Of a DNA stretch of 64,000 nt, positions 1 through 64,000 are shown piece by piece. The stretch comes from Chryseobacterium camelliae. GTDB taxonomy: Bacteria; Bacteroidota; Bacteroidia; Flavobacteriales; Weeksellaceae. The stretch covers positions 2,604,001-2,668,000 of the forward strand of contig NZ_CP022986.1 of the NCBI RefSeq assembly GCF_002770595.1. The letters run 5' to 3'. Positions within the stretch are counted from its first letter, which is position 1; every line of letters begins with the position of its first letter. The position numbers and the translations under genes are program-made. Below the pieces are notes generated by a model. It saw only the letters and a list, made by a program, of their open reading frames with translations. It had not been told where the DNA came from and did not search any database.

Positions 1-1703
1 TCCGGACGCATGGTCATAGTAGCGCCTACCAGCAATCCGCCGTTTGACCTTCCTGAAAGGGCCATATACTGTTTTGAAGTATAGCCTTTGCTCTGCAGAT
101 ACTCTCCGGCTGCAATGAAATCTTCAAAAACATTTTTCTTCTGCATCTTGGTTCCTGCGTCATGCCATTTCTTACCGTATTCGCCGCCGCCGCGGATGTT
201 CGGAACGGCATAGATGCCTCCGTTTTCCATCCATATGGCATTTACTACGGAAAAAGCAGGCTGCAGGCTGATATTGAATCCGCCATAAGAATAGAGCATC
301 GTAGGATTCTTACCGTCCATCTTAATGCCTTTTTTATAGCTGATCATCATCGGGATTTTCGTTCCGTCCTTGGAGGTATAAAATACCTGTTCAGAAACAT
401 ATTCATCCGGATTAAATTTTACCTTCGGCTTTTGATACACTTCCGATTTTCCTGAATTTGCATTAAATTTATATGTGGTTCCGGGCGTTATATAATTACT
501 GAATGAATAATACAGCTCTTTTTCTTCTTTTTTACCGCCGAAACCTGCCACATTCCCTTTTCCAGGAAGGGTAATTTCTCTGATGAGCTTTCCGGCCCTG
601 TCCAGCTGTTTTACCTGATCCACGGCATCCACCATATAGGTAGCAAAGAAGTATCCTCCGCCTGTGGAGATGCCAAGAACATGTTCAGTTTCCGGGATTA
701 CATCTTTCCAGTTGTCCGGAGTAGGGTTTTTGATGCTGGTTTTCACCAGCCGCATATTAGGAGCATCCTTATCTGTAAAGATGTACAGATTATCGCCATC
801 GGTATCCACAATACTGGCATTGATATCAAATCCTTTCACAACCTGCACAAAATCGCCGCCTTTCTTTAAATCTTTAATATACAACTCATTGCCATTCGTA
901 GCATTGGCGGCAGAGATAATCAGGTACCTCTGGTCTTCGGAAACGCCTGCTCCAAGGTATCTCCTCGGGGTCTTTTCACCGCCGAAAATCAATTGGTCTT
1001 CCGACTGTTTTGTACCCAGCTTATGAAAGTAGACTTTATGTTTATCCGTCATTCCGGAAAGCACGGTTCCTTCTTTAGGCTTATCGTAGCTTGAATAATA
1101 GAATCCTTCATCACCCTGCCAGGAAATGCCGCTGAATTTCACATCAGTCAAAGTATCATCCATCTGTTTTCCGGTAACGGCATTCAGGATGATGATCTTG
1201 TTCCAGTCGCTCCCGCCTTCAGAAATAGAATAGGCTGCAAGATTTCCTTTTTTATTGAATGAAAGCTGTGCCAGTGAGGTCGTTCCTTTATCGGAGAACT
1301 TGTTCGGGTCCAGGAATATTTCCGTTGCCTTGGTTTTATTATGGGTTCTGTACAGCACAGATTGCGCCTGTAATCCATTGTTTTTATAATAGTAGGTATA
1401 ATCGCCTTCCTTAAATGGTGCTGAAATCTTTTCATAATTCCAGATATCCCTCAGCTGATCCTTAATCTGCTCCCGGAACGGAATTTTAGAAAGATAGCTC
1501 TGGCTGTAGGCAACTTCTTCGTCCACCCACTTTTTTGTTGCCTGAGAGTCATTTTCCAGATCCCGGAACGGGTCCTGTACTGCGGCCCCGAAATACGTAT
1601 CGGTCTGGGTTCCTTTTAATGCTTTAGGATAATTCATTTTCTGAGAATAGAAAGAAGCGGAATACAGGATTCCTGCTGTAAGTAATATGGGTTTAAAATT
1701 CAT
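1..1703 (-). CDS. Secreted prolyl oligopeptidase (S9A), 3' end outside window
   Basis: Cleaves peptides after proline, probably in the periplasm. The frame encodes about 567 residues before running off the window. It opens with a signal peptide (MNFKPILLTAGILYSASFYSQ), followed by the S9 N-terminal region, a seven-bladed propeller region, and then the hydrolase domain with YGGFN, GGGEYG and the nucleophile motif GRSNGG, whose serine is residue 553. That position fits flavobacterial prolyl endopeptidases of about 705 residues. The catalytic Asp and His should lie beyond base 1. An in-frame ATG at 1718 is rejected because a -7 element (1719-1726) places the transcript start between the two ATGs. 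Family assignment is firm; an intact 3' end is not shown. Confidence 0.93.
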   Translation of the reverse strand, partial: MNFKPILLTAGILYSASFYSQKMNYPKALKGTQTDTYFGAAVQDPFRDLENDSQATKKWVDEEVAYSQSYLSKIPFREQIKDQLRDIWNYEKISAPFKEGDYTYYYKNNGLQAQSVLYRTHNKTKATEIFLDPNKFSDKGTTSLAQLSFNKKGNLAAYSISEGGSDWNKIIILNAVTGKQMDDTLTDVKFSGISWQGDEGFYYSSYDKPKEGTVLSGMTDKHKVYFHKLGTKQSEDQLIFGGEKTPRRYLGAGVSEDQRYLIISAANATNGNELYIKDLKKGGDFVQVVKGFDINASIVDTDGDNLYIFTDKDAPNMRLVKTSIKNPTPDNWKDVIPETEHVLGISTGGGYFFATYMVDAVDQVKQLDRAGKLIREITLPGKGNVAGFGGKKEEKELYYSFSNYITPGTTYKFNANSGKSEVYQKPKVKFNPDEYVSEQVFYTSKDGTKIPMMISYKKGIKMDGKNPTMLYSYGGFNISLQPAFSVVNAIWMENGGIYAVPNIRGGGEYGKKWHDAGTKMQKKNVFEDFIAAGEYLQSKGYTSKQYMALSGRSNGGLLVGATMTMRP

Positions 1704-1718
1704 GTGAAAGGATTTCAT

Positions 1719-1726
1719 CAAAAATA
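1719..1726 (-). promoter_or_regulatory. -7 element of the prolyl oligopeptidase gene
   Basis: On the minus strand this reads TATTTTTG, matching the Bacteroidota consensus TAnnTTTG, about 16 bases before the chosen ATG. No convincing -33 TTTG was found, because the preceding gene's terminator occupies that space. Confidence 0.5.
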
Positions 1727-1743
1727 GGGAAAGTATCGGACAT

Positions 1744-1770
1744 AAAAAAGCTGTCCTTCGCGGACAGCTT
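1744..1770 (-). terminator. Terminator of the exported unknown gene
   Basis: Minus strand: stem GCTGTCC / GGACAGC around a GCGA tetraloop, followed by a run of six T. It starts about 5 bases after the stop codon of the gene at 1776-2432. Confidence 0.85.
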
Positions 1771-1775
1771 CTGTG

Positions 1776-2432
1776 CTAATCTATATTTTTAAAATAAGCC
1801 TCTTCCAGGTTCCAGGATAGGACTTCCGGCCCGCCATTCCAATAATATATATTTCCGTCTTTATATTTCTGGTACAACCTGAATGTATTGGCAATCACAA
1901 CCTGCTTATCAGCTTTTTTAAAATGTAAGGTAAGGTTTTTGAGGTGCTTCTTCATTTCAGCCGCACTGAATTTTCTGATATCTTTTCCTTTCATATCCAG
2001 CGGCTTAGACGGTACTTTAACATTTATCCGGTACATAATTTCCGTCACTTTCTGCCCTGCAAGCTGTTGATCGTCAATATCCGATATGCTTTTGATCTGA
2101 TAGTCCGCATTTTTAAGCTGGTCCAGCAGTGCTGAAAAATAATTTCGTGCATCCGGCTGGCAGGCTGCTGCTACCTGATCCGGGAGGGTGGAAAGGAAAA
2201 TTTTGGTGAGATGGTCCACTTTATCGCTGAAATTCTGGTCCCGGACGCTTTCAGTGTCCAGAAACCGGCTGTTATAGACATTGAGCGCATCGAGCGATGG
2301 ATTATCATACCTGACATAGGCATTAAAGTACAACTGAAATACCTTTTCAGGCTTTAAAACGGGATCCTGCGCCTGCAGCTGCTGTACACATAGCATCATC
2401 AGGAGCATAAAAAATACTCTACACTTTTTCAT
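1776..2432 (-). CDS. Exported protein of unknown function
   Basis: I do not recognise the family. The 218-residue product starts with a signal peptide (MKKCRVFFMLLMMLCVQQLQAQ) with no lipobox cysteine at the cleavage site, so it is probably soluble in the periplasm or secreted. The rest is charged and mixed alpha/beta in appearance. Its size and the aromatic C-terminal part (YYWNGGPEVLSW) are compatible with an NTF2-like fold, which is only a guess. It lies 76 bases downstream of prfA, but prfA has its own terminator between them, so it is probably transcribed separately. It ends directly before a strong terminator. Confidence 0.75.
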   Translation of the reverse strand: MKKCRVFFMLLMMLCVQQLQAQDPVLKPEKVFQLYFNAYVRYDNPSLDALNVYNSRFLDTESVRDQNFSDKVDHLTKIFLSTLPDQVAAACQPDARNYFSALLDQLKNADYQIKSISDIDDQQLAGQKVTEIMYRINVKVPSKPLDMKGKDIRKFSAAEMKKHLKNLTLHFKKADKQVVIANTFRLYQKYKDGNIYYWNGGPEVLSWNLEEAYFKNID

Positions 2433-2454
2433 AGCTTAACTCTTTAATATAACT

Positions 2455-2484
2455 CAAAAAAAGACTCCTGATCAACAAGAGTCA
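2455..2484 (-). terminator. prfA terminator
   Basis: Minus strand: stem ACTCTTG / CAGGAGT (one U-G pair) with a five-base loop, followed by seven T. Confidence 0.75.
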
Positions 2485-2508
2485 TTAAGGTATAAATATA
2501 GAATATTT

Positions 2509-3594
2509 TTATAGATTTTCTTCTTCTCCCTTCATTTTTTCAGCATTTTCTGCCATAATCACGGCATCTATCATTTCAGAGATGTCTCCGTTCATGTAGG
2601 CATCGAGGTTATACATGGATTTGTTGATCCTGTGATCCGTTACTCTTCCCTGAGGATAGTTGTATGTTTTGATCTTTGCCGAACGGTCCCCGGTAGATAC
2701 CATAGTTTTTCTCTGGGCAGCAATATCTCCCTGAACTTCCTGAAGTTTTATATCGTAAAGTTTAGCACGGAGCATTTCCATAGCGAGTTCACGGTTCGCC
2801 AGCTGGGAACGTGCCTGCTGACATACCACTACCAATCCGGACGGCTTATGGGTCAGCTGAACCTTGGTTTCCACCTTGTTTACGTTCTGCCCTCCTGCTC
2901 CTCCTGAACGGGAAGTCTGCATTTCAATATCGGCCGGATTGATTTCCACATCCACTTCTTCCGCCTCCGGAAGGACTGCAATGGTAATCGCCGAGGTATG
3001 CACCCTTCCCTGGGATTCTGTTTCGGGTACCCGCTGCACCCGATGAACACCGGATTCAAACTTCATGATTCCATAAACGCCTTCGCCTTCCACTTTCATG
3101 ATGAGTTCCTTATATCCCTTCGCCGCTTCATTGGCATCGGTTACCTCATGCCTCCAGCCTTTCGATTTGAAGTACATGGTATACATCCGGTAAATATCTT
3201 CCACGAAGATTGCTGCTTCATCGCCTCCCGTTCCCGCACGCAATTCCACGATAACGTTTTTATCATCGGCAGGGTCTTTAGGAATCAGCAATACTTTAAG
3301 TTCTTCTTCCAGTCCCGGAATTTTTTCCTGGGCTTCCATTTTTTCCATCTTAGCCAGGTCTACAAGATCCCTGTCTGATCCGTCTGCAATAATTTCATCG
3401 GATTCTTCAATCGTATCCAAAGCAGATTTGTACTGGTCATACACCCTTACGATCTTTCCCAGGTCGCTGTATTCTTTGTTCAGAGCAGAATATCTTTTCT
3501 GATCCGAGATCACATCGGGCTGGATAATAAGGTCTGCTACCTCATTATATCTTTGTTTTATTGCTTCTAGTTTAGGGACTAACGATTTAGACAT
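2509..3594 (-). CDS. prfA: Peptide chain release factor 1
   Basis: Recognises UAA and UAG in the ribosomal A site and triggers hydrolysis of peptidyl-tRNA. At 361 residues it has the usual RF1 length. The N-terminal coiled-coil region is followed by the decoding domain and the catalytic GGQ in [15 protein letters not shown] at about residue 235, the position seen in E. coli RF1. The glutamine is the PrmC methylation site in characterised homologues. The ATG at 3594 sits 20 bases from a consensus -7 element (3614-3621), giving a short leader. It is monocistronic, with a terminator right after the stop. Confidence 0.98.
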
Positions 3595-3613
3595 GATGGA
3601 AATTTTGTGGCTG

Positions 3614-3621
3614 CAAAGATA
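3614..3621 (-). promoter_or_regulatory. prfA -7 promoter element
   Basis: Minus strand TATCTTTG, an exact TAnnTTTG match, 20 bases upstream of the prfA ATG. The nearest TTG upstream is too close for a standard -33. Confidence 0.6.
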
Positions 3622-3700
3622 AGAATTATTAATTCAAATTAAAAGCCGGGTATGGGTCTGATTTATAAAGTCTTTTGGTGTGAAAATGCTTATTAACAGA

Positions 3701-3725
3701 AGAGGCTGCTTCAAAGCAACCTCTT
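3701..3725 (-). terminator. Terminator after the GH13 gene
   Basis: Inverted repeat AGAGG..CCTCT with an inner TGC/GCA. It pairs better on the minus strand (U-G wobble), with a moderate T-rich tail, and lies just past the amylase-like gene. Confidence 0.55.
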
Positions 3726-3748
3726 TTTAAATGATGATGTAATTGGCA

Positions 3749-6580
3749 TTAAGGAATAATCATCTTCTGGATGGCTGTCCCATTATCTGCCTTCAGGTGG
3801 ACCAGATAATTCCCGGCAGGATACGCTGCCCTGAATTCATACGTTCCGTTCTCCCGGTTCAGTTTAAATGAATCCATTTTTTTGCCGCTCATGTCATAGA
3901 TGACAATCCCTGCATTTTTAGCTTTATAATACACCAGTCTTGCCTGACCGTTCTTTACAGGGTTATCTGCAACCTGCAGGGAAAGCCGGTGAGCCACATT
4001 CTCATCGGTGGAAAGGGATCCGGTATAATTTCCGAAAATCCTGAATTCACCAGGCTGGAGCGTGATAGGAGCTGTAGTGGAGGTTATATTTGAAACCGTA
4101 TTGTCCATGAGGTTCTGCCATGCGCCGGTATAAGGGAAATAAGGCACCACATTCTGGACAGAAGTATTGTAATTGGCCAATACCACAATATTTTTTACGC
4201 CCGCGGTGAGCAGGTTGTCATATACATAAATCCTGGTGATGAGGCCATTCTGATCATTGGAAAGGTTGTTGGATTCAATCGTATAGGTTTTTGATTTAAA
4301 TACCGGATTGGAATTCCTGATGTTGATGATCTGGGCCCAGGTATTATACACGGCCTTTCTGTTGGCGTTGGTATCATAACCCAGCGTGAATGCTACAGGC
4401 TTTTCATCTGTACGGCAGTTATTGTTGATTGTACCGTCCGTACATCTGTTGATGCTGAATTCATAGCCCAGTTCCCCGAACTGCCAGATCATTTTAGGCC
4501 CGGGAATGGTAAAGAACGTGGCCCCGAAAGTCTTCATTCTTTCCAGTGCCGTATTCAGGTTTTTAACATCATAAGAACCGTTGGCAGCACCATAAGCAAG
4601 GTTTTTAAACATCAACCTTTCTTCATCATGGCTTTTCCCGTATCCTACCGCACTCATATTGGTAAATCCATGAAGGGTATGATTCATCCTGTCGTAACTG
4701 CTGTTTTCCTTGTAGCCCATTGTATTCTGGTTGTAAGGATCGGTTTGCTTATTCCACATCAGGACGCCTTTACCTTCTGCGATGCGGTAATTGGCCCATT
4801 GCTGCTCTTCTGCATCTGTTCCCAGGTGTTCAAAGATCATGTAGGAATTAGGATCAATTCCCCATTGCTTATCGGCATAGTATTTCAGGATGTCTACCCT
4901 GTCCTGCTGATACGCATTGGTACAGTTTTCATCGTTGGCCGTACAGTTCTGGGTAAATCCTTTGGTAAGGTCCCAACGGAAACCGTCGATACGGTATTCG
5001 GTAAGCCATTGCTGCAGACATCTCTCCACATAATATTTCGTGGCGGCACTTGTATGGTTAAAATCATTGAATACACTGTACGAATGCTTTGCTACCTGGT
5101 TAAAATATGGGTTATTGGCCGCGACATCTCCGTATCCGTCGCCATCCGGATCGATATTCCAGAGCCTTACCAGCGGAGATCTTCCCGTGGCATGGTTAAA
5201 CGCTACATCCAGGATGACAGCAATCCCGTTCTGGTGACACAGGTCTACAAATTCCTTGAATTTCTCCGGCGTACCATATGCTTTATCCAGCGCATAATGG
5301 AATGACGTATTATATCCCCAGGATACGTTTCCGTCAAACTCCATGATCGGCATCAGTTCAACCGCATTGATATTCAGGTTTTTGAGGTAGGTGATCTTGT
5401 TGATCAGCGACTGCCAGTTTTTTTCCTGCGTAAAATCCCTCAGCAGCAATTCATAGACAACCAGGTTATCTTTGGAAGGCCGCTGGAAGTTGGTTACCTG
5501 CCAGTTATAAGCAGTTTGTCCGGTTTTGAATGTAGAGACTTCAAAACCCTGCCCGGAAGGAAACGGCGGTAAACCCGGATAGGTTGTTGAAGAAATCCAC
5601 GGGTCATCATAAGAGGATAAAATCTGTGGAGAATAAGGATCTGCCACTTTCTTAAGGTCATTAGTTCTGTACTGGAATGTATAAAGCTGCTGAGGCGTCA
5701 GACCGCTCAGTTCGATCCAGTAAAGATCAGGATTGGTCGTATCCCTTTTCATCAGGTAATTGTCATTGACCATCCAGTTGTTAAAACTGCCGATCACATG
5801 AACAAAGTTTTTGTAAGGTGCATATAAAGCCAGTCCTACTTTGGTATTGTCTGTAGGGTTATAATTAATGCCCTGTTTAATCCATGAAGGAATGGCCTGT
5901 GAAACCACATTTCTCGGAACCTGCACTATAAACGCCGCAGATTTGGAGGTAGATCCCTGGGTTGCGATCAGTTCCATATCGGCATCACCGCTTACCATAT
6001 AACTGTACGAATAAGAAGTTGATGGTGAAGAACTGCTGTTCACAACTGCGCCATTGGCTTTCAGCTGAAAGGTTGCCGCGACATTCGTGGTCCCAGTCAC
6101 CGTAACAGAATTTCCTGCCGGCACGGATGTAAGACCGTTGGCAACCGGATTGGTAAGGCTTAAACTGAGTACTCCTACATTCACAAAATTATCTGATGTC
6201 TGATGGGCACCTGTTTTATCCTTTAACAGAAACCCGATCCGGCCGATCCCTGTCCTGTTGTACAATACAGTTGGGGTAAACGTTAAGGAATAGGTGTCTG
6301 TTGTTGCATTGTATGTCAGTTTGTTGAGATCATTGGAATTGTTCCAGCTTCCGTTGGTAGGACAGTCCTGACTGTTCTGGTAATTGGCATCAAGCGACCA
6401 GGTCCATATATAAATGGCATTATTGGTAACGCCCCATGCAGATTCATCGATCTGGTTCCCGGGTACCGTAAGCGTGATCTGATCCGTTTCATTGAACGGG
6501 TTCGGGGTAATGCTGTAACTGACCTGCCCGAAAATAAGGGCCATCACGAACAGCAGTACGCCTGAGTAAAGTTTTTTCAT
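3749..6580 (-). CDS. Secreted GH13 alpha-amylase-family enzyme with T9SS tail
   Basis: Probably hydrolyses or debranches alpha-glucans at the cell surface. The 943-residue protein has a 23-residue signal peptide, an N-terminal beta-sandwich region, an early-set domain like that before debranching enzymes (about 225-355), and a GH13 barrel. GH13 motifs are all present: DVAFNH (about 458), GFRWDL with the nucleophile Asp (about 532), IFEHLG with the acid/base Glu (about 580), and SHDEE with the third carboxylate (about 652). The last ~75 residues form a type IX secretion sorting domain ending in QKMIIP. Exact substrate (starch, glycogen, pullulan) cannot be read from sequence. ATG at 6580 gives the signal peptide directly. 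Confidence 0.92.
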   Translation of the reverse strand: MKKLYSGVLLFVMALIFGQVSYSITPNPFNETDQITLTVPGNQIDESAWGVTNNAIYIWTWSLDANYQNSQDCPTNGSWNNSNDLNKLTYNATTDTYSLTFTPTVLYNRTGIGRIGFLLKDKTGAHQTSDNFVNVGVLSLSLTNPVANGLTSVPAGNSVTVTGTTNVAATFQLKANGAVVNSSSSPSTSYSYSYMVSGDADMELIATQGSTSKSAAFIVQVPRNVVSQAIPSWIKQGINYNPTDNTKVGLALYAPYKNFVHVIGSFNNWMVNDNYLMKRDTTNPDLYWIELSGLTPQQLYTFQYRTNDLKKVADPYSPQILSSYDDPWISSTTYPGLPPFPSGQGFEVSTFKTGQTAYNWQVTNFQRPSKDNLVVYELLLRDFTQEKNWQSLINKITYLKNLNINAVELMPIMEFDGNVSWGYNTSFHYALDKAYGTPEKFKEFVDLCHQNGIAVILDVAFNHATGRSPLVRLWNIDPDGDGYGDVAANNPYFNQVAKHSYSVFNDFNHTSAATKYYVERCLQQWLTEYRIDGFRWDLTKGFTQNCTANDENCTNAYQQDRVDILKYYADKQWGIDPNSYMIFEHLGTDAEEQQWANYRIAEGKGVLMWNKQTDPYNQNTMGYKENSSYDRMNHTLHGFTNMSAVGYGKSHDEERLMFKNLAYGAANGSYDVKNLNTALERMKTFGATFFTIPGPKMIWQFGELGYEFSINRCTDGTINNNCRTDEKPVAFTLGYDTNANRKAVYNTWAQIINIRNSNPVFKSKTYTIESNNLSNDQNGLITRIYVYDNLLTAGVKNIVVLANYNTSVQNVVPYFPYTGAWQNLMDNTVSNITSTTAPITLQPGEFRIFGNYTGSLSTDENVAHRLSLQVADNPVKNGQARLVYYKAKNAGIVIYDMSGKKMDSFKLNRENGTYEFRAAYPAGNYLVHLKADNGTAIQKMIIP

Positions 6581-6752
6581 ACTATTGATCTTTCTTAATA
6601 ATTAAATTTTATTGTTTCCGTAAATTACTAAACTTCAACTTACAGAAGGTATTGCAAATGTAATTTTTTATTGTGAACACCCATGATTTATTTTTCCCAT
6701 ACCACTGCGTCACCGATGATAAAGGTGTAAAACAGCCTGTCTGTATGGTCCC

Positions 6753-6780
6753 AAAAAAGGCCCATCAGTCAAGATGAGCC
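6753..6780 (-). terminator. Terminator after the short FISUMP gene
   Basis: Minus strand: GGCTCATC / GATGGGCC stem (one U-G pair), six-base loop, then six T, about 80 bases past the stop codon. Confidence 0.8.
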
Positions 6781-6860
6781 TCAAGTCAAATAAAAAAATT
6801 GAATTGTATTGAAAAAATGACCTTATTTATAGAATAACCGGCTAGTAGATCTGTGCCGGA

Positions 6861-7919
6861 TTATTTCTTAATTATTTTTTCGGAAATTGTTTTTCCGTTT
6901 TGCAGCTGTACGTGTAAGATGTATACGCCATCTGGCACTCCTAGTATATTGATTTTATTTGCGGAAAACCGAACCGGTAGTTTCTGGCCTGTTACGGCGG
7001 TTAAAAAAACTTCTCCTATAGATGAATCTGTTTTAACAAATACAATATCACGGGTCGGATTCGGGTAGATGGCCATGGTATTCAGCCTGATATCTGATGT
7101 GCTCAATCCGGTTACCTCTTTGATGCACCTTACGGATGCTCCCTGTCCTCTTGGTGCTCCTGATGAAGCATTAGCATTAGCCGTACCGATGTACAGATAT
7201 TTCCCTCCTGAATTAGCTGTATCGGAGCTCCAGAAGTATCCTCGCTGACCTACAAAAGTAAACCCTCCGTTGGTATTGCTCCTGTATCCGCCTGCAGGCA
7301 GTTTCAGATTGCTCGCATATGCCGATGCCGGACTATTAACGGTTTCTGTCCCGATAAGGTTGGTCCAGTCTGCCTGTGACGGCATTTTCCATCCCGGACC
7401 GATTGCCTTACAGGGATCTGCACCGTTGGCAGAAGTTATTGAAGCGGCGTTCGATGCCGACCACTGATCCGAAGAACCGTTTCCGGACCACCAGGACGCA
7501 GTACTGCTGCCCAGGATAAATGAACTGCTTGTTCCAAGGCCGTCGGGAGAATTGGGTGATGGTGCAGCAGCCGTTGCTGAATTCCTCAGCTGATGGCCGT
7601 CATCCCATCTTCCCCATTGAAAGAGGTCTCCATATGCATCAGCGTCTGAAACAGCACCTGCGACCTTTGTACTTCCCAGATTTTGCTGCAGCCAGATCTT
7701 TCCGTCCGCACCTCTTACGGTAGCATAAGTTACATTCTGGCCCCTGTAGGTGAAACTGACGCAGCCTGTACTTCCCGGTGCTGTTGCCGGATCTGTGTTA
7801 TTACAAATTTTCGACTGGATCCCGTTTCCTGCCTGCTGAGCAGAAAGAGAGCCACTAATCAATGCAGCCAGCCATAATGATGTTTTTATTTTTCTCCCAA
7901 AGCATATATCTCCTGCCAT
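6861..7919 (-). CDS. FISUMP-domain protein with T9SS tail (short paralogue)
   Basis: Surface or secreted protein; molecular role unknown. The frame is open to 8027, but the ATG at 7919 gives the only normal signal peptide (hydrophobic stretch ending SGSLSAQ), so a 352-residue product is proposed. The FISUMP domain (Fibrobacter succinogenes major-paralogous family) carries GADGKIWLQQNLG, DLFQWGRWDDG, GWKMPSQADW and SVRCIKE. A type IX C-terminal sorting domain follows (AIYPNPTRD to KTISEKIIKK). It lies just downstream of, and is closely related to, the gene at 8049-10136, so a local duplication is likely. Confidence 0.85.
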   Translation of the reverse strand: MAGDICFGRKIKTSLWLAALISGSLSAQQAGNGIQSKICNNTDPATAPGSTGCVSFTYRGQNVTYATVRGADGKIWLQQNLGSTKVAGAVSDADAYGDLFQWGRWDDGHQLRNSATAAAPSPNSPDGLGTSSSFILGSSTASWWSGNGSSDQWSASNAASITSANGADPCKAIGPGWKMPSQADWTNLIGTETVNSPASAYASNLKLPAGGYRSNTNGGFTFVGQRGYFWSSDTANSGGKYLYIGTANANASSGAPRGQGASVRCIKEVTGLSTSDIRLNTMAIYPNPTRDIVFVKTDSSIGEVFLTAVTGQKLPVRFSANKINILGVPDGVYILHVQLQNGKTISEKIIKK

Positions 7920-8048
7920 ATCCTGATTGTATTTATTATTATTAAAATTGAACTCAAAAGCAGTATGGTTGTAGAAGCGTTTCTTCATCCTCTTCCAATT
8001 TTCTGTTATCTGCTTTACTAAAAACACTTTTCAATGCCTGACCCCCGA

Positions 8049-10136
8049 CTAATTCTTCATGATCTTCTCGGAAATCTTCTGCCTGTTCTTCAATGTTATT
8101 TCTATGATGTATACTCCTCTCGGTAAAGATGTCAGCTCAATATGCTGTTGTCCGAAATTTACATTCATCACTTGTCCCGAAACGGTATAAACACGTACTT
8201 TTTCAACAGCAGAGTCTGCTTTAATGTTAAGGATTCCGCTGGTCGGGTTAGGATAAATACCGATGGATGCCTTTCTGATATCCGTGGTTCCCAGTCCTGA
8301 GGCTTCCGTTTTGATGCACCGTACAGACTGTCCGCCATCCCTGCCCCCTGAATTGGTAAGGCTGGAAAACTGACTGATGTATAAGTGTTCACCGGAGCCG
8401 GTATATGCAGATGGTGTAGAGGTCCAGAGATATAAGCGGGTACCCGGAGAGAAAATTCCGTTATAATCTTTCATTCCGGCCGGAACGAGTTTAAGATTAC
8501 TGGAAAGTGCTGAATTCAGTTCTGTGATATTTTCAGCAGCTATTGCCGCTTCCACCTCAGTTTTGGCAGGCATTCTCCAACCGGTCCCAATGGCTTTGCA
8601 TGGATCTGCACCATTCACGGCACTCACCTGGGAAACATTGGGAGCATCCCATTTATCTGTGGACACGCCATCGGCCCACCAGTTTGAAGATGAATTATAG
8701 GCGGCTGAGTAAAAAGAGGTGCTCCCTCCATTCAATCCGCCGGGATTGTTCTGAGCCGGTGAGACAGCGTTCAGCACAGAATTCCTCAGCTGGTGCCCAT
8801 CATCCCATCTTCCCCATTGAAAGAGGTCTCCATATGCATCCGCATCTGAAAGAGAACTGGCTACTTTCGTGCTTCCTAAATTTTGCTGTAGCCAGATCTT
8901 TCCGTCTGCACCTCTTACGGTGGTGTAGGTTACATTCTGGCCTCTGTAGGTGAAATTGACGCAGCCTGTACTTCCGGTGCCAGTTCCTGGGTCGGTATTG
9001 TTACAAACCAGCCCTGCACTGCCCTGAGAGATTTTTTTTACTCTGACACCGCCTTGGGAATAAATCAGGACCAGGTTATTATGAACATTATCAAATGCAA
9101 GGTCGTTAAAAGTAGCTTGCCCGTCTGAGATAAAATCTCCGCCCAACGGAGCCCAGGTCAGTGTGGACAAATCAAATTTATATACGGTATTCCTCGAATA
9201 ATTATCATTCTCCCAACGGCTGGCTACCACGTACGGCTGTCCTGAAGCACTAACGGCAACCGCTATATGCTGAACTCTCCCATCTGAGAAATTAGGAGCT
9301 CCCAATTGTACCCAGGATGTCCCGTTGAATTTCTTCACATTCAGTTTCCGGCCGTTTGCGGAACTGGAAACATACGCTACATACAGGTTGTTCGCTGCAT
9401 CAATCGCAATATCCGAATTATATTGTTCTGAAGATGATGAGGCACCCACAATGCTTCCGCCAACCAGGCTCCAGTTATCTGATGCGCCGGCTGTAGCGGA
9501 ATTTTCATATACCTGTACTCCGCCCGAAACATTACAGGTATACACTTTATTGTTTGATCCGATAACCATTTCTGCGTAGGATGCTCCGGAGGAAAACCCT
9601 GAGTTGCCTACCTGCTCCCAGGCTCCGTTAACGAAACGCTTTACAGTTCCTGAATTCTCTCCCGAAAAAGTAAACAGAACGCCGGAAGGGGCTACCGCTG
9701 AAGCATGGTAATTGAGGGAAACACTGGCTGCATCCGGCAGCTGGTTCCAGGATGAGCCGCTGAATTTACGCACTTCCATGCCTGTCCCGGGCCATCCTAT
9801 CTGGTTGGTGTAATACACATTTCCTGAATGATCTGCTGATAATGAATTAAATGTGGCTATTCCTGATGTAATGCCTGCAGATCCTCCCACATATGACCAT
9901 GATGTGCCGTCAAATTTCTGTACAGAACCTTTTCCGGCTGAAACATCATAATAAGAAATATAGTAATTCCCTACATAATCAATAACAAGGTTGGTATAAC
10001 TGCTTCCTCCGGCTGAAACCGGCTGTGTATTTCCTACATTTTCCCACTGCTGTGCGTGTAGATTGCCGTTGGCAAATAGTACACAGCTCATGGCAGCAAT
10101 GCTATTGAACAGGACACGAGATAAAACTTTGAACAT
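8049..10136 (-). CDS. FISUMP-domain protein with beta-propeller-like N-terminus and T9SS tail
   Basis: Probable surface protein of 695 residues. The first in-frame ATG is at 10136; it yields a signal peptide ending NLHAQQW. Residues ~25-370 contain recurring WxxxG blades such as NVYYTNQIGWPG and NNLYVAYVSS, typical of a propeller. A FISUMP domain follows (GADGKIWLQQNLG, DLFQWGRWDDGHQLRNS, VRCIKTEASG), then a type IX sorting tail (IGIYPNPTSG to KISEKIMKN). The C-terminal 300 residues parallel the downstream paralogue, including a 40-base stretch of identical DNA. Transcription probably starts near 10177 from the -7 element facing the AraC gene. Confidence 0.86.
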   Translation of the reverse strand: MFKVLSRVLFNSIAAMSCVLFANGNLHAQQWENVGNTQPVSAGGSSYTNLVIDYVGNYYISYYDVSAGKGSVQKFDGTSWSYVGGSAGITSGIATFNSLSADHSGNVYYTNQIGWPGTGMEVRKFSGSSWNQLPDAASVSLNYHASAVAPSGVLFTFSGENSGTVKRFVNGAWEQVGNSGFSSGASYAEMVIGSNNKVYTCNVSGGVQVYENSATAGASDNWSLVGGSIVGASSSSEQYNSDIAIDAANNLYVAYVSSSANGRKLNVKKFNGTSWVQLGAPNFSDGRVQHIAVAVSASGQPYVVASRWENDNYSRNTVYKFDLSTLTWAPLGGDFISDGQATFNDLAFDNVHNNLVLIYSQGGVRVKKISQGSAGLVCNNTDPGTGTGSTGCVNFTYRGQNVTYTTVRGADGKIWLQQNLGSTKVASSLSDADAYGDLFQWGRWDDGHQLRNSVLNAVSPAQNNPGGLNGGSTSFYSAAYNSSSNWWADGVSTDKWDAPNVSQVSAVNGADPCKAIGTGWRMPAKTEVEAAIAAENITELNSALSSNLKLVPAGMKDYNGIFSPGTRLYLWTSTPSAYTGSGEHLYISQFSSLTNSGGRDGGQSVRCIKTEASGLGTTDIRKASIGIYPNPTSGILNIKADSAVEKVRVYTVSGQVMNVNFGQQHIELTSLPRGVYIIEITLKNRQKISEKIMKN

Positions 10137-10172
10137 AATCAACTATTATTTTTATTTATTCTAAATTATATT

Positions 10173-10190
10173 TATTTTTGTGCAAAATTA
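10173..10190. promoter_or_regulatory. Interlocked divergent -7 elements (AraC gene and FISUMP gene)
   Basis: Plus strand TATTTTTG (10173-10180) points toward the AraC gene. Minus strand TAATTTTG (10183-10190) points toward the FISUMP gene. Only two bases separate them, so the two initiation complexes should exclude each other. Neither has an obvious -33 TTTG at normal spacing. Confidence 0.5.
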
Positions 10191-10241
10191 ATCTTCCATG
10201 ATCCTTCTGAGTTATCATTTGCAAACTATCAGTTATCTTAC

Positions 10242-11144
10242 ATGAGCATCCCATATCTACATAATGTAATGCTTATGAAAAAGTTATCTGAAAAAAAGAT
10301 GCTGTTCTGTTCTGAAGATATCAGAATACAATGGTATAGTGACCGGTCTGCAAATTGCTATCTCAAATCCGATACCCTGGAAAGCAGGCCAGGTTTTACA
10401 CTTTTATTCGTACTGAGTGATGCGGTTCACCTTGAAGCCCCAGACTGCGGCACGTCTTTCCGGTTTACAAAAAATCAATATATTCTTCATTGCCTGGAAA
10501 GAGAAGGCAAAGCAGAAGTCTGGACAGAAAATCAAACAACCCTGGAATACCTCCAGATTGATATTGATTACCAGTATATGCTTCAGCTGATCCGGCCCGC
10601 ACCGGATGGCGAAAGTGCAGAGCTGCTGGAACAACTGATCAAGAACAGGTTCATTTTCCTGCAACCGCACACGCCACCATTTACTACGGTCGAAATGCAC
10701 ATGATCATGAAAGAGATTTCAGGATATTCCAGACAAGGAGTATTGCAGAAACTGTTTATTGAAGCCAAAGTGATTAAGCTGCTTATGCTTATTTTTGAGC
10801 AATTCAGTGAAAAAGACCATACGGATCAACCTTCCGAGACACCGGAAACCGTAAAGAAATATATTGATGAGCATTACCACACCCATTTGAGAACGGAGGA
10901 TATCGCACGGCTGATCGGCATCAACCAGAATACGATAAGAAAGGAGTTCAAATCAAGGTACCATATGACGGTAAGCGATTATATTGCAGAACTGAGGATG
11001 CTGAAAGCTAAAAAAATGATCATCGACAGGAAGGTGATGATTAAGGAGATTGCTATTGAATGCGGATATGAATATGTACAGAATTTCACCCGTGCCTTCA
11101 AGAAAAAGTTCGGTATCTCACCGGAAAAGCTGAGGAATGAATAA
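10242..11144 (+). CDS. AraC-family transcriptional regulator
   Basis: DNA-binding regulator of 300 residues. The N-terminal ~190 residues resemble a cupin-like ligand or dimerisation domain without recognisable ligand residues. The C-terminal ~100 residues are a two-helix-turn-helix AraC domain, with TEDIARLIGINQNTIRKEFK as the first motif and IKEIAIECGYEYVQNFTRAF as the second. The gene is divergent from the FISUMP pair and its -7 element interlocks with theirs, so those genes and the regulator itself are the likely targets. ATGs at 10269 and 10275 are alternative starts. No effector can be inferred. Confidence 0.9.
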   Translation: MSIPYLHNVMLMKKLSEKKMLFCSEDIRIQWYSDRSANCYLKSDTLESRPGFTLLFVLSDAVHLEAPDCGTSFRFTKNQYILHCLEREGKAEVWTENQTTLEYLQIDIDYQYMLQLIRPAPDGESAELLEQLIKNRFIFLQPHTPPFTTVEMHMIMKEISGYSRQGVLQKLFIEAKVIKLLMLIFEQFSEKDHTDQPSETPETVKKYIDEHYHTHLRTEDIARLIGINQNTIRKEFKSRYHMTVSDYIAELRMLKAKKMIIDRKVMIKEIAIECGYEYVQNFTRAFKKKFGISPEKLRNE

Positions 11145-11149
11145 CAAAA

Positions 11150-11173
11150 AACCACTCAGCATACTGAATGGTT
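11150..11173. terminator. Bidirectional terminator between convergent genes
   Basis: Stem AACCA.TCAG / CTGA.TGGTT with a CATA loop between the AraC gene (plus) and the small membrane protein gene (minus). The minus strand has the better stem (U-G instead of C-A) and six T. Confidence 0.7.
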
Positions 11174-11240
11174 TATATATGTTGTTTTGCTTTGATATTG
11201 CCTTTTCAGAATTCAGGTGAAAAAGCAATGACAATATCAA

Positions 11241-11525
11241 TTAATGATGATGTCCGTGGTCATGGATGAAAGGCCCGTTACCTTTAGGTTCATTAAAGAT
11301 CACCTCAGTACCTTCCTGCTCGTAGATTTTCTTTCTTCTGATATCTTCCGGATCAAAAGGCTTTACCTTCCCGAAATATTCTTTCAGACCTTCAGTCAGC
11401 CATAATGGAATAACGAAACCGAAGAACATAAAGATACACCAGAACCCTACCAGGAACATGATGATGAAGAAAACAGTCCAAAGGAACTGATAAAACGGCC
11501 AAAATGCTGACAAAATCGTGATCAT
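11241..11525 (-). CDS. Small membrane protein with His-rich C-terminus
   Basis: Unknown function. The 94-residue product has one or two long hydrophobic segments (about 4-48, rich in F, W and I), then a charged cytoplasmic-type tail with KPFDPEDIRRKK, ending HDHGHHH. The tail could bind divalent metal, but nothing else supports a metal role. The frame extends to a TTG at 11546, but a minus-strand -7 element TATTTTTG (11544-11551) covers that codon, so the ATG at 11525 is the real start with a leader of about a dozen bases. The gene is monocistronic. Confidence 0.72.
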   Translation of the reverse strand: MITILSAFWPFYQFLWTVFFIIMFLVGFWCIFMFFGFVIPLWLTEGLKEYFGKVKPFDPEDIRRKKIYEQEGTEVIFNEPKGNGPFIHDHGHHH

Positions 11526-11543
11526 TATCTTATAGATTTTAGG

Positions 11544-11551
11544 CAAAAATA
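11544..11551 (-). promoter_or_regulatory. -7 element of the His-tailed membrane protein gene
   Basis: Minus strand TATTTTTG, exact TAnnTTTG match, 19 bases upstream of the ATG at 11525. It decides that start. Confidence 0.55.
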
Positions 11552-11633
11552 GAACATTTTTCCTTTTTACACAAAAGATGCATGCCCTATTTTTTAATTT
11601 ATTTTGATTTTAAATTGATTCTGAGCCACTTTT

Positions 11634-12076
11634 TTACTTTTTAACGGCATTCAGGACTTTCTTTGCCATGTCTTTCACGACCTGCTTCGGGGAATGGCAG
11701 TCGCCATTGCTGAACCCGATCACACAGATATCCTGGAACGGAATGTATACCGCCATAGACTTGAATCCGAAAACACTTCCGCCGTGTTCCCTGGTCGGAA
11801 TACCATTGATATCTTTCAGGTGCCATCCGTAACCGTAGGTCAATTTTTCTACGTTTTTGAGTGAATAAGGCGTTAAAGCTTTTCTGGTGTGTTCAGCATC
11901 AAGGACCAGACCGGCATTCAATGCATGCTGCCAGCGCACCATGTCTTATACAGTTGAGATATCAGCGAGCCTGATGCGATTTCATTCTGATAAAATCCTT
12001 AGTACCTGAAGTGTTGGTCAAAAGAGGGCTGAAACACAAAGAGAATCAGCAGAAAAGAAAGTACAATATTCTCCAT
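11634..12076 (-). pseudogene. Decayed serine hydrolase / class C beta-lactamase-like gene
   Basis: Remnant of an exported serine hydrolase (beta-lactamase-related family). ATG at 12076 starts a signal peptide-like run (MENIVLSFLLILFVFQPSF). After 25 codons there is a stop (11999-12001), and reading on in the same frame gives NEIASGSLIS, which is already the C-terminal third of such enzymes. A one-base deletion then shifts the frame, and STV-stop-DMVRW shows a second stop at 11946-11948 where family members usually have Asp. The tail YGYGWHLKDINGIPTREHGG to VLNAVKK is intact. The middle with the SxxK and YxN catalytic motifs is missing, so a large internal deletion joined the two ends. It cannot be active. 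Confidence 0.85.
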
Positions 12077-12158
12077 CGATGCATAATTTGTACTGCAAAG
12101 ACATCTTTTAATAAGACGCCTTGCAATACAAAGCAGCGTTTATTCTACAGTATCTTTT

Positions 12159-13766
12159 CTAATGCGCAAGATTAGCAAAGAAATCATTGCCTTTATCATC
12201 GGTGATGATAAACGCCGGGAAATCCTTCACTTCGATCTTCCGTACTGCTTCCATCCCCAGTTCTGGGAAATCTACCACCTCAACGGAAAGGATATTATCT
12301 TTTGCCAGGATGGCAGCCGGTCCGCCAATCGAGCCAAGATAAAATCCTCCATATTTCCCGCAGGCATTGGTCACATCCTTACTCCTGTTTCCTTTCGCAA
12401 GCATGATCATGCTTCCGCCATGACTCTGGAATTCATCCACATACACATCCATCCTTCCTGCCGTAGTAGGTCCAAAGCTTCCTGAAGCCATTCCTTCCGG
12501 AGTTTTTGCAGGTCCCGCATAGTAAATCGGGTGGTTTTTAAAATACTCAGGCATCGGCTGTCCGCTGTCTATAATCTCCTTGATTTTTGCATGGGCGATA
12601 TCTCTTGCCACAATAAGAGTCCCGTTAAGTTTCAGCCTGGTTTTGATAGGGTATTTTGACAGCTCAGCCAGAATTTCCGGAATCGGTTGATTAAGATTGA
12701 TTTCTACCGCCTCCTCAAGGTGCGGCGGTGTTTCAGGTAAAAATCGCTTAGGATCCTGCTCAAGCTGCTCCAGGAAGATCCCTTCCGAAGTAATTTTCCC
12801 TTTGATATTACGGTCTGCAGAACAGGAAACGCCCATTCCTACCGGACAGGATGCTGCATGGCGCGGAAGCCTGATCACCCGTACATCATGGGTCAGGTAT
12901 TTGCCTCCAAACTGGGCTCCGATAAAACTTTCCTGACAGATCTTCTGCACCCTCGCTTCCCATTCCAGGTCCCTGAATGCCTGTCCGGCTTCATTGCCTT
13001 CTGTAGGAAGGTGGTCATAATATTTTGCAGAAGCTTTTTTCACGGCAGCCAGGTTGGCCTCTGCAGAAGTACCTCCGATTACCAGGGCTAAATGGTACGG
13101 CGGACAGGCCGCGGTCCCTAAATCGGATATTCTTTCCTTAATGAATTCTTTCAGTGACTTTTCATTCAGCAGAGACTTCGTTTTCTGGTACAGGAATGTT
13201 TTATTGGCAGAACCTCCGCCTTTTGTCAGGAACAGGAATTCGTAGGAGTTTCCCTTCTTAGCGTAGATATCGATCTGCGCAGGAAGGTTGGACCCTGAAT
13301 TTTTTTCATCAAACATGGTTAGAGGAACCACCTGTGAATACCTCAGGTTCCTTTTCTGGTACGTATTGTAAATTCCTTTGCTCAGGTATTCGCCGTCATC
13401 CGCTCCGGTATATACGTTTTCTCCTTTCTTCCCCATTACGATGGCTGTTCCGGTATCCTGGCAGGAAGGAAGGGCGCCTTCTGCTGCCACAGCTGCGTTC
13501 TGTAAAAGGTTATAGGCTACAAACCTGTCGTTATCGGTTGCTTCAGGATCATCGATGATCCTTCTGAGACTGGCAAGATGGGAAGACCGGAGCATGAAGG
13601 AAACGTCTGCCATAGCTTCTTCAGCCAACAGTTCCAGTCCTTTGGGATCGATGGTTAGGATTTCCCTGTTGCCCAGTTGTTCAACCTTAACATAGTCTGA
13701 AGTAAGCTTTTTGTATACCGTATCATCTTTCTGAATCGGATACGGATCCTGATATCTGAATTCCAT
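12159..13766 (-). CDS. fumA: Fumarate hydratase, class I (Fe-S)
   Basis: Interconverts fumarate and malate in the TCA cycle using an oxygen-sensitive [4Fe-4S] cluster. At 535 residues it has the two-domain class I length (E. coli FumA 548). Candidate cluster cysteines are in [11 protein letters not shown] (about 102), [11 protein letters not shown] (about 219) and [10 protein letters not shown] (about 311). The C-terminal Fumerase_C part has GPTTAGRMD and [16 protein letters not shown] -7 element lies at 13784-13791. The class II isozyme gene fumC starts 148 bases away on the other strand. Confidence 0.95.
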
Positions 13767-13783
13767 TGAATTTTGTTTGGCTG

Positions 13784-13791
13784 CAAAAATA
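13784..13791 (-). promoter_or_regulatory. -7 element of the class I fumarase gene
   Basis: Minus strand TATTTTTG, exact consensus, 18 bases upstream of the ATG. Confidence 0.55.
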
Positions 13792-13913
13792 AAACATCCT
13801 CTAAAAACATGAGGAAAATCACTCTGCCTGATTGATATTTATAATGATTATAAATTGTGAGGTTTTTCAGTAATGAGTATTTTTATAAACTACAAATCGG
13901 AAATTCCAATCAT

Positions 13914-15308
13914 ATGAATTACAGAATAGAAAAAGACACGATGGGAGAAGTGCAGGTCCCTGCAGACAAATTCTGGGGAGCCCAGACGGAACGCTCCAGG
14001 AATAACTTCAAAATCGGGCCGGAAGGATCAATGCCCCATGAAATTATAGAAGCCTTTGCTTACCTGAAAAAAGCAGCCGCTTTTGCCAATACCGACCTTG
14101 GAGTACTTCCGGCAGAGAAAAGGGATATGATCGCCAAAGTTTGCGATGAGATCCTGGAAGGGAAACTGAACGACCAGTTCCCGCTGGTGATCTGGCAGAC
14201 CGGATCCGGAACACAATCCAACATGAACGTGAATGAAGTGATTTCCAACCGTGCCCATGTCAACAACGGTGGGACCCTGGGAGAAAAATCTGACGTCCAC
14301 CCAAATGACGATGTCAACAAATCACAGTCTTCCAACGACACCTATCCTACCGCCATGCATATTGCAGCCTACAAAAAGGTGATGGAAACAACCATTCCTG
14401 CCGTTGAAAAGCTCAGAGATACCTTAGCTGAAAAATCGGAAGCCTTCAGAAATATTGTCAAAATCGGAAGGACGCACTTAATGGATGCCACGCCGCTTAC
14501 CCTGGGACAGGAGTTTTCCGGATATGTAGCCCAACTGAATTTCGGAATCAGGGCATTAAAAAATACTTTACCGCATCTTTCCGAACTGGCCCTAGGCGGT
14601 ACTGCTGTAGGAACCGGACTGAATACGCCTCAGGGCTATGATGTAAAAGTCGCCGAATATATTGCAGAATTCACACAGCATTCTTTCATCACGGCTGAAA
14701 ATAAATTTGAAGCCCTTGCTGCCCATGATGCCATTGTGGAATCGCACGGTGCCCTGAAACAGCTGGCCGTTTCATTATTCAAAATTGCACAGGATATCAG
14801 GTTGCTGGCTTCAGGACCGAGATCAGGGATCGGGGAAATCCATATTCCTGAAAACGAGCCGGGATCTTCCATTATGCCGGGTAAAGTAAACCCGACCCAG
14901 AATGAGGCCATGACCATGGTTTGCGCACAGATTCTGGGGAATGATACCAGCATTTCCTTTGCCGGAACACAGGGGAATTATGAGCTGAACGTATTCAAGC
15001 CTGTCATGGCCTACAACTTCCTGCAATCGGCACAGCTGATCGCTGATGCATGCATCTCATTCAATGACCACTGTGCTGTAGGGATCGAGCCTAACGAAGC
15101 AAGAATCAAAGAATTGGTTGATAAATCATTGATGCTGGTCACTGCCCTGAATACGCATATCGGTTATGAAAATGCCGCTAAGATTGCTAAAACGGCCCAT
15201 AAGAACGGGACGACGTTAAAAGAAGAAGCCGTTAACCTCGGACTGCTGACGGCCGAACAGTTTGACGAATGGGTAAAGCCAGAAGATATGGTAGGAAGCA
15301 TGAAATAA
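13914..15308 (+). CDS. fumC: Fumarate hydratase, class II
   Basis: Cluster-free, oxygen-stable fumarase of the aspartase/fumarase superfamily. The chosen ATG gives 464 residues, matching the E. coli FumC length of 467, and starts [16 protein letters not shown]. The frame extends 19 codons upstream to 13857 without family similarity. Motifs in order are [24 protein letters not shown], and the signature loop [13 protein letters not shown]. Together with the adjacent class I gene the cell can keep the reaction running with or without intact Fe-S clusters. A strong terminator follows directly. Confidence 0.96.
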
Positions 15309-15314
15309 ACCATA

Positions 15315-15346
15315 AAACACTCCGGAAATGATCTTCCGGAGTGTTT
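15315..15346. terminator. Bidirectional terminator, fumC / outer membrane protein
   Basis: Perfect 13-bp stem AAACACTCCGGAA with a six-base loop, between convergent genes; it starts 7 bases after the fumC stop. Confidence 0.88.
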
Positions 15347-15420
15347 CGTTATATATATGTTAGAGAATATGGCGTCGGATGATAACCCTCTGCTGTATGG
15401 CTACCGGATGATCAGGAAAA

Positions 15421-16458
15421 TTATAACCCGATTCCTATCCCGAATATAAGAGCCTTATCGTTTTCGAAATAACCATCCTTGAAGAAATTGCTGAAATCTT
15501 TCTTCACGAAGATGCTGAAATCTTCATACGATAATGTCAGCTGTGCCCCATATACGAATGGGTTAACCTGATAGTTCCCCCGGCTTCTCAGTTCTCCGAT
15601 ATCACTTTTGACAATGTTATTGCTGGACATCTTTATGCCTCCGTAAACATTTGCTGTAACCCGGAATCCTTCGGCATAGGGCCTATACTGGACATCCATT
15701 CCGGCATTCTTCAGTTTGGAGAAATTATACTGGAACCCCAGCGGGATCATAATGTAGCCTGTTCTCAGCTTACTCTTATCTAGGCTGCCGTCATGCTTGG
15801 TCAGGAAAACGTCAGCATTGCTGTTTTTGGCAAAAAGCATATTATTGTCCAACCGAATGGTTCTCCAGGAAAAATCCAGACCTGTTACCAATCCCCAGGC
15901 GCTGGTCCTGCCGAACTGGTAATTAAGTCTAACGCCTAGCTCCAGGTCTCTGCCGTGTTTCATATTCTTGTCCAGGTCATTATCAGGGCGGTTATTGGTA
16001 AAGGTCATCATCCCTGTAGTGAAGTATGGTGATATTTCTTTGGTAGGACGGAACTTTTTCAGCAGTTGCGCCTTCATTTCCTCATTGGAAGCAACATCGG
16101 AATTCAGGAGTGAGAACCTTACCTGTTTCTGGATGACTTGATCAAGGTCAAATCCAAGGTCGTGAATCCTCTGGTCAATCTTCTCGGAATACCGGTCGGC
16201 AACTTTCGTTTTTTCCTCATCGAATTCAGCTTTCCCGAGTCCTTTTTCCTGGAGCCTGATTAATTCGGCTTCCATTAATTTTTTTTCTTCCTGGATGATG
16301 TCGTTGATTTTCACGGCATAGTCCTCCATCTTTTCTTTGACAATGGGGCTCACCTCCGTATCTTCCTTAGGCTGCAGGCTGAATTTCAGGGCTCTCTGGC
16401 CATATGCTGAAGCTGTTGCAAGACATATCATTCCTGTAATGATAAATTTCCTGATCAT
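15421..16458 (-). CDS. Outer membrane beta-barrel protein
   Basis: Probable outer membrane protein of unknown function, 345 residues from the ATG at 16458, which begins the signal peptide MIRKFIITGMICLATASAYG. Residues ~30-130 are charged and helical (coiled-coil-like, rich in K, E, D). The C-terminal ~200 residues alternate polar and hydrophobic in short strands (VTGLDFSWRTIRL, GYIMIPLGFQYNF) and end in ALIFGIGIGL, as in small porin-like barrels. It is the third gene of a sigma/anti-sigma/OMP set and may be a target or the sensor of that system. Upstream codons to 16506 overlap the anti-sigma gene and are not used. Confidence 0.75.
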   Translation of the reverse strand: MIRKFIITGMICLATASAYGQRALKFSLQPKEDTEVSPIVKEKMEDYAVKINDIIQEEKKLMEAELIRLQEKGLGKAEFDEEKTKVADRYSEKIDQRIHDLGFDLDQVIQKQVRFSLLNSDVASNEEMKAQLLKKFRPTKEISPYFTTGMMTFTNNRPDNDLDKNMKHGRDLELGVRLNYQFGRTSAWGLVTGLDFSWRTIRLDNNMLFAKNSNADVFLTKHDGSLDKSKLRTGYIMIPLGFQYNFSKLKNAGMDVQYRPYAEGFRVTANVYGGIKMSSNNIVKSDIGELRSRGNYQVNPFVYGAQLTLSYEDFSIFVKKDFSNFFKDGYFENDKALIFGIGIGL

Positions 16459-16486
16459 TATTATATTTTTTTTGTTTAAGACTGAA

Positions 16487-17119
16487 TTATCTGGCATTAA
16501 GGTCAAGCTTTGCTACTTTGCTGACCCCTTTTGTCTTTTCTATAGCGTCTTTATGCTCTACGGAGAAAAGAAGCGTACCCGCATCGGTATACCGTTTCTT
16601 ATAAACGGGCACTTTAGACGAATCTGCTGCGGCAAAGGCTTTCGAAGCCGGTATGTCAACAGCATATACTTTACTTTCTATTTTTTCTTCAGGCACGAAA
16701 TGTATTGCGGTTAACGGCATAGGCTCCTTTTGAGATATGGCCTCTGTTCGGGAAGACTGCACTGCATGTTCTTCAGCGGATGTATGCTCAGCGATCCTCC
16801 GGCTGATTTCCCTGTTATGGTCAGGAATTACTGAACTTATGGGCGCTTCTTTGGGTCCTTTATCTGTATGAATGGTGTATACTTTTTCAACAGCCTGAAC
16901 TTTCTGGCTATTATCATCCTTCATTAGGAACAATACGGTTCCCATAACTGCTATCAATATGGAACAGGCTGCGGCCAACATCCATTTTGTATTTCCCGAT
17001 GACCGTTTAACCGGCTGATGTGTCTGGATTTCTGCCCACAAATCCCGGGAAGGGCTAATTTCCCTTTCATTGATCTGCTTCTTGATCTGTTGTTCGAAAT
17101 TATGTTTAGACAAGTTCAT
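16487..17119 (-). CDS. Membrane anti-sigma-factor-like protein
   Basis: Probably holds the neighbouring ECF sigma factor inactive. The 210-residue product has a cytoplasmic N-terminus with DLWAEIQTHQ, one transmembrane segment at about 47-66, and a long polar periplasmic part. No zinc-binding ZAS motif is seen, so the assignment rests on topology and position: its start overlaps the sigma gene stop by 14 bases, which implies translational coupling. The outer membrane protein gene follows 28 bases downstream. Confidence 0.7.
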   Translation of the reverse strand: MNLSKHNFEQQIKKQINEREISPSRDLWAEIQTHQPVKRSSGNTKWMLAAACSILIAVMGTVLFLMKDDNSQKVQAVEKVYTIHTDKGPKEAPISSVIPDHNREISRRIAEHTSAEEHAVQSSRTEAISQKEPMPLTAIHFVPEEKIESKVYAVDIPASKAFAAADSSKVPVYKKRYTDAGTLLFSVEHKDAIEKTKGVSKVAKLDLNAR

Positions 17120-17669
17120 TTTTCAGGATTTTTTTTTGTTGCTTAAAATAAATTTTTCTCATCTTTTCCTTGGCTCTGAAGAGTTGTGTTTTACTGGCCT
17201 CAACGGAAATGTTCAACGCAGAGGCTATTTCCTGATGTGAATATTCTTCAATGACATAGAGGTTGAAAACCATCCGGTACGGATCCGGCAGCTGGTCAAG
17301 AAGCTCCTGTGCATTGAAATCGGAAATCACCGCCTCCTCATAGATTTCCTCCAGAACAGAAGGATTCACCTCATCCAGATAGAATATGGTTTTATGGCTT
17401 TTGATGAAATTGAGGCATTCATTAACCACAATCCTTCTTGCCCATCCTTCCAGTGCCCCTTCGCTCCTGAAGCTTTCCACAGATTTGAACATCTTGCAAA
17501 AGGCTTTAATCACACAGTCTTCAGCCTGGTAAAGGTCGCTGATATAGCTCCTGGCTACGCTCAGAAATTTCCTTACATTCTGATCATAAAAAATTTTCTG
17601 TGCAGCCGGATCCTGTTTTTTCAGGCGGCTGAGCAAATCCTCTTTCTTATTTCCAGATAAAAACTTCAT
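17106..17669 (-). CDS. ECF RNA polymerase sigma factor
   Basis: Alternative sigma factor of 187 residues from the ATG at 17669 (MKFLSGNKKEDLLSRL); upstream codons to 17777 look like untranslated A+T-rich sequence. Sigma region 2 includes DLYQAEDCVIKAFCKMFKS and ALEGWARRIVVNECLNF. Region 4 includes LPDPYRMVFNLYVIEEYSHQ and the helix-turn-helix EIASALNISVEASKTQLFRA. It overlaps the anti-sigma-like gene. ECF units of this kind usually control their own operon; the signal here is unknown. Confidence 0.93.
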   Translation of the reverse strand: MKFLSGNKKEDLLSRLKKQDPAAQKIFYDQNVRKFLSVARSYISDLYQAEDCVIKAFCKMFKSVESFRSEGALEGWARRIVVNECLNFIKSHKTIFYLDEVNPSVLEEIYEEAVISDFNAQELLDQLPDPYRMVFNLYVIEEYSHQEIASALNISVEASKTQLFRAKEKMRKIYFKQQKKILKNELV

Positions 17670-17780
17670 GGGAATCTTGTTTCTATAATAAAGACAACAA
17701 AAATGTACAATGGTTACAAAAAAATTCTTTTTTCCTGACAAATAAATATAAAATATTGGAAATAAACAATTTATCAAATA

Positions 17781-17815
17781 AAAAAACCTGCAGGATTCCG
17801 GGATCGTGCAGGGTG
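17781..17815 (-). terminator. Terminator of the ABC transporter operon
   Basis: Minus strand: CCTGCA / TGCAGG stem extended by GAT/ATC after one mismatch, followed by seven T, 25 bases past the ATPase stop. Confidence 0.75.
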
Positions 17816-17839
17816 ATGGTGTTAAGATATGATGAAAGT

Positions 17840-18562
17840 CTATTTCAGTTCTCCGGAAAGGTTAACCTGGTCTGCAAAATACTGCTCCAGTTCCTTCAGG
17901 GTTTCAGGATGCGTCTGGATATCTTTCACTAGCTGTCCTTTATTCACCACAACAATCCTATTGCAGACTTCCGTAGTATGGGAAAGGTCATGGCTTGATA
18001 TCAGAAACGTAACCCCATCCTGCTTGGAAAGTTCCTTAACCAGGTTTTTAAGCTTGATCTGGGTGGAAGGGTCAAGATTCGCAAAAGGCTCATCAAGGAT
18101 AATGATTTCAGGGTTTCCGATAATTGCCCCTACGATACCTACTTTTTTCTGGTTTCCCTTGGAAAGGTCACGGACGTACTTTCCTGAATTCAGGATCTCC
18201 CCGTTGAAAAGATCATGAAACTGCTTTAAAAATTCGTCTACGGATGCCTTATTCTGTCCTCTCAGCTCACCGATGAAATAAAAATATTCTTCCGGAGTCA
18301 GGTAACCGATCAGGAAAGAATCGTCAACGAATGCGGCCACTTTGCTCTTCCATGCTTCCGATTCATTGACCTTGATGTCATCAATGCTCACATACCCTGT
18401 TGTAGGCTGGATGAGATCCAGCATCAGGCTGAAAAGGGTGGTTTTCCCGGCACCGTTATTCCCTACGAGACCGAAGGTTTCTCCTTTAGGAATTTCCAGA
18501 TGCTCAATATTAAGCACAGTAGCTTTCCCGTATGTCTTGGATAAATTATGGATTGTAATCAT
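17840..18562 (-). CDS. ABC transporter ATP-binding protein
   Basis: Energy-coupling ATPase of an ABC-2-type exporter; 240 residues is usual for a single nucleotide-binding domain. It shows Walker A GNNGAGKTT (about 34-42), signature LSKGNQKK, Walker B IIILDEPFANLDP and the switch histidine in ISSHDLSH. It follows its permease gene by one base, so the two form one operon. Substrate cannot be deduced. Confidence 0.93.
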   Translation of the reverse strand: MITIHNLSKTYGKATVLNIEHLEIPKGETFGLVGNNGAGKTTLFSLMLDLIQPTTGYVSIDDIKVNESEAWKSKVAAFVDDSFLIGYLTPEEYFYFIGELRGQNKASVDEFLKQFHDLFNGEILNSGKYVRDLSKGNQKKVGIVGAIIGNPEIIILDEPFANLDPSTQIKLKNLVKELSKQDGVTFLISSHDLSHTTEVCNRIVVVNKGQLVKDIQTHPETLKELEQYFADQVNLSGELK

Positions 18563-18563
18563 A

Positions 18564-20030
18564 TTAACTTTTGTTTTTAAATGCGTCTAATGTGCTGTAT
18601 TTCTCAACTTTATAATGGCGTACGATAATATTGAATATTTTCTCACGGAATAAAAACCCGATGAGCCCAAGGATGGCAATGCTTACAACGCCTGCCGTAA
18701 TCCCGAAGAAATATTTGGTCAGTGCGAATACAGCCATCGGCAGCAGTAACTTTGGAATTAACAATAGCATCGTTTTCAGGTTGAAGCTGTTTTTCTGCCC
18801 GATCCTTTTCTCTTTGGAATTCAGGTCGATCTGTGTTTTATTGAAAGCTCCTGACCACAGGGTGAACTGTGAATTGACACCGATATTATATAGGCCGGCT
18901 GCAAAAAAGGTAATATAGGTCTCCCAGCCCCAATAGGCATAAAAGAGAGCAGCTACAACAGACGCTGCGGTCACGATGTTCATCAGCCACCATTTTGCTT
19001 TCAGGTATTCTTTATAAGGAACATTCTGGGTCATCATCAACGGATAATAAGAACTGTCGAAAGCAGGTACCCTCTGTCCGAACAGGAACTGGAATCCGCC
19101 GGTTACGAAAAGTCCCATAAACATCATCATCATCGGCGTGCGGTACACATCGGATGTAAACATCAGCAACCCGTAGAACAGGAACATAAAGCTGCCCAGG
19201 AGAATGCCTTTGGTCACTTTGTTCCGTTTCAGCATTTTGATATCGTTATTAATGAAGGTTCCTATAGCCCCATATTTATTTAGGAAAGCAATGTTTTCTG
19301 TTTTTCCCACTTCTTTTTTGGCTTCCAGGCCCTGGTCCAGATAGAATTCTTTATGGATGAACCTGTAGCAGACCCACCATAAGACCGCAAATATCACGAT
19401 AGGAAATATCACGAGATAAGGCTGCTCATAAAAACTGTGGAAGAACTGCTCAGAATAGTCCAATACAGGCAGGATATCATAATAAGAGAGCCCGGCAACG
19501 ATAAGGAACAGGATCCCGACTGCAATGGCAACAGTTTCTTTACCGTTGAACAGGATATTGATAAAAGTATTCAGGTAAAACAACAGGGATATCCCGACAA
19601 ACCAGGTCATGATGCCTAATGCGCTGTACCCGTTGACCAAGGCAATAATGCAGAAGGTAACCAGGAAACAGGAATTGATCCAGCTGAACACGGAAAGGAA
19701 GGTTTTGGTGAGCATATAGTTAACCAGTGTACGCTTCGGAATGTTCAGAGTGAGAAAAGGCTTGATGTTCTGGGTAGGCATTTCCTGCCAGATATACTTC
19801 ACAATCAGGTCCAGTGCCCAGGCAACAACCATAAACCGGGAAATGATTTTAACCGCATCGGCGTGCATCTGCTCCTCTACATAGAAGAAAGCGATAAAGG
19901 CACCTCCGATCAGGCATCCCATAAAGTAAAGTATCCCGAAAAACCTGAGGATCTTCATGGCAAGATTGACCCCGACGGAACTTCCTCGGAAAAAACTTTT
20001 GTACTCTAATTTAAGGAACTGTAAAAACAT
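18564..20030 (-). CDS. ABC transporter permease, DUF5687-like
   Basis: Integral membrane partner of the ATPase at 17840-18562. The 488-residue protein has a short cytoplasmic N-terminus (FLKLEYKSFFRG) and roughly ten to twelve hydrophobic segments spread over its length, with a charged loop near residue 235-260. The layout fits the DUF5687 family of Bacteroidota exporter permeases, recognised from memory rather than a search. Stop and ATPase start are one base apart. Confidence 0.8.
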   Translation of the reverse strand: MFLQFLKLEYKSFFRGSSVGVNLAMKILRFFGILYFMGCLIGGAFIAFFYVEEQMHADAVKIISRFMVVAWALDLIVKYIWQEMPTQNIKPFLTLNIPKRTLVNYMLTKTFLSVFSWINSCFLVTFCIIALVNGYSALGIMTWFVGISLLFYLNTFINILFNGKETVAIAVGILFLIVAGLSYYDILPVLDYSEQFFHSFYEQPYLVIFPIVIFAVLWWVCYRFIHKEFYLDQGLEAKKEVGKTENIAFLNKYGAIGTFINNDIKMLKRNKVTKGILLGSFMFLFYGLLMFTSDVYRTPMMMMFMGLFVTGGFQFLFGQRVPAFDSSYYPLMMTQNVPYKEYLKAKWWLMNIVTAASVVAALFYAYWGWETYITFFAAGLYNIGVNSQFTLWSGAFNKTQIDLNSKEKRIGQKNSFNLKTMLLLIPKLLLPMAVFALTKYFFGITAGVVSIAILGLIGFLFREKIFNIIVRHYKVEKYSTLDAFKNKS

Positions 20031-20132
20031 AAGCTACTTTTTCTGTATTAGTTAAAAAAGCAGGCAATATGTTACAGAATGAGATCAATAAGAATTAAAT
20101 TCAGAGATTGTGGAGCGATAATCTCCTCAGGG

Positions 20133-21782
20133 TTAGCCGATCAGTTCCCTGGCCTGTGCGAGTGCAGCCTCTGTAATCCTGCTTCCGGATAAAAGCTGTG
20201 CAATTTCATTCAGCTTTTCATCCTCATCAAGCGGAACAATAGTAGACTGGGTTTTCCCTGAAACATCCTGCTTCACCACTTTATAGTTGTTGTTGCCTTT
20301 GGCAGCTACCTGTGCAAGGTGTGAAATAACGATCAGCTGCATATCGGCGGACATTTCACGCATCAGATTCCCGATCTCTTCGGCAACCTTTCCGGAGACT
20401 CCGGTATCAATTTCATCCAGGATCAATGTAGGAAGCTGGTCGCTTTCCGCAATAATCTTTTTCACGGCGAGCATCACCCGGGACCGTTCCCCACCTGAAA
20501 TCGCAGTCTGGATCGGTTTTAAAGGGAATCCGGAATTGGCCTGGAACAGGAGCTGGATGTTTTCTTTACCGAACGCATTAAAGTCTTCCGCCGGTTTCAG
20601 CTCAATGTCCACTCTGGCCTTTTCAAGCCCCAGCTTTTTAAGCAGGCCTTCCGCTTTTTTAATGAAGACAGGAATGCTTTTCTTCCTGTTGTCTGAAAGT
20701 TTCTGAGCCAGCTTCTGAAGCTTCTGCTCCTTGCTTATGATGTTCTGCTCCACTTCCGTAATCAATGCCTCCAGTTCGGAAGCCCCTTTCTGCTCACCGG
20801 CCAGCTGGTCCCTGATATCTTTCAGCTCCTGGACGTCTGCTGCATTATGCTTGATAAAAAGGGTATTAAGCCTGTTATTCAGCTCTGAAAGCTGCACTAA
20901 GTTATCCGGATTGGCTTCGATATTTTCCGCTTCATCTTCCAGTTCTGAGATAATATCTTTTAATTCAACAAAAGAAGCTTCAAGCCGGCTGTCGAGTTCA
21001 GCGAAGCCGTTTGACACTTCGGAAATCCTGGAGAGCTTATTTTTAGCTTCATTGAAAAAAGACAGGATACCGATTTCTTCCTGATGGAACCTGGATAATA
21101 CCTGCGCCAGGTTTTCGGAAATCATTTCCGCATTTTCCTGGATGGAAAGCTGATTCTGAAGGTCTTCATAATCTATGGCATCCAGCTGTACATCTTCCAG
21201 TTCGGAAAGCAGGAACTGTTTGTAATCACTTTCTTTGGTGTTTTCTGAAAGCTGGGTCTGGTACTTTTTGAGCTGGATTTTCAGGCTCTGGAAATCGGAA
21301 TATTCATTTTGGTATTCCTCGATCCTGCTTTTATTATCAGACAGCCCGTCGATAATTTTAAACTGGTATTCCGAAGTAAAGAGATTGGAGGTCTCGAACT
21401 GGGAATGGATGTCGATCAGCTTTGACGACAGTTCCCTGAGAACATCCAAAGTAACCGGTACATCATTGATGAACGCTCTGGATTTCCCTGTCGGCGAAAT
21501 TTCGCGGCGGATGATGGTCTGGAGGTCATAATCCAGGTCGTTTTCTATAAAAAATTTCTTGAACTGATTATCCAGGGAAAATTCAGTTTCCACAATGCTT
21601 TTCTCACCGGTATTGGCAATGGACTTTACATCTGCGCGCTCTCCTAAAATAAGCCGTAAAGCACCCAGTATAATGGATTTACCCGCTCCGGTTTCTCCGG
21701 TAATGACTTGTAAACCGTTGTGCAATGATACTTCAAGCGTATCAATAAGGGCAAAATTTTTAATGTAAATTCTCGAAAGCAT
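20133..21782 (-). CDS. recN: DNA repair protein RecN
   Basis: SMC-like ATPase for double-strand-break repair. The 549 residues match RecN length. Walker A is ITGETGAGKSII (about 28-39), a long central coiled coil spans about 150-370, and the C-terminal half has the ABC signature ISGGERSRVMLA and Walker B LILDEIDTGVSG. It lies downstream of porD with its own -7 element at 21812-21819, at the end of the bamD-rpoZ-coaBC-porD-recN cluster. Confidence 0.97.
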   Translation of the reverse strand: MLSRIYIKNFALIDTLEVSLHNGLQVITGETGAGKSIILGALRLILGERADVKSIANTGEKSIVETEFSLDNQFKKFFIENDLDYDLQTIIRREISPTGKSRAFINDVPVTLDVLRELSSKLIDIHSQFETSNLFTSEYQFKIIDGLSDNKSRIEEYQNEYSDFQSLKIQLKKYQTQLSENTKESDYKQFLLSELEDVQLDAIDYEDLQNQLSIQENAEMISENLAQVLSRFHQEEIGILSFFNEAKNKLSRISEVSNGFAELDSRLEASFVELKDIISELEDEAENIEANPDNLVQLSELNNRLNTLFIKHNAADVQELKDIRDQLAGEQKGASELEALITEVEQNIISKEQKLQKLAQKLSDNRKKSIPVFIKKAEGLLKKLGLEKARVDIELKPAEDFNAFGKENIQLLFQANSGFPLKPIQTAISGGERSRVMLAVKKIIAESDQLPTLILDEIDTGVSGKVAEEIGNLMREMSADMQLIVISHLAQVAAKGNNNYKVVKQDVSGKTQSTIVPLDEDEKLNEIAQLLSGSRITEAALAQARELIG

Positions 21783-21811
21783 GTGATCGTGGCAGATTAC
21801 TTTAGGTACTG

Positions 21812-21819
21812 CAAATATA
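21812..21819 (-). promoter_or_regulatory. recN -7 element
   Basis: Minus strand TATATTTG, exact TAnnTTTG, 30 bases before the recN ATG. Confidence 0.55.
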
Positions 21820-21866
21820 GAACTTTAGAATTCAGGATTCAACAAGAGGTGACACTGCTTTTGGAA

Positions 21867-22772
21867 TTATTTCCATTTGTTCCATTTGTCATCCGTAAAT
21901 TTCGGAGCAAACAGGATCATCAGCTGCTTCAGGTCATTGAGCACAATTCCGCCGTTGTTGCCGGAATTGAAGATATTGTAGATCTCGTCGCTTTTGGTGG
22001 TGATGAACAGGTTGAAGAAATAATTCTGCTGAAAGGAGTTTTCATACATCTTCAGTTGCATCAGGGCATCGAAAATAGCTCTTTTGGCACCGGTCTGGTC
22101 CTGGTTAAAGAGGTTATCCATGCCGCCTCTGTGGTAAGTGTAGAAGGATGACCGGAGCTGAGCCATATTCGGGTTAAGGATCTCACCGATCAGGATAGAA
22201 CGGCTTCTCGGCTCATTGATCCGCTTCCAGCCGTCATAGGTATTCTGGGACTGACCGTTCTGAGCGATCTGCTGCGCTTTCTGGAACCACTGGGTGCCCG
22301 ACATGGACTGAAAGCTGTCTGCATCATATCCCAGGATCAGATAAACATAAAAGCTGATCACGTCAATAAGGTTTTTCCCGGAAAACTGCCGTTCGTTGAA
22401 AATAAGGTTTTCATTTTCAACATAATCAAATGTAAACCGGGTGTCCTGCAGGTTGATGAGCGGAGACTCGTATGTGGTCCCGTATACAGGCCTCACTGCC
22501 TGAACGACGATGCTCGCGGTGAACCGGTTTCCTTCCCTGCTGGCGACTACAATGGCAAAGTTGGATTTTATTTTCTCAAAATTCTGAAGCTTTTTTCCTG
22601 TCCAGCTTGTATTGTTGATGAAATCCTTGAGGCTTTTCTCAAGTACCTTGAAGGCCTGCTGGTTACTTCCTGCCACTTGTTGCGAGTTCACCTGCACGGT
22701 GGCTAACAGTTCCTGTGAAAATGAAACGTTATATAAGAAAAGCAGTAAAAATAAGCTGATAAGTTTTTTCAT
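21867..22772 (-). CDS. porD: DUF4835 family protein (PorD-type, T9SS-associated)
   Basis: Exported protein of 301 residues starting with signal peptide MKKLISLFLLLFLYNVSFSQ; the reading frame upstream to 22862 overlaps coaBC and is not used. The body (ELLATVQVNSQQVAG, GYDADSF, FTDDKWNKWK end) fits the DUF4835 family, which is annotated as PorD of the type IX secretion system. That name is from memory of family nomenclature, and the exact role in secretion is not established by this sequence. The window's T9SS-tailed cargo proteins are consistent with an active system. It follows coaBC by 37 bases. Confidence 0.82.
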   Translation of the reverse strand: MKKLISLFLLLFLYNVSFSQELLATVQVNSQQVAGSNQQAFKVLEKSLKDFINNTSWTGKKLQNFEKIKSNFAIVVASREGNRFTASIVVQAVRPVYGTTYESPLINLQDTRFTFDYVENENLIFNERQFSGKNLIDVISFYVYLILGYDADSFQSMSGTQWFQKAQQIAQNGQSQNTYDGWKRINEPRSRSILIGEILNPNMAQLRSSFYTYHRGGMDNLFNQDQTGAKRAIFDALMQLKMYENSFQQNYFFNLFITTKSDEIYNIFNSGNNGGIVLNDLKQLMILFAPKFTDDKWNKWK

Positions 22773-22809
22773 TATTCCTTTAAAAGTTGAGAACGGAAAA
22801 TTATTAAAT

Positions 22810-24018
22810 TTATTTGAGAATCTCTGCTTCAATACAGTCGAGAATATCCCGGGCCACTTCATCTTTGGATTTCAGCGCGAATTCTTTTTCACCGGTAGGC
22901 GTGAAGATTTTTATCTTGTTGGTATCATTCCGGAAGCCGGCTCCCTCGTCCCGCAGGGAGTTCAGGACAATCATATCCAGGTTTTTCTTCTTCATTTTAC
23001 CGCGGGCATTTTCTTCTTCATTCTCGGTTTCCAGGGCAAATCCTACCAGGAACTGATGTACCTTTCTCTCACCCATGGTTTTGAGGATATCCGGGTTCTT
23101 AACGAGTTCAATGGTTAAATTCCCGTCATTCTTTTTTATTTTTTCTTTCGCAACTTCCTTCGGGGCATAGTCTGCCACTGCAGCGCTGGCTATGCCGATA
23201 TCCGTATGGTCATAAAATTCGAATACCTTAGCCATCATTTCTTTTGCTGAAGTCACCCTGTGCAGCTCAATGGACGGATGCTTTGCATCCAGGCCGGAAG
23301 GCCCGGAAACCAGGATGACCTTTGCACCTCTTTCTGCTGCTGCTTCAGCCAGGGAATACCCCATCTTTCCGGAAGAATGGTTCCCGATGAACCTTACCGG
23401 ATCAATCGCCTCGTAAGTAGGGCCCGCTGTGATCAATACCGTTTTTCCCTGAAGGGTCTTCTTTTGGTTCGCCGAACTGAAAAACTGCTCTATAGTACGG
23501 GTTATTGTTGCCGGCTCCGCCATCCTTCCCTGGCCCACCAATCCGCTGGCCAGTTCACCGCTTTCAGCAGGAATGATGAGATTCCCGAAGTCTTCCGCCA
23601 TTTCGAGGTTTTGTCTTGTGGAAGGATGCTGGTACATATCCAGGTCCATGGCAGGTGCAATAAATACCGGACATTTGGCAGACATATAGGTAGCAATGAC
23701 CAGATTATCACAGATTCCGTGGGTCATCTTGGCCAGTGTTCCCGCTGTACAGGGCGCTACAATCATCACATCCGCCCACAGCGCCATTTCAACATGGCTG
23801 TTCCATGTTCCGTTATCACTGTAAAAATCTGAGTATACAGGATTTTTGGATAAGGTGGATATACTGAGCTTGGTTACGAAATGCTCAGCATCCGGGGTCA
23901 TGATGGCCTGCACTTCCGCGCCTTGCTTAATGAAGTCGCGGATCAGGAAATGAATTTTATAGGCTGCAATTCCACCGGAGATTGCGATAAGAATTTTTTT
24001 TCCGGAAAGGCTGCTCAT
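22810..24018 (-). CDS. coaBC: Bifunctional PPC synthetase / decarboxylase CoaBC
   Basis: Two consecutive steps of coenzyme A synthesis: joining cysteine to 4'-phosphopantothenate and decarboxylating the product to 4'-phosphopantetheine. The 402 residues match the fused enzyme. The N-terminal flavoprotein decarboxylase (1-~185) shows GGIAAYK, the active-site SHVEM and the APAMDLDMY loop. The C-terminal synthetase shows AGPTYEAIDPVRFIGNHSSG and AAVADY. It stands between rpoZ and porD; a hairpin lies in the 108-base gap after rpoZ. Confidence 0.97.
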   Translation of the reverse strand: MSSLSGKKILIAISGGIAAYKIHFLIRDFIKQGAEVQAIMTPDAEHFVTKLSISTLSKNPVYSDFYSDNGTWNSHVEMALWADVMIVAPCTAGTLAKMTHGICDNLVIATYMSAKCPVFIAPAMDLDMYQHPSTRQNLEMAEDFGNLIIPAESGELASGLVGQGRMAEPATITRTIEQFFSSANQKKTLQGKTVLITAGPTYEAIDPVRFIGNHSSGKMGYSLAEAAAERGAKVILVSGPSGLDAKHPSIELHRVTSAKEMMAKVFEFYDHTDIGIASAAVADYAPKEVAKEKIKKNDGNLTIELVKNPDILKTMGERKVHQFLVGFALETENEEENARGKMKKKNLDMIVLNSLRDEGAGFRNDTNKIKIFTPTGEKEFALKSKDEVARDILDCIEAEILK

Positions 24019-24073
24019 TCAGTTTGGTTTTAAGCGGTAAATTTACTTATTTATCTTTTATGGTAAACAGACA

Positions 24074-24105
24074 AAGGTCATAAAGAACAGATTCCTTATG
24101 ACCTT
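24074..24105 (-). terminator. Hairpin between rpoZ and coaBC
   Basis: Perfect 10-bp stem AAGGTCATAA with a 12-base loop, followed on the minus strand by a T-rich but interrupted tail. It may be a partial terminator that reduces read-through from rpoZ into coaBC. Confidence 0.6.
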
Positions 24106-24126
24106 CATATATAAAAACACAAATGA

Positions 24127-24450
24127 TTATTTTCTATCGTCAGTTTTTCTGAAGTAGACATCTCCGTTCAGCCACTCTTCTACAGCAATAGAGGTAGGCT
24201 TAGGTAATTTTTCATAATGCTTGGAAATTTCGATCTGCTCTCTGTTTTCGAAAACCTCTTCCAGTGTAGAATTATGAACGGCAAATTCGTCAAGCTTATT
24301 GTGCAGTTCTGTACGGATCTCCGCATTGATCTGCTCTGCTCTTTTACCCATGATAACAATAGCCTCATAGATGGAACCTACTTTCTCTTCAATCTTATCT
24401 TTATCGTAAGTAATCGTATTGACTTCTGCTTTGGTATCTTTTACACTCAT
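24127..24450 (-). CDS. rpoZ: RNA polymerase omega subunit-like protein
   Basis: 107-residue protein matching the divergent omega subunit of Flavobacteriia, which stabilises assembly of beta-prime into the core enzyme. The conserved core is VGSIYEAIVIMGKRAEQINA, corresponding to the omega segment that binds beta-prime. Position next to coaBC is conserved in many bacteria and supports the call. It lies 41 bases downstream of bamD; a minus-strand TAAATTTG at 24480-24487 may be an additional promoter of its own. Confidence 0.85.
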   Translation of the reverse strand: MSVKDTKAEVNTITYDKDKIEEKVGSIYEAIVIMGKRAEQINAEIRTELHNKLDEFAVHNSTLEEVFENREQIEISKHYEKLPKPTSIAVEEWLNGDVYFRKTDDRK

Positions 24451-24491
24451 TTTGAGAATATTATTTTATTTTAAGATGGCAAATTTACAAA

Positions 24492-25487
24492 TTATCTTTG
24501 AATTTTGAAAGTCGCTGCCGGCGGAGGGGTCTGGATGGCCGCACTATCCCTCTGGATCTGCATTGCTTTTTTCTCTGCATCTGCCTGATCTTTCATCTGC
24601 TGCTCCGCTTTTCCTTTGTCTGCAAGCCTATCTGCTTCTCTTTTCTGCTTGGCTGTAAGGGCCGCAATTCTGGCTTCAGTCTGTTTTTTCACGATGACGA
24701 AATCCTGTTTTTCTTTTTCCAGTTTCGCGTTCAGGTCCTGGGCAGTTTTGGCATATTCCGTATTAGGAAGTTCTTTTTCTACCTGTCTGGTAAAAGCAAG
24801 GGCACTTTCAATACGTTCATCTTTAAGGTCATAAACAGACTTTGTAGCCAGCTCAAACCTTGACTTCATGATGTAGTCATAGATTTTCGGGCGGAGCTTG
24901 GTACTCGGGAAATCATCCAGTACATTCTCAAACGCTACATTGGCAGCCTTGTATTCTGCCATTTTATAATACTGGCGTGCATTTTCATACGCTTTGAATT
25001 CCAGTTTATAGGCAAGCTCATCAATAAGCTGATTGATATTTTTAGACCTTTCGGAATTAGGATAGTTGTTCAGGAAGTCCTGCAGCTCGTTGATCGCAAG
25101 TTCCGTGCTGGACTGGTCCAGGTTATAATCCATTGAACCTTCGTAGTAGCAAAGGGCAGACATGTAGGCAGCCTCTTCTTTTCTGCTGTCTTGCGGGAAA
25201 CTGATGGAAAAATTCTTGAACTGGCTTCCGGCCAACCGGTAGTTTTTATCGTAATAGTTGGCATACGCAGAATTGAAAACCACATTCGGTGCATCATCTG
25301 TACCTGCCACCAGGTTGGGAAGCCTGTCATATAGTGCCAGTGCATTTTTCCATTTCTTTTTGGCAAAATTCTCATTGGCTACTTTCAGGATGTAGTTTTT
25401 ATCAGCACTCTTCATTGCTTTGTCCTGCTGGCTTATACATGATGAAACCACCGCAACAGCAAAAAGACCTAAAATATATTTTTTCAT
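24492..25487 (-). CDS. bamD: Outer membrane assembly lipoprotein BamD
   Basis: Lipoprotein of the BAM complex that inserts beta-barrels in the outer membrane. The ATG at 25487 starts a lipoprotein signal peptide (MKKYILGLFAVAVVSSC, lipobox VSSC). The 22 codons upstream are rejected because the -7 element at 25531-25538 lies inside them. TPR-type repeats cover residues ~30-235 (NFAKKKWKNALALYDRLPN, QDSRKEEAAYMSALCYY). The C-terminal ~80 residues are a charged helical tail rich in K, Q and A, longer than in E. coli BamD. Confidence 0.93.
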   Translation of the reverse strand: MKKYILGLFAVAVVSSCISQQDKAMKSADKNYILKVANENFAKKKWKNALALYDRLPNLVAGTDDAPNVVFNSAYANYYDKNYRLAGSQFKNFSISFPQDSRKEEAAYMSALCYYEGSMDYNLDQSSTELAINELQDFLNNYPNSERSKNINQLIDELAYKLEFKAYENARQYYKMAEYKAANVAFENVLDDFPSTKLRPKIYDYIMKSRFELATKSVYDLKDERIESALAFTRQVEKELPNTEYAKTAQDLNAKLEKEKQDFVIVKKQTEARIAALTAKQKREADRLADKGKAEQQMKDQADAEKKAMQIQRDSAAIQTPPPAATFKIQR

Positions 25488-25530
25488 AAAAAGTTCAACA
25501 GTTTTCGGATTCTTCCGATCTATTAATTTG

Positions 25531-25538
25531 CAAAAATA
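25531..25538 (-). promoter_or_regulatory. bamD -7 element
   Basis: Minus strand TATTTTTG, exact consensus, 44 bases before the lipoprotein ATG. It excludes the longer reading frame as the real gene start. Confidence 0.55.
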
Positions 25539-25585
25539 TAACTTTTTTGCCAATAGATTTTTTTTTATGATTATTTAACGTAAAT

Positions 25586-26215
25586 TTAGTCTGCAGCGTA
25601 TCCCAGAATGGCAAAAATACTGAGTAAGAGATTCATTCTTACCTTTTTTTCCGCTTCCTTGGCATAGGTTTCTTCATTTTTATTCGGCACATACATTTCA
25701 TAGAAATTCCGGTTCCGGATAACAAATAACGTAGATCCGATAATGGTGGTAAGAACATCTTCCGGTTTTGGGGTAAAAGTAAAAACGCCGGAAGCCACTC
25801 CTTTTTTTATCACGTCATCCAGTTTTTTCACAAAGAGCTGGTAAAAATCCAGCAGCTCATTCTTCACACTGTCCGTATGGCGCAATTCCTGGGTCACAAA
25901 ACCATGGAAATAGTTGTATTTAAACAGTTGCCCGACAATATATTTAATGATTTCCTTCATCTGCATTTCCGGTTTGCCATCCTTAATGGTATCTGCAAAT
26001 TCCGAAAAGTTTTCCCGGGTCTTCAGTACCCTGTACTGATAGAGGTAGGACATCATTTTTTCCTTTGACCCGAAATAGTAGGAAATCATGGCGACATTAA
26101 TGCCGGCTTTGGAACATATATCTCTAACGGACGTGCCTTCATACCCCTGCTTGGCAATAAGTTCCTCAGCAATATCCAGTATATAGATTTGTTTTTCAGT
26201 AAATTTTTTTCTCAT
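25586..26215 (-). CDS. TetR-family transcriptional regulator
   Basis: 209-residue repressor-type protein. The N-terminal helix-turn-helix is TSVRDICSKAGINVAMISYY followed by FGSKEKMMSYL, the standard TetR layout. The C-terminal ligand-binding half is all-helical and unassigned. The gene is divergent from the TatD-like gene, and two dyad sequences lie in the 100-base spacer, so it probably regulates itself and possibly the neighbour. The inducer is unknown. Confidence 0.93.
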   Translation of the reverse strand: MRKKFTEKQIYILDIAEELIAKQGYEGTSVRDICSKAGINVAMISYYFGSKEKMMSYLYQYRVLKTRENFSEFADTIKDGKPEMQMKEIIKYIVGQLFKYNYFHGFVTQELRHTDSVKNELLDFYQLFVKKLDDVIKKGVASGVFTFTPKPEDVLTTIIGSTLFVIRNRNFYEMYVPNKNEETYAKEAEKKVRMNLLLSIFAILGYAAD

Positions 26216-26224
26216 ATAGCGCAG

Positions 26225-26273
26225 TTTACGTAAAGTTATGAATTTTTTAACAGAAATAATAAACGTTCGTTTA
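26225..26273. promoter_or_regulatory. Candidate TetR operators
   Basis: Two dyads: TTTACGTAAA (26225-26234), a perfect palindrome 10 bases from the TetR ATG, and TAAACGTTCGTTTA (26260-26273), two 6-base arms around TT. Spacing from the regulator start fits autorepression. This is inferred from symmetry only. Confidence 0.5.
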
Positions 26274-26317
26274 GCAATTGCGATGAAATATCAATAATTT
26301 ATTGGCTAATTTTGGAG

Positions 26318-26947
26318 ATGGAATTTTTTGATTTTCACCATCATAACAAAGACCGCGCTTTCGGGATCTATAATTTGGACTCCTATGATCCCGTGCCTGA
26401 TTTCCCATATTCTGCGGGAATCCATCCTAAAGATATTGTTGAGGACGGAATGGACATGCAGCTGAATCAGCTGAAAGAACTTGCCTCCCATAAACTTTGC
26501 GTGGCTATCGGGGAATGCGGCCTCGATGCTATGGTAGGAACAGAGCAGCATCTTCAGGAAGAAATTTTCCTGAAACAGGTCCTTCTTTCCAATGAAACCC
26601 GCAAGCCTCTGATCATCCACTGTGTACGGAAGTATTATGAGGTGATTTCTTTTAGGAAAAAAGCTGAGCAGGCGATGGTGATCCATGGTTTCAATAAAAA
26701 ACAAGGCATTGCCGATGACCTGATCAGGAATAATTTTTACCTGAGTTTTGGAAAAGCGGTTTTGTATAATTTATCTTTGCAGGATACTTTGAAAACGGTT
26801 CCCATCAACAGGATTTTCCTGGAAACGGATGATGCGGATTTCAACATCGCGGAATTGTATCAGAAAACCGCAGCAATAAAGGGCATTCCGGTGGAGAAGC
26901 TCAGTGAACAGATTAGAGAAAATTTAGCACAGATACAAAATGGATAA
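26318..26947 (+). CDS. TatD-family metal-dependent hydrolase
   Basis: Probable metal-dependent nuclease or hydrolase of the TatD type; 209 residues is shorter than TatD (~260). The metal motif is at the very N-terminus (FFDFHHHN), followed by AIGECGLDAM (about 58-67), the conserved HCVRKYYE region, and IFLETDDAD with the late Asp. The frame opens with a TTG at 26312, but ATG at 26318 fits the family start. The 3' end overlaps the tcdA start by 8 bases, so the two are co-translated. The reduced length suggests a TatD-like subgroup rather than true TatD. Confidence 0.87.
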   Translation: MEFFDFHHHNKDRAFGIYNLDSYDPVPDFPYSAGIHPKDIVEDGMDMQLNQLKELASHKLCVAIGECGLDAMVGTEQHLQEEIFLKQVLLSNETRKPLIIHCVRKYYEVISFRKKAEQAMVIHGFNKKQGIADDLIRNNFYLSFGKAVLYNLSLQDTLKTVPINRIFLETDDADFNIAELYQKTAAIKGIPVEKLSEQIRENLAQIQNG

Positions 26948-27665
26948 ATACTGGTTGGAAAGAACAGAGCTTCTGGTAAAAGAAGAAGGCCTGGAAAAAC
27001 TGATAAAATCGAATATCCTGGTGGTTGGCCTGGGAGGTGTAGGTTCTTTTGCCGCAGAGTTCCTGGCCAGGGCCGGAGTAGGCAGCATGACGATTGTAGA
27101 TGGTGATACGGTGGATATTACCAATATCAACAGGCAATTGCCGGCTTTGAGATCCACCGTCGGTAAACATAAGGTAGAAGTAGTTGCCGAAAGGCTTATG
27201 GATATCAATCCGGACCTTGCACTGACCAAAATCAATGAATTCCTGAATCCTGAAAGGATGGATGAAGTACTGGATTCCGCGCCTTTCGATTATGTCCTGG
27301 ACTGTATCGACAGTGTAACGCCTAAGCTGTGCCTGATTATTGCAGCCAAGCGGAGAAGGATTAAAATCGTAAGTTCCATGGGTGCGGGAGGAAAAACAGA
27401 CCCAAGCAAGGTAATGGTGAGGGATATCAGCAAAACTGAACACTGCCACCTGGCAAGGCAGGTAAGGAAAAGGCTGAAAAAAGAAAAGATCGACAAAGGG
27501 GTTCGATGCGTTTTTGCCAATGACATCCAGGATGAAGACAGCCTGAAAATGACAGACGGCACCAATTATAAGAGGTCGTTCTATGGCACGATAAGCTATA
27601 TGCCGGCTATTTTCGGATTGTATGCCGCCTCGGAAGTGATCAACTACCTGCTGGATAAAAAATAA
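26940..27665 (+). CDS. tcdA: tRNA threonylcarbamoyladenosine dehydratase
   Basis: ThiF/MoeB-fold enzyme that uses ATP to cyclise t6A37 of ANN-decoding tRNAs. The 241 residues carry the nucleotide-binding VVGLGGVGSFAAEFLARAGV (about 23-42), VDGDTVDITNINRQLPAL with the adenylation arginine, and DCIDSVTPK. It starts inside the last codons of the TatD-like gene. It could be confused with HesA/MoeB proteins, but the NRQLPAL and late KRSFYGTISYMPA patterns favour TcdA. Confidence 0.92.
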   Translation: MDKYWLERTELLVKEEGLEKLIKSNILVVGLGGVGSFAAEFLARAGVGSMTIVDGDTVDITNINRQLPALRSTVGKHKVEVVAERLMDINPDLALTKINEFLNPERMDEVLDSAPFDYVLDCIDSVTPKLCLIIAAKRRRIKIVSSMGAGGKTDPSKVMVRDISKTEHCHLARQVRKRLKKEKIDKGVRCVFANDIQDEDSLKMTDGTNYKRSFYGTISYMPAIFGLYAASEVINYLLDKK

Positions 27666-27743
27666 TTTCAGGACCGGAATAAGTATGGCCCCCTACCCTT
27701 CCTGAACCGGTGAGCCAAATAAAGACTATCTTTACAGCCAGCA

Positions 27744-28118
27744 ATGACGAATTTTACCTATCCCAGAGCCGAAAAACTTAAGAAAAATACTGAAATTTCC
27801 CTGCTTTTTGAAAAAGGCAGATGGAAAACGCATGGGAACCTGAGAATCATAGTCCTGAAAAATAAACCTTCTGCTCCCATAGAAGAGGGTAAATTTGCCG
27901 TATCGGTCTCCAAGAAATTTTTTAAGAAAGCGGTACACAGAAACAGGATCAAAAGGCTGTTGCGTGAATGTTACCGCTTGAACAAGGGTCTTTTCAGGGA
28001 CGCTTTCGGAGAGCAGTCTATCGCCATGCTGTTCTGGGCATCGCCGGAACTGCCTGCACAATTCCGGGATGTTGAGGCACAGTTCATCAGCCTTTGCCGG
28101 TCGCAGAAGAAACCCTGA
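27744..28118 (+). CDS. rnpA: Ribonuclease P protein component
   Basis: Protein subunit of RNase P, which matures the 5' ends of tRNAs with the RNA subunit. At 124 residues it has normal length. The RNA-binding signature KKAVHRNRIKRLLRECYR (about 59-76) and the N-terminal FTYPRAEKLKK are diagnostic. rpmH, usually adjacent in other phyla, is absent. A near-consensus -7 sequence TATCTTTA lies at 27727-27734. A very long hairpin terminates the gene. Confidence 0.96.
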   Translation: MTNFTYPRAEKLKKNTEISLLFEKGRWKTHGNLRIIVLKNKPSAPIEEGKFAVSVSKKFFKKAVHRNRIKRLLRECYRLNKGLFRDAFGEQSIAMLFWASPELPAQFRDVEAQFISLCRSQKKP

Positions 28119-28173
28119 TCCTCTGATCCACAAATAAAATTATGAACTTACATCTGCACATGCAGATTCAGTA

Positions 28174-28222
28174 TAAACTAAAATATGGCGGCGGAAAAAT
28201 TCCGCCGCCGTATTTTAGTTTA
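28174..28222. terminator. Long bidirectional hairpin terminator after rnpA
   Basis: Two 23-base arms around an AAA loop with a single mismatch (U-G on the plus strand). The G+C-rich core GGCGGCGG sits at the loop end and an A/T-rich base TAAACTAAAATA at the foot, which supplies T-rich tails both ways. It lies between convergent genes. Confidence 0.85.
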
Positions 28223-28260
28223 TTATCTATATAAGAATAATGGCGATCAAATAATCATGA

Positions 28261-30624
28261 TCAGCCTTTTGTCCGGAAATCTTTAATTTCTTTGATCCTG
28301 TTTTCAAAATGCTCTTTCTTATCAGGATATTTATTGATCAGGATTTCAAAGGCCTTGATGGCTTTTGTATAGAGCTTCTGCTCAAAATACAGGTTAGCCA
28401 GGGTCTCCGTCATCAAATGGGAAATATCATCGTTCTTTTCCCGGATCACGAAGCTGCTTTCTTCCTTCAGCTGGCTTATTCTCGGATTGTTCTCAATAAA
28501 AGCTTCAATGACTTTATTCTTGATTTCCGTTTTTTCCTTTTCAGGTTCCTGGGGCCTGTCTATTTTCAGCCAGCTTTGCCAGGTATTGATGAATCCCGGC
28601 ACATTGCTGTCTGCCGGGTTCTGTACAGGTTTAGGAGATGCATCTGCAGGCTTTTCTCCGCGCTGCTCCTCTTTCTTACCCTGGTCAACGGTCCAGCTGG
28701 AAATATCAGAACTGAAGAATGAGACATTCATGACCGGAACCTGTTCATCATTTTCTTTAACTTCAGGTGCTTCAGGATCCTCTTTTAGAGGTTCATTATG
28801 GCTTTCCATGTCTTCTGAATGGTCTGCTTCCAGCGTTAATGGCATCTCTGGTGCAGGTGATACTCCCGATTTATCACGGCTTTCAGGCTCCGGAGCCGGT
28901 TCCTTTTGCTGTTGAGGAATTTCTGCTGCTTTACTGATCAGGGAATCCGGAATATGGGTTTCAAAGTTCATGGGTTTCCATGCCGCAGCCGGTTGTTCAG
29001 TTGGAGATTCTTCCACAGTTTCCTGAACCGCATTTTCTTCTTGGGCATCTTGCTGTTCTGCTCCGGAAAGTGATTGCTTTGTATGGACTTCTTTATTTTC
29101 TTCTTGAGATTGCCCAGTTATACCGGCAGTTTCGGGCATATGGAGAGGCTCGTGCTTTTCCTCTTCCGTATCTGCCACAACGAAGCTTTGCGTTTCTGCG
29201 AAACTGATTTCATGTGCGGAATCCTCATCCTCTTTTTCTGCCTGTATTTCCGGGGTGCTCCTGGAGGATTTCATTTTTTTCTCTACTTCTTCAATCAGGC
29301 GCCTCATTTCCTCTTCATGTTTGTTGACGGATGGCTGGGCAGGAACAGGTTCCGGCTGATCTTTATAAACAGCCTGGATCTGGACATCCGGCATGAAAGA
29401 ATCCATTCCGTGAAAGCTTAGTTCGGCTTTGTCCTCAACCTTCTCTTCTGTCTTTTCAGAATCGATTTTATCCTCGCTGATCATTTTTTCATGCGTAAAA
29501 TTCAATCCTTTTTCATCCGCTTTTGCCTCAACAGATGAAGCCTGCTCACCTGCATTATTTCCTTCAGCGCTGGTATCCGGCAAGAAAGCTTCTGTTTCCT
29601 TAAAGCTGACCTCTGAAGGATCGGTTATTGTTTCCTTGATAACCTCTTCCGGCTTTTCTTCCCGATTAATGACTGCATCTGAAGAAAATTCCGTCATTGC
29701 TTCAGCGGCCAAAGTTTCTTCGGGCTGTTCCTGATCATTATTTCCTTCTTCACTTTTGCTGGTGCTGGTTTCCGGCGAAGGTTCCGTTTCCTTAAAGCTG
29801 ACCTCTGAAGGATCGGTTATTGTTTCCTTTATAACCTCTTCAGGTTTTTCTTCACGGTTAATGACTGCATCTGAAGAGAATTCTGTCACGCTTTCAGTGG
29901 CAACAGGTTCTTCAGGATTTTCCTGTTTCTCGGCTGCACTGTTTTCTTCCAGATTTGCCGGGTCAGTTGAAATCAACTCCTCAGCATCATGTATTAAAAC
30001 AGATTGATCTTCCTGCCCGTTTGTTTCTTCTTCAATTCCTGAAGGTGCATGAGTATGTTCCGGTTGTTTAGGTTGGGGTTTCTGGGTGACGATAACTCCG
30101 GATTCCAGTGTAGATTCAAGGTCTATGACTTCATGGTCATGGTCATCCATGAAATTTTCTTCCCCTTCAAACAGGATCCTGTTGCGCTCCCCATTCGCAT
30201 AAACATGCTTTATTTCCGGTTTTGGCGCAGGCTGGAGGTACGATGTTTCCTGATGGTTTTCAGCAGCGGCTGTATTTTCTTCCGTTTTCTCTTCCCTTTT
30301 TATCGGGAAGCTGCCTTTATTATATGAGTATTTAAAATTCTGCGGAGCCTCCGTTCTTTTCTCTTGTGCTGCGGGCTCTTTCTGCTTCTGCTGCATTTTC
30401 CCGTTGATCAGCTGATAAAGTATTTTCTTATCAGTAGTATAAGCGGCAGTGGTAGCCAGCTCTTTCTGGTAATTGTCTTTATCGTGCAGGTGAACGCCAT
30501 ACAGATGCAGTGCCCTGATATTCTGAACATAGGGAAAAGAATTGATTTCTTCTTTCAGAAGGGTTAAATCTTCCGGCTGAATATTTTTAGGCTCTTTTAA
30601 TAATTCTAAAACTCTAGGATTCAT
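28261..30624 (-). CDS. Large acidic repeat protein with C-terminal TPR region
   Basis: Unknown function. The 787-residue product has an N-terminal ~90-residue helical region (LLKEEINSFPYVQNIRALHL), no signal peptide, then ~550 residues of low-complexity, Glu-rich and probably disordered sequence, and a C-terminal TPR-like helical segment (TLANLYFEQKLYTKAIKAFE, LINKYPDKKEHF). Two adjacent 64-residue copies with the shared core KPEEVIKETITDPSEV lie at about 230-345. SFxxTxxF-type short motifs recur (EVSFKETEAFLPD, ISFAETQSFVV, LSFHGMDSFMPD). The gene starts one base after the lptE stop and ends the operon. Confidence 0.8.
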   Translation of the reverse strand: MNPRVLELLKEPKNIQPEDLTLLKEEINSFPYVQNIRALHLYGVHLHDKDNYQKELATTAAYTTDKKILYQLINGKMQQKQKEPAAQEKRTEAPQNFKYSYNKGSFPIKREEKTEENTAAAENHQETSYLQPAPKPEIKHVYANGERNRILFEGEENFMDDHDHEVIDLESTLESGVIVTQKPQPKQPEHTHAPSGIEEETNGQEDQSVLIHDAEELISTDPANLEENSAAEKQENPEEPVATESVTEFSSDAVINREEKPEEVIKETITDPSEVSFKETEPSPETSTSKSEEGNNDQEQPEETLAAEAMTEFSSDAVINREEKPEEVIKETITDPSEVSFKETEAFLPDTSAEGNNAGEQASSVEAKADEKGLNFTHEKMISEDKIDSEKTEEKVEDKAELSFHGMDSFMPDVQIQAVYKDQPEPVPAQPSVNKHEEEMRRLIEEVEKKMKSSRSTPEIQAEKEDEDSAHEISFAETQSFVVADTEEEKHEPLHMPETAGITGQSQEENKEVHTKQSLSGAEQQDAQEENAVQETVEESPTEQPAAAWKPMNFETHIPDSLISKAAEIPQQQKEPAPEPESRDKSGVSPAPEMPLTLEADHSEDMESHNEPLKEDPEAPEVKENDEQVPVMNVSFFSSDISSWTVDQGKKEEQRGEKPADASPKPVQNPADSNVPGFINTWQSWLKIDRPQEPEKEKTEIKNKVIEAFIENNPRISQLKEESSFVIREKNDDISHLMTETLANLYFEQKLYTKAIKAFEILINKYPDKKEHFENRIKEIKDFRTKG
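29599..29982 (-). repeat. Tandem 192-bp coding repeat (2 copies)
   Basis: Two in-frame 192-base units, starting at 29599 and 29791, share long near-identical stretches and encode 64 residues each. They differ by scattered, mostly synonymous changes, with more divergence toward the far end of each unit. Confidence 0.85.
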
Positions 30625-30625
30625 C

Positions 30626-31174
30626 TTACCAGTTTGCTACAATATCGTTAAATATCTTATTAATAATTCTCTCTGTAACCAGCTTTACCTGAGAAGTTTC
30701 TATATCACTCTGCGAGAGGTTGTTATTGAATACCGCTTCATCGGAATAGGTCCTGTCAAAACTGAGTTCCGGATGCAGCTTATTTTCATAATGAACTTTT
30801 ACGGTAATGGTCAGTTTATTCTGGGATTCATTGATGACCCCTCCGGTATTGGTTGATGTGGTCGTGGAGCTGATCGTGGTAGGTGTAATGGAATAATCCG
30901 TAATCTCTCCTTCCACCAGGATGTCCGGGTTTTCCTTGGTTCCTTTCAGCGTTGTCCTCTGCAAAAACCGGTTCTGAATATCCGTTGAAAACTGCTGCGA
31001 TAAGGTTGGATTGACCAAAGCGGCATTATTCGGAAATTCATTGATCTGGATCGTCTTTTCATCCGTAAGAGAGGATCCGGTAAAGCTGTAACAGGAATGA
31101 AGCATTCCCATGCAGAATACCAGCAGGAAAGAGATCCTGAGGTACCGGGTACCCTGTTTTTTATTAATATTCAT
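30626..31174 (-). CDS. lptE: LptE-family lipopolysaccharide transport lipoprotein
   Basis: Outer membrane lipoprotein that partners LptD in delivering lipopolysaccharide to the cell surface. 182 residues; signal peptide with lipobox MLHSC, then the LptE pattern CYSFTGSSL and TIQINEFPNNAALVNPTLSQ, and a C-terminal ERIINKIFNDIVANW. This is the Bacteroidota LptE type, weakly similar to E. coli LptE. Its start overlaps the stop of the upstream membrane-protein gene by 11 bases. Confidence 0.88.
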   Translation of the reverse strand: MNINKKQGTRYLRISFLLVFCMGMLHSCYSFTGSSLTDEKTIQINEFPNNAALVNPTLSQQFSTDIQNRFLQRTTLKGTKENPDILVEGEITDYSITPTTISSTTTSTNTGGVINESQNKLTITVKVHYENKLHPELSFDRTYSDEAVFNNNLSQSDIETSQVKLVTERIINKIFNDIVANW

Positions 31175-31859
31175 TTTTTAGTCCTATTTCTGTTATCTCG
31201 TCGTGCTGGATCTGCTGCAAGGCATCTTCAATAGCCATATAATTGCTGGTATATAAAAAAGGAATGGTTAAAAATATCCCGATCCCGCATAGAAGAATAC
31301 CAAGTTGTCCCAGTATGCTTGTGACAATCACCAGTAAAAAGATGGATAATAAATTATTTTTGGTCATTGTAGTAGACATTTTCCATGCTGTTTTAACATC
31401 TTTCACCCCGGCAATTGAAATCAGTCCCGGCATATAGAATGCCTTCAATGCTACGATAACAAACACTACCATAATAATCAGCATATACGGGATCATGATC
31501 GCCGCAAAAACAGGGGAAGGCTCACCATCCGCAGCCCCCGCAATAAATCCAACCAGCATCATAGGGAGATAAATAAGGATTATTCCGGCGAATACAATCA
31601 GCTGCAATATGAAATACGGCACAAAATCGCCGAAATCAAAAATATCTCCCGGGGCAGAAGGCTCCCCTTTCCTTAATTTATGCATATAGCGGTATAAATT
31701 CCCCATTCCCAAAATCCCGCAGAAAGGGATAATATTCATAATAAAGCAAAAGAAATAGGCCAGCAGGATGTTCCCAAAATTGTTTTTATAAAATTCAAAT
31801 CCTCCGTTCAGGTACTTGCTGAAATCGAAATTAACCGGTTTTACGTTAAGTTGCATCAT
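31164..31859 (-). CDS. Polytopic membrane protein of unknown function
   Basis: 231 residues with about five to six transmembrane segments (NILLAYFFCFIMNIIPFCG, YFILQLIVFAGIILIYLPMM, LIIMVVFVIVALKAFY, LLSIFLLVIVTSILGQLGIL). The N-terminal FDFSKYLNGGFEFYKNNFG and mid-loop DVKTAWKMSTTMTKNN resemble DUF975-like integral membrane proteins, which is a tentative match. Two adjacent ATGs start the frame. It sits 3 bases after the sigma-54-type regulator and overlaps lptE, so it belongs to one operon that includes outer-membrane biogenesis. Confidence 0.75.
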   Translation of the reverse strand: MMQLNVKPVNFDFSKYLNGGFEFYKNNFGNILLAYFFCFIMNIIPFCGILGMGNLYRYMHKLRKGEPSAPGDIFDFGDFVPYFILQLIVFAGIILIYLPMMLVGFIAGAADGEPSPVFAAIMIPYMLIIMVVFVIVALKAFYMPGLISIAGVKDVKTAWKMSTTMTKNNLLSIFLLVIVTSILGQLGILLCGIGIFLTIPFLYTSNYMAIEDALQQIQHDEITEIGLKNEY

Positions 31860-31862
31860 AAT

Positions 31863-33146
31863 TTAGTCTTCTAAGTTATATTGTTTTATTTTTCTGTATA
31901 ATGTCCTTTGGGAAATCCCGAGTTCGTCGGCAGCTTTGTTCCTGCGTCCTTTATGTTTTTCCAGCGCCTTGATAATCAGGTCTTTTTCATTATTCTGCAG
32001 CGAAAGAGATTCCGGCCTGTTTTCTTCCACTTCAATGTCCTCGATGTCTTCATAGCTGCTGTCCGGGTTCGAAATGATCGTAGGCGTCTGGATATTGTCC
32101 CGGTCTTCAAAATACAGCAGGGAATTTGACTGGGCAGGCTGCTGCTGGCTCTCCGAAGGCGTATAAATCCTGTTGATCAGGCTTTTCTCATGGCTGCTCA
32201 GATCCGTTCCTTTATTTTTGATCAGCTCTGAAGTTAGGGACTTCAGATCATTGATATCGTTCCGCATATCGAAAAGGATTTTATACATAATTTCCCTTTC
32301 GCTGCCGAAGTCATTCTGTTTTGTATTATTCGGTGTATTAACGACCATGGGCAGGTGGGATTCCATAGGAATATATTCCGCCAGTTTTTCTGCCGTTACC
32401 TTCCGGTTGCGCTCTACCACGGTCATCTGCTCCACCAGGTTTCTCAGCTGGCGTACGTTTCCGGGAAAGGTATAGCTTTCAATATAATGAACACCGCTCG
32501 GCTCCAGTTCAAGCTCGGGCATCCTGTATTTTTCGGCAAAGTCTATGGCGAATTTCCTGAACAGCAGATGGATATCGCCTTTTCTTTCGCGTAAAGGAGG
32601 CATATCGATCTGTACCGTATTCAGACGGTAGTACAGGTCCTCCCGGAACCTGCTGTCCTGAATAGCCTTCATCATGTTCACATTGGTGGCTGCCACGATC
32701 CTTACATTCGTTTTCTGGACCTGTGATGAACCTACTTTCATAAATTCCCCGCTTTCCAAAACCCGTAGAAGGCGTACCTGGGTCTGTAAAGGCAGCTCTC
32801 CTACCTCATCCAGAAAGATGGTTCCGCCGTCTGCCACTTCAAAATACCCTTTCCGGGTAGCCGTAGCTCCTGTAAAGGCACCTTTTTCGTGACCGAATAA
32901 TTCGGAATCAATGGTTCCCTCCGGAATTGCCCCGCAGTTCACCACAATGTATGGCTGATGTTTTCTCCTGGATTCTGAATGAATGATTTTAGGGATAAAT
33001 TCTTTTCCCACACCGCTTTCCCCGATAACCAGAACGGAAATATCCGTAGGCGCTACCTGGATGGCTTTTTCCAGAGCCCGGTTAAGAGCCGGGAAATTCC
33101 CGATGATCCCGAAACGGTTTTTTATATTCTGAAGTTCTGCTGACAT
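31863..33146 (-). CDS. Sigma-54-type AAA+ transcriptional activator
   Basis: Enhancer-binding activator of 427 residues. The AAA+ domain begins almost at the N-terminus (Walker A GESGVGKE at about 43-50), with GHEKGAFTGA, the sigma-54 contact loop, and TIFLDEVGELPLQ. The C-terminus is a Fis-type helix-turn-helix (KGRRNKAADELGISQRTLYR). There is no receiver or sensor domain, so activity must be set by expression or a partner. A polar linker of about 110 residues separates the two domains. The start is 34 bases from a housekeeping -7 element at 33180-33187. It leads the operon with the membrane protein, lptE and the repeat protein. Confidence 0.93.
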   Translation of the reverse strand: MSAELQNIKNRFGIIGNFPALNRALEKAIQVAPTDISVLVIGESGVGKEFIPKIIHSESRRKHQPYIVVNCGAIPEGTIDSELFGHEKGAFTGATATRKGYFEVADGGTIFLDEVGELPLQTQVRLLRVLESGEFMKVGSSQVQKTNVRIVAATNVNMMKAIQDSRFREDLYYRLNTVQIDMPPLRERKGDIHLLFRKFAIDFAEKYRMPELELEPSGVHYIESYTFPGNVRQLRNLVEQMTVVERNRKVTAEKLAEYIPMESHLPMVVNTPNNTKQNDFGSEREIMYKILFDMRNDINDLKSLTSELIKNKGTDLSSHEKSLINRIYTPSESQQQPAQSNSLLYFEDRDNIQTPTIISNPDSSYEDIEDIEVEENRPESLSLQNNEKDLIIKALEKHKGRRNKAADELGISQRTLYRKIKQYNLED

Positions 33147-33179
33147 GTTTAATTAAGGTTTAATTGCCGGTCTTGCGAC

Positions 33180-33187
33180 CAAAGTTA
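33180..33187 (-). promoter_or_regulatory. -7 element of the AAA+ activator-lptE operon
   Basis: Minus strand TAACTTTG, exact TAnnTTTG, 34 bases before the activator ATG. The element overlaps the region just after the miaB stop. Confidence 0.5.
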
Positions 33188-33194
33188 ATTCAAG

Positions 33195-34631
33195 TTATTG
33201 AACGGTCTCCCCTAAAAGCGTGCCCTGTGTATTGTCGAAGACAAAAACGTTCACAATGTCACCTATCTTCTGTCCTTCTAGTTTATCGAATACACAAACG
33301 GCATTCTGGGAATTCCTTCCCTTCCACTGGTTCTCATTCTTCTTTGAAGTTCCTTCAATAAGTACCTGATGTGTCTTTCCTACATACGACTTCATCCTGT
33401 TCCTGGAAAGTTCGCCCTGCAAAGCAATCACTTCTGCCAGACGCCTCTGCTTGATGTCTGCAGGGATATTATCTTCCATTTTCTTATGGGCAGGCGTTCC
33501 GGGACGTTCCGAATAGGCAAACATATATCCGTAATCGTATTCCACTTCCTTCATCAGGCTCAATGTATCCTGGTGGTCTTCTTCGGTTTCATTGCAGAAC
33601 CCTACGATCATATCCTGAGAGAATGCGATGTCCGGAACAATCTCCTTTGCTTTTCTGATCAGCTCCAGGTATTCTTCACGCGTGTGCTGGCGGTTCATGG
33701 CCAGAAGCATATTGTTGCTTCCGCTCTGTACCGGAAGGTGCACATATTTGCAGATATTCTCATGTTTGGCGATCATCCTGAATACGTCAAGGCTCATATC
33801 CTGAGGGTTTGAAGTAGAAAAACGGATCCTCATTTCCGGTACTGCTAAAGCCACCATGTCCAGCAGCTGGGCAAAATTAACAGCAGTAAGCTTCTGCATT
33901 TCCGAAGCTTTGGCGAAGTCCTTTTTCGGCCCTCCTCCATACCACAGATAAGAGTCTACGTTCTGCCCCAAAAGGGTAATTTCTTTATAGCCGCTGTCAC
34001 GTAAGCTTTTACATTCTTCGATGATAGAGTGCGGGTCGCGGCTTCTTTCGCGCCCCCTCGTGAAAGGCACCACGCAGAAGGTACACATATTATCGCATCC
34101 CCTGGTAATGGTAACATAGGCAGTAACACCGTTGCCACCCAGACGCACAGGATTGATGCCTGCATAGGTTTCCTCTTTGGAAAGGATTACGTTGATGGCA
34201 TCCCTGCCGTCTTCGGTTTCTTTCAGAAGGTTTGGCAGATCCCGGTAAGCATCAGGGCCTACCACAAGGTCTACCAGCTGTTCCTCTTCAAGGAATTTGG
34301 TTTTCAACCTTTCTGCCATGCATCCTAAAACCCCTACCGTCATATTCGGCCGCTCCTTTTTAAGGTTTTTAAACTGGGAAAGCCTCATCCTTACGGTCTG
34401 CTCCGCTTTTTCACGGATAGAGCATGTATTCAGAAGGATAAGGTCTGCCTCCTCCACTTTCAGGGTAGTATTATATCCCTGTTCATTAAGGATAGAAGCC
34501 ACAATCTCAGAATCTGAAAAATTCATCTGGCAGCCATAGCTTTCCAGAAAAAGTTTCTTGGAGTTGCCGGATCTTTCTGCAATGGCAAACGCTTCTCCCT
34601 GTTTGGTTTCGTCTATATATTTTTCCTGCAC
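33195..34631 (-). CDS. miaB: tRNA-i6A37 methylthiotransferase MiaB
   Basis: Radical-SAM enzyme adding a methylthio group to isopentenyl-A37 of tRNAs reading UNN codons. 478 residues, normal length. The N-terminal UPF0004 domain begins at ESYGCQMNFSDSE with the first cluster cysteine, continued by NTCSIREKAEQ and GVLGCMAER. The radical-SAM triad is RGCDNMCTFC (about 182-191). A TRAM domain ends the protein. No ATG is available at the right place: the frame starts with GTG, about 70 bases from the -7 element at 34702-34709. Confidence 0.96.
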   Translation of the reverse strand: MQEKYIDETKQGEAFAIAERSGNSKKLFLESYGCQMNFSDSEIVASILNEQGYNTTLKVEEADLILLNTCSIREKAEQTVRMRLSQFKNLKKERPNMTVGVLGCMAERLKTKFLEEEQLVDLVVGPDAYRDLPNLLKETEDGRDAINVILSKEETYAGINPVRLGGNGVTAYVTITRGCDNMCTFCVVPFTRGRERSRDPHSIIEECKSLRDSGYKEITLLGQNVDSYLWYGGGPKKDFAKASEMQKLTAVNFAQLLDMVALAVPEMRIRFSTSNPQDMSLDVFRMIAKHENICKYVHLPVQSGSNNMLLAMNRQHTREEYLELIRKAKEIVPDIAFSQDMIVGFCNETEEDHQDTLSLMKEVEYDYGYMFAYSERPGTPAHKKMEDNIPADIKQRRLAEVIALQGELSRNRMKSYVGKTHQVLIEGTSKKNENQWKGRNSQNAVCVFDKLEGQKIGDIVNVFVFDNTQGTLLGETVQ

Positions 34632-34701
34632 GTTCGTATATTTAAAGTTCTGCCTTCCTGAAATTCAGCTCATTTCCGTTCTGGCAAAACAGTTGAGTTT
34701 G

Positions 34702-34709
34702 CAAAGATA
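34702..34709 (-). promoter_or_regulatory. miaB -7 element
   Basis: Minus strand TATCTTTG, exact consensus. It leaves a leader of about 65 bases before the GTG start. Confidence 0.55.
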
Positions 34710-34766
34710 CAAAATATTGTGACAGAATGGCAGGATTATATTTCATAGAAATTGCTGAAAAATTTA

Positions 34767-35258
34767 TTACAGATCGGTAGCAATGGAAGTGAGGTTCATC
34801 TTTATTTTCACTTGAGAGGCTACTGGTTTTCCGTTGCAGCTGGCGGGCATCCAGTTCTTTTTGATCCTGCGCATAATGTATTTCATATCGTCAAAAAAAA
34901 CCTGGCTGTTGGCAACCTGTGGAGAGCCTTCGATACCGGTTACTTTCCCGTCTTCGTCTATAGTCAGCGTAAAAGTAAAATCTCCGTTAAGAACATAAAA
35001 ATCCGTATTCAGGTACACGTACATATTTTTTCTCAGCATTTCTTTGTATGCCGGGATTCCGCCCTCAATATCGGCCGCTTTGAAATCGTTGCAGTTTCTG
35101 ACGGCCACCTGGAAGAACGGCTCCTTAATATCTATCTTCAGAATATTTTTATTGTTGCTGCTTTCGTTCATAAAGGTATCATCCCTGTCTTCAACATCAT
35201 ATTGTGCCAAGCAGAAATTTGCCATTAAAAGCCCGAAGAACAAGATTACCATTTTCAT
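34767..35258 (-). CDS. Exported protein with TonB C-terminal-like domain
   Basis: 163 residues starting at the ATG at 35258, which begins a signal peptide (MKMVILFFGLLMANFCLAQ). The C-terminal ~75 residues (FTLTIDEDGKVTGIEGSPQ, IMRRIKKNWMPASCNGKPV) have the strand-helix-strand pattern of the TonB C-terminal domain, in which xxxWxPxxxxGKPV is characteristic. There is no membrane anchor or proline-rich linker, so it is not a full TonB; such stand-alone domains occur in Flavobacteria without known role. A -7 element at 35282-35289 supports the start. Confidence 0.75.
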   Translation of the reverse strand: MKMVILFFGLLMANFCLAQYDVEDRDDTFMNESSNNKNILKIDIKEPFFQVAVRNCNDFKAADIEGGIPAYKEMLRKNMYVYLNTDFYVLNGDFTFTLTIDEDGKVTGIEGSPQVANSQVFFDDMKYIMRRIKKNWMPASCNGKPVASQVKIKMNLTSIATDL

Positions 35259-35281
35259 AATCAAGATTGTTTTGTCTGTAA

Positions 35282-35289
35282 CAAATTTA
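35282..35289 (-). promoter_or_regulatory. -7 element of the TonB-like gene
   Basis: Minus strand TAAATTTG, exact consensus, 24 bases before the ATG. Confidence 0.5.
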
Positions 35290-35315
35290 AATTTTTCCTC
35301 AAGTTGGAAAAAGAA

Positions 35316-35340
35316 AAACTTCATAGATCATATGAAGTTT
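35316..35340 (-). terminator. Terminator of the poxB-MFS operon
   Basis: Stem AAACTTCATA / TATGAAGTTT with a five-base loop, followed on the minus strand by a T-rich tail, 22 bases past the MFS stop. Confidence 0.75.
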
Positions 35341-35361
35341 CCTTTATGTTGACTCCAATAC

Positions 35362-36594
35362 TCAGTTCGCTGCAACATTTACTTTTCTGCCTGTCTCCCT
35401 AAGCAGTAATGAAATGAAAATAGCGAGTACAATCCCTGCAATCCAGAACAGAACCGAATGCTGAAAATGTATATTTCCGGGTTCTATTCCGAGACTCTTC
35501 CCAAACCATCTGCTGAATACAGGATTAAGCAGCGTCGTTACGCCGAAAGTAATAAAATTAATAGCTCCCGTAGCACTTCCCTTTACATAATCAGGGTTTG
35601 CTTCCTTGATGACGGAATATGGGATCATTGCCGCTCCTGAGCCAATCCCGAGGATAAACATGCTAAACTTAGCCGGATACAGGTCCGGCAGGTAAGCCAG
35701 CTGAAGCAGGCTCAGGATCATCAGGATGGCTCCTCCAGCAAGAACAGGTTTCCTAAGGCCAATTTTATCTGTAATAAAGCCCAGCAACGGACAGCCGAAC
35801 ACCCAGCCGAACGCTACCATAGCACTCGTCATCGCGGCATCGGAAAATTCAAATCCCTTATCTTTCTGGAAAAATGCGACTGCCCAGGTCATGGCAAAAA
35901 TAGTAGTGGGCGCAAACAGCAGCCCGGAAATGATTCCGCACAGCCATGACTGGGGGTTCCTGAAGACGATCTTATAGGGTTCCAGTAAACCCAAAGCCTT
36001 TTCTTCCTGATCATTTTCCTTCGTTTCGCGGGGAATTACAAAAAACAGCACAATGGCTGTGATAAGGGTAATAATCCCGGACCAAAGCCAGAAGGTGTTG
36101 ATGTTCATCCCTTCCTTAATCCATGGTCCAACAACAAACTGTCCGGCAGTTCCGCCAAGCATGCCGATACACTGGGTTACCCCGATGGCGGTTGCAAGGG
36201 ATTTTGAAGAAAAACCTTTGCTCGCCAGGTACACACAGCCGGGAAATGCAAAAGCACATCCTGCACCCTGCAAGAGCCGGCCTGTAATTCCAGCCGCCTG
36301 ACTGGACAGCAGAAACAGCAGGCATCCTATTCCCAGAATGAAGGTACCGGCAAATACGGAACGCTTACCGCCGAATTTATCCAGGGCAATCCCCGCAATA
36401 AGGCTGCACGTGGAATAGGTATAATAATAGGTCCCGACCATACTGATCAGTTTCAGCTCCGTTGTATTGAAGTTACTGACCAGTTCAGGGATCATTACGG
36501 CCGGCGCAGACCTGATGACATAGTCAAGGAAATAGAAAACAAACCCGAAAACCCAGGCAATGACATAATACTTCTTCAGGGATTCGCTAATCAT
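35362..36594 (-). CDS. MFS transporter
   Basis: Major facilitator of 410 residues with twelve hydrophobic segments. The loop after helix 2 is IALDKFGGKRSVF, matching the G-x-L-x-D-R-x-G-R-K/R-motif in modified form, and the repeat motif in the second half is FITDKIGLRKPVL. Substrate is unknown; it resembles the organic anion/sugar-phosphate branch. Its ATG overlaps the poxB stop (ATGA), so translation is coupled and a link to pyruvate or acetate metabolism is plausible. Confidence 0.87.
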   Translation of the reverse strand: MISESLKKYYVIAWVFGFVFYFLDYVIRSAPAVMIPELVSNFNTTELKLISMVGTYYYTYSTCSLIAGIALDKFGGKRSVFAGTFILGIGCLLFLLSSQAAGITGRLLQGAGCAFAFPGCVYLASKGFSSKSLATAIGVTQCIGMLGGTAGQFVVGPWIKEGMNINTFWLWSGIITLITAIVLFFVIPRETKENDQEEKALGLLEPYKIVFRNPQSWLCGIISGLLFAPTTIFAMTWAVAFFQKDKGFEFSDAAMTSAMVAFGWVFGCPLLGFITDKIGLRKPVLAGGAILMILSLLQLAYLPDLYPAKFSMFILGIGSGAAMIPYSVIKEANPDYVKGSATGAINFITFGVTTLLNPVFSRWFGKSLGIEPGNIHFQHSVLFWIAGIVLAIFISLLLRETGRKVNVAAN

Positions 36595-38324
36595 AACAGG
36601 TCTTTAATGTGCTTGTAATTGCTCTTCACGGTATCCATTACCTCATCCATCTTTCCGCCGAGCATCAGCTGTGCCATGGATTTCGTCATTCCTAATACCT
36701 GGTTCATTTCAATTTTCGGCGGCAGTGCAAGTGCATTAGGGTTTGTGAATATATTGAGCAGGTAAGGCCCTGTATGACTGAGGCATTCTTTAATGGCCTG
36801 CTCCACTTCTTCAGGATTGCGTACGTTTTTACCGGGATATCCCATAGCCTGAGCAATCATGGCGAAATCAGGATTGATCATATCCGTTTCATTATCGGGC
36901 ATTCCTCCCACTTCCATTTCCAGCTTTACCATTCCTAAAGCCCTGTTGTTGAACACAATCAGCTTTACCGGTAGCCTGTACTGAAGGATGGTGGCCATAT
37001 CGCCCAACAACATGGATAATCCTCCGTCACCACACATGGCAATCACCTGCTTTCCCGGATAGGCTAGGGAGGCTCCTATTGCCATCGGCATTGCATTGGC
37101 CATGGAACCATGATTGAATGATCCTAACATTTTCCGTTCTCCGGTTCCGCTGATGAACCTTGCGCCCCAGACGCAGCACATTCCGGTATCTACCGTAAAA
37201 ATAGCATCCTTTTCGGCAATCCGGTCCAGCAGGTAAGTTACGTATTCCGGCTGAATGGCATCTTTAGCACCTGGATCTTTCACATAGGTCATCTGGTTTT
37301 CCTTTACTTTTTCATAGAATTCCAGTTGCTGGTTAAGGAAATTTGTGTCCGTTTTTTCTTTTAAGAGAGGCAACAGGGCTCTCAGGGTTTCTTTGATATC
37401 ACCGGACAGCCCGAGTTCAAGTTTTGCTCTCCGCCCCAGTCTTTCAGCACTTTCATCAATCTGAACGATCTTATTTTTAACCGGCATGAATTTTTTATAC
37501 GGGAAATCGGTTCCCAGCAAGACTACCAGATCTGCTTCATGCATCGCATGATAGGCCGAAGGAAGGCCTAAAAGGCCTGTAAGGCCCACCTCATTGGGAT
37601 TATTCGGCTGTATGGCCATTTTCCCCCTGAATGAGTAGCCTACCGGAGCCTTCAGGTATTTAGATAGCTGAATGACTTCACTCGCAGCATTTTCAGCACC
37701 GATTCCACAGAAGAGGGTTACTTTCTTATTTTCATTGATCATGTCTGCCAAGCGATGCAACTCTTCATCGGAAGGGCGGATCACCGGATTCGTCCTGAAT
37801 ATCTGGGAAGAAGTGATGGATTCCTCAGCTTCCAGCTCGGAAACGTCTCCCGGCAGCCCGATCACAGCAACTCCTTTTTTGGAGATGGCATGCTGGATGG
37901 CAGTCTGTACGGTGCGTTCCACCTGCTCCGGCCTGGTAATCATCTGGTTGTAATAGCTGCAGTCATCAAAAAGCTTAATGGTATTGGTTTCCTGGAAGTA
38001 ATCCATTCCCATTTCATCACTCTGGATGGTGGAAGCGATGACCAGCATCGGAAGATGGGAACGGTGGGCCTCATAGACGCCGTTGATCAGGTGAACGTGC
38101 CCTGGTCCGCAACTTCCTGCACAAACGGCAAAGCCATCAAGTTCAGCTTCGGCAGCAGCTGCATAGGCACCGGCTTCTTCATGCCTCACATGAATCCATT
38201 CGATACTGCTTTTCTTAACAGCAATATTCAGATGGTTCAGGCTGTCGCCGGTTACTGCATAGATTCTTTTTACCTGGGCATTTTCGAGCATTTCAACGAT
38301 CTGCTCAGCTATGTTTTTAGCCAT
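36591..38324 (-). CDS. poxB: Thiamine-diphosphate enzyme, pyruvate oxidase (PoxB-like)
   Basis: Probably oxidises pyruvate to acetate and CO2 with electrons passing to quinone. 577 residues from the ATG at 38324 (MAKNIAEQIVEMLENAQV), close to the 572 of E. coli PoxB; 52 upstream codons have no family similarity. The N-terminal ThDP site has HVRHEEAGAYAAAAEAE with the catalytic Glu, the centre has the FAD-type domain, and the C-terminal part has the ThDP motif CGDGGLSMLLGDMATILQYR. The membrane-binding C-terminal tail of E. coli PoxB is not obvious here (ends NYKHIKDLL). Acetolactate synthase is a less likely alternative. Confidence 0.88.
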   Translation of the reverse strand: MAKNIAEQIVEMLENAQVKRIYAVTGDSLNHLNIAVKKSSIEWIHVRHEEAGAYAAAAEAELDGFAVCAGSCGPGHVHLINGVYEAHRSHLPMLVIASTIQSDEMGMDYFQETNTIKLFDDCSYYNQMITRPEQVERTVQTAIQHAISKKGVAVIGLPGDVSELEAEESITSSQIFRTNPVIRPSDEELHRLADMINENKKVTLFCGIGAENAASEVIQLSKYLKAPVGYSFRGKMAIQPNNPNEVGLTGLLGLPSAYHAMHEADLVVLLGTDFPYKKFMPVKNKIVQIDESAERLGRRAKLELGLSGDIKETLRALLPLLKEKTDTNFLNQQLEFYEKVKENQMTYVKDPGAKDAIQPEYVTYLLDRIAEKDAIFTVDTGMCCVWGARFISGTGERKMLGSFNHGSMANAMPMAIGASLAYPGKQVIAMCGDGGLSMLLGDMATILQYRLPVKLIVFNNRALGMVKLEMEVGGMPDNETDMINPDFAMIAQAMGYPGKNVRNPEEVEQAIKECLSHTGPYLLNIFTNPNALALPPKIEMNQVLGMTKSMAQLMLGGKMDEVMDTVKSNYKHIKDLL

Positions 38325-38480
38325 AATTGATATTCTTTTGGTGTTATTATTTATTTTTTGGTCTTTGACTTTAAGGAAGATGGAATACGGAAGGACAGAA
38401 AAAATGTGACCTAACCCAAATTTAGTCAAAAAATAAGGAACCGCAGCCGTTGTTCCTGATAAAATATTCTTAAAAAACAA

Positions 38481-38504
38481 AAGCCCCGCAAGGGTGCGGA
38501 GCTT
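38481..38504 (-). terminator. lysA terminator
   Basis: Minus strand: AAGC.CCGCA / TGCGG.GCTT stem with a CCCT loop and a T-rich tail, 34 bases after the lysA stop. Confidence 0.8.
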
Positions 38505-38537
38505 CTATACATTGTTATATAATTTGTCTGAATGATC

Positions 38538-39737
38538 TTACAATACTTCGATCTGATTTTTCAGCAAGTCTTCAAATTCATCACGCTTACGGATCAGGTG
38601 TGCCTTACCGTCAAGAAATAAAACTTCCGCTGGCTTCAGCCTTGAATTGAAATTGGAACTCATTTCAAAACCATAGGCTCCTGCATTGTTGAATGCCAGG
38701 ATATCGCCTTCCCTTACTTCGTTCAGCTTCCTGTCCCAGGCAAAAGTATCAGTCTCACAGATGTTCCCTACTACAGTATAAATCCTTTCAGCACCTTTAG
38801 GGTTGGAAAGGTTTTCAATAACATGGTAAGAATCGTAGAACATAGGACGGATCAGGTGATTGAATCCTGAGTTCACACCCACGAAAACAGTAGCTGTCGT
38901 TTGCTTGATCACATTAGCCTTTACCAGAAGGTAACCGCTTTTACCTACCAGGAATTTTCCCGGCTCAAACCATAACTCGAATTTCCTTCCCGTTGTCTTG
39001 GAATAGTCTGCAATTACTTTTTCAACTTTTTTACCTAATGTCTTCACATCAGTTTCCTCTTCAGTGCTCTGATAAGGGATTTTAAATCCGCTTCCCATGT
39101 CCAGGTATTTCAGGTTCGGGAAGTTTTCCGCAAGTTCAAGCATAATGTCCAACGCCTGCAAAAATACTTCAGGATCCTTGATCTCACTTCCGGTATGCAT
39201 ATGCAGCCCTTCCACATTCAGATTTGTGGTCTTCATCACCCTTTCGATATGCCTCAGCTGGTGGATGGAGATCCCGAACTTGCTGTCTATATGCCCGGTG
39301 GAAATTTTATAGTTCCCGCCTGCAAAAATATGCGGATTGATCCTTACGAAGATAGGATACGTATTCCCGTATTTGTTCCCGAACTGCTCGAGGATGGACA
39401 TATTATCGATATTGATATGCACGCCTTGCTGCATCGCCTCTTCAATCTCTGCCAGGTCTACACAGTTGGGGGTAAACAGTATTTTTTCCTTCGGAAAACC
39501 TGCTTTCAGCCCAAGTTTAACTTCATTGATGGATACACAGTCCAGGGATGCCCCCAGGCTTTTGACGTATTTAAGGATATTGATATTGGTTAAAGCCTTC
39601 GCTGCATAGAAGAACTTCGTGTGTTTTAAAAAAGAAGAGGTAAGTTTCTCATATTGAGTTTTAATAGATTCGGCATCATAAACATACACCGGTGTGCCAT
39701 ATTCATTGGCAATCTGTAACAAATCTGTTGCATTCAT
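38538..39737 (-). CDS. lysA: Diaminopimelate decarboxylase
   Basis: PLP enzyme for the last step of lysine synthesis. 399 residues, alanine-racemase fold. The PLP lysine lies in FFYAAKALTN (about 43-52), the glycine-rich phosphate loop in LDMGSGFKIPY, and the C-terminal cysteine motif in GNICETDTFAWD and NAGAYGFEMSSNFNSR. A -7 element lies at 39776-39783, and the gene is monocistronic. Confidence 0.96.
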   Translation of the reverse strand: MNATDLLQIANEYGTPVYVYDAESIKTQYEKLTSSFLKHTKFFYAAKALTNINILKYVKSLGASLDCVSINEVKLGLKAGFPKEKILFTPNCVDLAEIEEAMQQGVHINIDNMSILEQFGNKYGNTYPIFVRINPHIFAGGNYKISTGHIDSKFGISIHQLRHIERVMKTTNLNVEGLHMHTGSEIKDPEVFLQALDIMLELAENFPNLKYLDMGSGFKIPYQSTEEETDVKTLGKKVEKVIADYSKTTGRKFELWFEPGKFLVGKSGYLLVKANVIKQTTATVFVGVNSGFNHLIRPMFYDSYHVIENLSNPKGAERIYTVVGNICETDTFAWDRKLNEVREGDILAFNNAGAYGFEMSSNFNSRLKPAEVLFLDGKAHLIRKRDEFEDLLKNQIEVL

Positions 39738-39775
39738 AATTGGGTAAGTAACTTCTTTTTGTTATTAAGGAAGTG

Positions 39776-39783
39776 CAAATGTA
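39776..39783 (-). promoter_or_regulatory. lysA -7 element
   Basis: Minus strand TACATTTG, exact TAnnTTTG, 39 bases before the ATG and inside the last bases before the exonuclease gene's stop. Confidence 0.5.
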
Positions 39784-39795
39784 AGGAATAGCTGT

Positions 39796-41019
39796 CTATT
39801 TCGGTAACGGTAGTGTCTCAAAATCACCGCGGAGTAGTGCAAGCTGTAATTCATTGTTGAGCTCCGGAGTCTGCAGAGGAAGGTCGATTTTCAGTTTGGA
39901 CAGCTTACTCATAGTCTGGATCTGCGTAAAAAGATCGTAAAAGCCATAAGAAACTATTTTGCCGTCCTCAATGATCAGAAAAAGTTTTTCTCCCAGCCTT
40001 CTGCCCGCACCCAGCCATAATTCGCTGCGTTTTCTGAAATCTATCCTGTTCCGGAGTGCATCCACATCCCTGAACGTCTCATGTGAGCTGATGAACTGGA
40101 CGGCTTTTGCCCCTTGCGTAAAGGATTTGAACTTCAGGATCGGCCGCTCTGTTTTATTGAGCTTGTTTTTCTCCACAACATAGGCATCATTCCTGTAATA
40201 AAGCCCGAAGGGAAGATGTTCCCTTCTTTTAATATTCCGCGAATTCAGGATCAGCTTAGCGATGATATCCGTTCCTGTTACCTCATAATTGATCTGCTGC
40301 ACCTGAGACTGTATCTCCTCCCATCTTTTGGACTTGGAGTTGAATATTTTTTTGGAGAACCTGTTGATATTCTGTACATGATCTGAAAATATAATGTCCC
40401 CGGTTCCGCTCTGGAAGTAGACGAAACCTTTTTCATTCGGCAGGTCCTGGGTCAGTATCTTGATTTTATTGACATAGCTTTTGGCATTGGTTTCTTCGTA
40501 CTGCTTGCTGATAATCTCATTTTCGGTGTCCTTCAGAATCAGGAGCCTGAAGAGCTCCAGGGTAGCCCTTGCGTCACCATCAGCCCTGTGGTGGCTGACC
40601 AGGGGAATACCGAGTGATTTGACCAGTTTCCCCAAGGAATAGCTGACCTCATCAGGAATCAGTTTTTTAGCGAGAGGGATGGTATCTAAAGTATTGATTT
40701 CGAAATTGTATCCCAGGCTTTGGAAAGACTGGCGCAGCATCCTGTAATCAAATTCGATGTTATGACCGACCAGGGTGGTGTTCTGAGTAATTTCAATGAC
40801 CCTCTTGGCAATTTCATGAAATTTGGGCGCGGTTTTAACCATTTTAGGCGTAATGCCGGTGAGCCTTTGTACAAAAGGGGTAATATCACTTTCAGGATTA
40901 ACCAGGGAAATAAACTGGTCTACAATCTTTTGTCCGTCATACCGGTAGATTGCAATGTCAATAATGCATTCTTTCCTGTAACCTGCACCATTACTTTCTA
41001 TGTCTATAATCGAATACAT
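39796..41019 (-). CDS. DEDDh exonuclease fused to a degenerate GIY-YIG/UvrC-like region
   Basis: 407 residues. The N-terminal ~170 form a DnaQ-like 3'-5' exonuclease: IIDIESNG (Asp and Glu), VGHNIEFDYRML and HHRADGDARA with the DEDDh His and Asp. Residues ~195-290 follow the UvrC/Cho N-terminal pattern (GFVYFQSGTGDIIFSDHVQN, then QQINYEVTGTDIIAKLILNS, then LPFGLYYRND), but the GIY and YIG tyrosines and catalytic Arg are replaced, so that domain is probably a non-catalytic binder. Exonuclease-UvrC-like fusions occur in other bacteria; a role in DNA repair is inferred. Confidence 0.85.
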   Translation of the reverse strand: MYSIIDIESNGAGYRKECIIDIAIYRYDGQKIVDQFISLVNPESDITPFVQRLTGITPKMVKTAPKFHEIAKRVIEITQNTTLVGHNIEFDYRMLRQSFQSLGYNFEINTLDTIPLAKKLIPDEVSYSLGKLVKSLGIPLVSHHRADGDARATLELFRLLILKDTENEIISKQYEETNAKSYVNKIKILTQDLPNEKGFVYFQSGTGDIIFSDHVQNINRFSKKIFNSKSKRWEEIQSQVQQINYEVTGTDIIAKLILNSRNIKRREHLPFGLYYRNDAYVVEKNKLNKTERPILKFKSFTQGAKAVQFISSHETFRDVDALRNRIDFRKRSELWLGAGRRLGEKLFLIIEDGKIVSYGFYDLFTQIQTMSKLSKLKIDLPLQTPELNNELQLALLRGDFETLPLPK

Positions 41020-41220
41020 TCTGTGTTCTCTCTTTACTGCTGCTTATCTTGATCCCGTCTGACCCTTATAAGGACCATGGAAAATCTGCTAAAATAAAAA
41101 AATTATGTTAAAAAAAGCCAACACGACTTATATTGTAACATGAGCCTGCAAAATCTAATCCAAAATTTCAGCTGTAATACCACATAAACCATAAAAACAA
41201 TAATTCTTCTTTCTGCCGGC

Positions 41221-42747
41221 TTACCTCCGTTTGCGGCCCAGTCCGAGCATGCCTAAAATTGCTTTGGTCCCTTCCCGCATCAGCGTACTAGTGAATGTTT
41301 TTCCGGCTTTGCTCTGCAGGATCTGCTCAAACATTCCCGGCTCTTCTTTGGCAGGCTTTGTTTTCTGGTCTGGTGCAGCATTTTGTACGGCTGTTTCCAT
41401 TCTGTTCACCAAGATTTCATAAGCGGATTCGCGATTGATCACCTGCTCATATTTAGCCACCAAAGCAGACCTGGAAGTCAGCTCCGAGATTTCAGCATCG
41501 TCCAGCACATCCATCCTGGATTCGGGAGAGATCAGGTAAGTATGGACCAGCGGAGTTGGAATTCCTTTCTCATCCAGTGCTGTAACAAAGGCTTCCCCGA
41601 TCCCAAGGTTCTGAATTAATGTGGACGCATCATAAAATGTTGTCGTCGGGTAATTTTCCACCGCTTTGGAAATTTCTTTTTTGTCTTTCGCGGTAAATCC
41701 CCGTAATGCATGCTGTATCTTAAGCCCCAGCTGAGACAGTATGGCTTCAGGCACATCGCCGGGAATCTGGGTGATGAAATATATACCCACTCCTTTTGAC
41801 CGGATGAGTTTAACCATCGTTTCAATCTGGGAGACCAAAGCTTTGGATGATTCATCGAATATCAGATGGGCCTCGTCTATAAAGAGGACCAGCTTGGGCT
41901 TTCCGCTGTCTCCTTCTTCAGGAAAAGTCATGTAGATCTCGGCAAAAAGCGAGAGCATAAAAGTCGAAAAAAGCTGCGGCTTACTCTGGATATCGGCCAC
42001 CCTGAGTATATTCACGACTCCTTTACCATCCCTCGTCTGTAAAAGATCATGAACATCAAAGCTCAGCTCACCGAAAAATTTTGCCGCTCCCTGTTGTTCC
42101 AGCGCAACGATAGACCTCAGGATGGCACCCAGGGACGATGAAGCGATAGAACCATAATTGGCAGCGAGCTCTGCTTTTCCCTGTGCATTGTCCGTCACAT
42201 ACTGCAATACTTTTTTAAGATCATCGAGATCGATAAGCGGCAGCCCTTTATCATCACAGTATTTGAAAACGATCGACATAATGCTTTGCTGGGTATCATT
42301 CAGCTGCAGGATCTTGCTGAGCAGTACCGGCCCGAATTCTGTAATGGTCGCGCGCAGCTTCACTCCCCTTTCGCCTGAAATCGTCATCAGTTCTGCCGGA
42401 AAAGCCTGTGGCCGGTAAGGAAGCTGGGTCCGTGCATATCGTTCTTCGATGGCAGGATTCATTGTCCCGGCCTCTGCGATCCCTGAAAAGTCTCCTTTGA
42501 TATCCAGCACCAGTGAAGGAATCCCGGCGTGCGACAGCTGTTCTGCAAATACCTGTAAGGTCTTTGTTTTTCCTGTCCCGGTTGCCCCTGCAATAAGGCC
42601 GTGACGGTTAATGGTCTTTAAGGGTATGGTTACATTAACCTCCGGAACGACTTCACCATCCAGCATGCCTTTTCCTAATATAATATGTTCCCCTTTGGGA
42701 GTATATCTTGCATTAAGTTCTTCAATGAATTGTGTTTTAGGCGTCAT
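41221..42747 (-). CDS. HerA-like ATPase (DUF853 family)
   Basis: 508-residue P-loop ATPase resembling E. coli YjgR. Walker A is GATGTGKTKTLQ (about 33-44), Walker B is LVLFIDEAHLIFDE, and the sensor region is GIYFITQIPGDVPEAILSQL. The N-terminus has the beta-barrel preceding HerA-type RecA folds. The C-terminal tail is basic (GLGRKRR). Function in this family is poorly known; DNA translocation is suggested by HerA similarity. The 201 bases after its start side and before the exonuclease gene hold nothing recognisable. Confidence 0.87.
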   Translation of the reverse strand: MTPKTQFIEELNARYTPKGEHIILGKGMLDGEVVPEVNVTIPLKTINRHGLIAGATGTGKTKTLQVFAEQLSHAGIPSLVLDIKGDFSGIAEAGTMNPAIEERYARTQLPYRPQAFPAELMTISGERGVKLRATITEFGPVLLSKILQLNDTQQSIMSIVFKYCDDKGLPLIDLDDLKKVLQYVTDNAQGKAELAANYGSIASSSLGAILRSIVALEQQGAAKFFGELSFDVHDLLQTRDGKGVVNILRVADIQSKPQLFSTFMLSLFAEIYMTFPEEGDSGKPKLVLFIDEAHLIFDESSKALVSQIETMVKLIRSKGVGIYFITQIPGDVPEAILSQLGLKIQHALRGFTAKDKKEISKAVENYPTTTFYDASTLIQNLGIGEAFVTALDEKGIPTPLVHTYLISPESRMDVLDDAEISELTSRSALVAKYEQVINRESAYEILVNRMETAVQNAAPDQKTKPAKEEPGMFEQILQSKAGKTFTSTLMREGTKAILGMLGLGRKRR

Positions 42748-42980
42748 GATTGTTTTTTTAATTTCTAAATATAAAATTTTTTATAAAACCCTTGCCGCTA
42801 AGGCATCAGATATTTTAGGCTGCTGTTGCAGATCATCCATCTTTTGGCTAAATTAGGGCAATTATTTTGTTAGGACCGACTTTATAGATTTCGTCTATTA
42901 ATAGTGATTTTCTATTTTGTCTTCATTTAAAAAAATAAACACGATTTTTGTACCATTAACAAACAACCGCTACAACCATA

Positions 42981-44393
42981 ATGAAAGTTGAACAAATATA
43001 TACAGGATGCCTGGCTCAGGGTGCCTATTACATCGTATCCGGAAATGAAGCAGCCATCATAGACCCCCTGCGGGAAGTAACGCCTTATCTGGAACGCCTG
43101 GAAAAAGACGGTGTCACGCTAAAGTATATTTTTGAAACCCACTTTCATGCGGATTTTGTCTCGGGACATCTTGACCTGAGTAAAAAAACGGGTGCTCCTA
43201 TTGTGTACGGACCAACCGCGGAACCTGATTTTGAAGCGATCATTGCGGAAGACAACCAGATATTCAATATCGGGGAAGTTACCATCAAGGTATTGCATAC
43301 ACCAGGCCATACGATGGAAAGCTCGACGTTCCTCCTGACTGATGAAAATGGTACTGAAACGGCCATTTTCACCGGCGATACCCTTTTCCTGGGTGATGTC
43401 GGCAGGCCGGACCTAGCGCAGAAGGCAACGAACCTTACCCAGGAAGATCTGGCAGGCATCCTTTACGAAAGCCTTCAGGATAAAATTATACCGCTGGATG
43501 ACAGCATCACTGTTTATCCTGCCCATGGAGCAGGTTCGGCATGCGGAAAAAACATGCAGAAAGAAACGGTGGATACCCTGGGCAACCAGAAAAAAACCAA
43601 TTATGCCCTCAACCAGCCTGATAAGGAATCTTTTGTGAGAGAAGTGCTGGACGGACTTACAGCTCCGCCGAAATATTTCGGAATGAATGTTGCGCTGAAT
43701 AAGAGTGGCTATGAAAGCATTGATCATGTCATGAGTAAGGGCCTGAACCCAATAGATCCTGCCGACCTGGAAGCTATGGCTGAAGATACCGGTGCGCTGA
43801 TCCTGGATACAAGAAGCCCGGGAGAATTTCATAAAGGATTCATTCCCAATTCTATTAACATTGGTCTAAAAGGAGACTTTGCACCCTGGGTAGGAAATAT
43901 GATCGTAGATGTGAAACACCCTATTATCCTGGTTGTTGAACAGGGCAGTGAGCAGGAAGCCATTACCCGTCTCAGCCGTGTAGGTTTCGATAATGTCCTG
44001 GGATATCTGCAGGGTAGTTTCGAAGCCTGGAAAAATGCCGGCAACGAGGTTGATGAGATCAGAAGAATTTCCCCTTCTGAATTTGCTGAGCAGTTCAGCA
44101 CAGATGCCAAAGTTATTGATGTCAGGAAACTGACGGAATATTCAGCGGAACATGTTGAAAACGCCTATAACAAACCTTTGGACAGCATCAGCGATTGGGC
44201 AGGAACGATAGACAGTTCGGAACATTTCTTTATCCACTGTGCAGGAGGCTACCGCAGCATGATTGCCGCAAGCATCCTGAATGCACGCGGAATCAGGAAC
44301 TTCACAGAAATAGAAGGCGGCTATAACGGGATAAAAAAAACCGAAAAAGTACCTACGACCAGCTTTGTATGCCAGTCAAAAACATTGTCGTAA
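42981..44393 (+). CDS. Metallo-beta-lactamase fold protein with two rhodanese domains
   Basis: Probable persulfide dioxygenase-type or sulfur-transfer enzyme, 470 residues. The MBL domain (1-~215) has HFHADFVSGH, TPGHTMES and FTGDTLFLGD. The usual second-site His of HxHxDH is Phe, which fits mono-iron persulfide dioxygenases needing only the first His plus the later His and Asp. Rhodanese domain 1 (about 260-355) has LVVEQGSEQEA where the active Cys loop should be, so it is probably inactive. Domain 2 (about 362-455) has FIHCAGGYRS with the catalytic Cys. It is followed by, and overlaps, a rhodanese lipoprotein and then a thioredoxin. Confidence 0.9.
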   Translation: MKVEQIYTGCLAQGAYYIVSGNEAAIIDPLREVTPYLERLEKDGVTLKYIFETHFHADFVSGHLDLSKKTGAPIVYGPTAEPDFEAIIAEDNQIFNIGEVTIKVLHTPGHTMESSTFLLTDENGTETAIFTGDTLFLGDVGRPDLAQKATNLTQEDLAGILYESLQDKIIPLDDSITVYPAHGAGSACGKNMQKETVDTLGNQKKTNYALNQPDKESFVREVLDGLTAPPKYFGMNVALNKSGYESIDHVMSKGLNPIDPADLEAMAEDTGALILDTRSPGEFHKGFIPNSINIGLKGDFAPWVGNMIVDVKHPIILVVEQGSEQEAITRLSRVGFDNVLGYLQGSFEAWKNAGNEVDEIRRISPSEFAEQFSTDAKVIDVRKLTEYSAEHVENAYNKPLDSISDWAGTIDSSEHFFIHCAGGYRSMIAASILNARGIRNFTEIEGGYNGIKKTEKVPTTSFVCQSKTLS

Positions 44394-44773
44394 CCGTGAG
44401 ATTCAAGACTATCATAGCTGCTGTATGCGTAGGCATCATGTTGAGTGCATGCAAGAGCACGGCTATCGCAAAACAGCCGGAAAACAGCATCACTGATGTG
44501 GTCAATAGTACAGATGTTGTTTTGGTAGATGTAAGGGTTCCCGAGCAATACCGGGAGGGAACGGCAGACAAAGCAATAAATATCCCGCTGAAGGAGCTTC
44601 CCAACCGGCTAAACGAACTTAAGGGAAAGAAAGTTGTAGTCTTTTGTAATAAAGGAATACAGGCCGACCAGGCCATGCAGATCCTGGAGAAAAACAGGAT
44701 TGAAGCTTATGACGGCACAACATGGAAGAATGTACAGGCCATACATCACCTCAATACTACCGAAAACCATTAA
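44369..44773 (+). CDS. Rhodanese-domain lipoprotein
   Basis: 134 residues. A lipoprotein signal peptide ends in the lipobox LSAC at about residue 28, so the protein is exported and lipid-anchored. One rhodanese domain follows: VVLVDVRVPEQYREGTADKA, and the active loop VFCNKGIQADQA. The ATG at 44369 overlaps the preceding gene by 25 bases and gives a long N-region. A GTG at 44396, two bases after that stop, would give a more typical signal peptide (VRFKTIIAAVCVGIMLSAC). Which start is used is open. Likely role: sulfane-sulfur transfer in the envelope with the neighbouring genes. Confidence 0.85.
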   Translation: MPVKNIVVTVRFKTIIAAVCVGIMLSACKSTAIAKQPENSITDVVNSTDVVLVDVRVPEQYREGTADKAINIPLKELPNRLNELKGKKVVVFCNKGIQADQAMQILEKNRIEAYDGTTWKNVQAIHHLNTTENH

Positions 44774-44783
44774 AGTATACACT

Positions 44784-45083
44784 ATGTCACAAAAATTTCA
44801 GGAAATCATTGATTCGGAGCGCCCTGTTCTGATCGATTTTTTTGCCACCTGGTGTCAGCCCTGCAAAGTGCAGTCATCAGTCTTAACTACGGTCAAAGAA
44901 AATATTGGTGAGGGAGCCAGAATTATAAAAGTAGATGTAGACCAGTATCCTGCGATTGCTTCCCAATATGGAGTACGCGGAGTTCCTACACTGGCCATCT
45001 TTAAAAAAGGAGAACTGCTCTGGAAGGAAAGCGGTGTGCACGATGTGAATACGCTCACCAGCCTTCTTCAGCAATATGCCTAA
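44784..45083 (+). CDS. Thioredoxin-family protein
   Basis: 99-residue cytoplasmic thioredoxin fold from ATG 44784 (MSQKFQEIIDSERPVLIDFF). The active site is WCQPC, with Gln in place of the usual Gly, which should shift its redox potential. The cis-proline loop is VRGVPTLAIF. It lies 10 bases after the rhodanese lipoprotein, last in the sulfur-transfer operon, where it could reduce persulfide or disulfide intermediates. A bidirectional terminator follows 6 bases after the stop. Confidence 0.92.
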   Translation: MSQKFQEIIDSERPVLIDFFATWCQPCKVQSSVLTTVKENIGEGARIIKVDVDQYPAIASQYGVRGVPTLAIFKKGELLWKESGVHDVNTLTSLLQQYA

Positions 45084-45089
45084 ATACAG

Positions 45090-45117
45090 CGGCTGGACTT
45101 ATTTCTAAGTCCAGCCG
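45090..45117. terminator. Bidirectional terminator, thioredoxin / nitrilase gene
   Basis: Stem CGGCTGGACTTA / TAAGTCCAGCCG with a TTTC loop between convergent genes, followed by six T on the plus strand. Confidence 0.9.
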
Positions 45118-45121
45118 TTTT

Positions 45122-45874
45122 TTATGGTTCTACACTAAACCGGTCCCTGTCATCCAGGAACCTGAAATGGCTCCTGAAATCCCTCATTTCCTGGAGGTCC
45201 GGGTCAGCAGAAATAATATTTCCTTCTTTAACGGAGATCTCTTTTCCGTCAGCAAAAAAACAATGTGAACTTTCCCTGTACAATAGATCATTCCCGTCTG
45301 TCCCGATCCTGTTCAGGCCGAAAACAAAGCTCAGGTTTTCGATAGCACGGGCTTTAAGCAGGTGCTCCCATGCCTCTGCCCTTTTTTCAGGCCAGTTGGC
45401 TACATAAATAATCATGTCATAATCATCATTATTCCTGGCAAACACCGGGAATCTGAGGTCATAGCAGACCTGGAGCAAGATCCGGAATTCCTTATACTGG
45501 ACTATGACCCGTTCTTTCCCGGGCGTATAGACCTGATCTTCCCCTGAAAAAGAAAACAGGTGCCTCTTATCGTAAAAATCCGTTTTCCCGTCCGGATGCA
45601 CAAAATACATGCGGTTATAATAGTTCCCGTCCTGTTGCACCGGCGCACTTCCGCAAAAAGCAGCATTTTTTTCTTTGGCCATTCTTCTCAGAAATGATAA
45701 GGACTCTTCATGGCTGTCTGCCACTTCAGCAGCATCCATACAGAATCCTGTGGAGAACATTTCAGGCAGGACGAAAATATCCGCTTCGCGGCCTTCAAGT
45801 GCCTGTTCTATATTCCGGAAATTCGCTTCTTTATTTTTCCAGATGATATCCAGATTGATTCCTGTAATTTTCAT
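45122..45874 (-). CDS. Nitrilase-family amidohydrolase (YafV-like omega-amidase)
   Basis: Carbon-nitrogen hydrolase of 250 residues. The Glu-Lys-Cys triad is visible: VLPEMFSTGF (about 37-46), FYDKRHLFSF and LLQVCYDLRFPVF. The order and short length match YafV/Nit2-type omega-amidases, which hydrolyse 2-oxoglutaramate and 2-oxosuccinamate. An ATG two codons upstream (45880) is equally possible. The gene is divergent from a small beta-barrel gene. Confidence 0.88.
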   Translation of the reverse strand: MKITGINLDIIWKNKEANFRNIEQALEGREADIFVLPEMFSTGFCMDAAEVADSHEESLSFLRRMAKEKNAAFCGSAPVQQDGNYYNRMYFVHPDGKTDFYDKRHLFSFSGEDQVYTPGKERVIVQYKEFRILLQVCYDLRFPVFARNNDDYDMIIYVANWPEKRAEAWEHLLKARAIENLSFVFGLNRIGTDGNDLLYRESSHCFFADGKEISVKEGNIISADPDLQEMRDFRSHFRFLDDRDRFSVEP

Positions 45875-45925
45875 AAGCATCTCTAAAACTTCTATAAAAA
45901 TAGGGTTTTTAAATGATTTCGGTTT

Positions 45926-45933
45926 TATTTTTG
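45926..45933 (+). promoter_or_regulatory. -7 element of the small beta-barrel gene
   Basis: Plus strand TATTTTTG, exact consensus, 50 bases before the ATG at 45976. Confidence 0.5.
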
Positions 45934-45975
45934 CTGCGGATAATTTCCAATACTAACTTTTAACGGATCGAGTAT

Positions 45976-46416
45976 ATGAAGAAATTGGTTTTAATTTTAA
46001 TGGTTGTATTCACGGGAATTACAGCCAGCGCACAGGCATGGACAGGGAAAGGAGATCAGAAAATCCAGCTGGGGCTCAATGCATGGGGCTACGGAACCGG
46101 GGTAACCGGAACATATGATTACGGACTCAACAAACTGATTTCCGTAGGAGCCGGGCTGAATGCTTATTTCGACGGATACAAGGATAATGATAAAGACAAC
46201 CGTGTATTTGTTTTTGGCCGGCTGAACTTCCACCTGCAGGAAGCCCTTGACCTTCCTGAAAAATGGGACATCTATCCGGGAGTTGACCTGGGCGTCCTGG
46301 GAAAAGACTTCGGGATCGGGGCACATATCGGAGCACGGTACTTCTTTAACGACAGGATCGGGGTATTTGCAGAAGTGGGCAATAATGGCAGCCTGGGAGT
46401 ATCCTTTAATTTGTAA
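45976..46416 (+). CDS. Small outer membrane beta-barrel protein
   Basis: 146 residues: signal peptide MKKLVLILMVVFTGITASAQ, then eight short amphipathic strands (KIQLGLNAWGY, ISVGAGLNAYF, NRVFVFGRLNFHL, IGVFAEVGNNG) ending in a terminal strand SLGVSFNL, as expected for BAM substrates. Function unknown. Monocistronic with its own promoter and terminator. Confidence 0.8.
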   Translation: MKKLVLILMVVFTGITASAQAWTGKGDQKIQLGLNAWGYGTGVTGTYDYGLNKLISVGAGLNAYFDGYKDNDKDNRVFVFGRLNFHLQEALDLPEKWDIYPGVDLGVLGKDFGIGAHIGARYFFNDRIGVFAEVGNNGSLGVSFNL

Positions 46417-46436
46417 GCCAGCATGAAATATATGAC

Positions 46437-46464
46437 AAAGCTTCTCATTTAGAGAAGCTTTTTT
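46437..46464 (+). terminator. Terminator of the small beta-barrel gene
   Basis: Stem AAAGCTTCTC / GAGAAGCTTT, ATTTA loop, followed by further T; 21 bases past the stop. Confidence 0.85.
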
Positions 46465-46465
46465 A

Positions 46466-46496
46466 TTTGGCATAGTATTGATAATTGTTACCTTTG
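46466..46496 (+). promoter_or_regulatory. rseP promoter with both elements
   Basis: TTTG (46466-46469), a 19-base spacer, then TACCTTTG (46489-46496). Both Bacteroidota housekeeping elements are present at standard spacing, 24 bases before the rseP ATG. Confidence 0.75.
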
Positions 46497-46519
46497 TCAA
46501 TTAAACCTAAAATTTATTA

Positions 46520-47869
46520 ATGGAATTAGCAATTAAGATTTTCCAGTTCATATTAAGCATTTCAATCTTAGTCATTCTTCACGAGCTCGGGCACTTTATC
46601 CCCGCTAAACTATTCAAAACCAAAGTTGAAAAATTCTATCTGTTCTTTGATCCGTGGTTTTCCGTTATAAAGAAAAAAATCGGCGAAACCGAATACGGGA
46701 TCGGCTGGCTTCCTTTCGGAGGGTATGTAAAAATTGCCGGAATGGTGGATGAAAGCATGGATACGGAACAGCTGAAACAACCTGCTCAGCCATGGGAATT
46801 CAGGGCAAAACCGGCATGGCAGAGGCTGATCATTATGATGGGCGGAGTTACCGTAAACTTTTTCCTGGCGTGGCTGATCTACAGCTGCTTGTCTTTTTTC
46901 AACGGGGAAATGTATACTGACCTTACGAAATTCAAAGAAGGTATCGGGGTTACTGAAGCTGGGCGCAAAATGGGATTCCAGAACGGAGATAAAATCATCA
47001 GTGTTGACGGAAAGCCGGCAGAAAGGCTTGAAAATACTTCTATCAATATCCTTTTCAGCGATGATGTTACTGTTTTAAGAGATGGAAAGGAAGTTACCTT
47101 TAAAGTAAACGAAGACGGCGTGGCAGATGTGATCAAACAAAGGGAAGCCAAACTGTACATTACGCCAAGGTTCCCGATGGTAATTGACTCTCTTGCGAGC
47201 CCTTCAGCGAAAGCATCAGGCCTGGCAAAAGGCGACAAAGTAGTATCCATCAACGGTACTCCGACTTCTTATTTTGATGAGGTTACCACTGTTTTAAACC
47301 AGAATAAAGGCAAAACCGTATCTATTGAAGTGCTGAGAAACGGAACACCTGAAACCTTATCTGCTGCTGTTGACAAAAACGGTAAATTAGGTGTAGGACT
47401 GGATCATAAAAGCATTGCCAATGTGATCACGGATAAAAAATATTCTTTCGGGGAAGCAATTCCGAGAGGACTCACCAGGACTATTGAAGCCCTTACCATG
47501 CAGGTAAAGCAGTTCAAAATTATGTTCAACTCAAAAATCCAGGGTTATAAAAATGTAGGCGGACCTATTGCTATTGTAAAGTCTATGCCGGTAGACAGGG
47601 ATGCCAATGGTGATTTTGCCATCAACTGGGCAGCATTCTGGAGCTTTACAGCGATGTTCTCCATCTGGTTGGCCTTCCTGAACCTTATTCCGATCCCGGG
47701 ACTGGACGGAGGCCACGTTATTTTTACGCTGTATGAAATGATTGTAGGAAAACCGGTGCCGCAGAAAGTGCTTGAGAACGCACAGATGATCGGAGTGGTA
47801 TTCCTTCTTGGGCTGATGCTGTTGATTTTCGGAAGCGATATTTTCAAGATCTTTACCGGGAAATTATAA
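46520..47869 (+). CDS. rseP: Site-2 intramembrane metalloprotease RseP
   Basis: Membrane zinc protease that cuts transmembrane substrates, in other bacteria the anti-sigma factor RseA after a first cleavage. 449 residues, E. coli length. HExxH is HELGH (about 22-26) in the first transmembrane helix; two PDZ domains span about 130-310 (GFQNGDKIISVDG, GLAKGDKVVSING); the second active-site motif is PIPGLDGGHVIF near residue 390. The ECF/anti-sigma pair at 16-17 kb is a possible client. It has its own complete promoter. Confidence 0.95.
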   Translation: MELAIKIFQFILSISILVILHELGHFIPAKLFKTKVEKFYLFFDPWFSVIKKKIGETEYGIGWLPFGGYVKIAGMVDESMDTEQLKQPAQPWEFRAKPAWQRLIIMMGGVTVNFFLAWLIYSCLSFFNGEMYTDLTKFKEGIGVTEAGRKMGFQNGDKIISVDGKPAERLENTSINILFSDDVTVLRDGKEVTFKVNEDGVADVIKQREAKLYITPRFPMVIDSLASPSAKASGLAKGDKVVSINGTPTSYFDEVTTVLNQNKGKTVSIEVLRNGTPETLSAAVDKNGKLGVGLDHKSIANVITDKKYSFGEAIPRGLTRTIEALTMQVKQFKIMFNSKIQGYKNVGGPIAIVKSMPVDRDANGDFAINWAAFWSFTAMFSIWLAFLNLIPIPGLDGGHVIFTLYEMIVGKPVPQKVLENAQMIGVVFLLGLMLLIFGSDIFKIFTGKL

Positions 47870-47892
47870 TTGAAAAAAAATTATTCTAAAAA

Positions 47893-47924
47893 TTTGGCTG
47901 GTATAAATATTCGTCCTATATTTG
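47893..47924 (+). promoter_or_regulatory. Promoter of tRNA-Asn copy 1
   Basis: TTTG (47893-47896), 20-base spacer, TATATTTG (47917-47924). The tRNA starts 25 bases downstream. Confidence 0.75.
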
Positions 47925-47948
47925 CACCACTTAAAAACATAAGGACAT

Positions 47949-48022
47949 TCCTCCTTAGCTCAGTTGGTTAGAGCATCTGACTGTTAATCAGAGGGTCGCT
48001 GGTTCGAGCCCAGCAGGAGGAG
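47949..48022 (+). tRNA. tRNA-Asn (GTT), copy 1
   Basis: 74-base cloverleaf: acceptor TCCTCCT / AGGAGGA with discriminator G, D-loop AGTTGGTTA, anticodon stem TCTGA / TCAGA with loop CTGTTAA (anticodon GTT), T-arm with GGTTCGAGCC. CCA is not encoded. Identical to copy 2. Confidence 0.97.
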
Positions 48023-48025
48023 CAG

Positions 48026-48057
48026 AGAGAGTTACAGCAATGTAGCTCTCTTTTTTT
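48026..48057 (+). terminator. Terminator of tRNA-Asn copy 1
   Basis: Stem GAGAGTTAC / GTAGCTCTC (one U-G pair), AGCAAT loop, then seven T. Confidence 0.8.
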
Positions 48058-48172
48058 GTGATGACCTGATCCGGTTTTGTAAAAAAGATCAGTTTTGTAA
48101 AATTTTAAATCTTTGAAAACGAGAATTTAAGCCTGCAAACATCCGTTTTAGCCCATAAACACGGGATAAAAA

Positions 48173-48204
48173 TTTGCTTGATATAATTATTCGTTTTATA
48201 TTTG
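48173..48204 (+). promoter_or_regulatory. Promoter of tRNA-Asn copy 2
   Basis: TTTG (48173-48176), 20-base spacer, TATATTTG (48197-48204): same architecture as copy 1, with the spacer sequence partly conserved (ATTCGT). Confidence 0.75.
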
Positions 48205-48224
48205 CACTACTTCAACGAGGACAT

Positions 48225-48298
48225 TCCTCCTTAGCTCAGTTGGTTAGAGCATCTGACTGTTAATCAGAGGGTCGCTGGTTCGAGCCCAGCAGGAGGAG
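48225..48298 (+). tRNA. tRNA-Asn (GTT), copy 2
   Basis: Base-for-base identical to the copy at 47949, 276 bases downstream, with its own promoter and a different terminator. The matching run begins a few bases before the tRNA (GGACATTCCTCC in both). Confidence 0.97.
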
Positions 48299-48300
48299 CT

Positions 48301-48330
48301 AAAATCCATCAGAAATTTCTGATGGATTTT
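48301..48330 (+). terminator. Terminator of tRNA-Asn copy 2
   Basis: Perfect palindrome of two 15-base arms (AAAATCCATCAGAAA and its complement) followed by T; it starts 3 bases after the tRNA. The 137 bases from here to the next gene contain only that gene's -7 element. Confidence 0.85.
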
Positions 48331-48442
48331 TTATTGTCCTTTCCCGGGAACTGTATTGTGCAGCCTGTCAACCGCTCTGCACAAGATATCCGACCATCAA
48401 AACAAAGTAAAAAATAAAGCATACACTTAATAAAGGTTTTAT

Positions 48443-48450
48443 TAAATTTG
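48443..48450 (+). promoter_or_regulatory. -7 element of the lipoprotein-apt operon
   Basis: TAAATTTG, exact consensus, 18 bases before the lipoprotein ATG. No -33 TTTG at normal spacing. Confidence 0.5.
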
Positions 48451-48467
48451 CACCAAACCGATAAAAA

Positions 48468-49661
48468 ATGAAAAAGTTATCTTATCTGCTTATGTTCAGC
48501 TTATTGCTTTTTACAGCATGCAAGAAAGATCAGGTGGATGCTACCAATACCAAGACGTTGCAGTCGAGCATTAACGACATGACGTCCAGCCTGCCTACCA
48601 TTAAACAGATCAAATTTAACGAGGCTCTTTATATCCTTAAGACATTCGGCGTGGAAGCAGACGGCGATGTTGCCGAGCTGAAAGCGTTGGGCCAACTGAT
48701 TAACGGGAAAAAAGTTCCTGAAATCCTGGCCATGGCAGATGAAGTAGCACAGAAAAACGGGATTGAATGGGCCAGTAATGCCCCTCCATCCTTAGGAGAA
48801 ATGAACATCTTCGGTGATGAAAAGGCCAAAGAAAGCGATCCAAACGACGTCAGAGCCAATGCGCTCAGCATCATCACCAGACCTATAGGAGATGACGGCA
48901 CGGGCGCCACTTCCCTGCAGATCATTCCGAGGCTGGTAGATAACGCCGGAAATCCTGTTTCTTTCACCGGAGCCGGCCTGGAAACCACTTTGGAAGTTTT
49001 CAGCAACGGCGTAAAGATTTCGACATCGAAAAACCTGATGCAGGACAATAATTTCAAAGGATTCAACCTGAGGTATTCCTCTATTCCTGCTGCAAAAGTA
49101 GTTGACAATAAAATAGACATTACGGTTTCTGTAAAGACCACTGCAAAGACATTCAAAATGTCTAAAATCGGGCTGGATGTAAACCCATCCGCTCTGAAAG
49201 TGCCTGAAGCACCTAAATTGGATTCCACAGCAGTATTGCAGGATCCATCGGCTGTTGATCCTAATAATCCGGGAGCAGCTCCGGGAACCATTACGGATCC
49301 TGCCAACGGTACAACAACGCCTGCTGCTCCAAAACAGCCTTCAGCAGATCCTAAAACCACCGTTAATAAATTCCTGAACAATGTAAGTTCGCAGAATCTG
49401 AAAGCTGCTTTTGACGCATCGAACAATCCGAGCTGGGGCAGCTATGAAACATTCTCCAACCCTAACTCAGGTTTTGGCTCTGTGAAGAATGTAAGCGTTA
49501 AGAATATTTCCACGAGCGGTGCAAATACAAACAGTGCCAGCGTTAATGCAACCTATGATGTAACGGACAAAAACGGAAGAACCACTTCACTCAGAGCGAC
49601 TTTCGGGCTTAAAAATGTTAACGGGGAATGGAAAATCTCCAGCTATAAAATCAATCCATAA
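48468..49661 (+). CDS. Lipoprotein of unknown function
   Basis: 397 residues. Lipoprotein signal peptide MKKLSYLLMFSLLLFTACKK. Residues ~30-125 are helical; a middle part (about 128-245) looks like a beta-sandwich; a proline-rich, low-complexity linker covers about 250-300 (PNNPGAAPGTITDP). The last ~100 residues (TVNKFLNNVSSQNLKAAFDA to WKISSYKINP) resemble an NTF2-like/DUF4878 domain. No enzymatic motif is visible. Its stop overlaps the apt start (TAATG), so the two are co-translated although no functional link is apparent. Confidence 0.8.
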   Translation: MKKLSYLLMFSLLLFTACKKDQVDATNTKTLQSSINDMTSSLPTIKQIKFNEALYILKTFGVEADGDVAELKALGQLINGKKVPEILAMADEVAQKNGIEWASNAPPSLGEMNIFGDEKAKESDPNDVRANALSIITRPIGDDGTGATSLQIIPRLVDNAGNPVSFTGAGLETTLEVFSNGVKISTSKNLMQDNNFKGFNLRYSSIPAAKVVDNKIDITVSVKTTAKTFKMSKIGLDVNPSALKVPEAPKLDSTAVLQDPSAVDPNNPGAAPGTITDPANGTTTPAAPKQPSADPKTTVNKFLNNVSSQNLKAAFDASNNPSWGSYETFSNPNSGFGSVKNVSVKNISTSGANTNSASVNATYDVTDKNGRTTSLRATFGLKNVNGEWKISSYKINP

Positions 49662-50197
49662 TGGCATCACAGGAACTGATCAGAAAACTTGACGAAACCA
49701 TAGAGAATATCCCGGATTTCCCGATTCCGGGGATACAGTTTAAAGATATCTCTCCCGTTTTCCTGAATCCTAAACTGTATGAAGAAGTGATCCTGGACCT
49801 GGTAGCTTTCAGTAAAGGAAAAGTGGATGCCGTATGTGGCATCGAGAGCCGCGGGTACCTTTTCGGAATTGCCATCGCAGTTGCGCTGGACGTCCCGTTC
49901 ATCCTGATCCGGAAAAAAGGAAAGCTTCCTCCGCCTGTCATTTCAGAAGAATACGACTTGGAATACGGAAGTGCAGCCATTGAAACCCGCGAAGGACAGA
50001 TTAAGCCGGGCCAGAGAATCCTGATCCACGATGACCTTCTGGCCACGGGAGGAACTACAGAGGCTGCCGCCAAACTGGTGCAGAAACAGGGCGCCATACC
50101 GGCACAGTTCAGTTTCCTGATCGGGCTGAAAGATTTAAACGGTAAAGAGAAACTGGAAAAGTTCAATGCTGATATTTACCATACGCTTGAATATTAA
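49661..50197 (+). CDS. apt: Adenine phosphoribosyltransferase
   Basis: Purine salvage: adenine plus PRPP to AMP. 178 residues, standard length. N-terminal IPDFPIPGIQFKDISPVF, flexible-loop ESRGYLFG, and the PRPP motif ILIHDDLLATGGTTEAA (about 124-140). Starts in the preceding stop codon. Confidence 0.97.
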   Translation: MASQELIRKLDETIENIPDFPIPGIQFKDISPVFLNPKLYEEVILDLVAFSKGKVDAVCGIESRGYLFGIAIAVALDVPFILIRKKGKLPPPVISEEYDLEYGSAAIETREGQIKPGQRILIHDDLLATGGTTEAAAKLVQKQGAIPAQFSFLIGLKDLNGKEKLEKFNADIYHTLEY

Positions 50198-50290
50198 TAC
50201 GTCAGCATAAGCAAAAAAGAATCAGAAACCCGCTGAGCAGGATAAAAACAAGTCTGTGATGCAGTTTTATCAATAATACGTACAAAGTAT

Positions 50291-50321
50291 TTTGTAAATC
50301 ATTCAGAAACAATTAAATTTG
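50291..50321 (+). promoter_or_regulatory. Promoter of the TPR protein-ribH operon
   Basis: TTTG (50291-50294), 19-base spacer, TAAATTTG (50314-50321), 22 bases before the ATG. Confidence 0.7.
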
Positions 50322-50342
50322 CATTTCAATTTTTAAGAATTT

Positions 50343-51050
50343 ATGGCAAAACTTACAAAGAATGCTCAGCAGGAGCAAGAAGGTAAAGAAACGGTAGAGT
50401 TTTTTAAAGACCTTGATAAAGAAGCTTTGAACACTGAGAGGTTCCTGGAAAGGTATTCAAAACCGCTGAGTATAGTATTCGGAGTTCTGGTATTGGGAGT
50501 TTTAGGATTTTTTGCCTATAAGCAGTTTGTTATTGCCCCCAAAAACACAGAAGCTGTTAAAAGTTTCCTTGCTGCCCAGAAATACCTTGCCGAAGGAAAA
50601 GACAAAGAGGCTTTAGGAGGTAAATCTGCAGCCAATCCTGGTTTCTTAGGAACTTACAATGAATATTCTTCAACAAATATCGGGAAGCTTTCTGCTTACA
50701 ATGCAGGCATCCTTAAATTTAAGGAAGGAAAATTGCAGGAAGCATATGATCTTTTAGATAAGTTTTCTTCCGATAACAAGACGATGACCGCAATGAAGTA
50801 CGGGGCTATGGCAGATGCCAAATCCGGACTTAATAAAAACGACGAAGCATTACAATTGTTGGACAAAGCGGCTTCCGCATCTGATGATCCTTATACCATT
50901 TACTATTTTACCAGAAAAGCAGGTATCGTAGCTTTAGGACTGAAGAAAAAATCAGAAGCTAAAAAGTATTTTTCTGCTATCGATGAAAAATACCAGGATT
51001 ATGACAACGGAATGTCTGATTCTTATATTGAAATGACTAAATACTACTAA
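50343..51050 (+). CDS. Membrane-anchored TPR protein (YfgM-like layout)
   Basis: 235 residues: cytoplasmic N-terminus with an acidic helix (about 1-40), one transmembrane segment LSIVFGVLVLGVLGFFAY (about 43-61), then TPR-type helices in the periplasm (SFLAAQKYLAEGKDKEALGG, NAGILKFKEGKLQEAYDLLD, GLKKKSEAKKYFSAID). The organisation recalls YfgM, a periplasmic chaperone partner of the Sec translocon, but sequence similarity cannot be judged here. It is four bases upstream of ribH. Confidence 0.82.
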   Translation: MAKLTKNAQQEQEGKETVEFFKDLDKEALNTERFLERYSKPLSIVFGVLVLGVLGFFAYKQFVIAPKNTEAVKSFLAAQKYLAEGKDKEALGGKSAANPGFLGTYNEYSSTNIGKLSAYNAGILKFKEGKLQEAYDLLDKFSSDNKTMTAMKYGAMADAKSGLNKNDEALQLLDKAASASDDPYTIYYFTRKAGIVALGLKKKSEAKKYFSAIDEKYQDYDNGMSDSYIEMTKYY

Positions 51051-51054
51051 AATA

Positions 51055-51573
51055 ATGGCAACAGTTAATCTTTCTGATTACAAGCCACTGAATATTACTA
51101 ATGCCGATGAGTTTTCTATCGGCATTGTTTTTTCTGAGTGGAATGATTTTGTAACCTACAACCTTCGTGATGCCGCTTTGGAAATCCTTGAAAAAGAAGG
51201 GGTAAAGCGTGAAAACATCAGGCTTTTTGAAGTCCCGGGTGCTTTTGAGCTGAATTACGCAGCGATGCAGCTGTGCAAAGAGCGGAAGTATGATGCCGTC
51301 ATTGCGATCGGATGTGTGATCCGTGGAGAAACACCTCATTTCGATTATGTATGTTCAGCGGTGGCCCAGGGAATCAAGGACTGTAATATCCTTACGGATA
51401 CCCCTACCATTTTCTGCCTGCTGACGGATGACAATAAGGAACAGTCAATCGCCAGAAGCGGCGGCAACCTTGGAAATAAAGGCGTGGAAGCAGCAGTGAC
51501 CGCTTTAAGGATGATTGATTTTAAAAAGAACCTTTCGGACAAAAAAGGCAATATCGGTTTCGGGCATTCTTAA
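51055..51573 (+). CDS. ribH: 6,7-dimethyl-8-ribityllumazine synthase
   Basis: Penultimate step of riboflavin synthesis. 172 residues. Substrate-binding FEVPGAFELNYAA, the catalytic-loop GCVIRGETPHFDYV with the conserved His, and LTDDNKEQSIARSGG. No FMN riboswitch was seen upstream; expression follows the TPR gene's promoter. Confidence 0.97.
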   Translation: MATVNLSDYKPLNITNADEFSIGIVFSEWNDFVTYNLRDAALEILEKEGVKRENIRLFEVPGAFELNYAAMQLCKERKYDAVIAIGCVIRGETPHFDYVCSAVAQGIKDCNILTDTPTIFCLLTDDNKEQSIARSGGNLGNKGVEAAVTALRMIDFKKNLSDKKGNIGFGHS

Positions 51574-51596
51574 GAAAAGAAGCGAAAAAAATATTT

Positions 51597-51622
51597 AAGG
51601 AGGCAATTGGCCTCCTTTTTTT
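51597..51622 (+). terminator. ribH terminator
   Basis: Stem AAGGAGGC / GCCTCCTT with a short AATTG-type loop, followed by seven T. Confidence 0.85.
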
Positions 51623-51717
51623 GTTACCATATCCTGAAATACAAGTGCTGTTTAAAGACAATTCTTAAAAAAAATTTAAATTATTTAATAATGTATTTAA
51701 AAATTGTTCACATCATT

Positions 51718-51725
51718 TATCTTTG
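51718..51725 (+). promoter_or_regulatory. -7 element of the LTA-synthase-like gene
   Basis: TATCTTTG, exact consensus, 21 bases before the ATG at 51746; it lies inside the longer reading frame starting at 51704 and so excludes that start. Confidence 0.55.
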
Positions 51726-51745
51726 CAGTTCAATACAGATGCTCC

Positions 51746-53827
51746 ATGGACTTAAAAAAGACACAGCCATTCCTATACCTCGGACTATTTTATCTCATCA
51801 TATCCTTTATTACCCGGATCATTTTTTTCTTTCATCCGATTACCTCAGCGGAATTTACCTTTCCTGAAGTCCTGAAAGTCCTGGCGATAGGCATCGCCAA
51901 TGATGTCTTTGTGTTCATCCTGGCAAGTTCTGTACTGGCGCTGTACTTATTGTTTCTATCCGATTCAAAATATAAAAAACCTTACGGTCCCGTAATCCTG
52001 TCCCTGCTGGTCCTTATTTTCCTGTATATTCTGCTGGTCCCGAACAATATTTTCAAGCAGTACGGAGGTTCGGTAACAAAAATAGCCCTGGTTTTCGTCG
52101 GATTGAAAGCTTTTCTGTTTGGCCTGATGTTATTCCTGCCGCAAAAGAGGCTTAAAATAAGGAATATACTGTATTTCATTACTTTATTCCTATACGTCCT
52201 GCTCATCGTTTTCAATGCGGTAAGTGAATATTTCTTTTATAATGAATTCGGTGTACGGTACAATTTCATTGCCGTGGATTACCTGATCTATACGAATGAA
52301 GTGATCGGCAATATCATGGAAAGTTATCCCGTGGTGCCGCTCTTTAGTGCCATATTCATCATTACCCTTGCTATTACCCTGTTGATTTACCGTAAGACCA
52401 GGGGTGAATTACAGAACCTGCCTGATTTCAGACAAAAGATGATCCTGTTAGGTTCTTTTGCTGTATTAGTAGTGATCAGCCTTCTGACGCTGCCGGTGAT
52501 GATGCAGATCAAATCCACCAATGTCTTCGCCGATGAGATCGGTTCCAACGGCATGCCTAAGTTTTACTGGGCATTTACCCATAACGAGCTGGACTATTTC
52601 CAGTTTTATACCCAAATGGATGAACAACAGGCAGAAAAAAACTTCCTGAGCCAGTATGCAGCTCCGTCTCTATCCAGGCCTGTAGGATCTGACCAGCCGG
52701 AAATGAAGAAAAACGTAGTGCTGATTTCGGTAGAAAGCCTGTCCGCAGACTTCCTGGAACATTATGGAAATACACAGAAAATTACGCCTTTCCTGGACAG
52801 CCTTGCAGACCGATCGCTGATGTTCACCAATCTGTATGCCACCGGAAACAGAACGGTAAGAGGGCTGGAAGCACTTACTTTATGCATCCCTCCTACCGCC
52901 GGCGAAAGCATTATTAAAAGGGAGAACAATAAAAACAGGTTTACCACCGGCGGCGTGTTCAAAGCCAAAGGGTATGATGTAAAATTTCTATACGGAGGCT
53001 ACAGCTACTTTGATAATATGGAGGATTTCTTTGCCGGGAACGGCTACGGTATTGTAGACCGCAACAACTTCAAGCCTGAAGAAATCTCTTTTGCCAATGT
53101 CTGGGGAGTAGCTGATGAGGATATGGCTAAAAAAGCAATACAGGTGATGAATGCAGAGGCAAAATCCGGAAAACCGTTTTTCAACCACTGGATGACGGTT
53201 TCCAATCACAGGCCTTTTACATATCCGGATGGCCGGATCGACATCCCGGGAGATGCAAAATCCCGTGAAGGCGGTGTGAAATATACGGATTATTCACTCC
53301 GGAAGTTTTTCGAGATGGCCAAAAAAGAATCCTGGTACAGCAATACCGTATTCATCATTATTGCAGACCACTGTGCTTCCAGTGCAGGCGATACGGAACT
53401 TCCGATGGATAAATACAGGATTCCTGCAATGGTCTTTTCGGAAGGGTTTATCCAGCCCCAGAAATTTGACCGCCTGATGTCCCAGATTGATGTGATGCCT
53501 ACGGTTTTCGGGCTGCTTCATTTCAATTATACATCTAAATTCCTGGGACAGGATGTATTCACCAAAGAATTCCAGCCGAAAGCTTATATCGCCACCTATC
53601 AGGATCTCGGACTGGTAAAGGACAACTACCTCACCATTCTTTCCCCGGTAAAAAAGGTAAAACAATATTCCCTGTCTCCGGAAACAGGCAAAATAGCCCC
53701 TGAATTCAATATTTATTATAAGGAAACCCTGCTGCTGAAAAATCCGGAGCAGAAGCTGGTGAATGATGCCGTATCCGCTTATCAGTCCACGTCATACTGG
53801 GTAAAAACAAATGCCCTTACCCGCTGA
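51746..53827 (+). CDS. LTA synthase-family membrane phosphotransferase/sulfatase
   Basis: 693 residues from ATG 51746. Five N-terminal transmembrane segments occupy about 10-245, then a periplasmic alkaline-phosphatase-fold domain. Metal and catalytic residues follow the LtaS pattern: NVVLISVESLSADFL with Glu, the nucleophile Thr in TGNRTVRGLEA (about 370), and FIIIADHCASS with Asp-His. Gram-negative members transfer phosphoglycerol or phosphoethanolamine to envelope glycans; the acceptor here is unknown. The last 11 bases overlap the convergent ATP-grasp gene. Confidence 0.9.
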   Translation: MDLKKTQPFLYLGLFYLIISFITRIIFFFHPITSAEFTFPEVLKVLAIGIANDVFVFILASSVLALYLLFLSDSKYKKPYGPVILSLLVLIFLYILLVPNNIFKQYGGSVTKIALVFVGLKAFLFGLMLFLPQKRLKIRNILYFITLFLYVLLIVFNAVSEYFFYNEFGVRYNFIAVDYLIYTNEVIGNIMESYPVVPLFSAIFIITLAITLLIYRKTRGELQNLPDFRQKMILLGSFAVLVVISLLTLPVMMQIKSTNVFADEIGSNGMPKFYWAFTHNELDYFQFYTQMDEQQAEKNFLSQYAAPSLSRPVGSDQPEMKKNVVLISVESLSADFLEHYGNTQKITPFLDSLADRSLMFTNLYATGNRTVRGLEALTLCIPPTAGESIIKRENNKNRFTTGGVFKAKGYDVKFLYGGYSYFDNMEDFFAGNGYGIVDRNNFKPEEISFANVWGVADEDMAKKAIQVMNAEAKSGKPFFNHWMTVSNHRPFTYPDGRIDIPGDAKSREGGVKYTDYSLRKFFEMAKKESWYSNTVFIIIADHCASSAGDTELPMDKYRIPAMVFSEGFIQPQKFDRLMSQIDVMPTVFGLLHFNYTSKFLGQDVFTKEFQPKAYIATYQDLGLVKDNYLTILSPVKKVKQYSLSPETGKIAPEFNIYYKETLLLKNPEQKLVNDAVSAYQSTSYWVKTNALTR

Positions 53828-54950
53828 TAAGATGCGGAATGAACCGGCTCTGGTTATTGGTGATCAGGTGCACGCTTTCCCGGATTCCGATTCCGGCAGG
53901 CTCCTGCCCGATCACCCAGCTGCCGATAACAGGATGGTTACCGTTAAAATCAGGAAGGTTAAAAAGCTCCTGGTAGATAAAGCCTTCTTTTTCATATCCT
54001 CCGTCATTATGTTCAAAGGCCACTTTATCCCTGTACAGCGTAACATTAGACCCTTCGCGTGAATAGACCGGCTTTCTGGCATAATCTTTCATATCTCCCG
54101 GTCCGTCAAAGTACGCTTCCAGCAGATAAGGATGTCCCGGATAAAGTTTCCACAGCACCGGCAGGATGGCTTTTGATGAAAGCAGCACCTTCCATGCAGG
54201 CTCTATCCATTGCGAGCGGAATGCATTTTTTACAAGCTTTTCGCTGAATCCGTCTTCCAGGATCCATTCATAAGGATACAGCTTGAAAATATACTCCATG
54301 ATCGTCTGATCACCAGAGATAAACTCTTCTATATCGTCTGCCCAGCCAATGTCCTGCACGGGAATGAACTCAGTCTCAAAACCCGCCTGTGTCGCACAAT
54401 CCCGCATGTATTCCACATTGGTGACATCTTCGATATTGGTAAGCGAAGCAAAATAAATATGGCGCGGGTTCATGTATTTGGTGAGGTACTTCCAGTAGTC
54501 GATCAGCTTTTCATGAATGGAATTGAACTGGTCCCGGTCCGGGAATATATCCTGAAGCCAGTACCATTGGATGACCGAAGCTTCATATAGAGAAGTCGGG
54601 GTATCCGCATTGAATTCTAAGAGCTTCAGGTTTTTTCCATCAAATCCGAAATCGAACCTGCCGTAAACTGAAGGATGGTCCTCTTCCCAGCTGGTCACGA
54701 TATAATCCCTGAAATGCTGGGGAATGTTGAACCGTTCCCAAAGGTTTTCTGCAATGATATAGTCTACCGCCTCGAGGCACATCTGCCATAGCTCAGCTGT
54801 GGCATTTTCAATAGCATCAATTTCGCTTCCGGTAAAACGGTAATAATGACCTTCATCCCAGTACAGGCCTTCCAGTGAATGATACCCGAATCCTAGGTCT
54901 TCAAGCTTCTTTTCCCAATCCTTGCGTATTTCCGTCTGTATTCTTTCCAT
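53817..54950 (-). CDS. Glutathionylspermidine synthase-family ATP-grasp protein (YgiC-like)
   Basis: 377 residues, similar in size to E. coli YgiC. Motifs include SLEGLYWDEGHYYRFTGSEI at the N-terminus, the ligase core LLEFNADTPTSLYEASVIQW (about 122-141), and the ATP-grasp end KPVYSREGSNVTLY and GSWVIGQEPAGIGIRES. It has only the synthetase-type domain, without the amidase of true glutathionylspermidine synthase, and its substrate is unknown. Two small lipoprotein genes lie directly upstream at 3- and 2-base gaps, an arrangement like ygiB-ygiC in E. coli. Confidence 0.9.
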   Translation of the reverse strand: MERIQTEIRKDWEKKLEDLGFGYHSLEGLYWDEGHYYRFTGSEIDAIENATAELWQMCLEAVDYIIAENLWERFNIPQHFRDYIVTSWEEDHPSVYGRFDFGFDGKNLKLLEFNADTPTSLYEASVIQWYWLQDIFPDRDQFNSIHEKLIDYWKYLTKYMNPRHIYFASLTNIEDVTNVEYMRDCATQAGFETEFIPVQDIGWADDIEEFISGDQTIMEYIFKLYPYEWILEDGFSEKLVKNAFRSQWIEPAWKVLLSSKAILPVLWKLYPGHPYLLEAYFDGPGDMKDYARKPVYSREGSNVTLYRDKVAFEHNDGGYEKEGFIYQELFNLPDFNGNHPVIGSWVIGQEPAGIGIRESVHLITNNQSRFIPHLISG

Positions 54951-54953
54951 AAT

Positions 54954-55286
54954 TTATGAGGAAGCCCTGAACCCGCTTCTGCCTAATAATCCTCTTGTTA
55001 CATTCCCTTTGTATGTGCTTCTCCCGATATTGGATTTAGAGCTTATGGCATCACTGTAATATCCGGCACGGCGGTATACCCCATTACTATAGGCTCCGTA
55101 CGGCCGGAATGCATGATACCAGAAATATCCGGGCATGAATCCATGGCTCCTGGTATAGGATGCGGTGGTATCGGAACGCATATAGACTTTTTTTTCATTC
55201 TGCCATTTCGACTGGGGCTTCTCCTGCGAACAGGCGGCCAAAATACCGGTTACGAAAAGCAGTGTTATGGAATCTGATTTTTTCAT
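54954..55286 (-). CDS. Small lipoprotein of the YgiC-like operon
   Basis: 110 residues; signal peptide with lipobox ILAACS, then a Tyr-, Arg- and Ser-rich body (GFMPGYFWYHAFRPYGAYSN, RRAGYYSDAISSKSNIGRST). The pattern of a Tyr/Gly-rich, Arg-rich C-terminal half resembles YgiB/DUF1190-like partners of YgiC, but I cannot confirm homology. Three bases separate it from the ATP-grasp gene. Confidence 0.7.
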   Translation of the reverse strand: MKKSDSITLLFVTGILAACSQEKPQSKWQNEKKVYMRSDTTASYTRSHGFMPGYFWYHAFRPYGAYSNGVYRRAGYYSDAISSKSNIGRSTYKGNVTRGLLGRSGFRASS

Positions 55287-55288
55287 GA

Positions 55289-55615
55289 TTACTGAACGGT
55301 TATATAAAATTCGTAATCTTTCCTGATATTGGCGGTACGGCTGTTTCCTTTGTCATCCTCTATGGTCTGCAACGTGTCTCCTAATGTAGGGATCGTATCG
55401 CGTTGGATAAGTTCCTTAACAAGCTTATGGTCTTTCCATATCTTGTGCCGGCTGACCAGAATATCCACAGGGCCTGCATGCTGAACAGAAAGCTCTGTTT
55501 CCACAGCCGCTTTTTTATCTACCGTATTCACTTCATCAGCTTTGGATTCATTTTCATTACAGCCTCCAAAAGCGGCCAGACCTGCCAGTAAAAGATAAGT
55601 TCTGATTTTCTTCAC
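55289..55615 (-). CDS. Small lipoprotein, first gene of the YgiC-like operon
   Basis: 108 residues from a GTG start (VKKIRTYLLLAGLAAFGGC), lipobox FGGC. The frame reaches a TTG at 55636, but that codon is part of the -7 element TATTTTTG at 55634-55641, so translation must start later. The body is charged, ends RTANIRKDYEFYITVQ, and shows no known motif. It is 2 bases upstream of the second lipoprotein gene, and the three genes form one operon. Confidence 0.68.
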   Translation of the reverse strand: MKKIRTYLLLAGLAAFGGCNENESKADEVNTVDKKAAVETELSVQHAGPVDILVSRHKIWKDHKLVKELIQRDTIPTLGDTLQTIEDDKGNSRTANIRKDYEFYITVQ

Positions 55616-55633
55616 TTTGGTTACAATTTTGCA

Positions 55634-55641
55634 CAAAAATA
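55634..55641 (-). promoter_or_regulatory. -7 element of the lipoprotein/YgiC-like operon
   Basis: Minus strand TATTTTTG, exact consensus, 19 bases upstream of the proposed GTG start. Confidence 0.55.
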
Positions 55642-55701
55642 CTCATTTAATAAAGACATTAATTTTAAATCTTTACATTTACTAACACAAAATTACTGAC
55701 T

Positions 55702-56550
55702 ATGAGATGGACAGACGACAGGAGCGGCAATGTTGAAGACCGCCGCGGGCTGGGCGGTGGCGCCGTTGTAGGTGGCGGGCTTGGAACGCTGATTATTGCT
55801 GCAATTGTATTTTTTCTGGGTGGGGATCCTTCATCCATCCTTTCTTCTTCCGGCAACACTTCTGCGCCTACGGAGCAAAAGCAACTGAATGACAAGGAAC
55901 TTAAGGTCCGGGAATTCGTACAGATGATCACTGCCGAAAATGAGCAGACCTGGACTAAAATTTTTGCTGAAAACAATATGGAGTACAGTCCTGCCAAGGT
56001 TGTCCTTTTCGAAAACACCACCCAGTCCGGATGCGGAACCGCACAGTCGGCGATGGGACCTTTTTACTGCCCCGCAGACCAGACGGTCTATATGGACATG
56101 AGTTTCTTTAAAGAATTGCAGGAGAAGTTCGGAGCCGAAGTAACAGAATTTACCATTGCCTATGTGATGGCGCATGAAATGGGGCACCACGTCCAGACCT
56201 TACTGGGCACTACCCAGAAAGTAGATGAAATGAGGAGAAGCGGCCAGTATTCTGAAGCGGATATGAACCGCGTTTCGGTAGCTACCGAGCTTCAGGCTGA
56301 TTTTTATGCAGGTGTGTGGGCCAAACAGACGGATAACAGGGAACATATTCTTGAGCCAGGCGATATTGATGCCGCCATCAGCGCGGCGGAAGCCGTAGGT
56401 GATGACAACATCCAGGAACGTTCCCAGGGATATGTGAACCAGGAAAGTTTTACCCACGGTTCATCAGCACAACGTAAGGAATGGTTTATGAAAGGATACA
56501 ATACCGGCGACATCAAACAGGGAAATACTTTTGACCAGCTTTTAAAATAA
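55702..56550 (+). CDS. YpfJ-type zinc metallopeptidase (neutral zinc metallopeptidase family)
   Basis: 282 residues. N-terminal MRWTDDRSGNVEDRRG motif, a glycine-rich linker and one transmembrane segment (about 30-50), then the protease domain with HEMGHH (about 157), the preceding TQSGCGTAQSAMGPFYCPAD and the downstream ELQADFYAGVWA, which supplies the third zinc ligand. C-terminal SSAQRKEWFMKGY is family-typical. Probably faces the periplasm; substrate unknown. Confidence 0.93.
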   Translation: MRWTDDRSGNVEDRRGLGGGAVVGGGLGTLIIAAIVFFLGGDPSSILSSSGNTSAPTEQKQLNDKELKVREFVQMITAENEQTWTKIFAENNMEYSPAKVVLFENTTQSGCGTAQSAMGPFYCPADQTVYMDMSFFKELQEKFGAEVTEFTIAYVMAHEMGHHVQTLLGTTQKVDEMRRSGQYSEADMNRVSVATELQADFYAGVWAKQTDNREHILEPGDIDAAISAAEAVGDDNIQERSQGYVNQESFTHGSSAQRKEWFMKGYNTGDIKQGNTFDQLLK

Positions 56551-56568
56551 TTTTGAATACGAAAAATA

Positions 56569-56598
56569 AACCGGGCCATGAAAATTCATGGCCCGGTT
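56569..56598. terminator. Bidirectional terminator, ypfJ-like / GLPGLI genes
   Basis: Perfect 13-bp stem AACCGGGCCATGA with its complement around AAAT, located between convergent genes. Confidence 0.9.
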
Positions 56599-56601
56599 CC
56601 T

Positions 56602-57450
56602 TTATTTCAATTCTATAGGATTGCTGTTTTTCTTCGCTTCATCTTTTACTCTTTCTTCCATTCTTTTTCTGAAATCTCCGGAATTTCCGCCGCCGAAACC
56701 GCCACCACGAGGTCCGCCGTCACCGCCGATTCTTATTTGACCTCCACCGCCGCCCTGAGTCATGAACGACATTGGATCTTCCTGAAACTTTTTCTGTTGT
56801 TTTATATAATCTGCTCTTTTTACCTTGATTGTATTTCCGAATTGATTCATGGCAGGAAAGTCTGCAATCTTATAATTTTTCATTAAATCAAAAGAATACT
56901 CACCTTTATCATCTTCTACTTTTACAATAAGACCGGGAAGGCCTTCAAACTTATAAGGGCCATCCTGATACGGCAGATCTGTGGTAAACCAGGCCGTCCA
57001 TTTTCTTCCGCCAAAATCTGCTTCAGCTTTCTGAACTTTATAATCTCCAATTTTTGTGGTTTCAGAGAAAATTTTCCAGGTGACCGGTCTGTCTTCTTCA
57101 TAAGTATAAACATCTCTCCCGATTCTGTCTTTGAAAGTCATCTTCTGAGTTTTTTTATCCTTTTCAATGGAATAGTTGATATTAGACCTTAAGCCTTCCA
57201 TCTGTTCCCTGTTAAAGCCTCGTGCGCCTCCGCTTCGGAAAGTCGCCTGCATGATAGAATCTCTTTTAATTCTGTTCTCTGAATAAAAAACAGATTTATC
57301 CTGAGAAATATCCAGATATGCATTTTCTGTTTTTACATCGCTTTTGTTCGATGCATCCGGTTTCATGGTAACCTGATAGACAAATCTGTTCACCTGTGCA
57401 AAAGCCGTCTGCATAAATAACATAAAAGCTATGATGCCTAATTTTTTCAT
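56602..57450 (-). CDS. GLPGLI family exported protein (second copy)
   Basis: 282 residues: signal peptide MKKLGIIAFMLFMQTAFAQ, then the family body with RDSIMQATFRSGGARG, WTAWFTTDLPYQDGPYKF, and the defining motif FEGLPGLIVKVEDDKG (about 165-180). The C-terminus is Gly-rich (GGGGGQIRIGGDGGPRGGGF) and ends NSNPIELK. Function of the family is unknown; members are common, often tandem, in Bacteroidota. It lies 13 bases after its paralogue. Confidence 0.9.
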   Translation of the reverse strand: MKKLGIIAFMLFMQTAFAQVNRFVYQVTMKPDASNKSDVKTENAYLDISQDKSVFYSENRIKRDSIMQATFRSGGARGFNREQMEGLRSNINYSIEKDKKTQKMTFKDRIGRDVYTYEEDRPVTWKIFSETTKIGDYKVQKAEADFGGRKWTAWFTTDLPYQDGPYKFEGLPGLIVKVEDDKGEYSFDLMKNYKIADFPAMNQFGNTIKVKRADYIKQQKKFQEDPMSFMTQGGGGGQIRIGGDGGPRGGGFGGGNSGDFRKRMEERVKDEAKKNSNPIELK

Positions 57451-57463
57451 TTTATAGTATATT

Positions 57464-58426
57464 TTATTTTAGTTCTATCGGATTTTGATTTCCCATATCA
57501 GAAGGGACATTTATATTTCCTGTACTTTGCATTGAAAAATTATTATTCCGCCCATCCATTCCATCGCCACGCATTCCGCTACCTGCTCCACGATGACCGC
57601 CACCCTGCATTCCTCCCATACCGTTATTCATTCTACCCATTCCTCCACCGTGTCTTCCGCTACCCCCAAAGTTTTGCATTCCGGCACCATTACTTTCCGC
57701 TATGGATTTTCTGTTCTTCATAAATTCCAGTTCCAGTGCGGCTCTATCACTATGAAAATCAACCCTGGTACTTTCTTTTGCATCAGGACGTATGGGTTCT
57801 TGAAAGGAATTTTTAATGGTAATTTTTTTTACTAAATCAAATTTATAATCCCCTTTATCATCTTCCAGCTTTACAATTAATCCCGGTAATCCTGAGAATT
57901 TGTAAGGTCCGTCGGAGACACTAATCTCTTTTGTAAACCAGGCAGTCCAGATTCTTCCGCCGAAACTGGCCAGTGCTTTTTGAGCCTGATACCCATTTTG
58001 CGTTTCTGATTCATTGGTTATTTCCCATTTTACAGGTCTGTCTTCTTTATAATAAATTTGTTTTTCTCCTACTTTATCATAATAATAAACCTTTTGCTCA
58101 GGAATACTTTTAGTAATAAAATAGTCAAAATAAGTAGGCTCAAAATGTTTCTTGTTTACCGGTTTGGAAAAATCTTTTTCTCCTTTTTTACGGGCTTCTT
58201 TTTCTTCCGGTTTAAAAGAAGCAAACAGAGAATCTTTAATTAGTTTATTTTCACTGATAAATACCGATTGATCTCCTTTCACATCCAAAAAAGTACGTTC
58301 TACCACGGTACTTACTAGATTGATTGAATCCGGATTGACTGTTGTTTCATAAATATATCTGGTAGTTTGCGCCTCGGAAAATGTTATTAAAAACAATATA
58401 AAAAAACCAAGTAATTTTTGTTTCAT
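57464..58426 (-). CDS. GLPGLI family exported protein (first copy)
   Basis: 320 residues; signal peptide MKQKLLGFFILFLITFSEAQ, the body motifs RPVKWEITNESETQNGYQAQ and WTAWFTKEISVSDGPYKF, then FSGLPGLIVKLEDDKGDY. The C-terminal ~70 residues are a Gly/Met/Asn-rich tail (GGGMGRMNNGMGGMQGG) ending NQNPIELK, the same last residues as the paralogue. This copy is closer to the promoter (minus-strand -7 at 58460-58467). Confidence 0.9.
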   Translation of the reverse strand: MKQKLLGFFILFLITFSEAQTTRYIYETTVNPDSINLVSTVVERTFLDVKGDQSVFISENKLIKDSLFASFKPEEKEARKKGEKDFSKPVNKKHFEPTYFDYFITKSIPEQKVYYYDKVGEKQIYYKEDRPVKWEITNESETQNGYQAQKALASFGGRIWTAWFTKEISVSDGPYKFSGLPGLIVKLEDDKGDYKFDLVKKITIKNSFQEPIRPDAKESTRVDFHSDRAALELEFMKNRKSIAESNGAGMQNFGGSGRHGGGMGRMNNGMGGMQGGGHRGAGSGMRGDGMDGRNNNFSMQSTGNINVPSDMGNQNPIELK

Positions 58427-58459
58427 TATTAATTTTCTTTATAGATAAGAAATATTTTT

Positions 58460-58467
58460 CAAAGTTA
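58460..58467 (-). promoter_or_regulatory. -7 element of the GLPGLI operon
   Basis: Minus strand TAACTTTG, exact TAnnTTTG, 34 bases before the first GLPGLI ATG. Confidence 0.5.
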
Positions 58468-58604
58468 AATCAAAAACGTGTTATGAAGGTTTTTGACCTA
58501 CATTTTATATTCTTTTAACATTAACCCCAAATAAAAAAGAACGCTATTAATAACAGAATCATCAAAATAGACATCTTCGATTTTAGATTGCGGAAATTAG
58601 TTTG

Positions 58605-58612
58605 TATTTTTG
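58605..58612 (+). promoter_or_regulatory. -7 element of the suf operon
   Basis: TATTTTTG, exact consensus, 29 bases before the sufA ATG. No IscR- or Fur-like operator was recognised in the 214-base gap upstream. Confidence 0.6.
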
Positions 58613-58640
58613 CATCATTAAATCATTCTAAATAAATACA

Positions 58641-58970
58641 ATGATAAAAGTATCAGATCACGCAAAAGAAAAAGCCATACTGCTCATGAGAGAGGATGGA
58701 TTTGACGCTTCTGAAGATTATATAAGGGTTGGGGTAAAAAGCGGAGGATGCTCCGGTCTGGAATATGTACTGAAATTTGACAATCAGAAAACAGATGCAG
58801 ACCAGGTTTTTGAAGATAACGGGATTAAAATCATAGTAGATAAAAAATCGATCCTGTATCTTGCAGGAACTACCTTGGAATATTCAGGAGGACTCAACGG
58901 AAAAGGATTTGTTTTTAACAATCCGAATGCAGCCAGAACATGTGGCTGCGGGGAATCTTTCAGCCTGTAA
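58641..58970 (+). CDS. sufA: A-type iron-sulfur carrier SufA
   Basis: Carries and delivers Fe-S clusters to client proteins. 109 residues with the three conserved cysteines of the HesB/IscA family in SGGCSGLEY (about 34-42) and CGCGESF at the C-terminus. First gene of the suf operon; it ends 4 bases before the left arm of the inverted-repeat element that separates it from sufB. Confidence 0.95.
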   Translation: MIKVSDHAKEKAILLMREDGFDASEDYIRVGVKSGGCSGLEYVLKFDNQKTDADQVFEDNGIKIIVDKKSILYLAGTTLEYSGGLNGKGFVFNNPNAARTCGCGESFSL

Positions 58971-58974
58971 AGGC

Positions 58975-59010
58975 TATTGAAAGATTCAGAGATTAAGAAA
59001 TTTAAAAATT
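58975..59010 (+). repeat. Left arm of the IVS-like inverted repeat
   Basis: Pairs with 59385-59420. The core GATTCAGAGATTAAGAAATT (58983-59002) is a perfect 20-base match to the complement of the right arm; the 8 flanking bases on each side match at most positions. It ends 2 bases before the enclosed gene's ATG. Confidence 0.9.
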
Positions 59011-59012
59011 AT

Positions 59013-59393
59013 ATGACTGTTTCGTTTGAACATTTCCCGGTTTATAAAAAGGCAATTTCATTTACAGTTGAAATTTTTAAAATTCTTGATGATGAAAATT
59101 TACAAAAAGAATTTTCTCTTAAGGAACAGCTTAAAAGAGCTACATTATCAATAAGCAATAATATTGCTGAGGGCTCGGAATATGGAAGCAATAAGCAATT
59201 AATCAGATTTCTTTGGATCGCCAAAGGGAGCTGTGCTGAAGTAAGAAATATGCTGTTTGTTTTATTCCGATTAGAGAAAATTGATGATAAGATTTTTCAT
59301 TCACTAAGTCATGAGTGCCTGGAAATCACAAAAGAAATTTATCATTTTATAAAATATCTTGAAAAGAGCAATTTAGATTCTAGAAATTCCTGA
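59013..59393 (+). CDS. Four-helix bundle protein (23S rRNA intervening-sequence / S23 family)
   Basis: 126 residues from the first ATG at 59013; the frame extends to a TTG at 58977, but that region is the inverted repeat. Family hallmarks are HFPVYKKAISFTVEIFKI, the helix LKEQLKRATLSISNNIAEGS, and RFLWIAKGSCAEVRNMLFVL. These are the conserved blocks of PF05635, small basic RNA-binding-type bundles found inside 23S rRNA intervening sequences and as Avd in diversity-generating retroelements. Here there is no rRNA or reverse transcriptase nearby. Base composition is far more A+T-rich than sufA or sufB. Molecular role unknown. Confidence 0.9.
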   Translation: MTVSFEHFPVYKKAISFTVEIFKILDDENLQKEFSLKEQLKRATLSISNNIAEGSEYGSNKQLIRFLWIAKGSCAEVRNMLFVLFRLEKIDDKIFHSLSHECLEITKEIYHFIKYLEKSNLDSRNS

Positions 59394-59420
59394 ATTTCTT
59401 AATCTCTGAATCTCTGAATA
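59385..59420 (+). repeat. Right arm of the IVS-like inverted repeat
   Basis: Complementary to 58975-59010, core 59393-59412. It contains the TGA stop of the four-helix gene at its left end and a short direct repeat (ATCTCTGA twice). It stops 4 bases before the sufB ATG and therefore covers the sufB ribosome-binding region. Confidence 0.9.
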
Positions 59421-59424
59421 CATT

Positions 59425-60873
59425 ATGAGTAAATACACAGAAGACGACCTAAGGGTTGATCTAGAAAATAAAAAATATGAATTCGGCTGGGAAACCCAGA
59501 TTGATTACGAAGATTTCCCCATCGGCCTGAATGAAGATATTGTCCGTGCCATTTCCGCTAAAAAGGAAGAGCCGGAATGGATGACGGAATGGAGACTGGA
59601 ATCATTCAGGATCTGGCAGAAAATGACGGAACCGGAATGGGCTAATATCAAATATGAAAAACCTGACTTCCAGGCCATCAGATATTATGCCGCGCCAAAA
59701 GTAAAACCGGAGCTGGGCAGCCTGGATGAGGTAGACCCTGAGCTGATCAAAACATTTGAAAAGCTCGGCATCAATATCGAAGAACAGAAGAGGCTTTCCG
59801 GAGTAGCTGTTGATATCGTTATGGACTCAATTTCCGTAAAAACAACGTTCCAGGATACGCTGGCTGAGAAAGGGATCATTTTCTGTTCCATTTCTGAAGC
59901 AATCAGGCACCATCCGGATCTGGTGAGGAAATACATAGGAAAAGTGGTTCCGCGAGGCGACAACTTTTATGCAGCGTTGAATTCAGCCGTGTTTTCAGAC
60001 GGAAGTTTCTGCTACATTCCTAAAGGCGTACGATGCCCGATGGAACTTTCTACCTATTTCCGTATCAACCAGGCGGGAACAGGCCAGTTTGAAAGGACAC
60101 TGGTAATTGCTGATGAAGGCAGTTATGTATCTTATCTTGAAGGGTGTACGGCACCGTCAAGAGACGAGAACCAGCTTCACGCTGCTGTTGTTGAACTGAT
60201 TGCCCTGGACAATGCTGAAATTAAATATTCAACGGTTCAGAACTGGTACCCGGGTAATGAAGAAGGAAAAGGAGGCGTATTCAATTTCGTAACGAAAAGA
60301 GGGCTTTGCGAGAGAAAAGCAAAGATTTCCTGGACGCAGGTAGAAACAGGTTCTGCCGTAACATGGAAATATCCGTCATGCATACTAAAAGGAGACGGTT
60401 CTATCGGTGAATTCTACTCTATCGCCGTAACGAATAACCACCAGTATGCCGATACGGGGACGAAAATGATCCATATCGGGAAAAATACCCGTTCAACCAT
60501 TATATCCAAAGGGATTTCGGCAGGGAAATCACAGAACTCCTACCGTGGTCTGGTCAAAGTAATGCCTTCGGCTAAGGGTTCAAGAAATTTCTCCCAGTGT
60601 GATTCCTTACTGATGGGCAATGAATGCGGAGCGCATACATTCCCATATATTGAAATCAAAGATCCTTCAGCACAATTAGAACACGAAGCTACCACTTCAA
60701 AAATCGGTGAAGACCAGATCTTTTACTGCAACCAGAGAGGAATTGATACGGAAAGAGCAATTGCCCTGATCGTAAATGGTTTCAGTAAAGAAGTTTTGAA
60801 TAAACTGCCAATGGAATTTGCCATTGAAGCCCAGAAACTCCTGGAAATTTCATTAGAGGGATCTGTAGGATAA
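59425..60873 (+). CDS. sufB: Fe-S cluster assembly scaffold SufB
   Basis: Scaffold subunit of the SufBCD complex where clusters are built. 482 residues with the beta-helix core: [39 protein letters not shown], and the conserved C-terminal [20 protein letters not shown] and [20 protein letters not shown]. It follows the IVS-like element and is 4 bases before a GNAT gene. Its translation initiation region lies within the right arm of that element. Confidence 0.97.
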
Positions 60874-60877
60874 AGAT

Positions 60878-61384
60878 ATGATAGCGACAGAACGGTTAAT
60901 TTTAAGGAAGCCCGAAAAAGAAGACTTTAAAAGGTTCTTTGAAATTAATAATGATCCTGAAACCAACAAACATAACCCAAGCGGGCCAATGAATCTGGAA
61001 AAAGCAGAAAGCACATTTGCAAAAATGCTTGAACATTGGAAAAAACACCATTTTGGGAGCTGGGCGATTGTTGAAAAGGATAATCCTGAAAACATTATCG
61101 GTTTTGGGGGTCTGAGCTATAAATTATATGGAGCGGAAGAAAAGCTGAATATTGGCTATCGTTTTGCTCCCGGGGCATGGGGAAACGGATATGCCACAGA
61201 ATTCATGAAAAAAGCTATAGATTTTGGATTGAATGACAGCAACAAAGAAGAAATATTCGGAGTTGTTCGTCCTGATAATGTAGCTTCCGTTAAAGTTTTG
61301 GAAAAGGCAGGAATGGCCCCAGTCGGAACACTAGATGATGTTCCCGGTCAACCTGAAAGTTTAGTATATAGAATTCAAAAATAA
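60878..61384 (+). CDS. GNAT acetyltransferase (RimJ/RimL-like)
   Basis: 168 residues of the GNAT fold: TERLILRKPEKEDFKRFFEI at the N-terminus, the acetyl-CoA motif YRFAPGAWGNGYATEFMKKA (about 90-109), and VVRPDNVASVKVLEKAGMA. Substrate unknown; relatives acetylate ribosomal proteins or small molecules. The gene is embedded between sufB (4 bases) and sufC (18 bases), which is not part of the usual suf operon, so it is a passenger or a new regulator of the pathway. A small hairpin ATTTG / CAAAT follows its stop. Confidence 0.92.
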   Translation: MIATERLILRKPEKEDFKRFFEINNDPETNKHNPSGPMNLEKAESTFAKMLEHWKKHHFGSWAIVEKDNPENIIGFGGLSYKLYGAEEKLNIGYRFAPGAWGNGYATEFMKKAIDFGLNDSNKEEIFGVVRPDNVASVKVLEKAGMAPVGTLDDVPGQPESLVYRIQK

Positions 61385-61402
61385 TTTGTTTAAGCAAATA
61401 AA

Positions 61403-62146
61403 ATGTTAGAAATTAAAAACCTTCACGCCAGAATCGAAGACGGCGCACAAATATTAAAAGGGATCAACCTTGAAATCAAGCCGGGAGAGGTCCATGCCAT
61501 TATGGGTCCTAACGGAGCCGGTAAATCTACCCTATCCTCTGTTATTGCGGGTAAGGAAGACTATGAAGTTACGGAAGGTGAGATTATTTTCGGAGGAGAA
61601 GTGATTAATGAAGACGCTCCGGAAGAAAGAGCACACAAGGGAATTTTCCTTTCATTTCAGTATCCTGTGGAGATCCCGGGGGTTTCTGTAACGAACTTCA
61701 TCAAAGCCGCCCTGAATGAAAACAGGAAAGCCAACGGACTGGAAGACATGCCTGCCAAAGAAATGCTGGCCATGATCCGGGAAAAATCCGAGCAGCTGGG
61801 CATCAAAAAAGATTTCCTTTCCCGATCACTGAATGAAGGATTCTCCGGAGGGGAAAAGAAGAGAAACGAAATTTTCCAGATGATGATGCTGAATCCTAAG
61901 CTGGCGATCCTCGATGAAACGGATTCCGGACTGGATATCGATGCATTGAGAATTGTGGCAGATGGGGTGAATCATTTTAAAAACAAAGGGAATGCAGTCC
62001 TTCTGATTACCCACTACCAGAGATTGCTGAACTACATCCAGCCTGATTTCGTCCATGTACTGGCTAACGGTAAGATCATCAAAACCGGAGATAAATCACT
62101 GGCACTGGAACTGGAAGAAAAAGGATACGACTGGCTTTTAAACTAA
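61403..62146 (+). CDS. sufC: SufC ATPase of the Fe-S assembly complex
   Basis: ABC-type ATPase that energises SufBCD. 247 residues. Walker A GPNGAGKSTL (about 35-44), Q-loop LSFQYPVEIPG, signature SGGEKKRNEI, Walker B LAILDETDSGLD and switch ITHYQRLL. The SGGEKKRNE signature is specific to SufC. Confidence 0.98.
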   Translation: MLEIKNLHARIEDGAQILKGINLEIKPGEVHAIMGPNGAGKSTLSSVIAGKEDYEVTEGEIIFGGEVINEDAPEERAHKGIFLSFQYPVEIPGVSVTNFIKAALNENRKANGLEDMPAKEMLAMIREKSEQLGIKKDFLSRSLNEGFSGGEKKRNEIFQMMMLNPKLAILDETDSGLDIDALRIVADGVNHFKNKGNAVLLITHYQRLLNYIQPDFVHVLANGKIIKTGDKSLALELEEKGYDWLLN

Positions 62147-62155
62147 GATTGAAAT

Positions 62156-62207
62156 TCTGAGGCCGGTTGATTCACCTGCTCTGAAGGTGATGAATCCTGA
62201 TCTCAGA
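62156..62207 (+). other. Folded spacer between sufC and sufD
   Basis: Nested inverted repeats: outer TCTGAG / CTCAGA, inner GATTCACCT / AGGTGATGAATC with a 3-base bulge and a GCTCTGA loop. There is no T-run after it, so it is probably not a terminator; a processing or translation-control stem is possible. The 141-base gap is unusually long for this operon. Confidence 0.45.
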
Positions 62208-62287
62208 TATATACAAGTCTATTTCCCGGAATAGCAATTCAGCCTAATAAAAAGAAAAAAATGGTGCGAACCACAGATATACCAGTA

Positions 62288-63595
62288 ATGGCATTAAAAG
62301 AACAGATTACAGAAAACCACAATGAATTTTTGGAAAGTCTTCGTCACAGATTCCTTGATGAGGACCGGAAAGCAGCGCTTGAGAGATTCGAAAAAAAAGG
62401 TTTTCCATCCAAGAAAAACGAAGAATACAAATATACCAACCTAAAGGAGATTATTGAAAAAGGATATAACTTTTTCCCGAAAGAATCCCATACCATCACC
62501 AAAGAACAGCTGGACCAGCTGCACCTGGGAGAAGAGAATTTCGACTGGATTACCTTCGTTAACGGTAAACTGAGTAAGGAACTTTCAAAAGTTTCCATTG
62601 AAAATGTGGAATTCCTTTCGTTCAATTATGCGCTGAATGATGAAAAGTACCGGGATGTCTTCGATCAGTATTTCAACACGATTGCTTCTAAAGATTCTGC
62701 ATTCACCAACCTGAACCAGGCCTACTGCAAATACGGATTTTTCCTTAAAGTCCCTAAAAATGTAGTGATCGAGAAGCCTATCCATGTGTTTTACATCTCC
62801 CAGAACCAGGAGGAGAATACGTTTTACAATACCCGGAACCTGCTGATCGTTGAGGACGGTGCTAAAGTGGAGATCATAGAAAGCCATCATAACTTCGATG
62901 CCTCTTATGTATTTACCAATTCCGTAACGGAAATTTTCACGTATCCGAATGCGAAAGCTGACTGGCATAAACTACAGAATGATAACGATACTTCCTATCT
63001 TGTCGACAGTACTTTTGCCAGGCAGGAAAAAGACAGCTTAACTACAGTGAATACGTTTTCATTTGGGGGTAAACTGGTCAGGAACAACCTGGATTTCATC
63101 CATAACGGATCCAACATCAATTCGTTCATGAACGGGATCACCATTATCGGTAAAGATCAGCTCGTTGACCACCATACTGCCGTTCATCATAATTTCCCGA
63201 ACTGCGAAAGCTACCAGAATTACAAAGGGATTTTCGACGGCAAATCGCATGGCGTATTCAACGGAAAAGTTTTTGTAGACAAAGAAGCCCAGAAAACCAA
63301 TGCTTACCAGCAGAACAACAATGTATTGCTGAGCGAAGGAGCAGCTATCGATACCAAACCTCAGCTTGAAATCTTTGCTGACGATGTTAAATGTTCTCAC
63401 GGATGTACCGTAGGGCAGCTGAATGAAGATGCATTATTCTACCTGAGAGCAAGGGGAATCTCTAAGAAAGAAGCTCAGGCGCTGCTTCTGTATGCATTCG
63501 CCAATGATGCCATGCAGAACATTGACATTGAGCCCCTGAAAGAAAAAATCTCCAAACTCCTGGTTGAAAAGCTGGAAGTGGATATAGAATTTTAA
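62288..63595 (+). CDS. sufD: Fe-S cluster assembly protein SufD
   Basis: Second scaffold subunit, paralogous to SufB; 435 residues from ATG 62288 (MALKEQITENHNEFLESLRH). An in-frame ATG at 62261 adds nine residues that look unlike the family N-terminus. Features: FPSKKNEEYKYTNLKEI, RNLLIVEDGAKVEIIESHHN, and the C-terminal block CSHGCTVGQLNEDALFYLRA with the conserved Cys and His. The cysteine desulfurase gene sufS, often next, is absent; a very strong terminator follows. Confidence 0.96.
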   Translation: MALKEQITENHNEFLESLRHRFLDEDRKAALERFEKKGFPSKKNEEYKYTNLKEIIEKGYNFFPKESHTITKEQLDQLHLGEENFDWITFVNGKLSKELSKVSIENVEFLSFNYALNDEKYRDVFDQYFNTIASKDSAFTNLNQAYCKYGFFLKVPKNVVIEKPIHVFYISQNQEENTFYNTRNLLIVEDGAKVEIIESHHNFDASYVFTNSVTEIFTYPNAKADWHKLQNDNDTSYLVDSTFARQEKDSLTTVNTFSFGGKLVRNNLDFIHNGSNINSFMNGITIIGKDQLVDHHTAVHHNFPNCESYQNYKGIFDGKSHGVFNGKVFVDKEAQKTNAYQQNNNVLLSEGAAIDTKPQLEIFADDVKCSHGCTVGQLNEDALFYLRARGISKKEAQALLLYAFANDAMQNIDIEPLKEKISKLLVEKLEVDIEF

Positions 63596-63603
63596 GAATT
63601 TAT

Positions 63604-63659
63604 TTCCCTATAATCATAAAAGCACTTCGTCATTGAAGTGCTTTTATGATTATAGGGAA
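63604..63659. terminator. Long bidirectional hairpin terminator of the suf operon
   Basis: Two perfect 25-base arms around the loop GTCATT, lying between sufD and the convergent partial gene. The G+C-richer part is near the loop (AGCACTTC) and the foot is TTCCCTATAATC. It serves both directions. Confidence 0.88.
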
Positions 63660-63667
63660 TTGCTATG

Positions 63668-64000
63668 TTATTTTTTAATCCACCACTGACTATCCTGACG
63701 GCCGGAGCGTTTCACACCGTTATCCACCGTATAGGCAAATCCTATTCCTAGCGTCTGTTTCAGTTGGGTTTTCTGGATCTGGTTGTGGTCATATAGTACA
63801 TCTACAGTTATATTGGTAGAAATATATTTGTTCACCTTCATATTGAGGATCGCACCATAGGCAAGAACCAATCTTTCCGGATGGTCCAGGTAATTGGAAA
63901 ATATAGAGGCCGTATTGGTAAGGTTAATATTTTCCATGATTTTCAGCTTGTACAGGGCTGTTCCCAGGAAACCGAACTGCAACAGCGAAGTATCGCCATC
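63668..64000 (-). CDS. DUF3078-like exported protein, 5' part outside window
   Basis: C-terminal 110 residues of a protein whose start lies beyond base 64000. The visible part has NLTNTASIFSNYLDHPERL, ILNMKVNKYISTNITVDVLY and LKQTLGIGFAYTVDNG, alternating strands as in an outer-membrane or periplasmic beta-rich domain. The SNYLD and MKVNKY patterns recall the C-terminus of DUF3078 proteins, a tentative match. The TTG at 63982 is only an in-frame codon; reading continues upstream to the window edge. Confidence 0.6.
   Translation of the reverse strand, partial: DGDTSLLQFGFLGTALYKLKIMENINLTNTASIFSNYLDHPERLVLAYGAILNMKVNKYISTNITVDVLYDHNQIQKTQLKQTLGIGFAYTVDNGVKRSGRQDSQWWIKK

Follow-up and report, generated by a model that had tools for sequence, protein, structure and literature searches.

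The locus between sufA and sufB in Chryseobacterium camelliae raises the question of why a gene for a four-helix-bundle protein, enclosed by a long inverted repeat, should stand within an operon of protein-coding genes in an arrangement otherwise known from the intervening sequences (IVSs) of 23S rRNA. In the following, the window is the whole 64,000-nt stretch that we analysed (G000:C1:2604001-2668000, from the 4.38-Mb single-contig genome of this strain, G000), and positions are those of the window unless a contig is named. The initial annotation had compared the locus to rRNA IVSs, and the comparison holds as regards the S23-type gene, the complementary ends and the sporadic presence. In addition, the Coxiella 23S IVS carries, upstream of its S23 gene, the heptamer GACAGAT three times in tandem plus a degenerate fourth copy, and is cleaved by RNase III in vitro; a mobility of IVSs aided by their ORF was proposed earlier, and the function of S23/PF05635 proteins is described as unknown (PMC4990558). 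A 23S rRNA IVS by location was discarded as an identity for the locus, which is not inside an rRNA gene and sits between the sufA and sufB ORFs; in the region 58600-59500 no known RNA family was found at its gathering score, and no rRNA family matched. The features of the locus are collected in Table 1.

Table 1. Features of the sufA/sufB locus, in window positions.
Feature	Position	Strand	Basis
sufA, upstream host gene (name by eye)	58641-58970	+	ORF, 109 aa
Left arm, degenerate tandem 8-mers in register: ATTGAAAG ATTCAGAG ATTAAGAA ATTTAAAA ATT	58975-59010	+	repeat and period analysis
PF05635 / TIGR02436 four-helix-bundle gene, 126 aa	59013-59393	+	ORF and profile searches
Right arm, 8-mer word inverted; overlaps the end of the PF05635 gene and its stop codon	59385-59420	+	repeat and period analysis
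sufB, downstream host gene (name by eye)	59425-60873	+	ORF, 482 aa

The two arms are 36 nt each and complementary at 31 of 36 positions. The repeat described in the initial annotation is thus real and non-random, its perfect core being 21 nt and not 20 as had been stated: the best inverted-repeat score was 23.5, and among 500 dinucleotide shuffles of 58900-59500 the highest score reached was 15.0. The geometry was checked on the sequence and the ORFs and is as had been described, with the left arm ending 2 bases 5′ of the ATG at 59013 and the right arm containing the TGA at 59391-59393 and ending 4 bases 5′ of the sufB ATG. The interior is A+T-rich, as had been remarked (29.9% GC in the coding sequence versus 43.3% in the window). 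Three inverted repeats with a span of at most 900 nt exceeded the threshold in the window, and the one at sufA/sufB is the sole one with a large loop; none was found in the sufC/sufD spacer. Two strong short-loop palindromes, at 63604-63659 (25 nt, perfect) and at 28173-28223 (24 nt, with a GC-rich core), are probably terminators. A GNAT-like acetyltransferase ORF (by eye) lies at 60878-61384, between sufB and sufC, where the related genome G108 has about 115 unaligned bases.

A property that had escaped the initial annotation is the composition of the arms: each repeats a degenerate 8-mer (ATTNAAAG-like) in tandem, the right arm with the same kind of 8-mer in inverted orientation.

The enclosed gene belongs to the family that had been proposed for it: it matches PF05635 (E 4.9e-28; 97.9 bits, cut-off 33.8) and TIGR02436 (98.7 bits, cut-off 24), and the solved relatives of its 126-aa product, 2gsc and 2rld, have five chains each. 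These models (PF05635 in Pfam, TIGR02436-type in NCBIfam) were the sole matches at the element; no transposase was found among them and no nuclease domain was seen, the latter counting against the reading of the locus as an element. PF05635 genes occur in 146 of the 148 genomes of the genus, with 1-18 matches per positive genome and six in G000. The median dN/dS is 0.10 among eight intact relatives at sufA/sufB and 0.06-0.10 in four location families of intact genes; intact PF05635 genes are therefore under purifying selection, while many copies are decaying. At sufA/sufB the gene is gained, lost and decays, yet the protein, judging from these ratios, would do something useful.

Each of the 146 genus genomes searched has a single sufB match at E 1e-100 or better, and 130 of these 146 loci, all with a sufA relative upstream of sufB, were covered upstream and compared. 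The sufA-sufB spacer is short (44-89 nt) in 100 genomes and long (151-498 nt) in 30. In the long spacers there are PF05635 genes of at least three subtypes, which differ in their arms, or else sequence that has decayed or was not identified; 16 of them retain an ORF of 115 codons or more, and 14 have none. The short spacers have no PF05635 gene. Sites without the gene, which the initial annotation had suggested looking for, thus exist in 100 of 130 genomes, and an outcome that it had named as refuting its proposal, namely the same gene in all relatives with no inverted repeat, did not arise; from this variation in gene and spacer it follows that the site has been gained, lost and worn down. 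Two relatives, G102 and G108, have the element of the window too, with a broken gene in G108. A significant inverted repeat (z of at least 2.5) is present in only 28 of the 100 short spacers, which counts against the element reading; TTTYAGA-type words are visible in several of these 100. Neither a transposition event nor a target duplication was seen, which also counts against an element; where gene-less spacers of other operons were compared (groES/groEL and three others, see below), they held other word arrays and gave no clean empty site.

Of the readings other than an element, the one nearest to the initial annotation is that of an IVS acting in mRNA, in which a stem kept by selection would be cut by RNase III, so as to split sufA from sufBCD, or would hide the sufB start. 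In its favour, an S23-type ORF is enclosed by complementary ends capable of a long stem, as in rRNA IVSs, and the arm stem can form in RNA according to the folding that had been called for, in which a 521-nt RNA of the spacer forms it with z -3.8. Against it, the arms of nine close relatives pair with their cognate partners no better than with swapped ones (30.2 versus 30.0 Watson-Crick pairs of 35), in a set of 9 of the 14 type-A arm pairs from which five with length changes or another register were left out. In the same nine relatives a double compensatory change occurs in only 1 of the 35 stem pairs, so the arms vary nearly without compensation, a result that the initial annotation had itself listed as speaking against its proposal. 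Among arm mismatches, 118 are wobble-compatible and 126 are transitions of the A-C type, hence with no G-U preference (112 of 167 arm pairs, with a score of at least 28 and identical ones taken once); this test has low power, because the control with terminator-like hairpins gave only 64 versus 45 (p 0.08).

We also considered whether arms co-vary by lineage within one location, which was seen only at sufA/sufB, where subtypes are mixed, and marginally at fadJ/fadA (4 members, p 0.04). No such co-variation appeared at moxR/DUF58, trpD/trpC, murE/mraY, purC/purF and recJ/nadD, nor in the small families sufB/sufC, carA/carB and groES/groEL; in five of the six families with at least 7 members, cognate arms were no better than non-cognate ones. 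Moreover, the mRNA reading has to accommodate the 100 of 130 spacers that have no gene and the 14 of 30 long ones that have no 115-codon frame. The gene being absent or broken at sufA/sufB in most of the 130 genomes, it is not a fixed suf regulator, and with hardly any covariation and no G-U preference the functional role in suf envisaged at first finds no support. Selection for an RNA stem is made less likely by these data, with a weak control for the wobble test; we regard the mRNA reading as unlikely.

The points in favour of the element reading come from other sites. The host is a protein operon, as the initial annotation had claimed, and suf is one of about a dozen such hosts rather than the sole one. 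In Chryseobacterium and Flavobacterium, about a dozen core operons have a PF05635 gene between two neighbours of the same direction (gene names by eye): sufA/sufB, sufB/sufC, trpD/trpC, murE/mraY, moxR/DUF58, recJ/nadD, groES/groEL, carA/carB, purC/purF, fadJ/fadA, fadA/acyl-CoA dehydrogenase and paaG/paaH. The element occupies the spacer from close to the upstream stop codon up to the vicinity of the downstream start codon. A position directly upstream of sufB was found for 36 of 136 loci, a fraction in which suf is over-represented since 80 of the 136 were retrieved with the protein of the window, and such loci occur in Chryseobacterium, Epilithonimonas, Cloacibacterium, Bergeyella, Flavobacterium and Capnocytophaga. 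At five loci (L185, L194, L200, L201 and L205, the last with a gene cut short) a second PF05635 gene, with a different word, lies 3′ of sufB. In Flavobacterium columnare the order gmk, four helix bundle gene, nadD looks like the same intra-operon arrangement; in a published table the four helix bundle gene is counted, together with the core genes beside it, among phage elements (PMC5524665).

Arms occur at other PF05635 loci too, where they are made of different words of 7 or 8 bases. Of 150 PF05635 genes, 97 had a clear arm pair, and the best period of these arms was 8 in 72 cases, 7 in 23 and 9 in 2; the self-identity of the arms was 0.64 at lag 8 and 0.53 at lag 7, compared with 0.25-0.43 at the other lags from 3 to 12. 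A best period of 8 or 7 in 95 of 97 arm pairs counts for the element reading. Precisely, a single degenerate word of 7-8 bases makes up both arrays of the element, which are inverted relative to each other and may or may not enclose a PF05635 gene. The left arm was best matched by its own right arm in 12 of 19 non-redundant loci (those left of 142 genes after a strict similarity filter) and had it within the top three in 16 of 19, while in the direct-orientation control the own arm was best in 3 of 19. An exact conservation of unit order between arms was set aside, since the identity of 0.863 was compared with 0.764 for units shuffled by column, a null in which registers were fixed and not re-optimised. 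Some families are poor in clear arm pairs (moxR/DUF58 5 of 25, recJ/nadD 2 of 7, carA/carB 1 of 4, groES/groEL 0 of 3), and this counts against the element reading.

Between different locations, arm similarity was 0.45-0.54 at a protein identity below 40%, 0.69 at 40-50%, 0.97 at 50-60% and 1.24 at 60% or more. Over 15 clusters (97 genes) the correlation between protein and word is weak (rho 0.25, with 256 of 5000 permutations as high), a further point against. The purC/purF genes and two fadJ/fadA genes are sisters and have TTAGAAG-type words in common.

Where one genome has the element, the same spacer of a close relative may contain another PF05635 gene flanked by other words, or an inverted array with no gene. 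At murE/mraY, the proteins of G000 and G102 are 96% identical, and that of G108, with a different word, is 25% identical to either; at fadA/acyl-CoA dehydrogenase, the proteins of G102 and G108 are 92% identical to each other, and that of G000, again with a different word, shares 57-58% identity with either. At groES/groEL, at aminotransferase/kdsB, at the site of locus L276 and at paaG/paaH, one genome has the gene (broken in the case of paaG/paaH) and another a gene-less inverted array, with different words (by eye) and flanking DNA that is 83-95% identical. Such a replacement of spacers could also be produced by ordinary homologous recombination between the flanking genes, which speaks against an element. 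In G108, a gene-less hairpin of ATTTAAA-type words (L300, G108:C1:3644162-3644228) lies 1.3 kb from murE/mraY, and the word of the murE/mraY copy differs from that of this nearby hairpin.

Words are also reused, both at separate sites of a genome and within a single operon. The word of the paaG/paaH copy (L006, the one with the broken gene) had 15+15 hits in its own genome versus 2+4 for a backward control, and 16 of these 30 hits fall at 3.305-3.312 Mb, where one operon, the paa operon, has them as inverted pairs in spacer after spacer; 7 of 9 spacers there carry the word (by eye). In the relatives, a AATGTAACAATGTACC-like word is found instead in 4 of 6 (G108) and 5 of 7 (G102) of the spacers compared, the comparison covering 7 of the 9 operon spacers, one of which could not be delimited in G108; of the remaining ones, one keeps the word of G000 in G102 and the rest have third words. 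Accordingly the paa spacers group by genome, with a similarity above that of 4986 of 5000 label swaps (14 as high), in an operon that was picked because the word hits clustered there. The word of the fadJ/fadA copy had 14+17 hits in its own genome versus 7+5 for the control and also builds the gene-less groES/groEL array, part of its hits belonging to a four-copy repeat. This repeat, a segment of about 64 nt with inverted TGTAAAA-type words, occurs in both orientations at about 1201754, 2440204, 3261091 and 3366140 of G000:C1 and looks like a dispersed repeat or the end of an element. A hairpin in every operon spacer was rejected as a general description: periodic inverted sites number 4 (G000) and 7 (G108) per 400 kb, with 1 and 1 in the shuffled controls, and 3 and 4 of them are word arrays (by eye), so that the overall density is modest.

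The association extends beyond the genus. In a phylum sample of 118 genomes, 90 had a PF05635 match, and from these we considered the best-scoring 30 loci, one per genome. Inverted repeats at z of at least 3 were present in 21 of the 30, relative to shuffles that preserve base content only, and words of 7-8 bases can be seen in most of them, one being G+C-rich and containing GCGAGCG. Both neighbours were read at 27 of these loci; the PF05635 gene has the same direction as the two of them at 22 loci, runs antisense to the pair at 1 and is mixed at 4, which also counts for the element reading. On plasmids, inverted arrays were found at 6 of the 8 loci examined (8 of 39 records), namely in Anabaena (cas6/cas4), Picosynechococcus (cas10/cmr3), two Nostoc, Geminocystis and Azospirillum; the exceptions, which count against the element reading, are Pseudanabaena, with direct heptamers, and Gemmatirosa, with none inverted. 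At three loci of cyanobacterial plasmids (L355, L356 and L357), PF05635 genes with short-word arrays around them lie within CRISPR operons (cas6/cas4, cas10/cmr3). In Nostoc edaphicum (L358), the PF05635 gene is antisense to both flanking ribonucleotide reductase genes, an exception to co-orientation.

Taking these results together, we consider the sufA/sufB locus as the gene-bearing form of an IVS-like, mobile or dispersing element that lives in the spacers between co-transcribed genes, with a probability of about 0.55. The movement, the binding by the protein and the cutting of RNA are what we infer. The PF05635 protein, pentameric in a solved relative, would bind the arrays of its own kind of word, whether as DNA or as nascent RNA, and would help them to spread to other spacers or to replace the arrays there; the gene-less arrays would be non-autonomous copies. 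Insertion between cistrons spares the host proteins, and therefore the element would be tolerated, as the IVSs of rRNA are. rRNA looks like one kind of address of this element family, with the known rRNA inserts as a special case.

Apart from the mRNA reading, the same data could arise with no mobility at all, if slippage made the words grow, fold-back template switching inverted them, homologous recombination swapped the spacers and PF05635 were an old resident. The words are indeed of low complexity, the location families are old (sufA/sufB is shared by Flavobacterium, Capnocytophaga, Bergeyella and Chryseobacterium), and the protein tree mostly follows location, with 19 label changes where the least possible number is 17 and with some sufA/sufB rows bearing a separate label. 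This explanation is quite unlikely in view of the recurrence of one word at sites far apart in a genome and within one operon, of the trpD/trpC genes, which nest with modest support within the Flavobacterium sufA/sufB genes and have the same word, and of the word arrays beside PF05635 genes in several phyla. A host regulation in which one word type per operon is the recognition site of a four-helix-bundle regulator tuning the nearby cistrons would suit the words along paa, the purifying selection in four families and the predominant co-orientation (22 of the 27 phylum loci), and is very unlikely given that words are replaced between close relatives, that the gene is lost at sufA/sufB in most genomes examined and that two different words stand within one suf operon (L194, L200).

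Known systems share parts of this picture. REP/RAYT and MITE systems have inverted repeats and dispersed gene-less copies. The element at sufA/sufB likewise has terminal inverted repeats and related gene-less copies, as DNA transposons and MITEs do, and differs from them in that no transposase family matched. Avd-type diversity-generating retroelements require a reverse transcriptase and template/variable repeats. For PF00078, the sole reverse-transcriptase model searched, there were 0 matches in G000 (3 in G102 and 1 in G108), so that a retroelement route would be without such a partner there, and a retroelement with an Avd-like adaptor, suggested by the stated resemblance of PF05635 to Avd (PMC10053308), was rejected. 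With the S23p-bearing 23S rRNA IVSs of Coxiella, Leptospira and Salmonella the element has in common the sporadic presence and the decaying genes; unlike them, its family has mRNA spacers as host, many sites, gene-less relatives and site-specific words.

A parallel for the replacement of words is the P6b stem of the Nostoc trnL intron, built of 7-base repeats of Class I (TDNGATT) or Class II (NNTGAGT), in which the class was switched repeatedly and independently at the same site (PMC4476775). In our case too, inverted degenerate words are replaced at one site between relatives, with a unit of 7 or 8 bases and in an operon spacer, whereas the Nostoc stem lies inside a tRNA intron and has no gene and, in the accessible text, no link to PF05635. 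GGGAATC and GGGGA(T/C)T heptamers are described in Xanthomonas and Nostoc, two Xanthomonas genomes having 70 and 75 convergent pairs at close spacing; the Nostoc arrays are mostly intergenic, with one inside the operon pecE-pecF, and their role is called open (PMC4692102). There they are treated as G-quadruplexes, and the words S23, four-helix and intervening do not occur in that text. TAACTGA heptamers are reported from Beggiatoaceae, Cyanobacteria and five Bacteroidetes (PMC4679880). Among the literature matches listed, in which subscription journals are thinly covered, no link between PF05635 genes and inverted word arrays in operons was visible.

On this basis we put forward, as a tentative idea that goes beyond the element reading of the locus, that PF05635 genes and short-word inverted arrays may be the halves of one unrecognised, cross-phylum class of operon-spacer elements, from which rRNA IVSs, the Nostoc intron stems and the cyanobacterial and xanthomonad heptamer arrays would descend, either tied to their sites or without the gene. 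The protein would then read its own word, with each subunit of the pentamer perhaps taking one copy, and would convert whole operons to it. If S23/PF05635 proteins and heptamer arrays are partners, the protein gains a defined and directly testable substrate, and the intervening sequences of rRNA become one address of a general operon-dwelling element rather than a ribosomal oddity. A change of word through most of an operon from one close relative to another would be an unfamiliar way for genomes to change, and it would act precisely where bacteria set the ratios of co-transcribed proteins.
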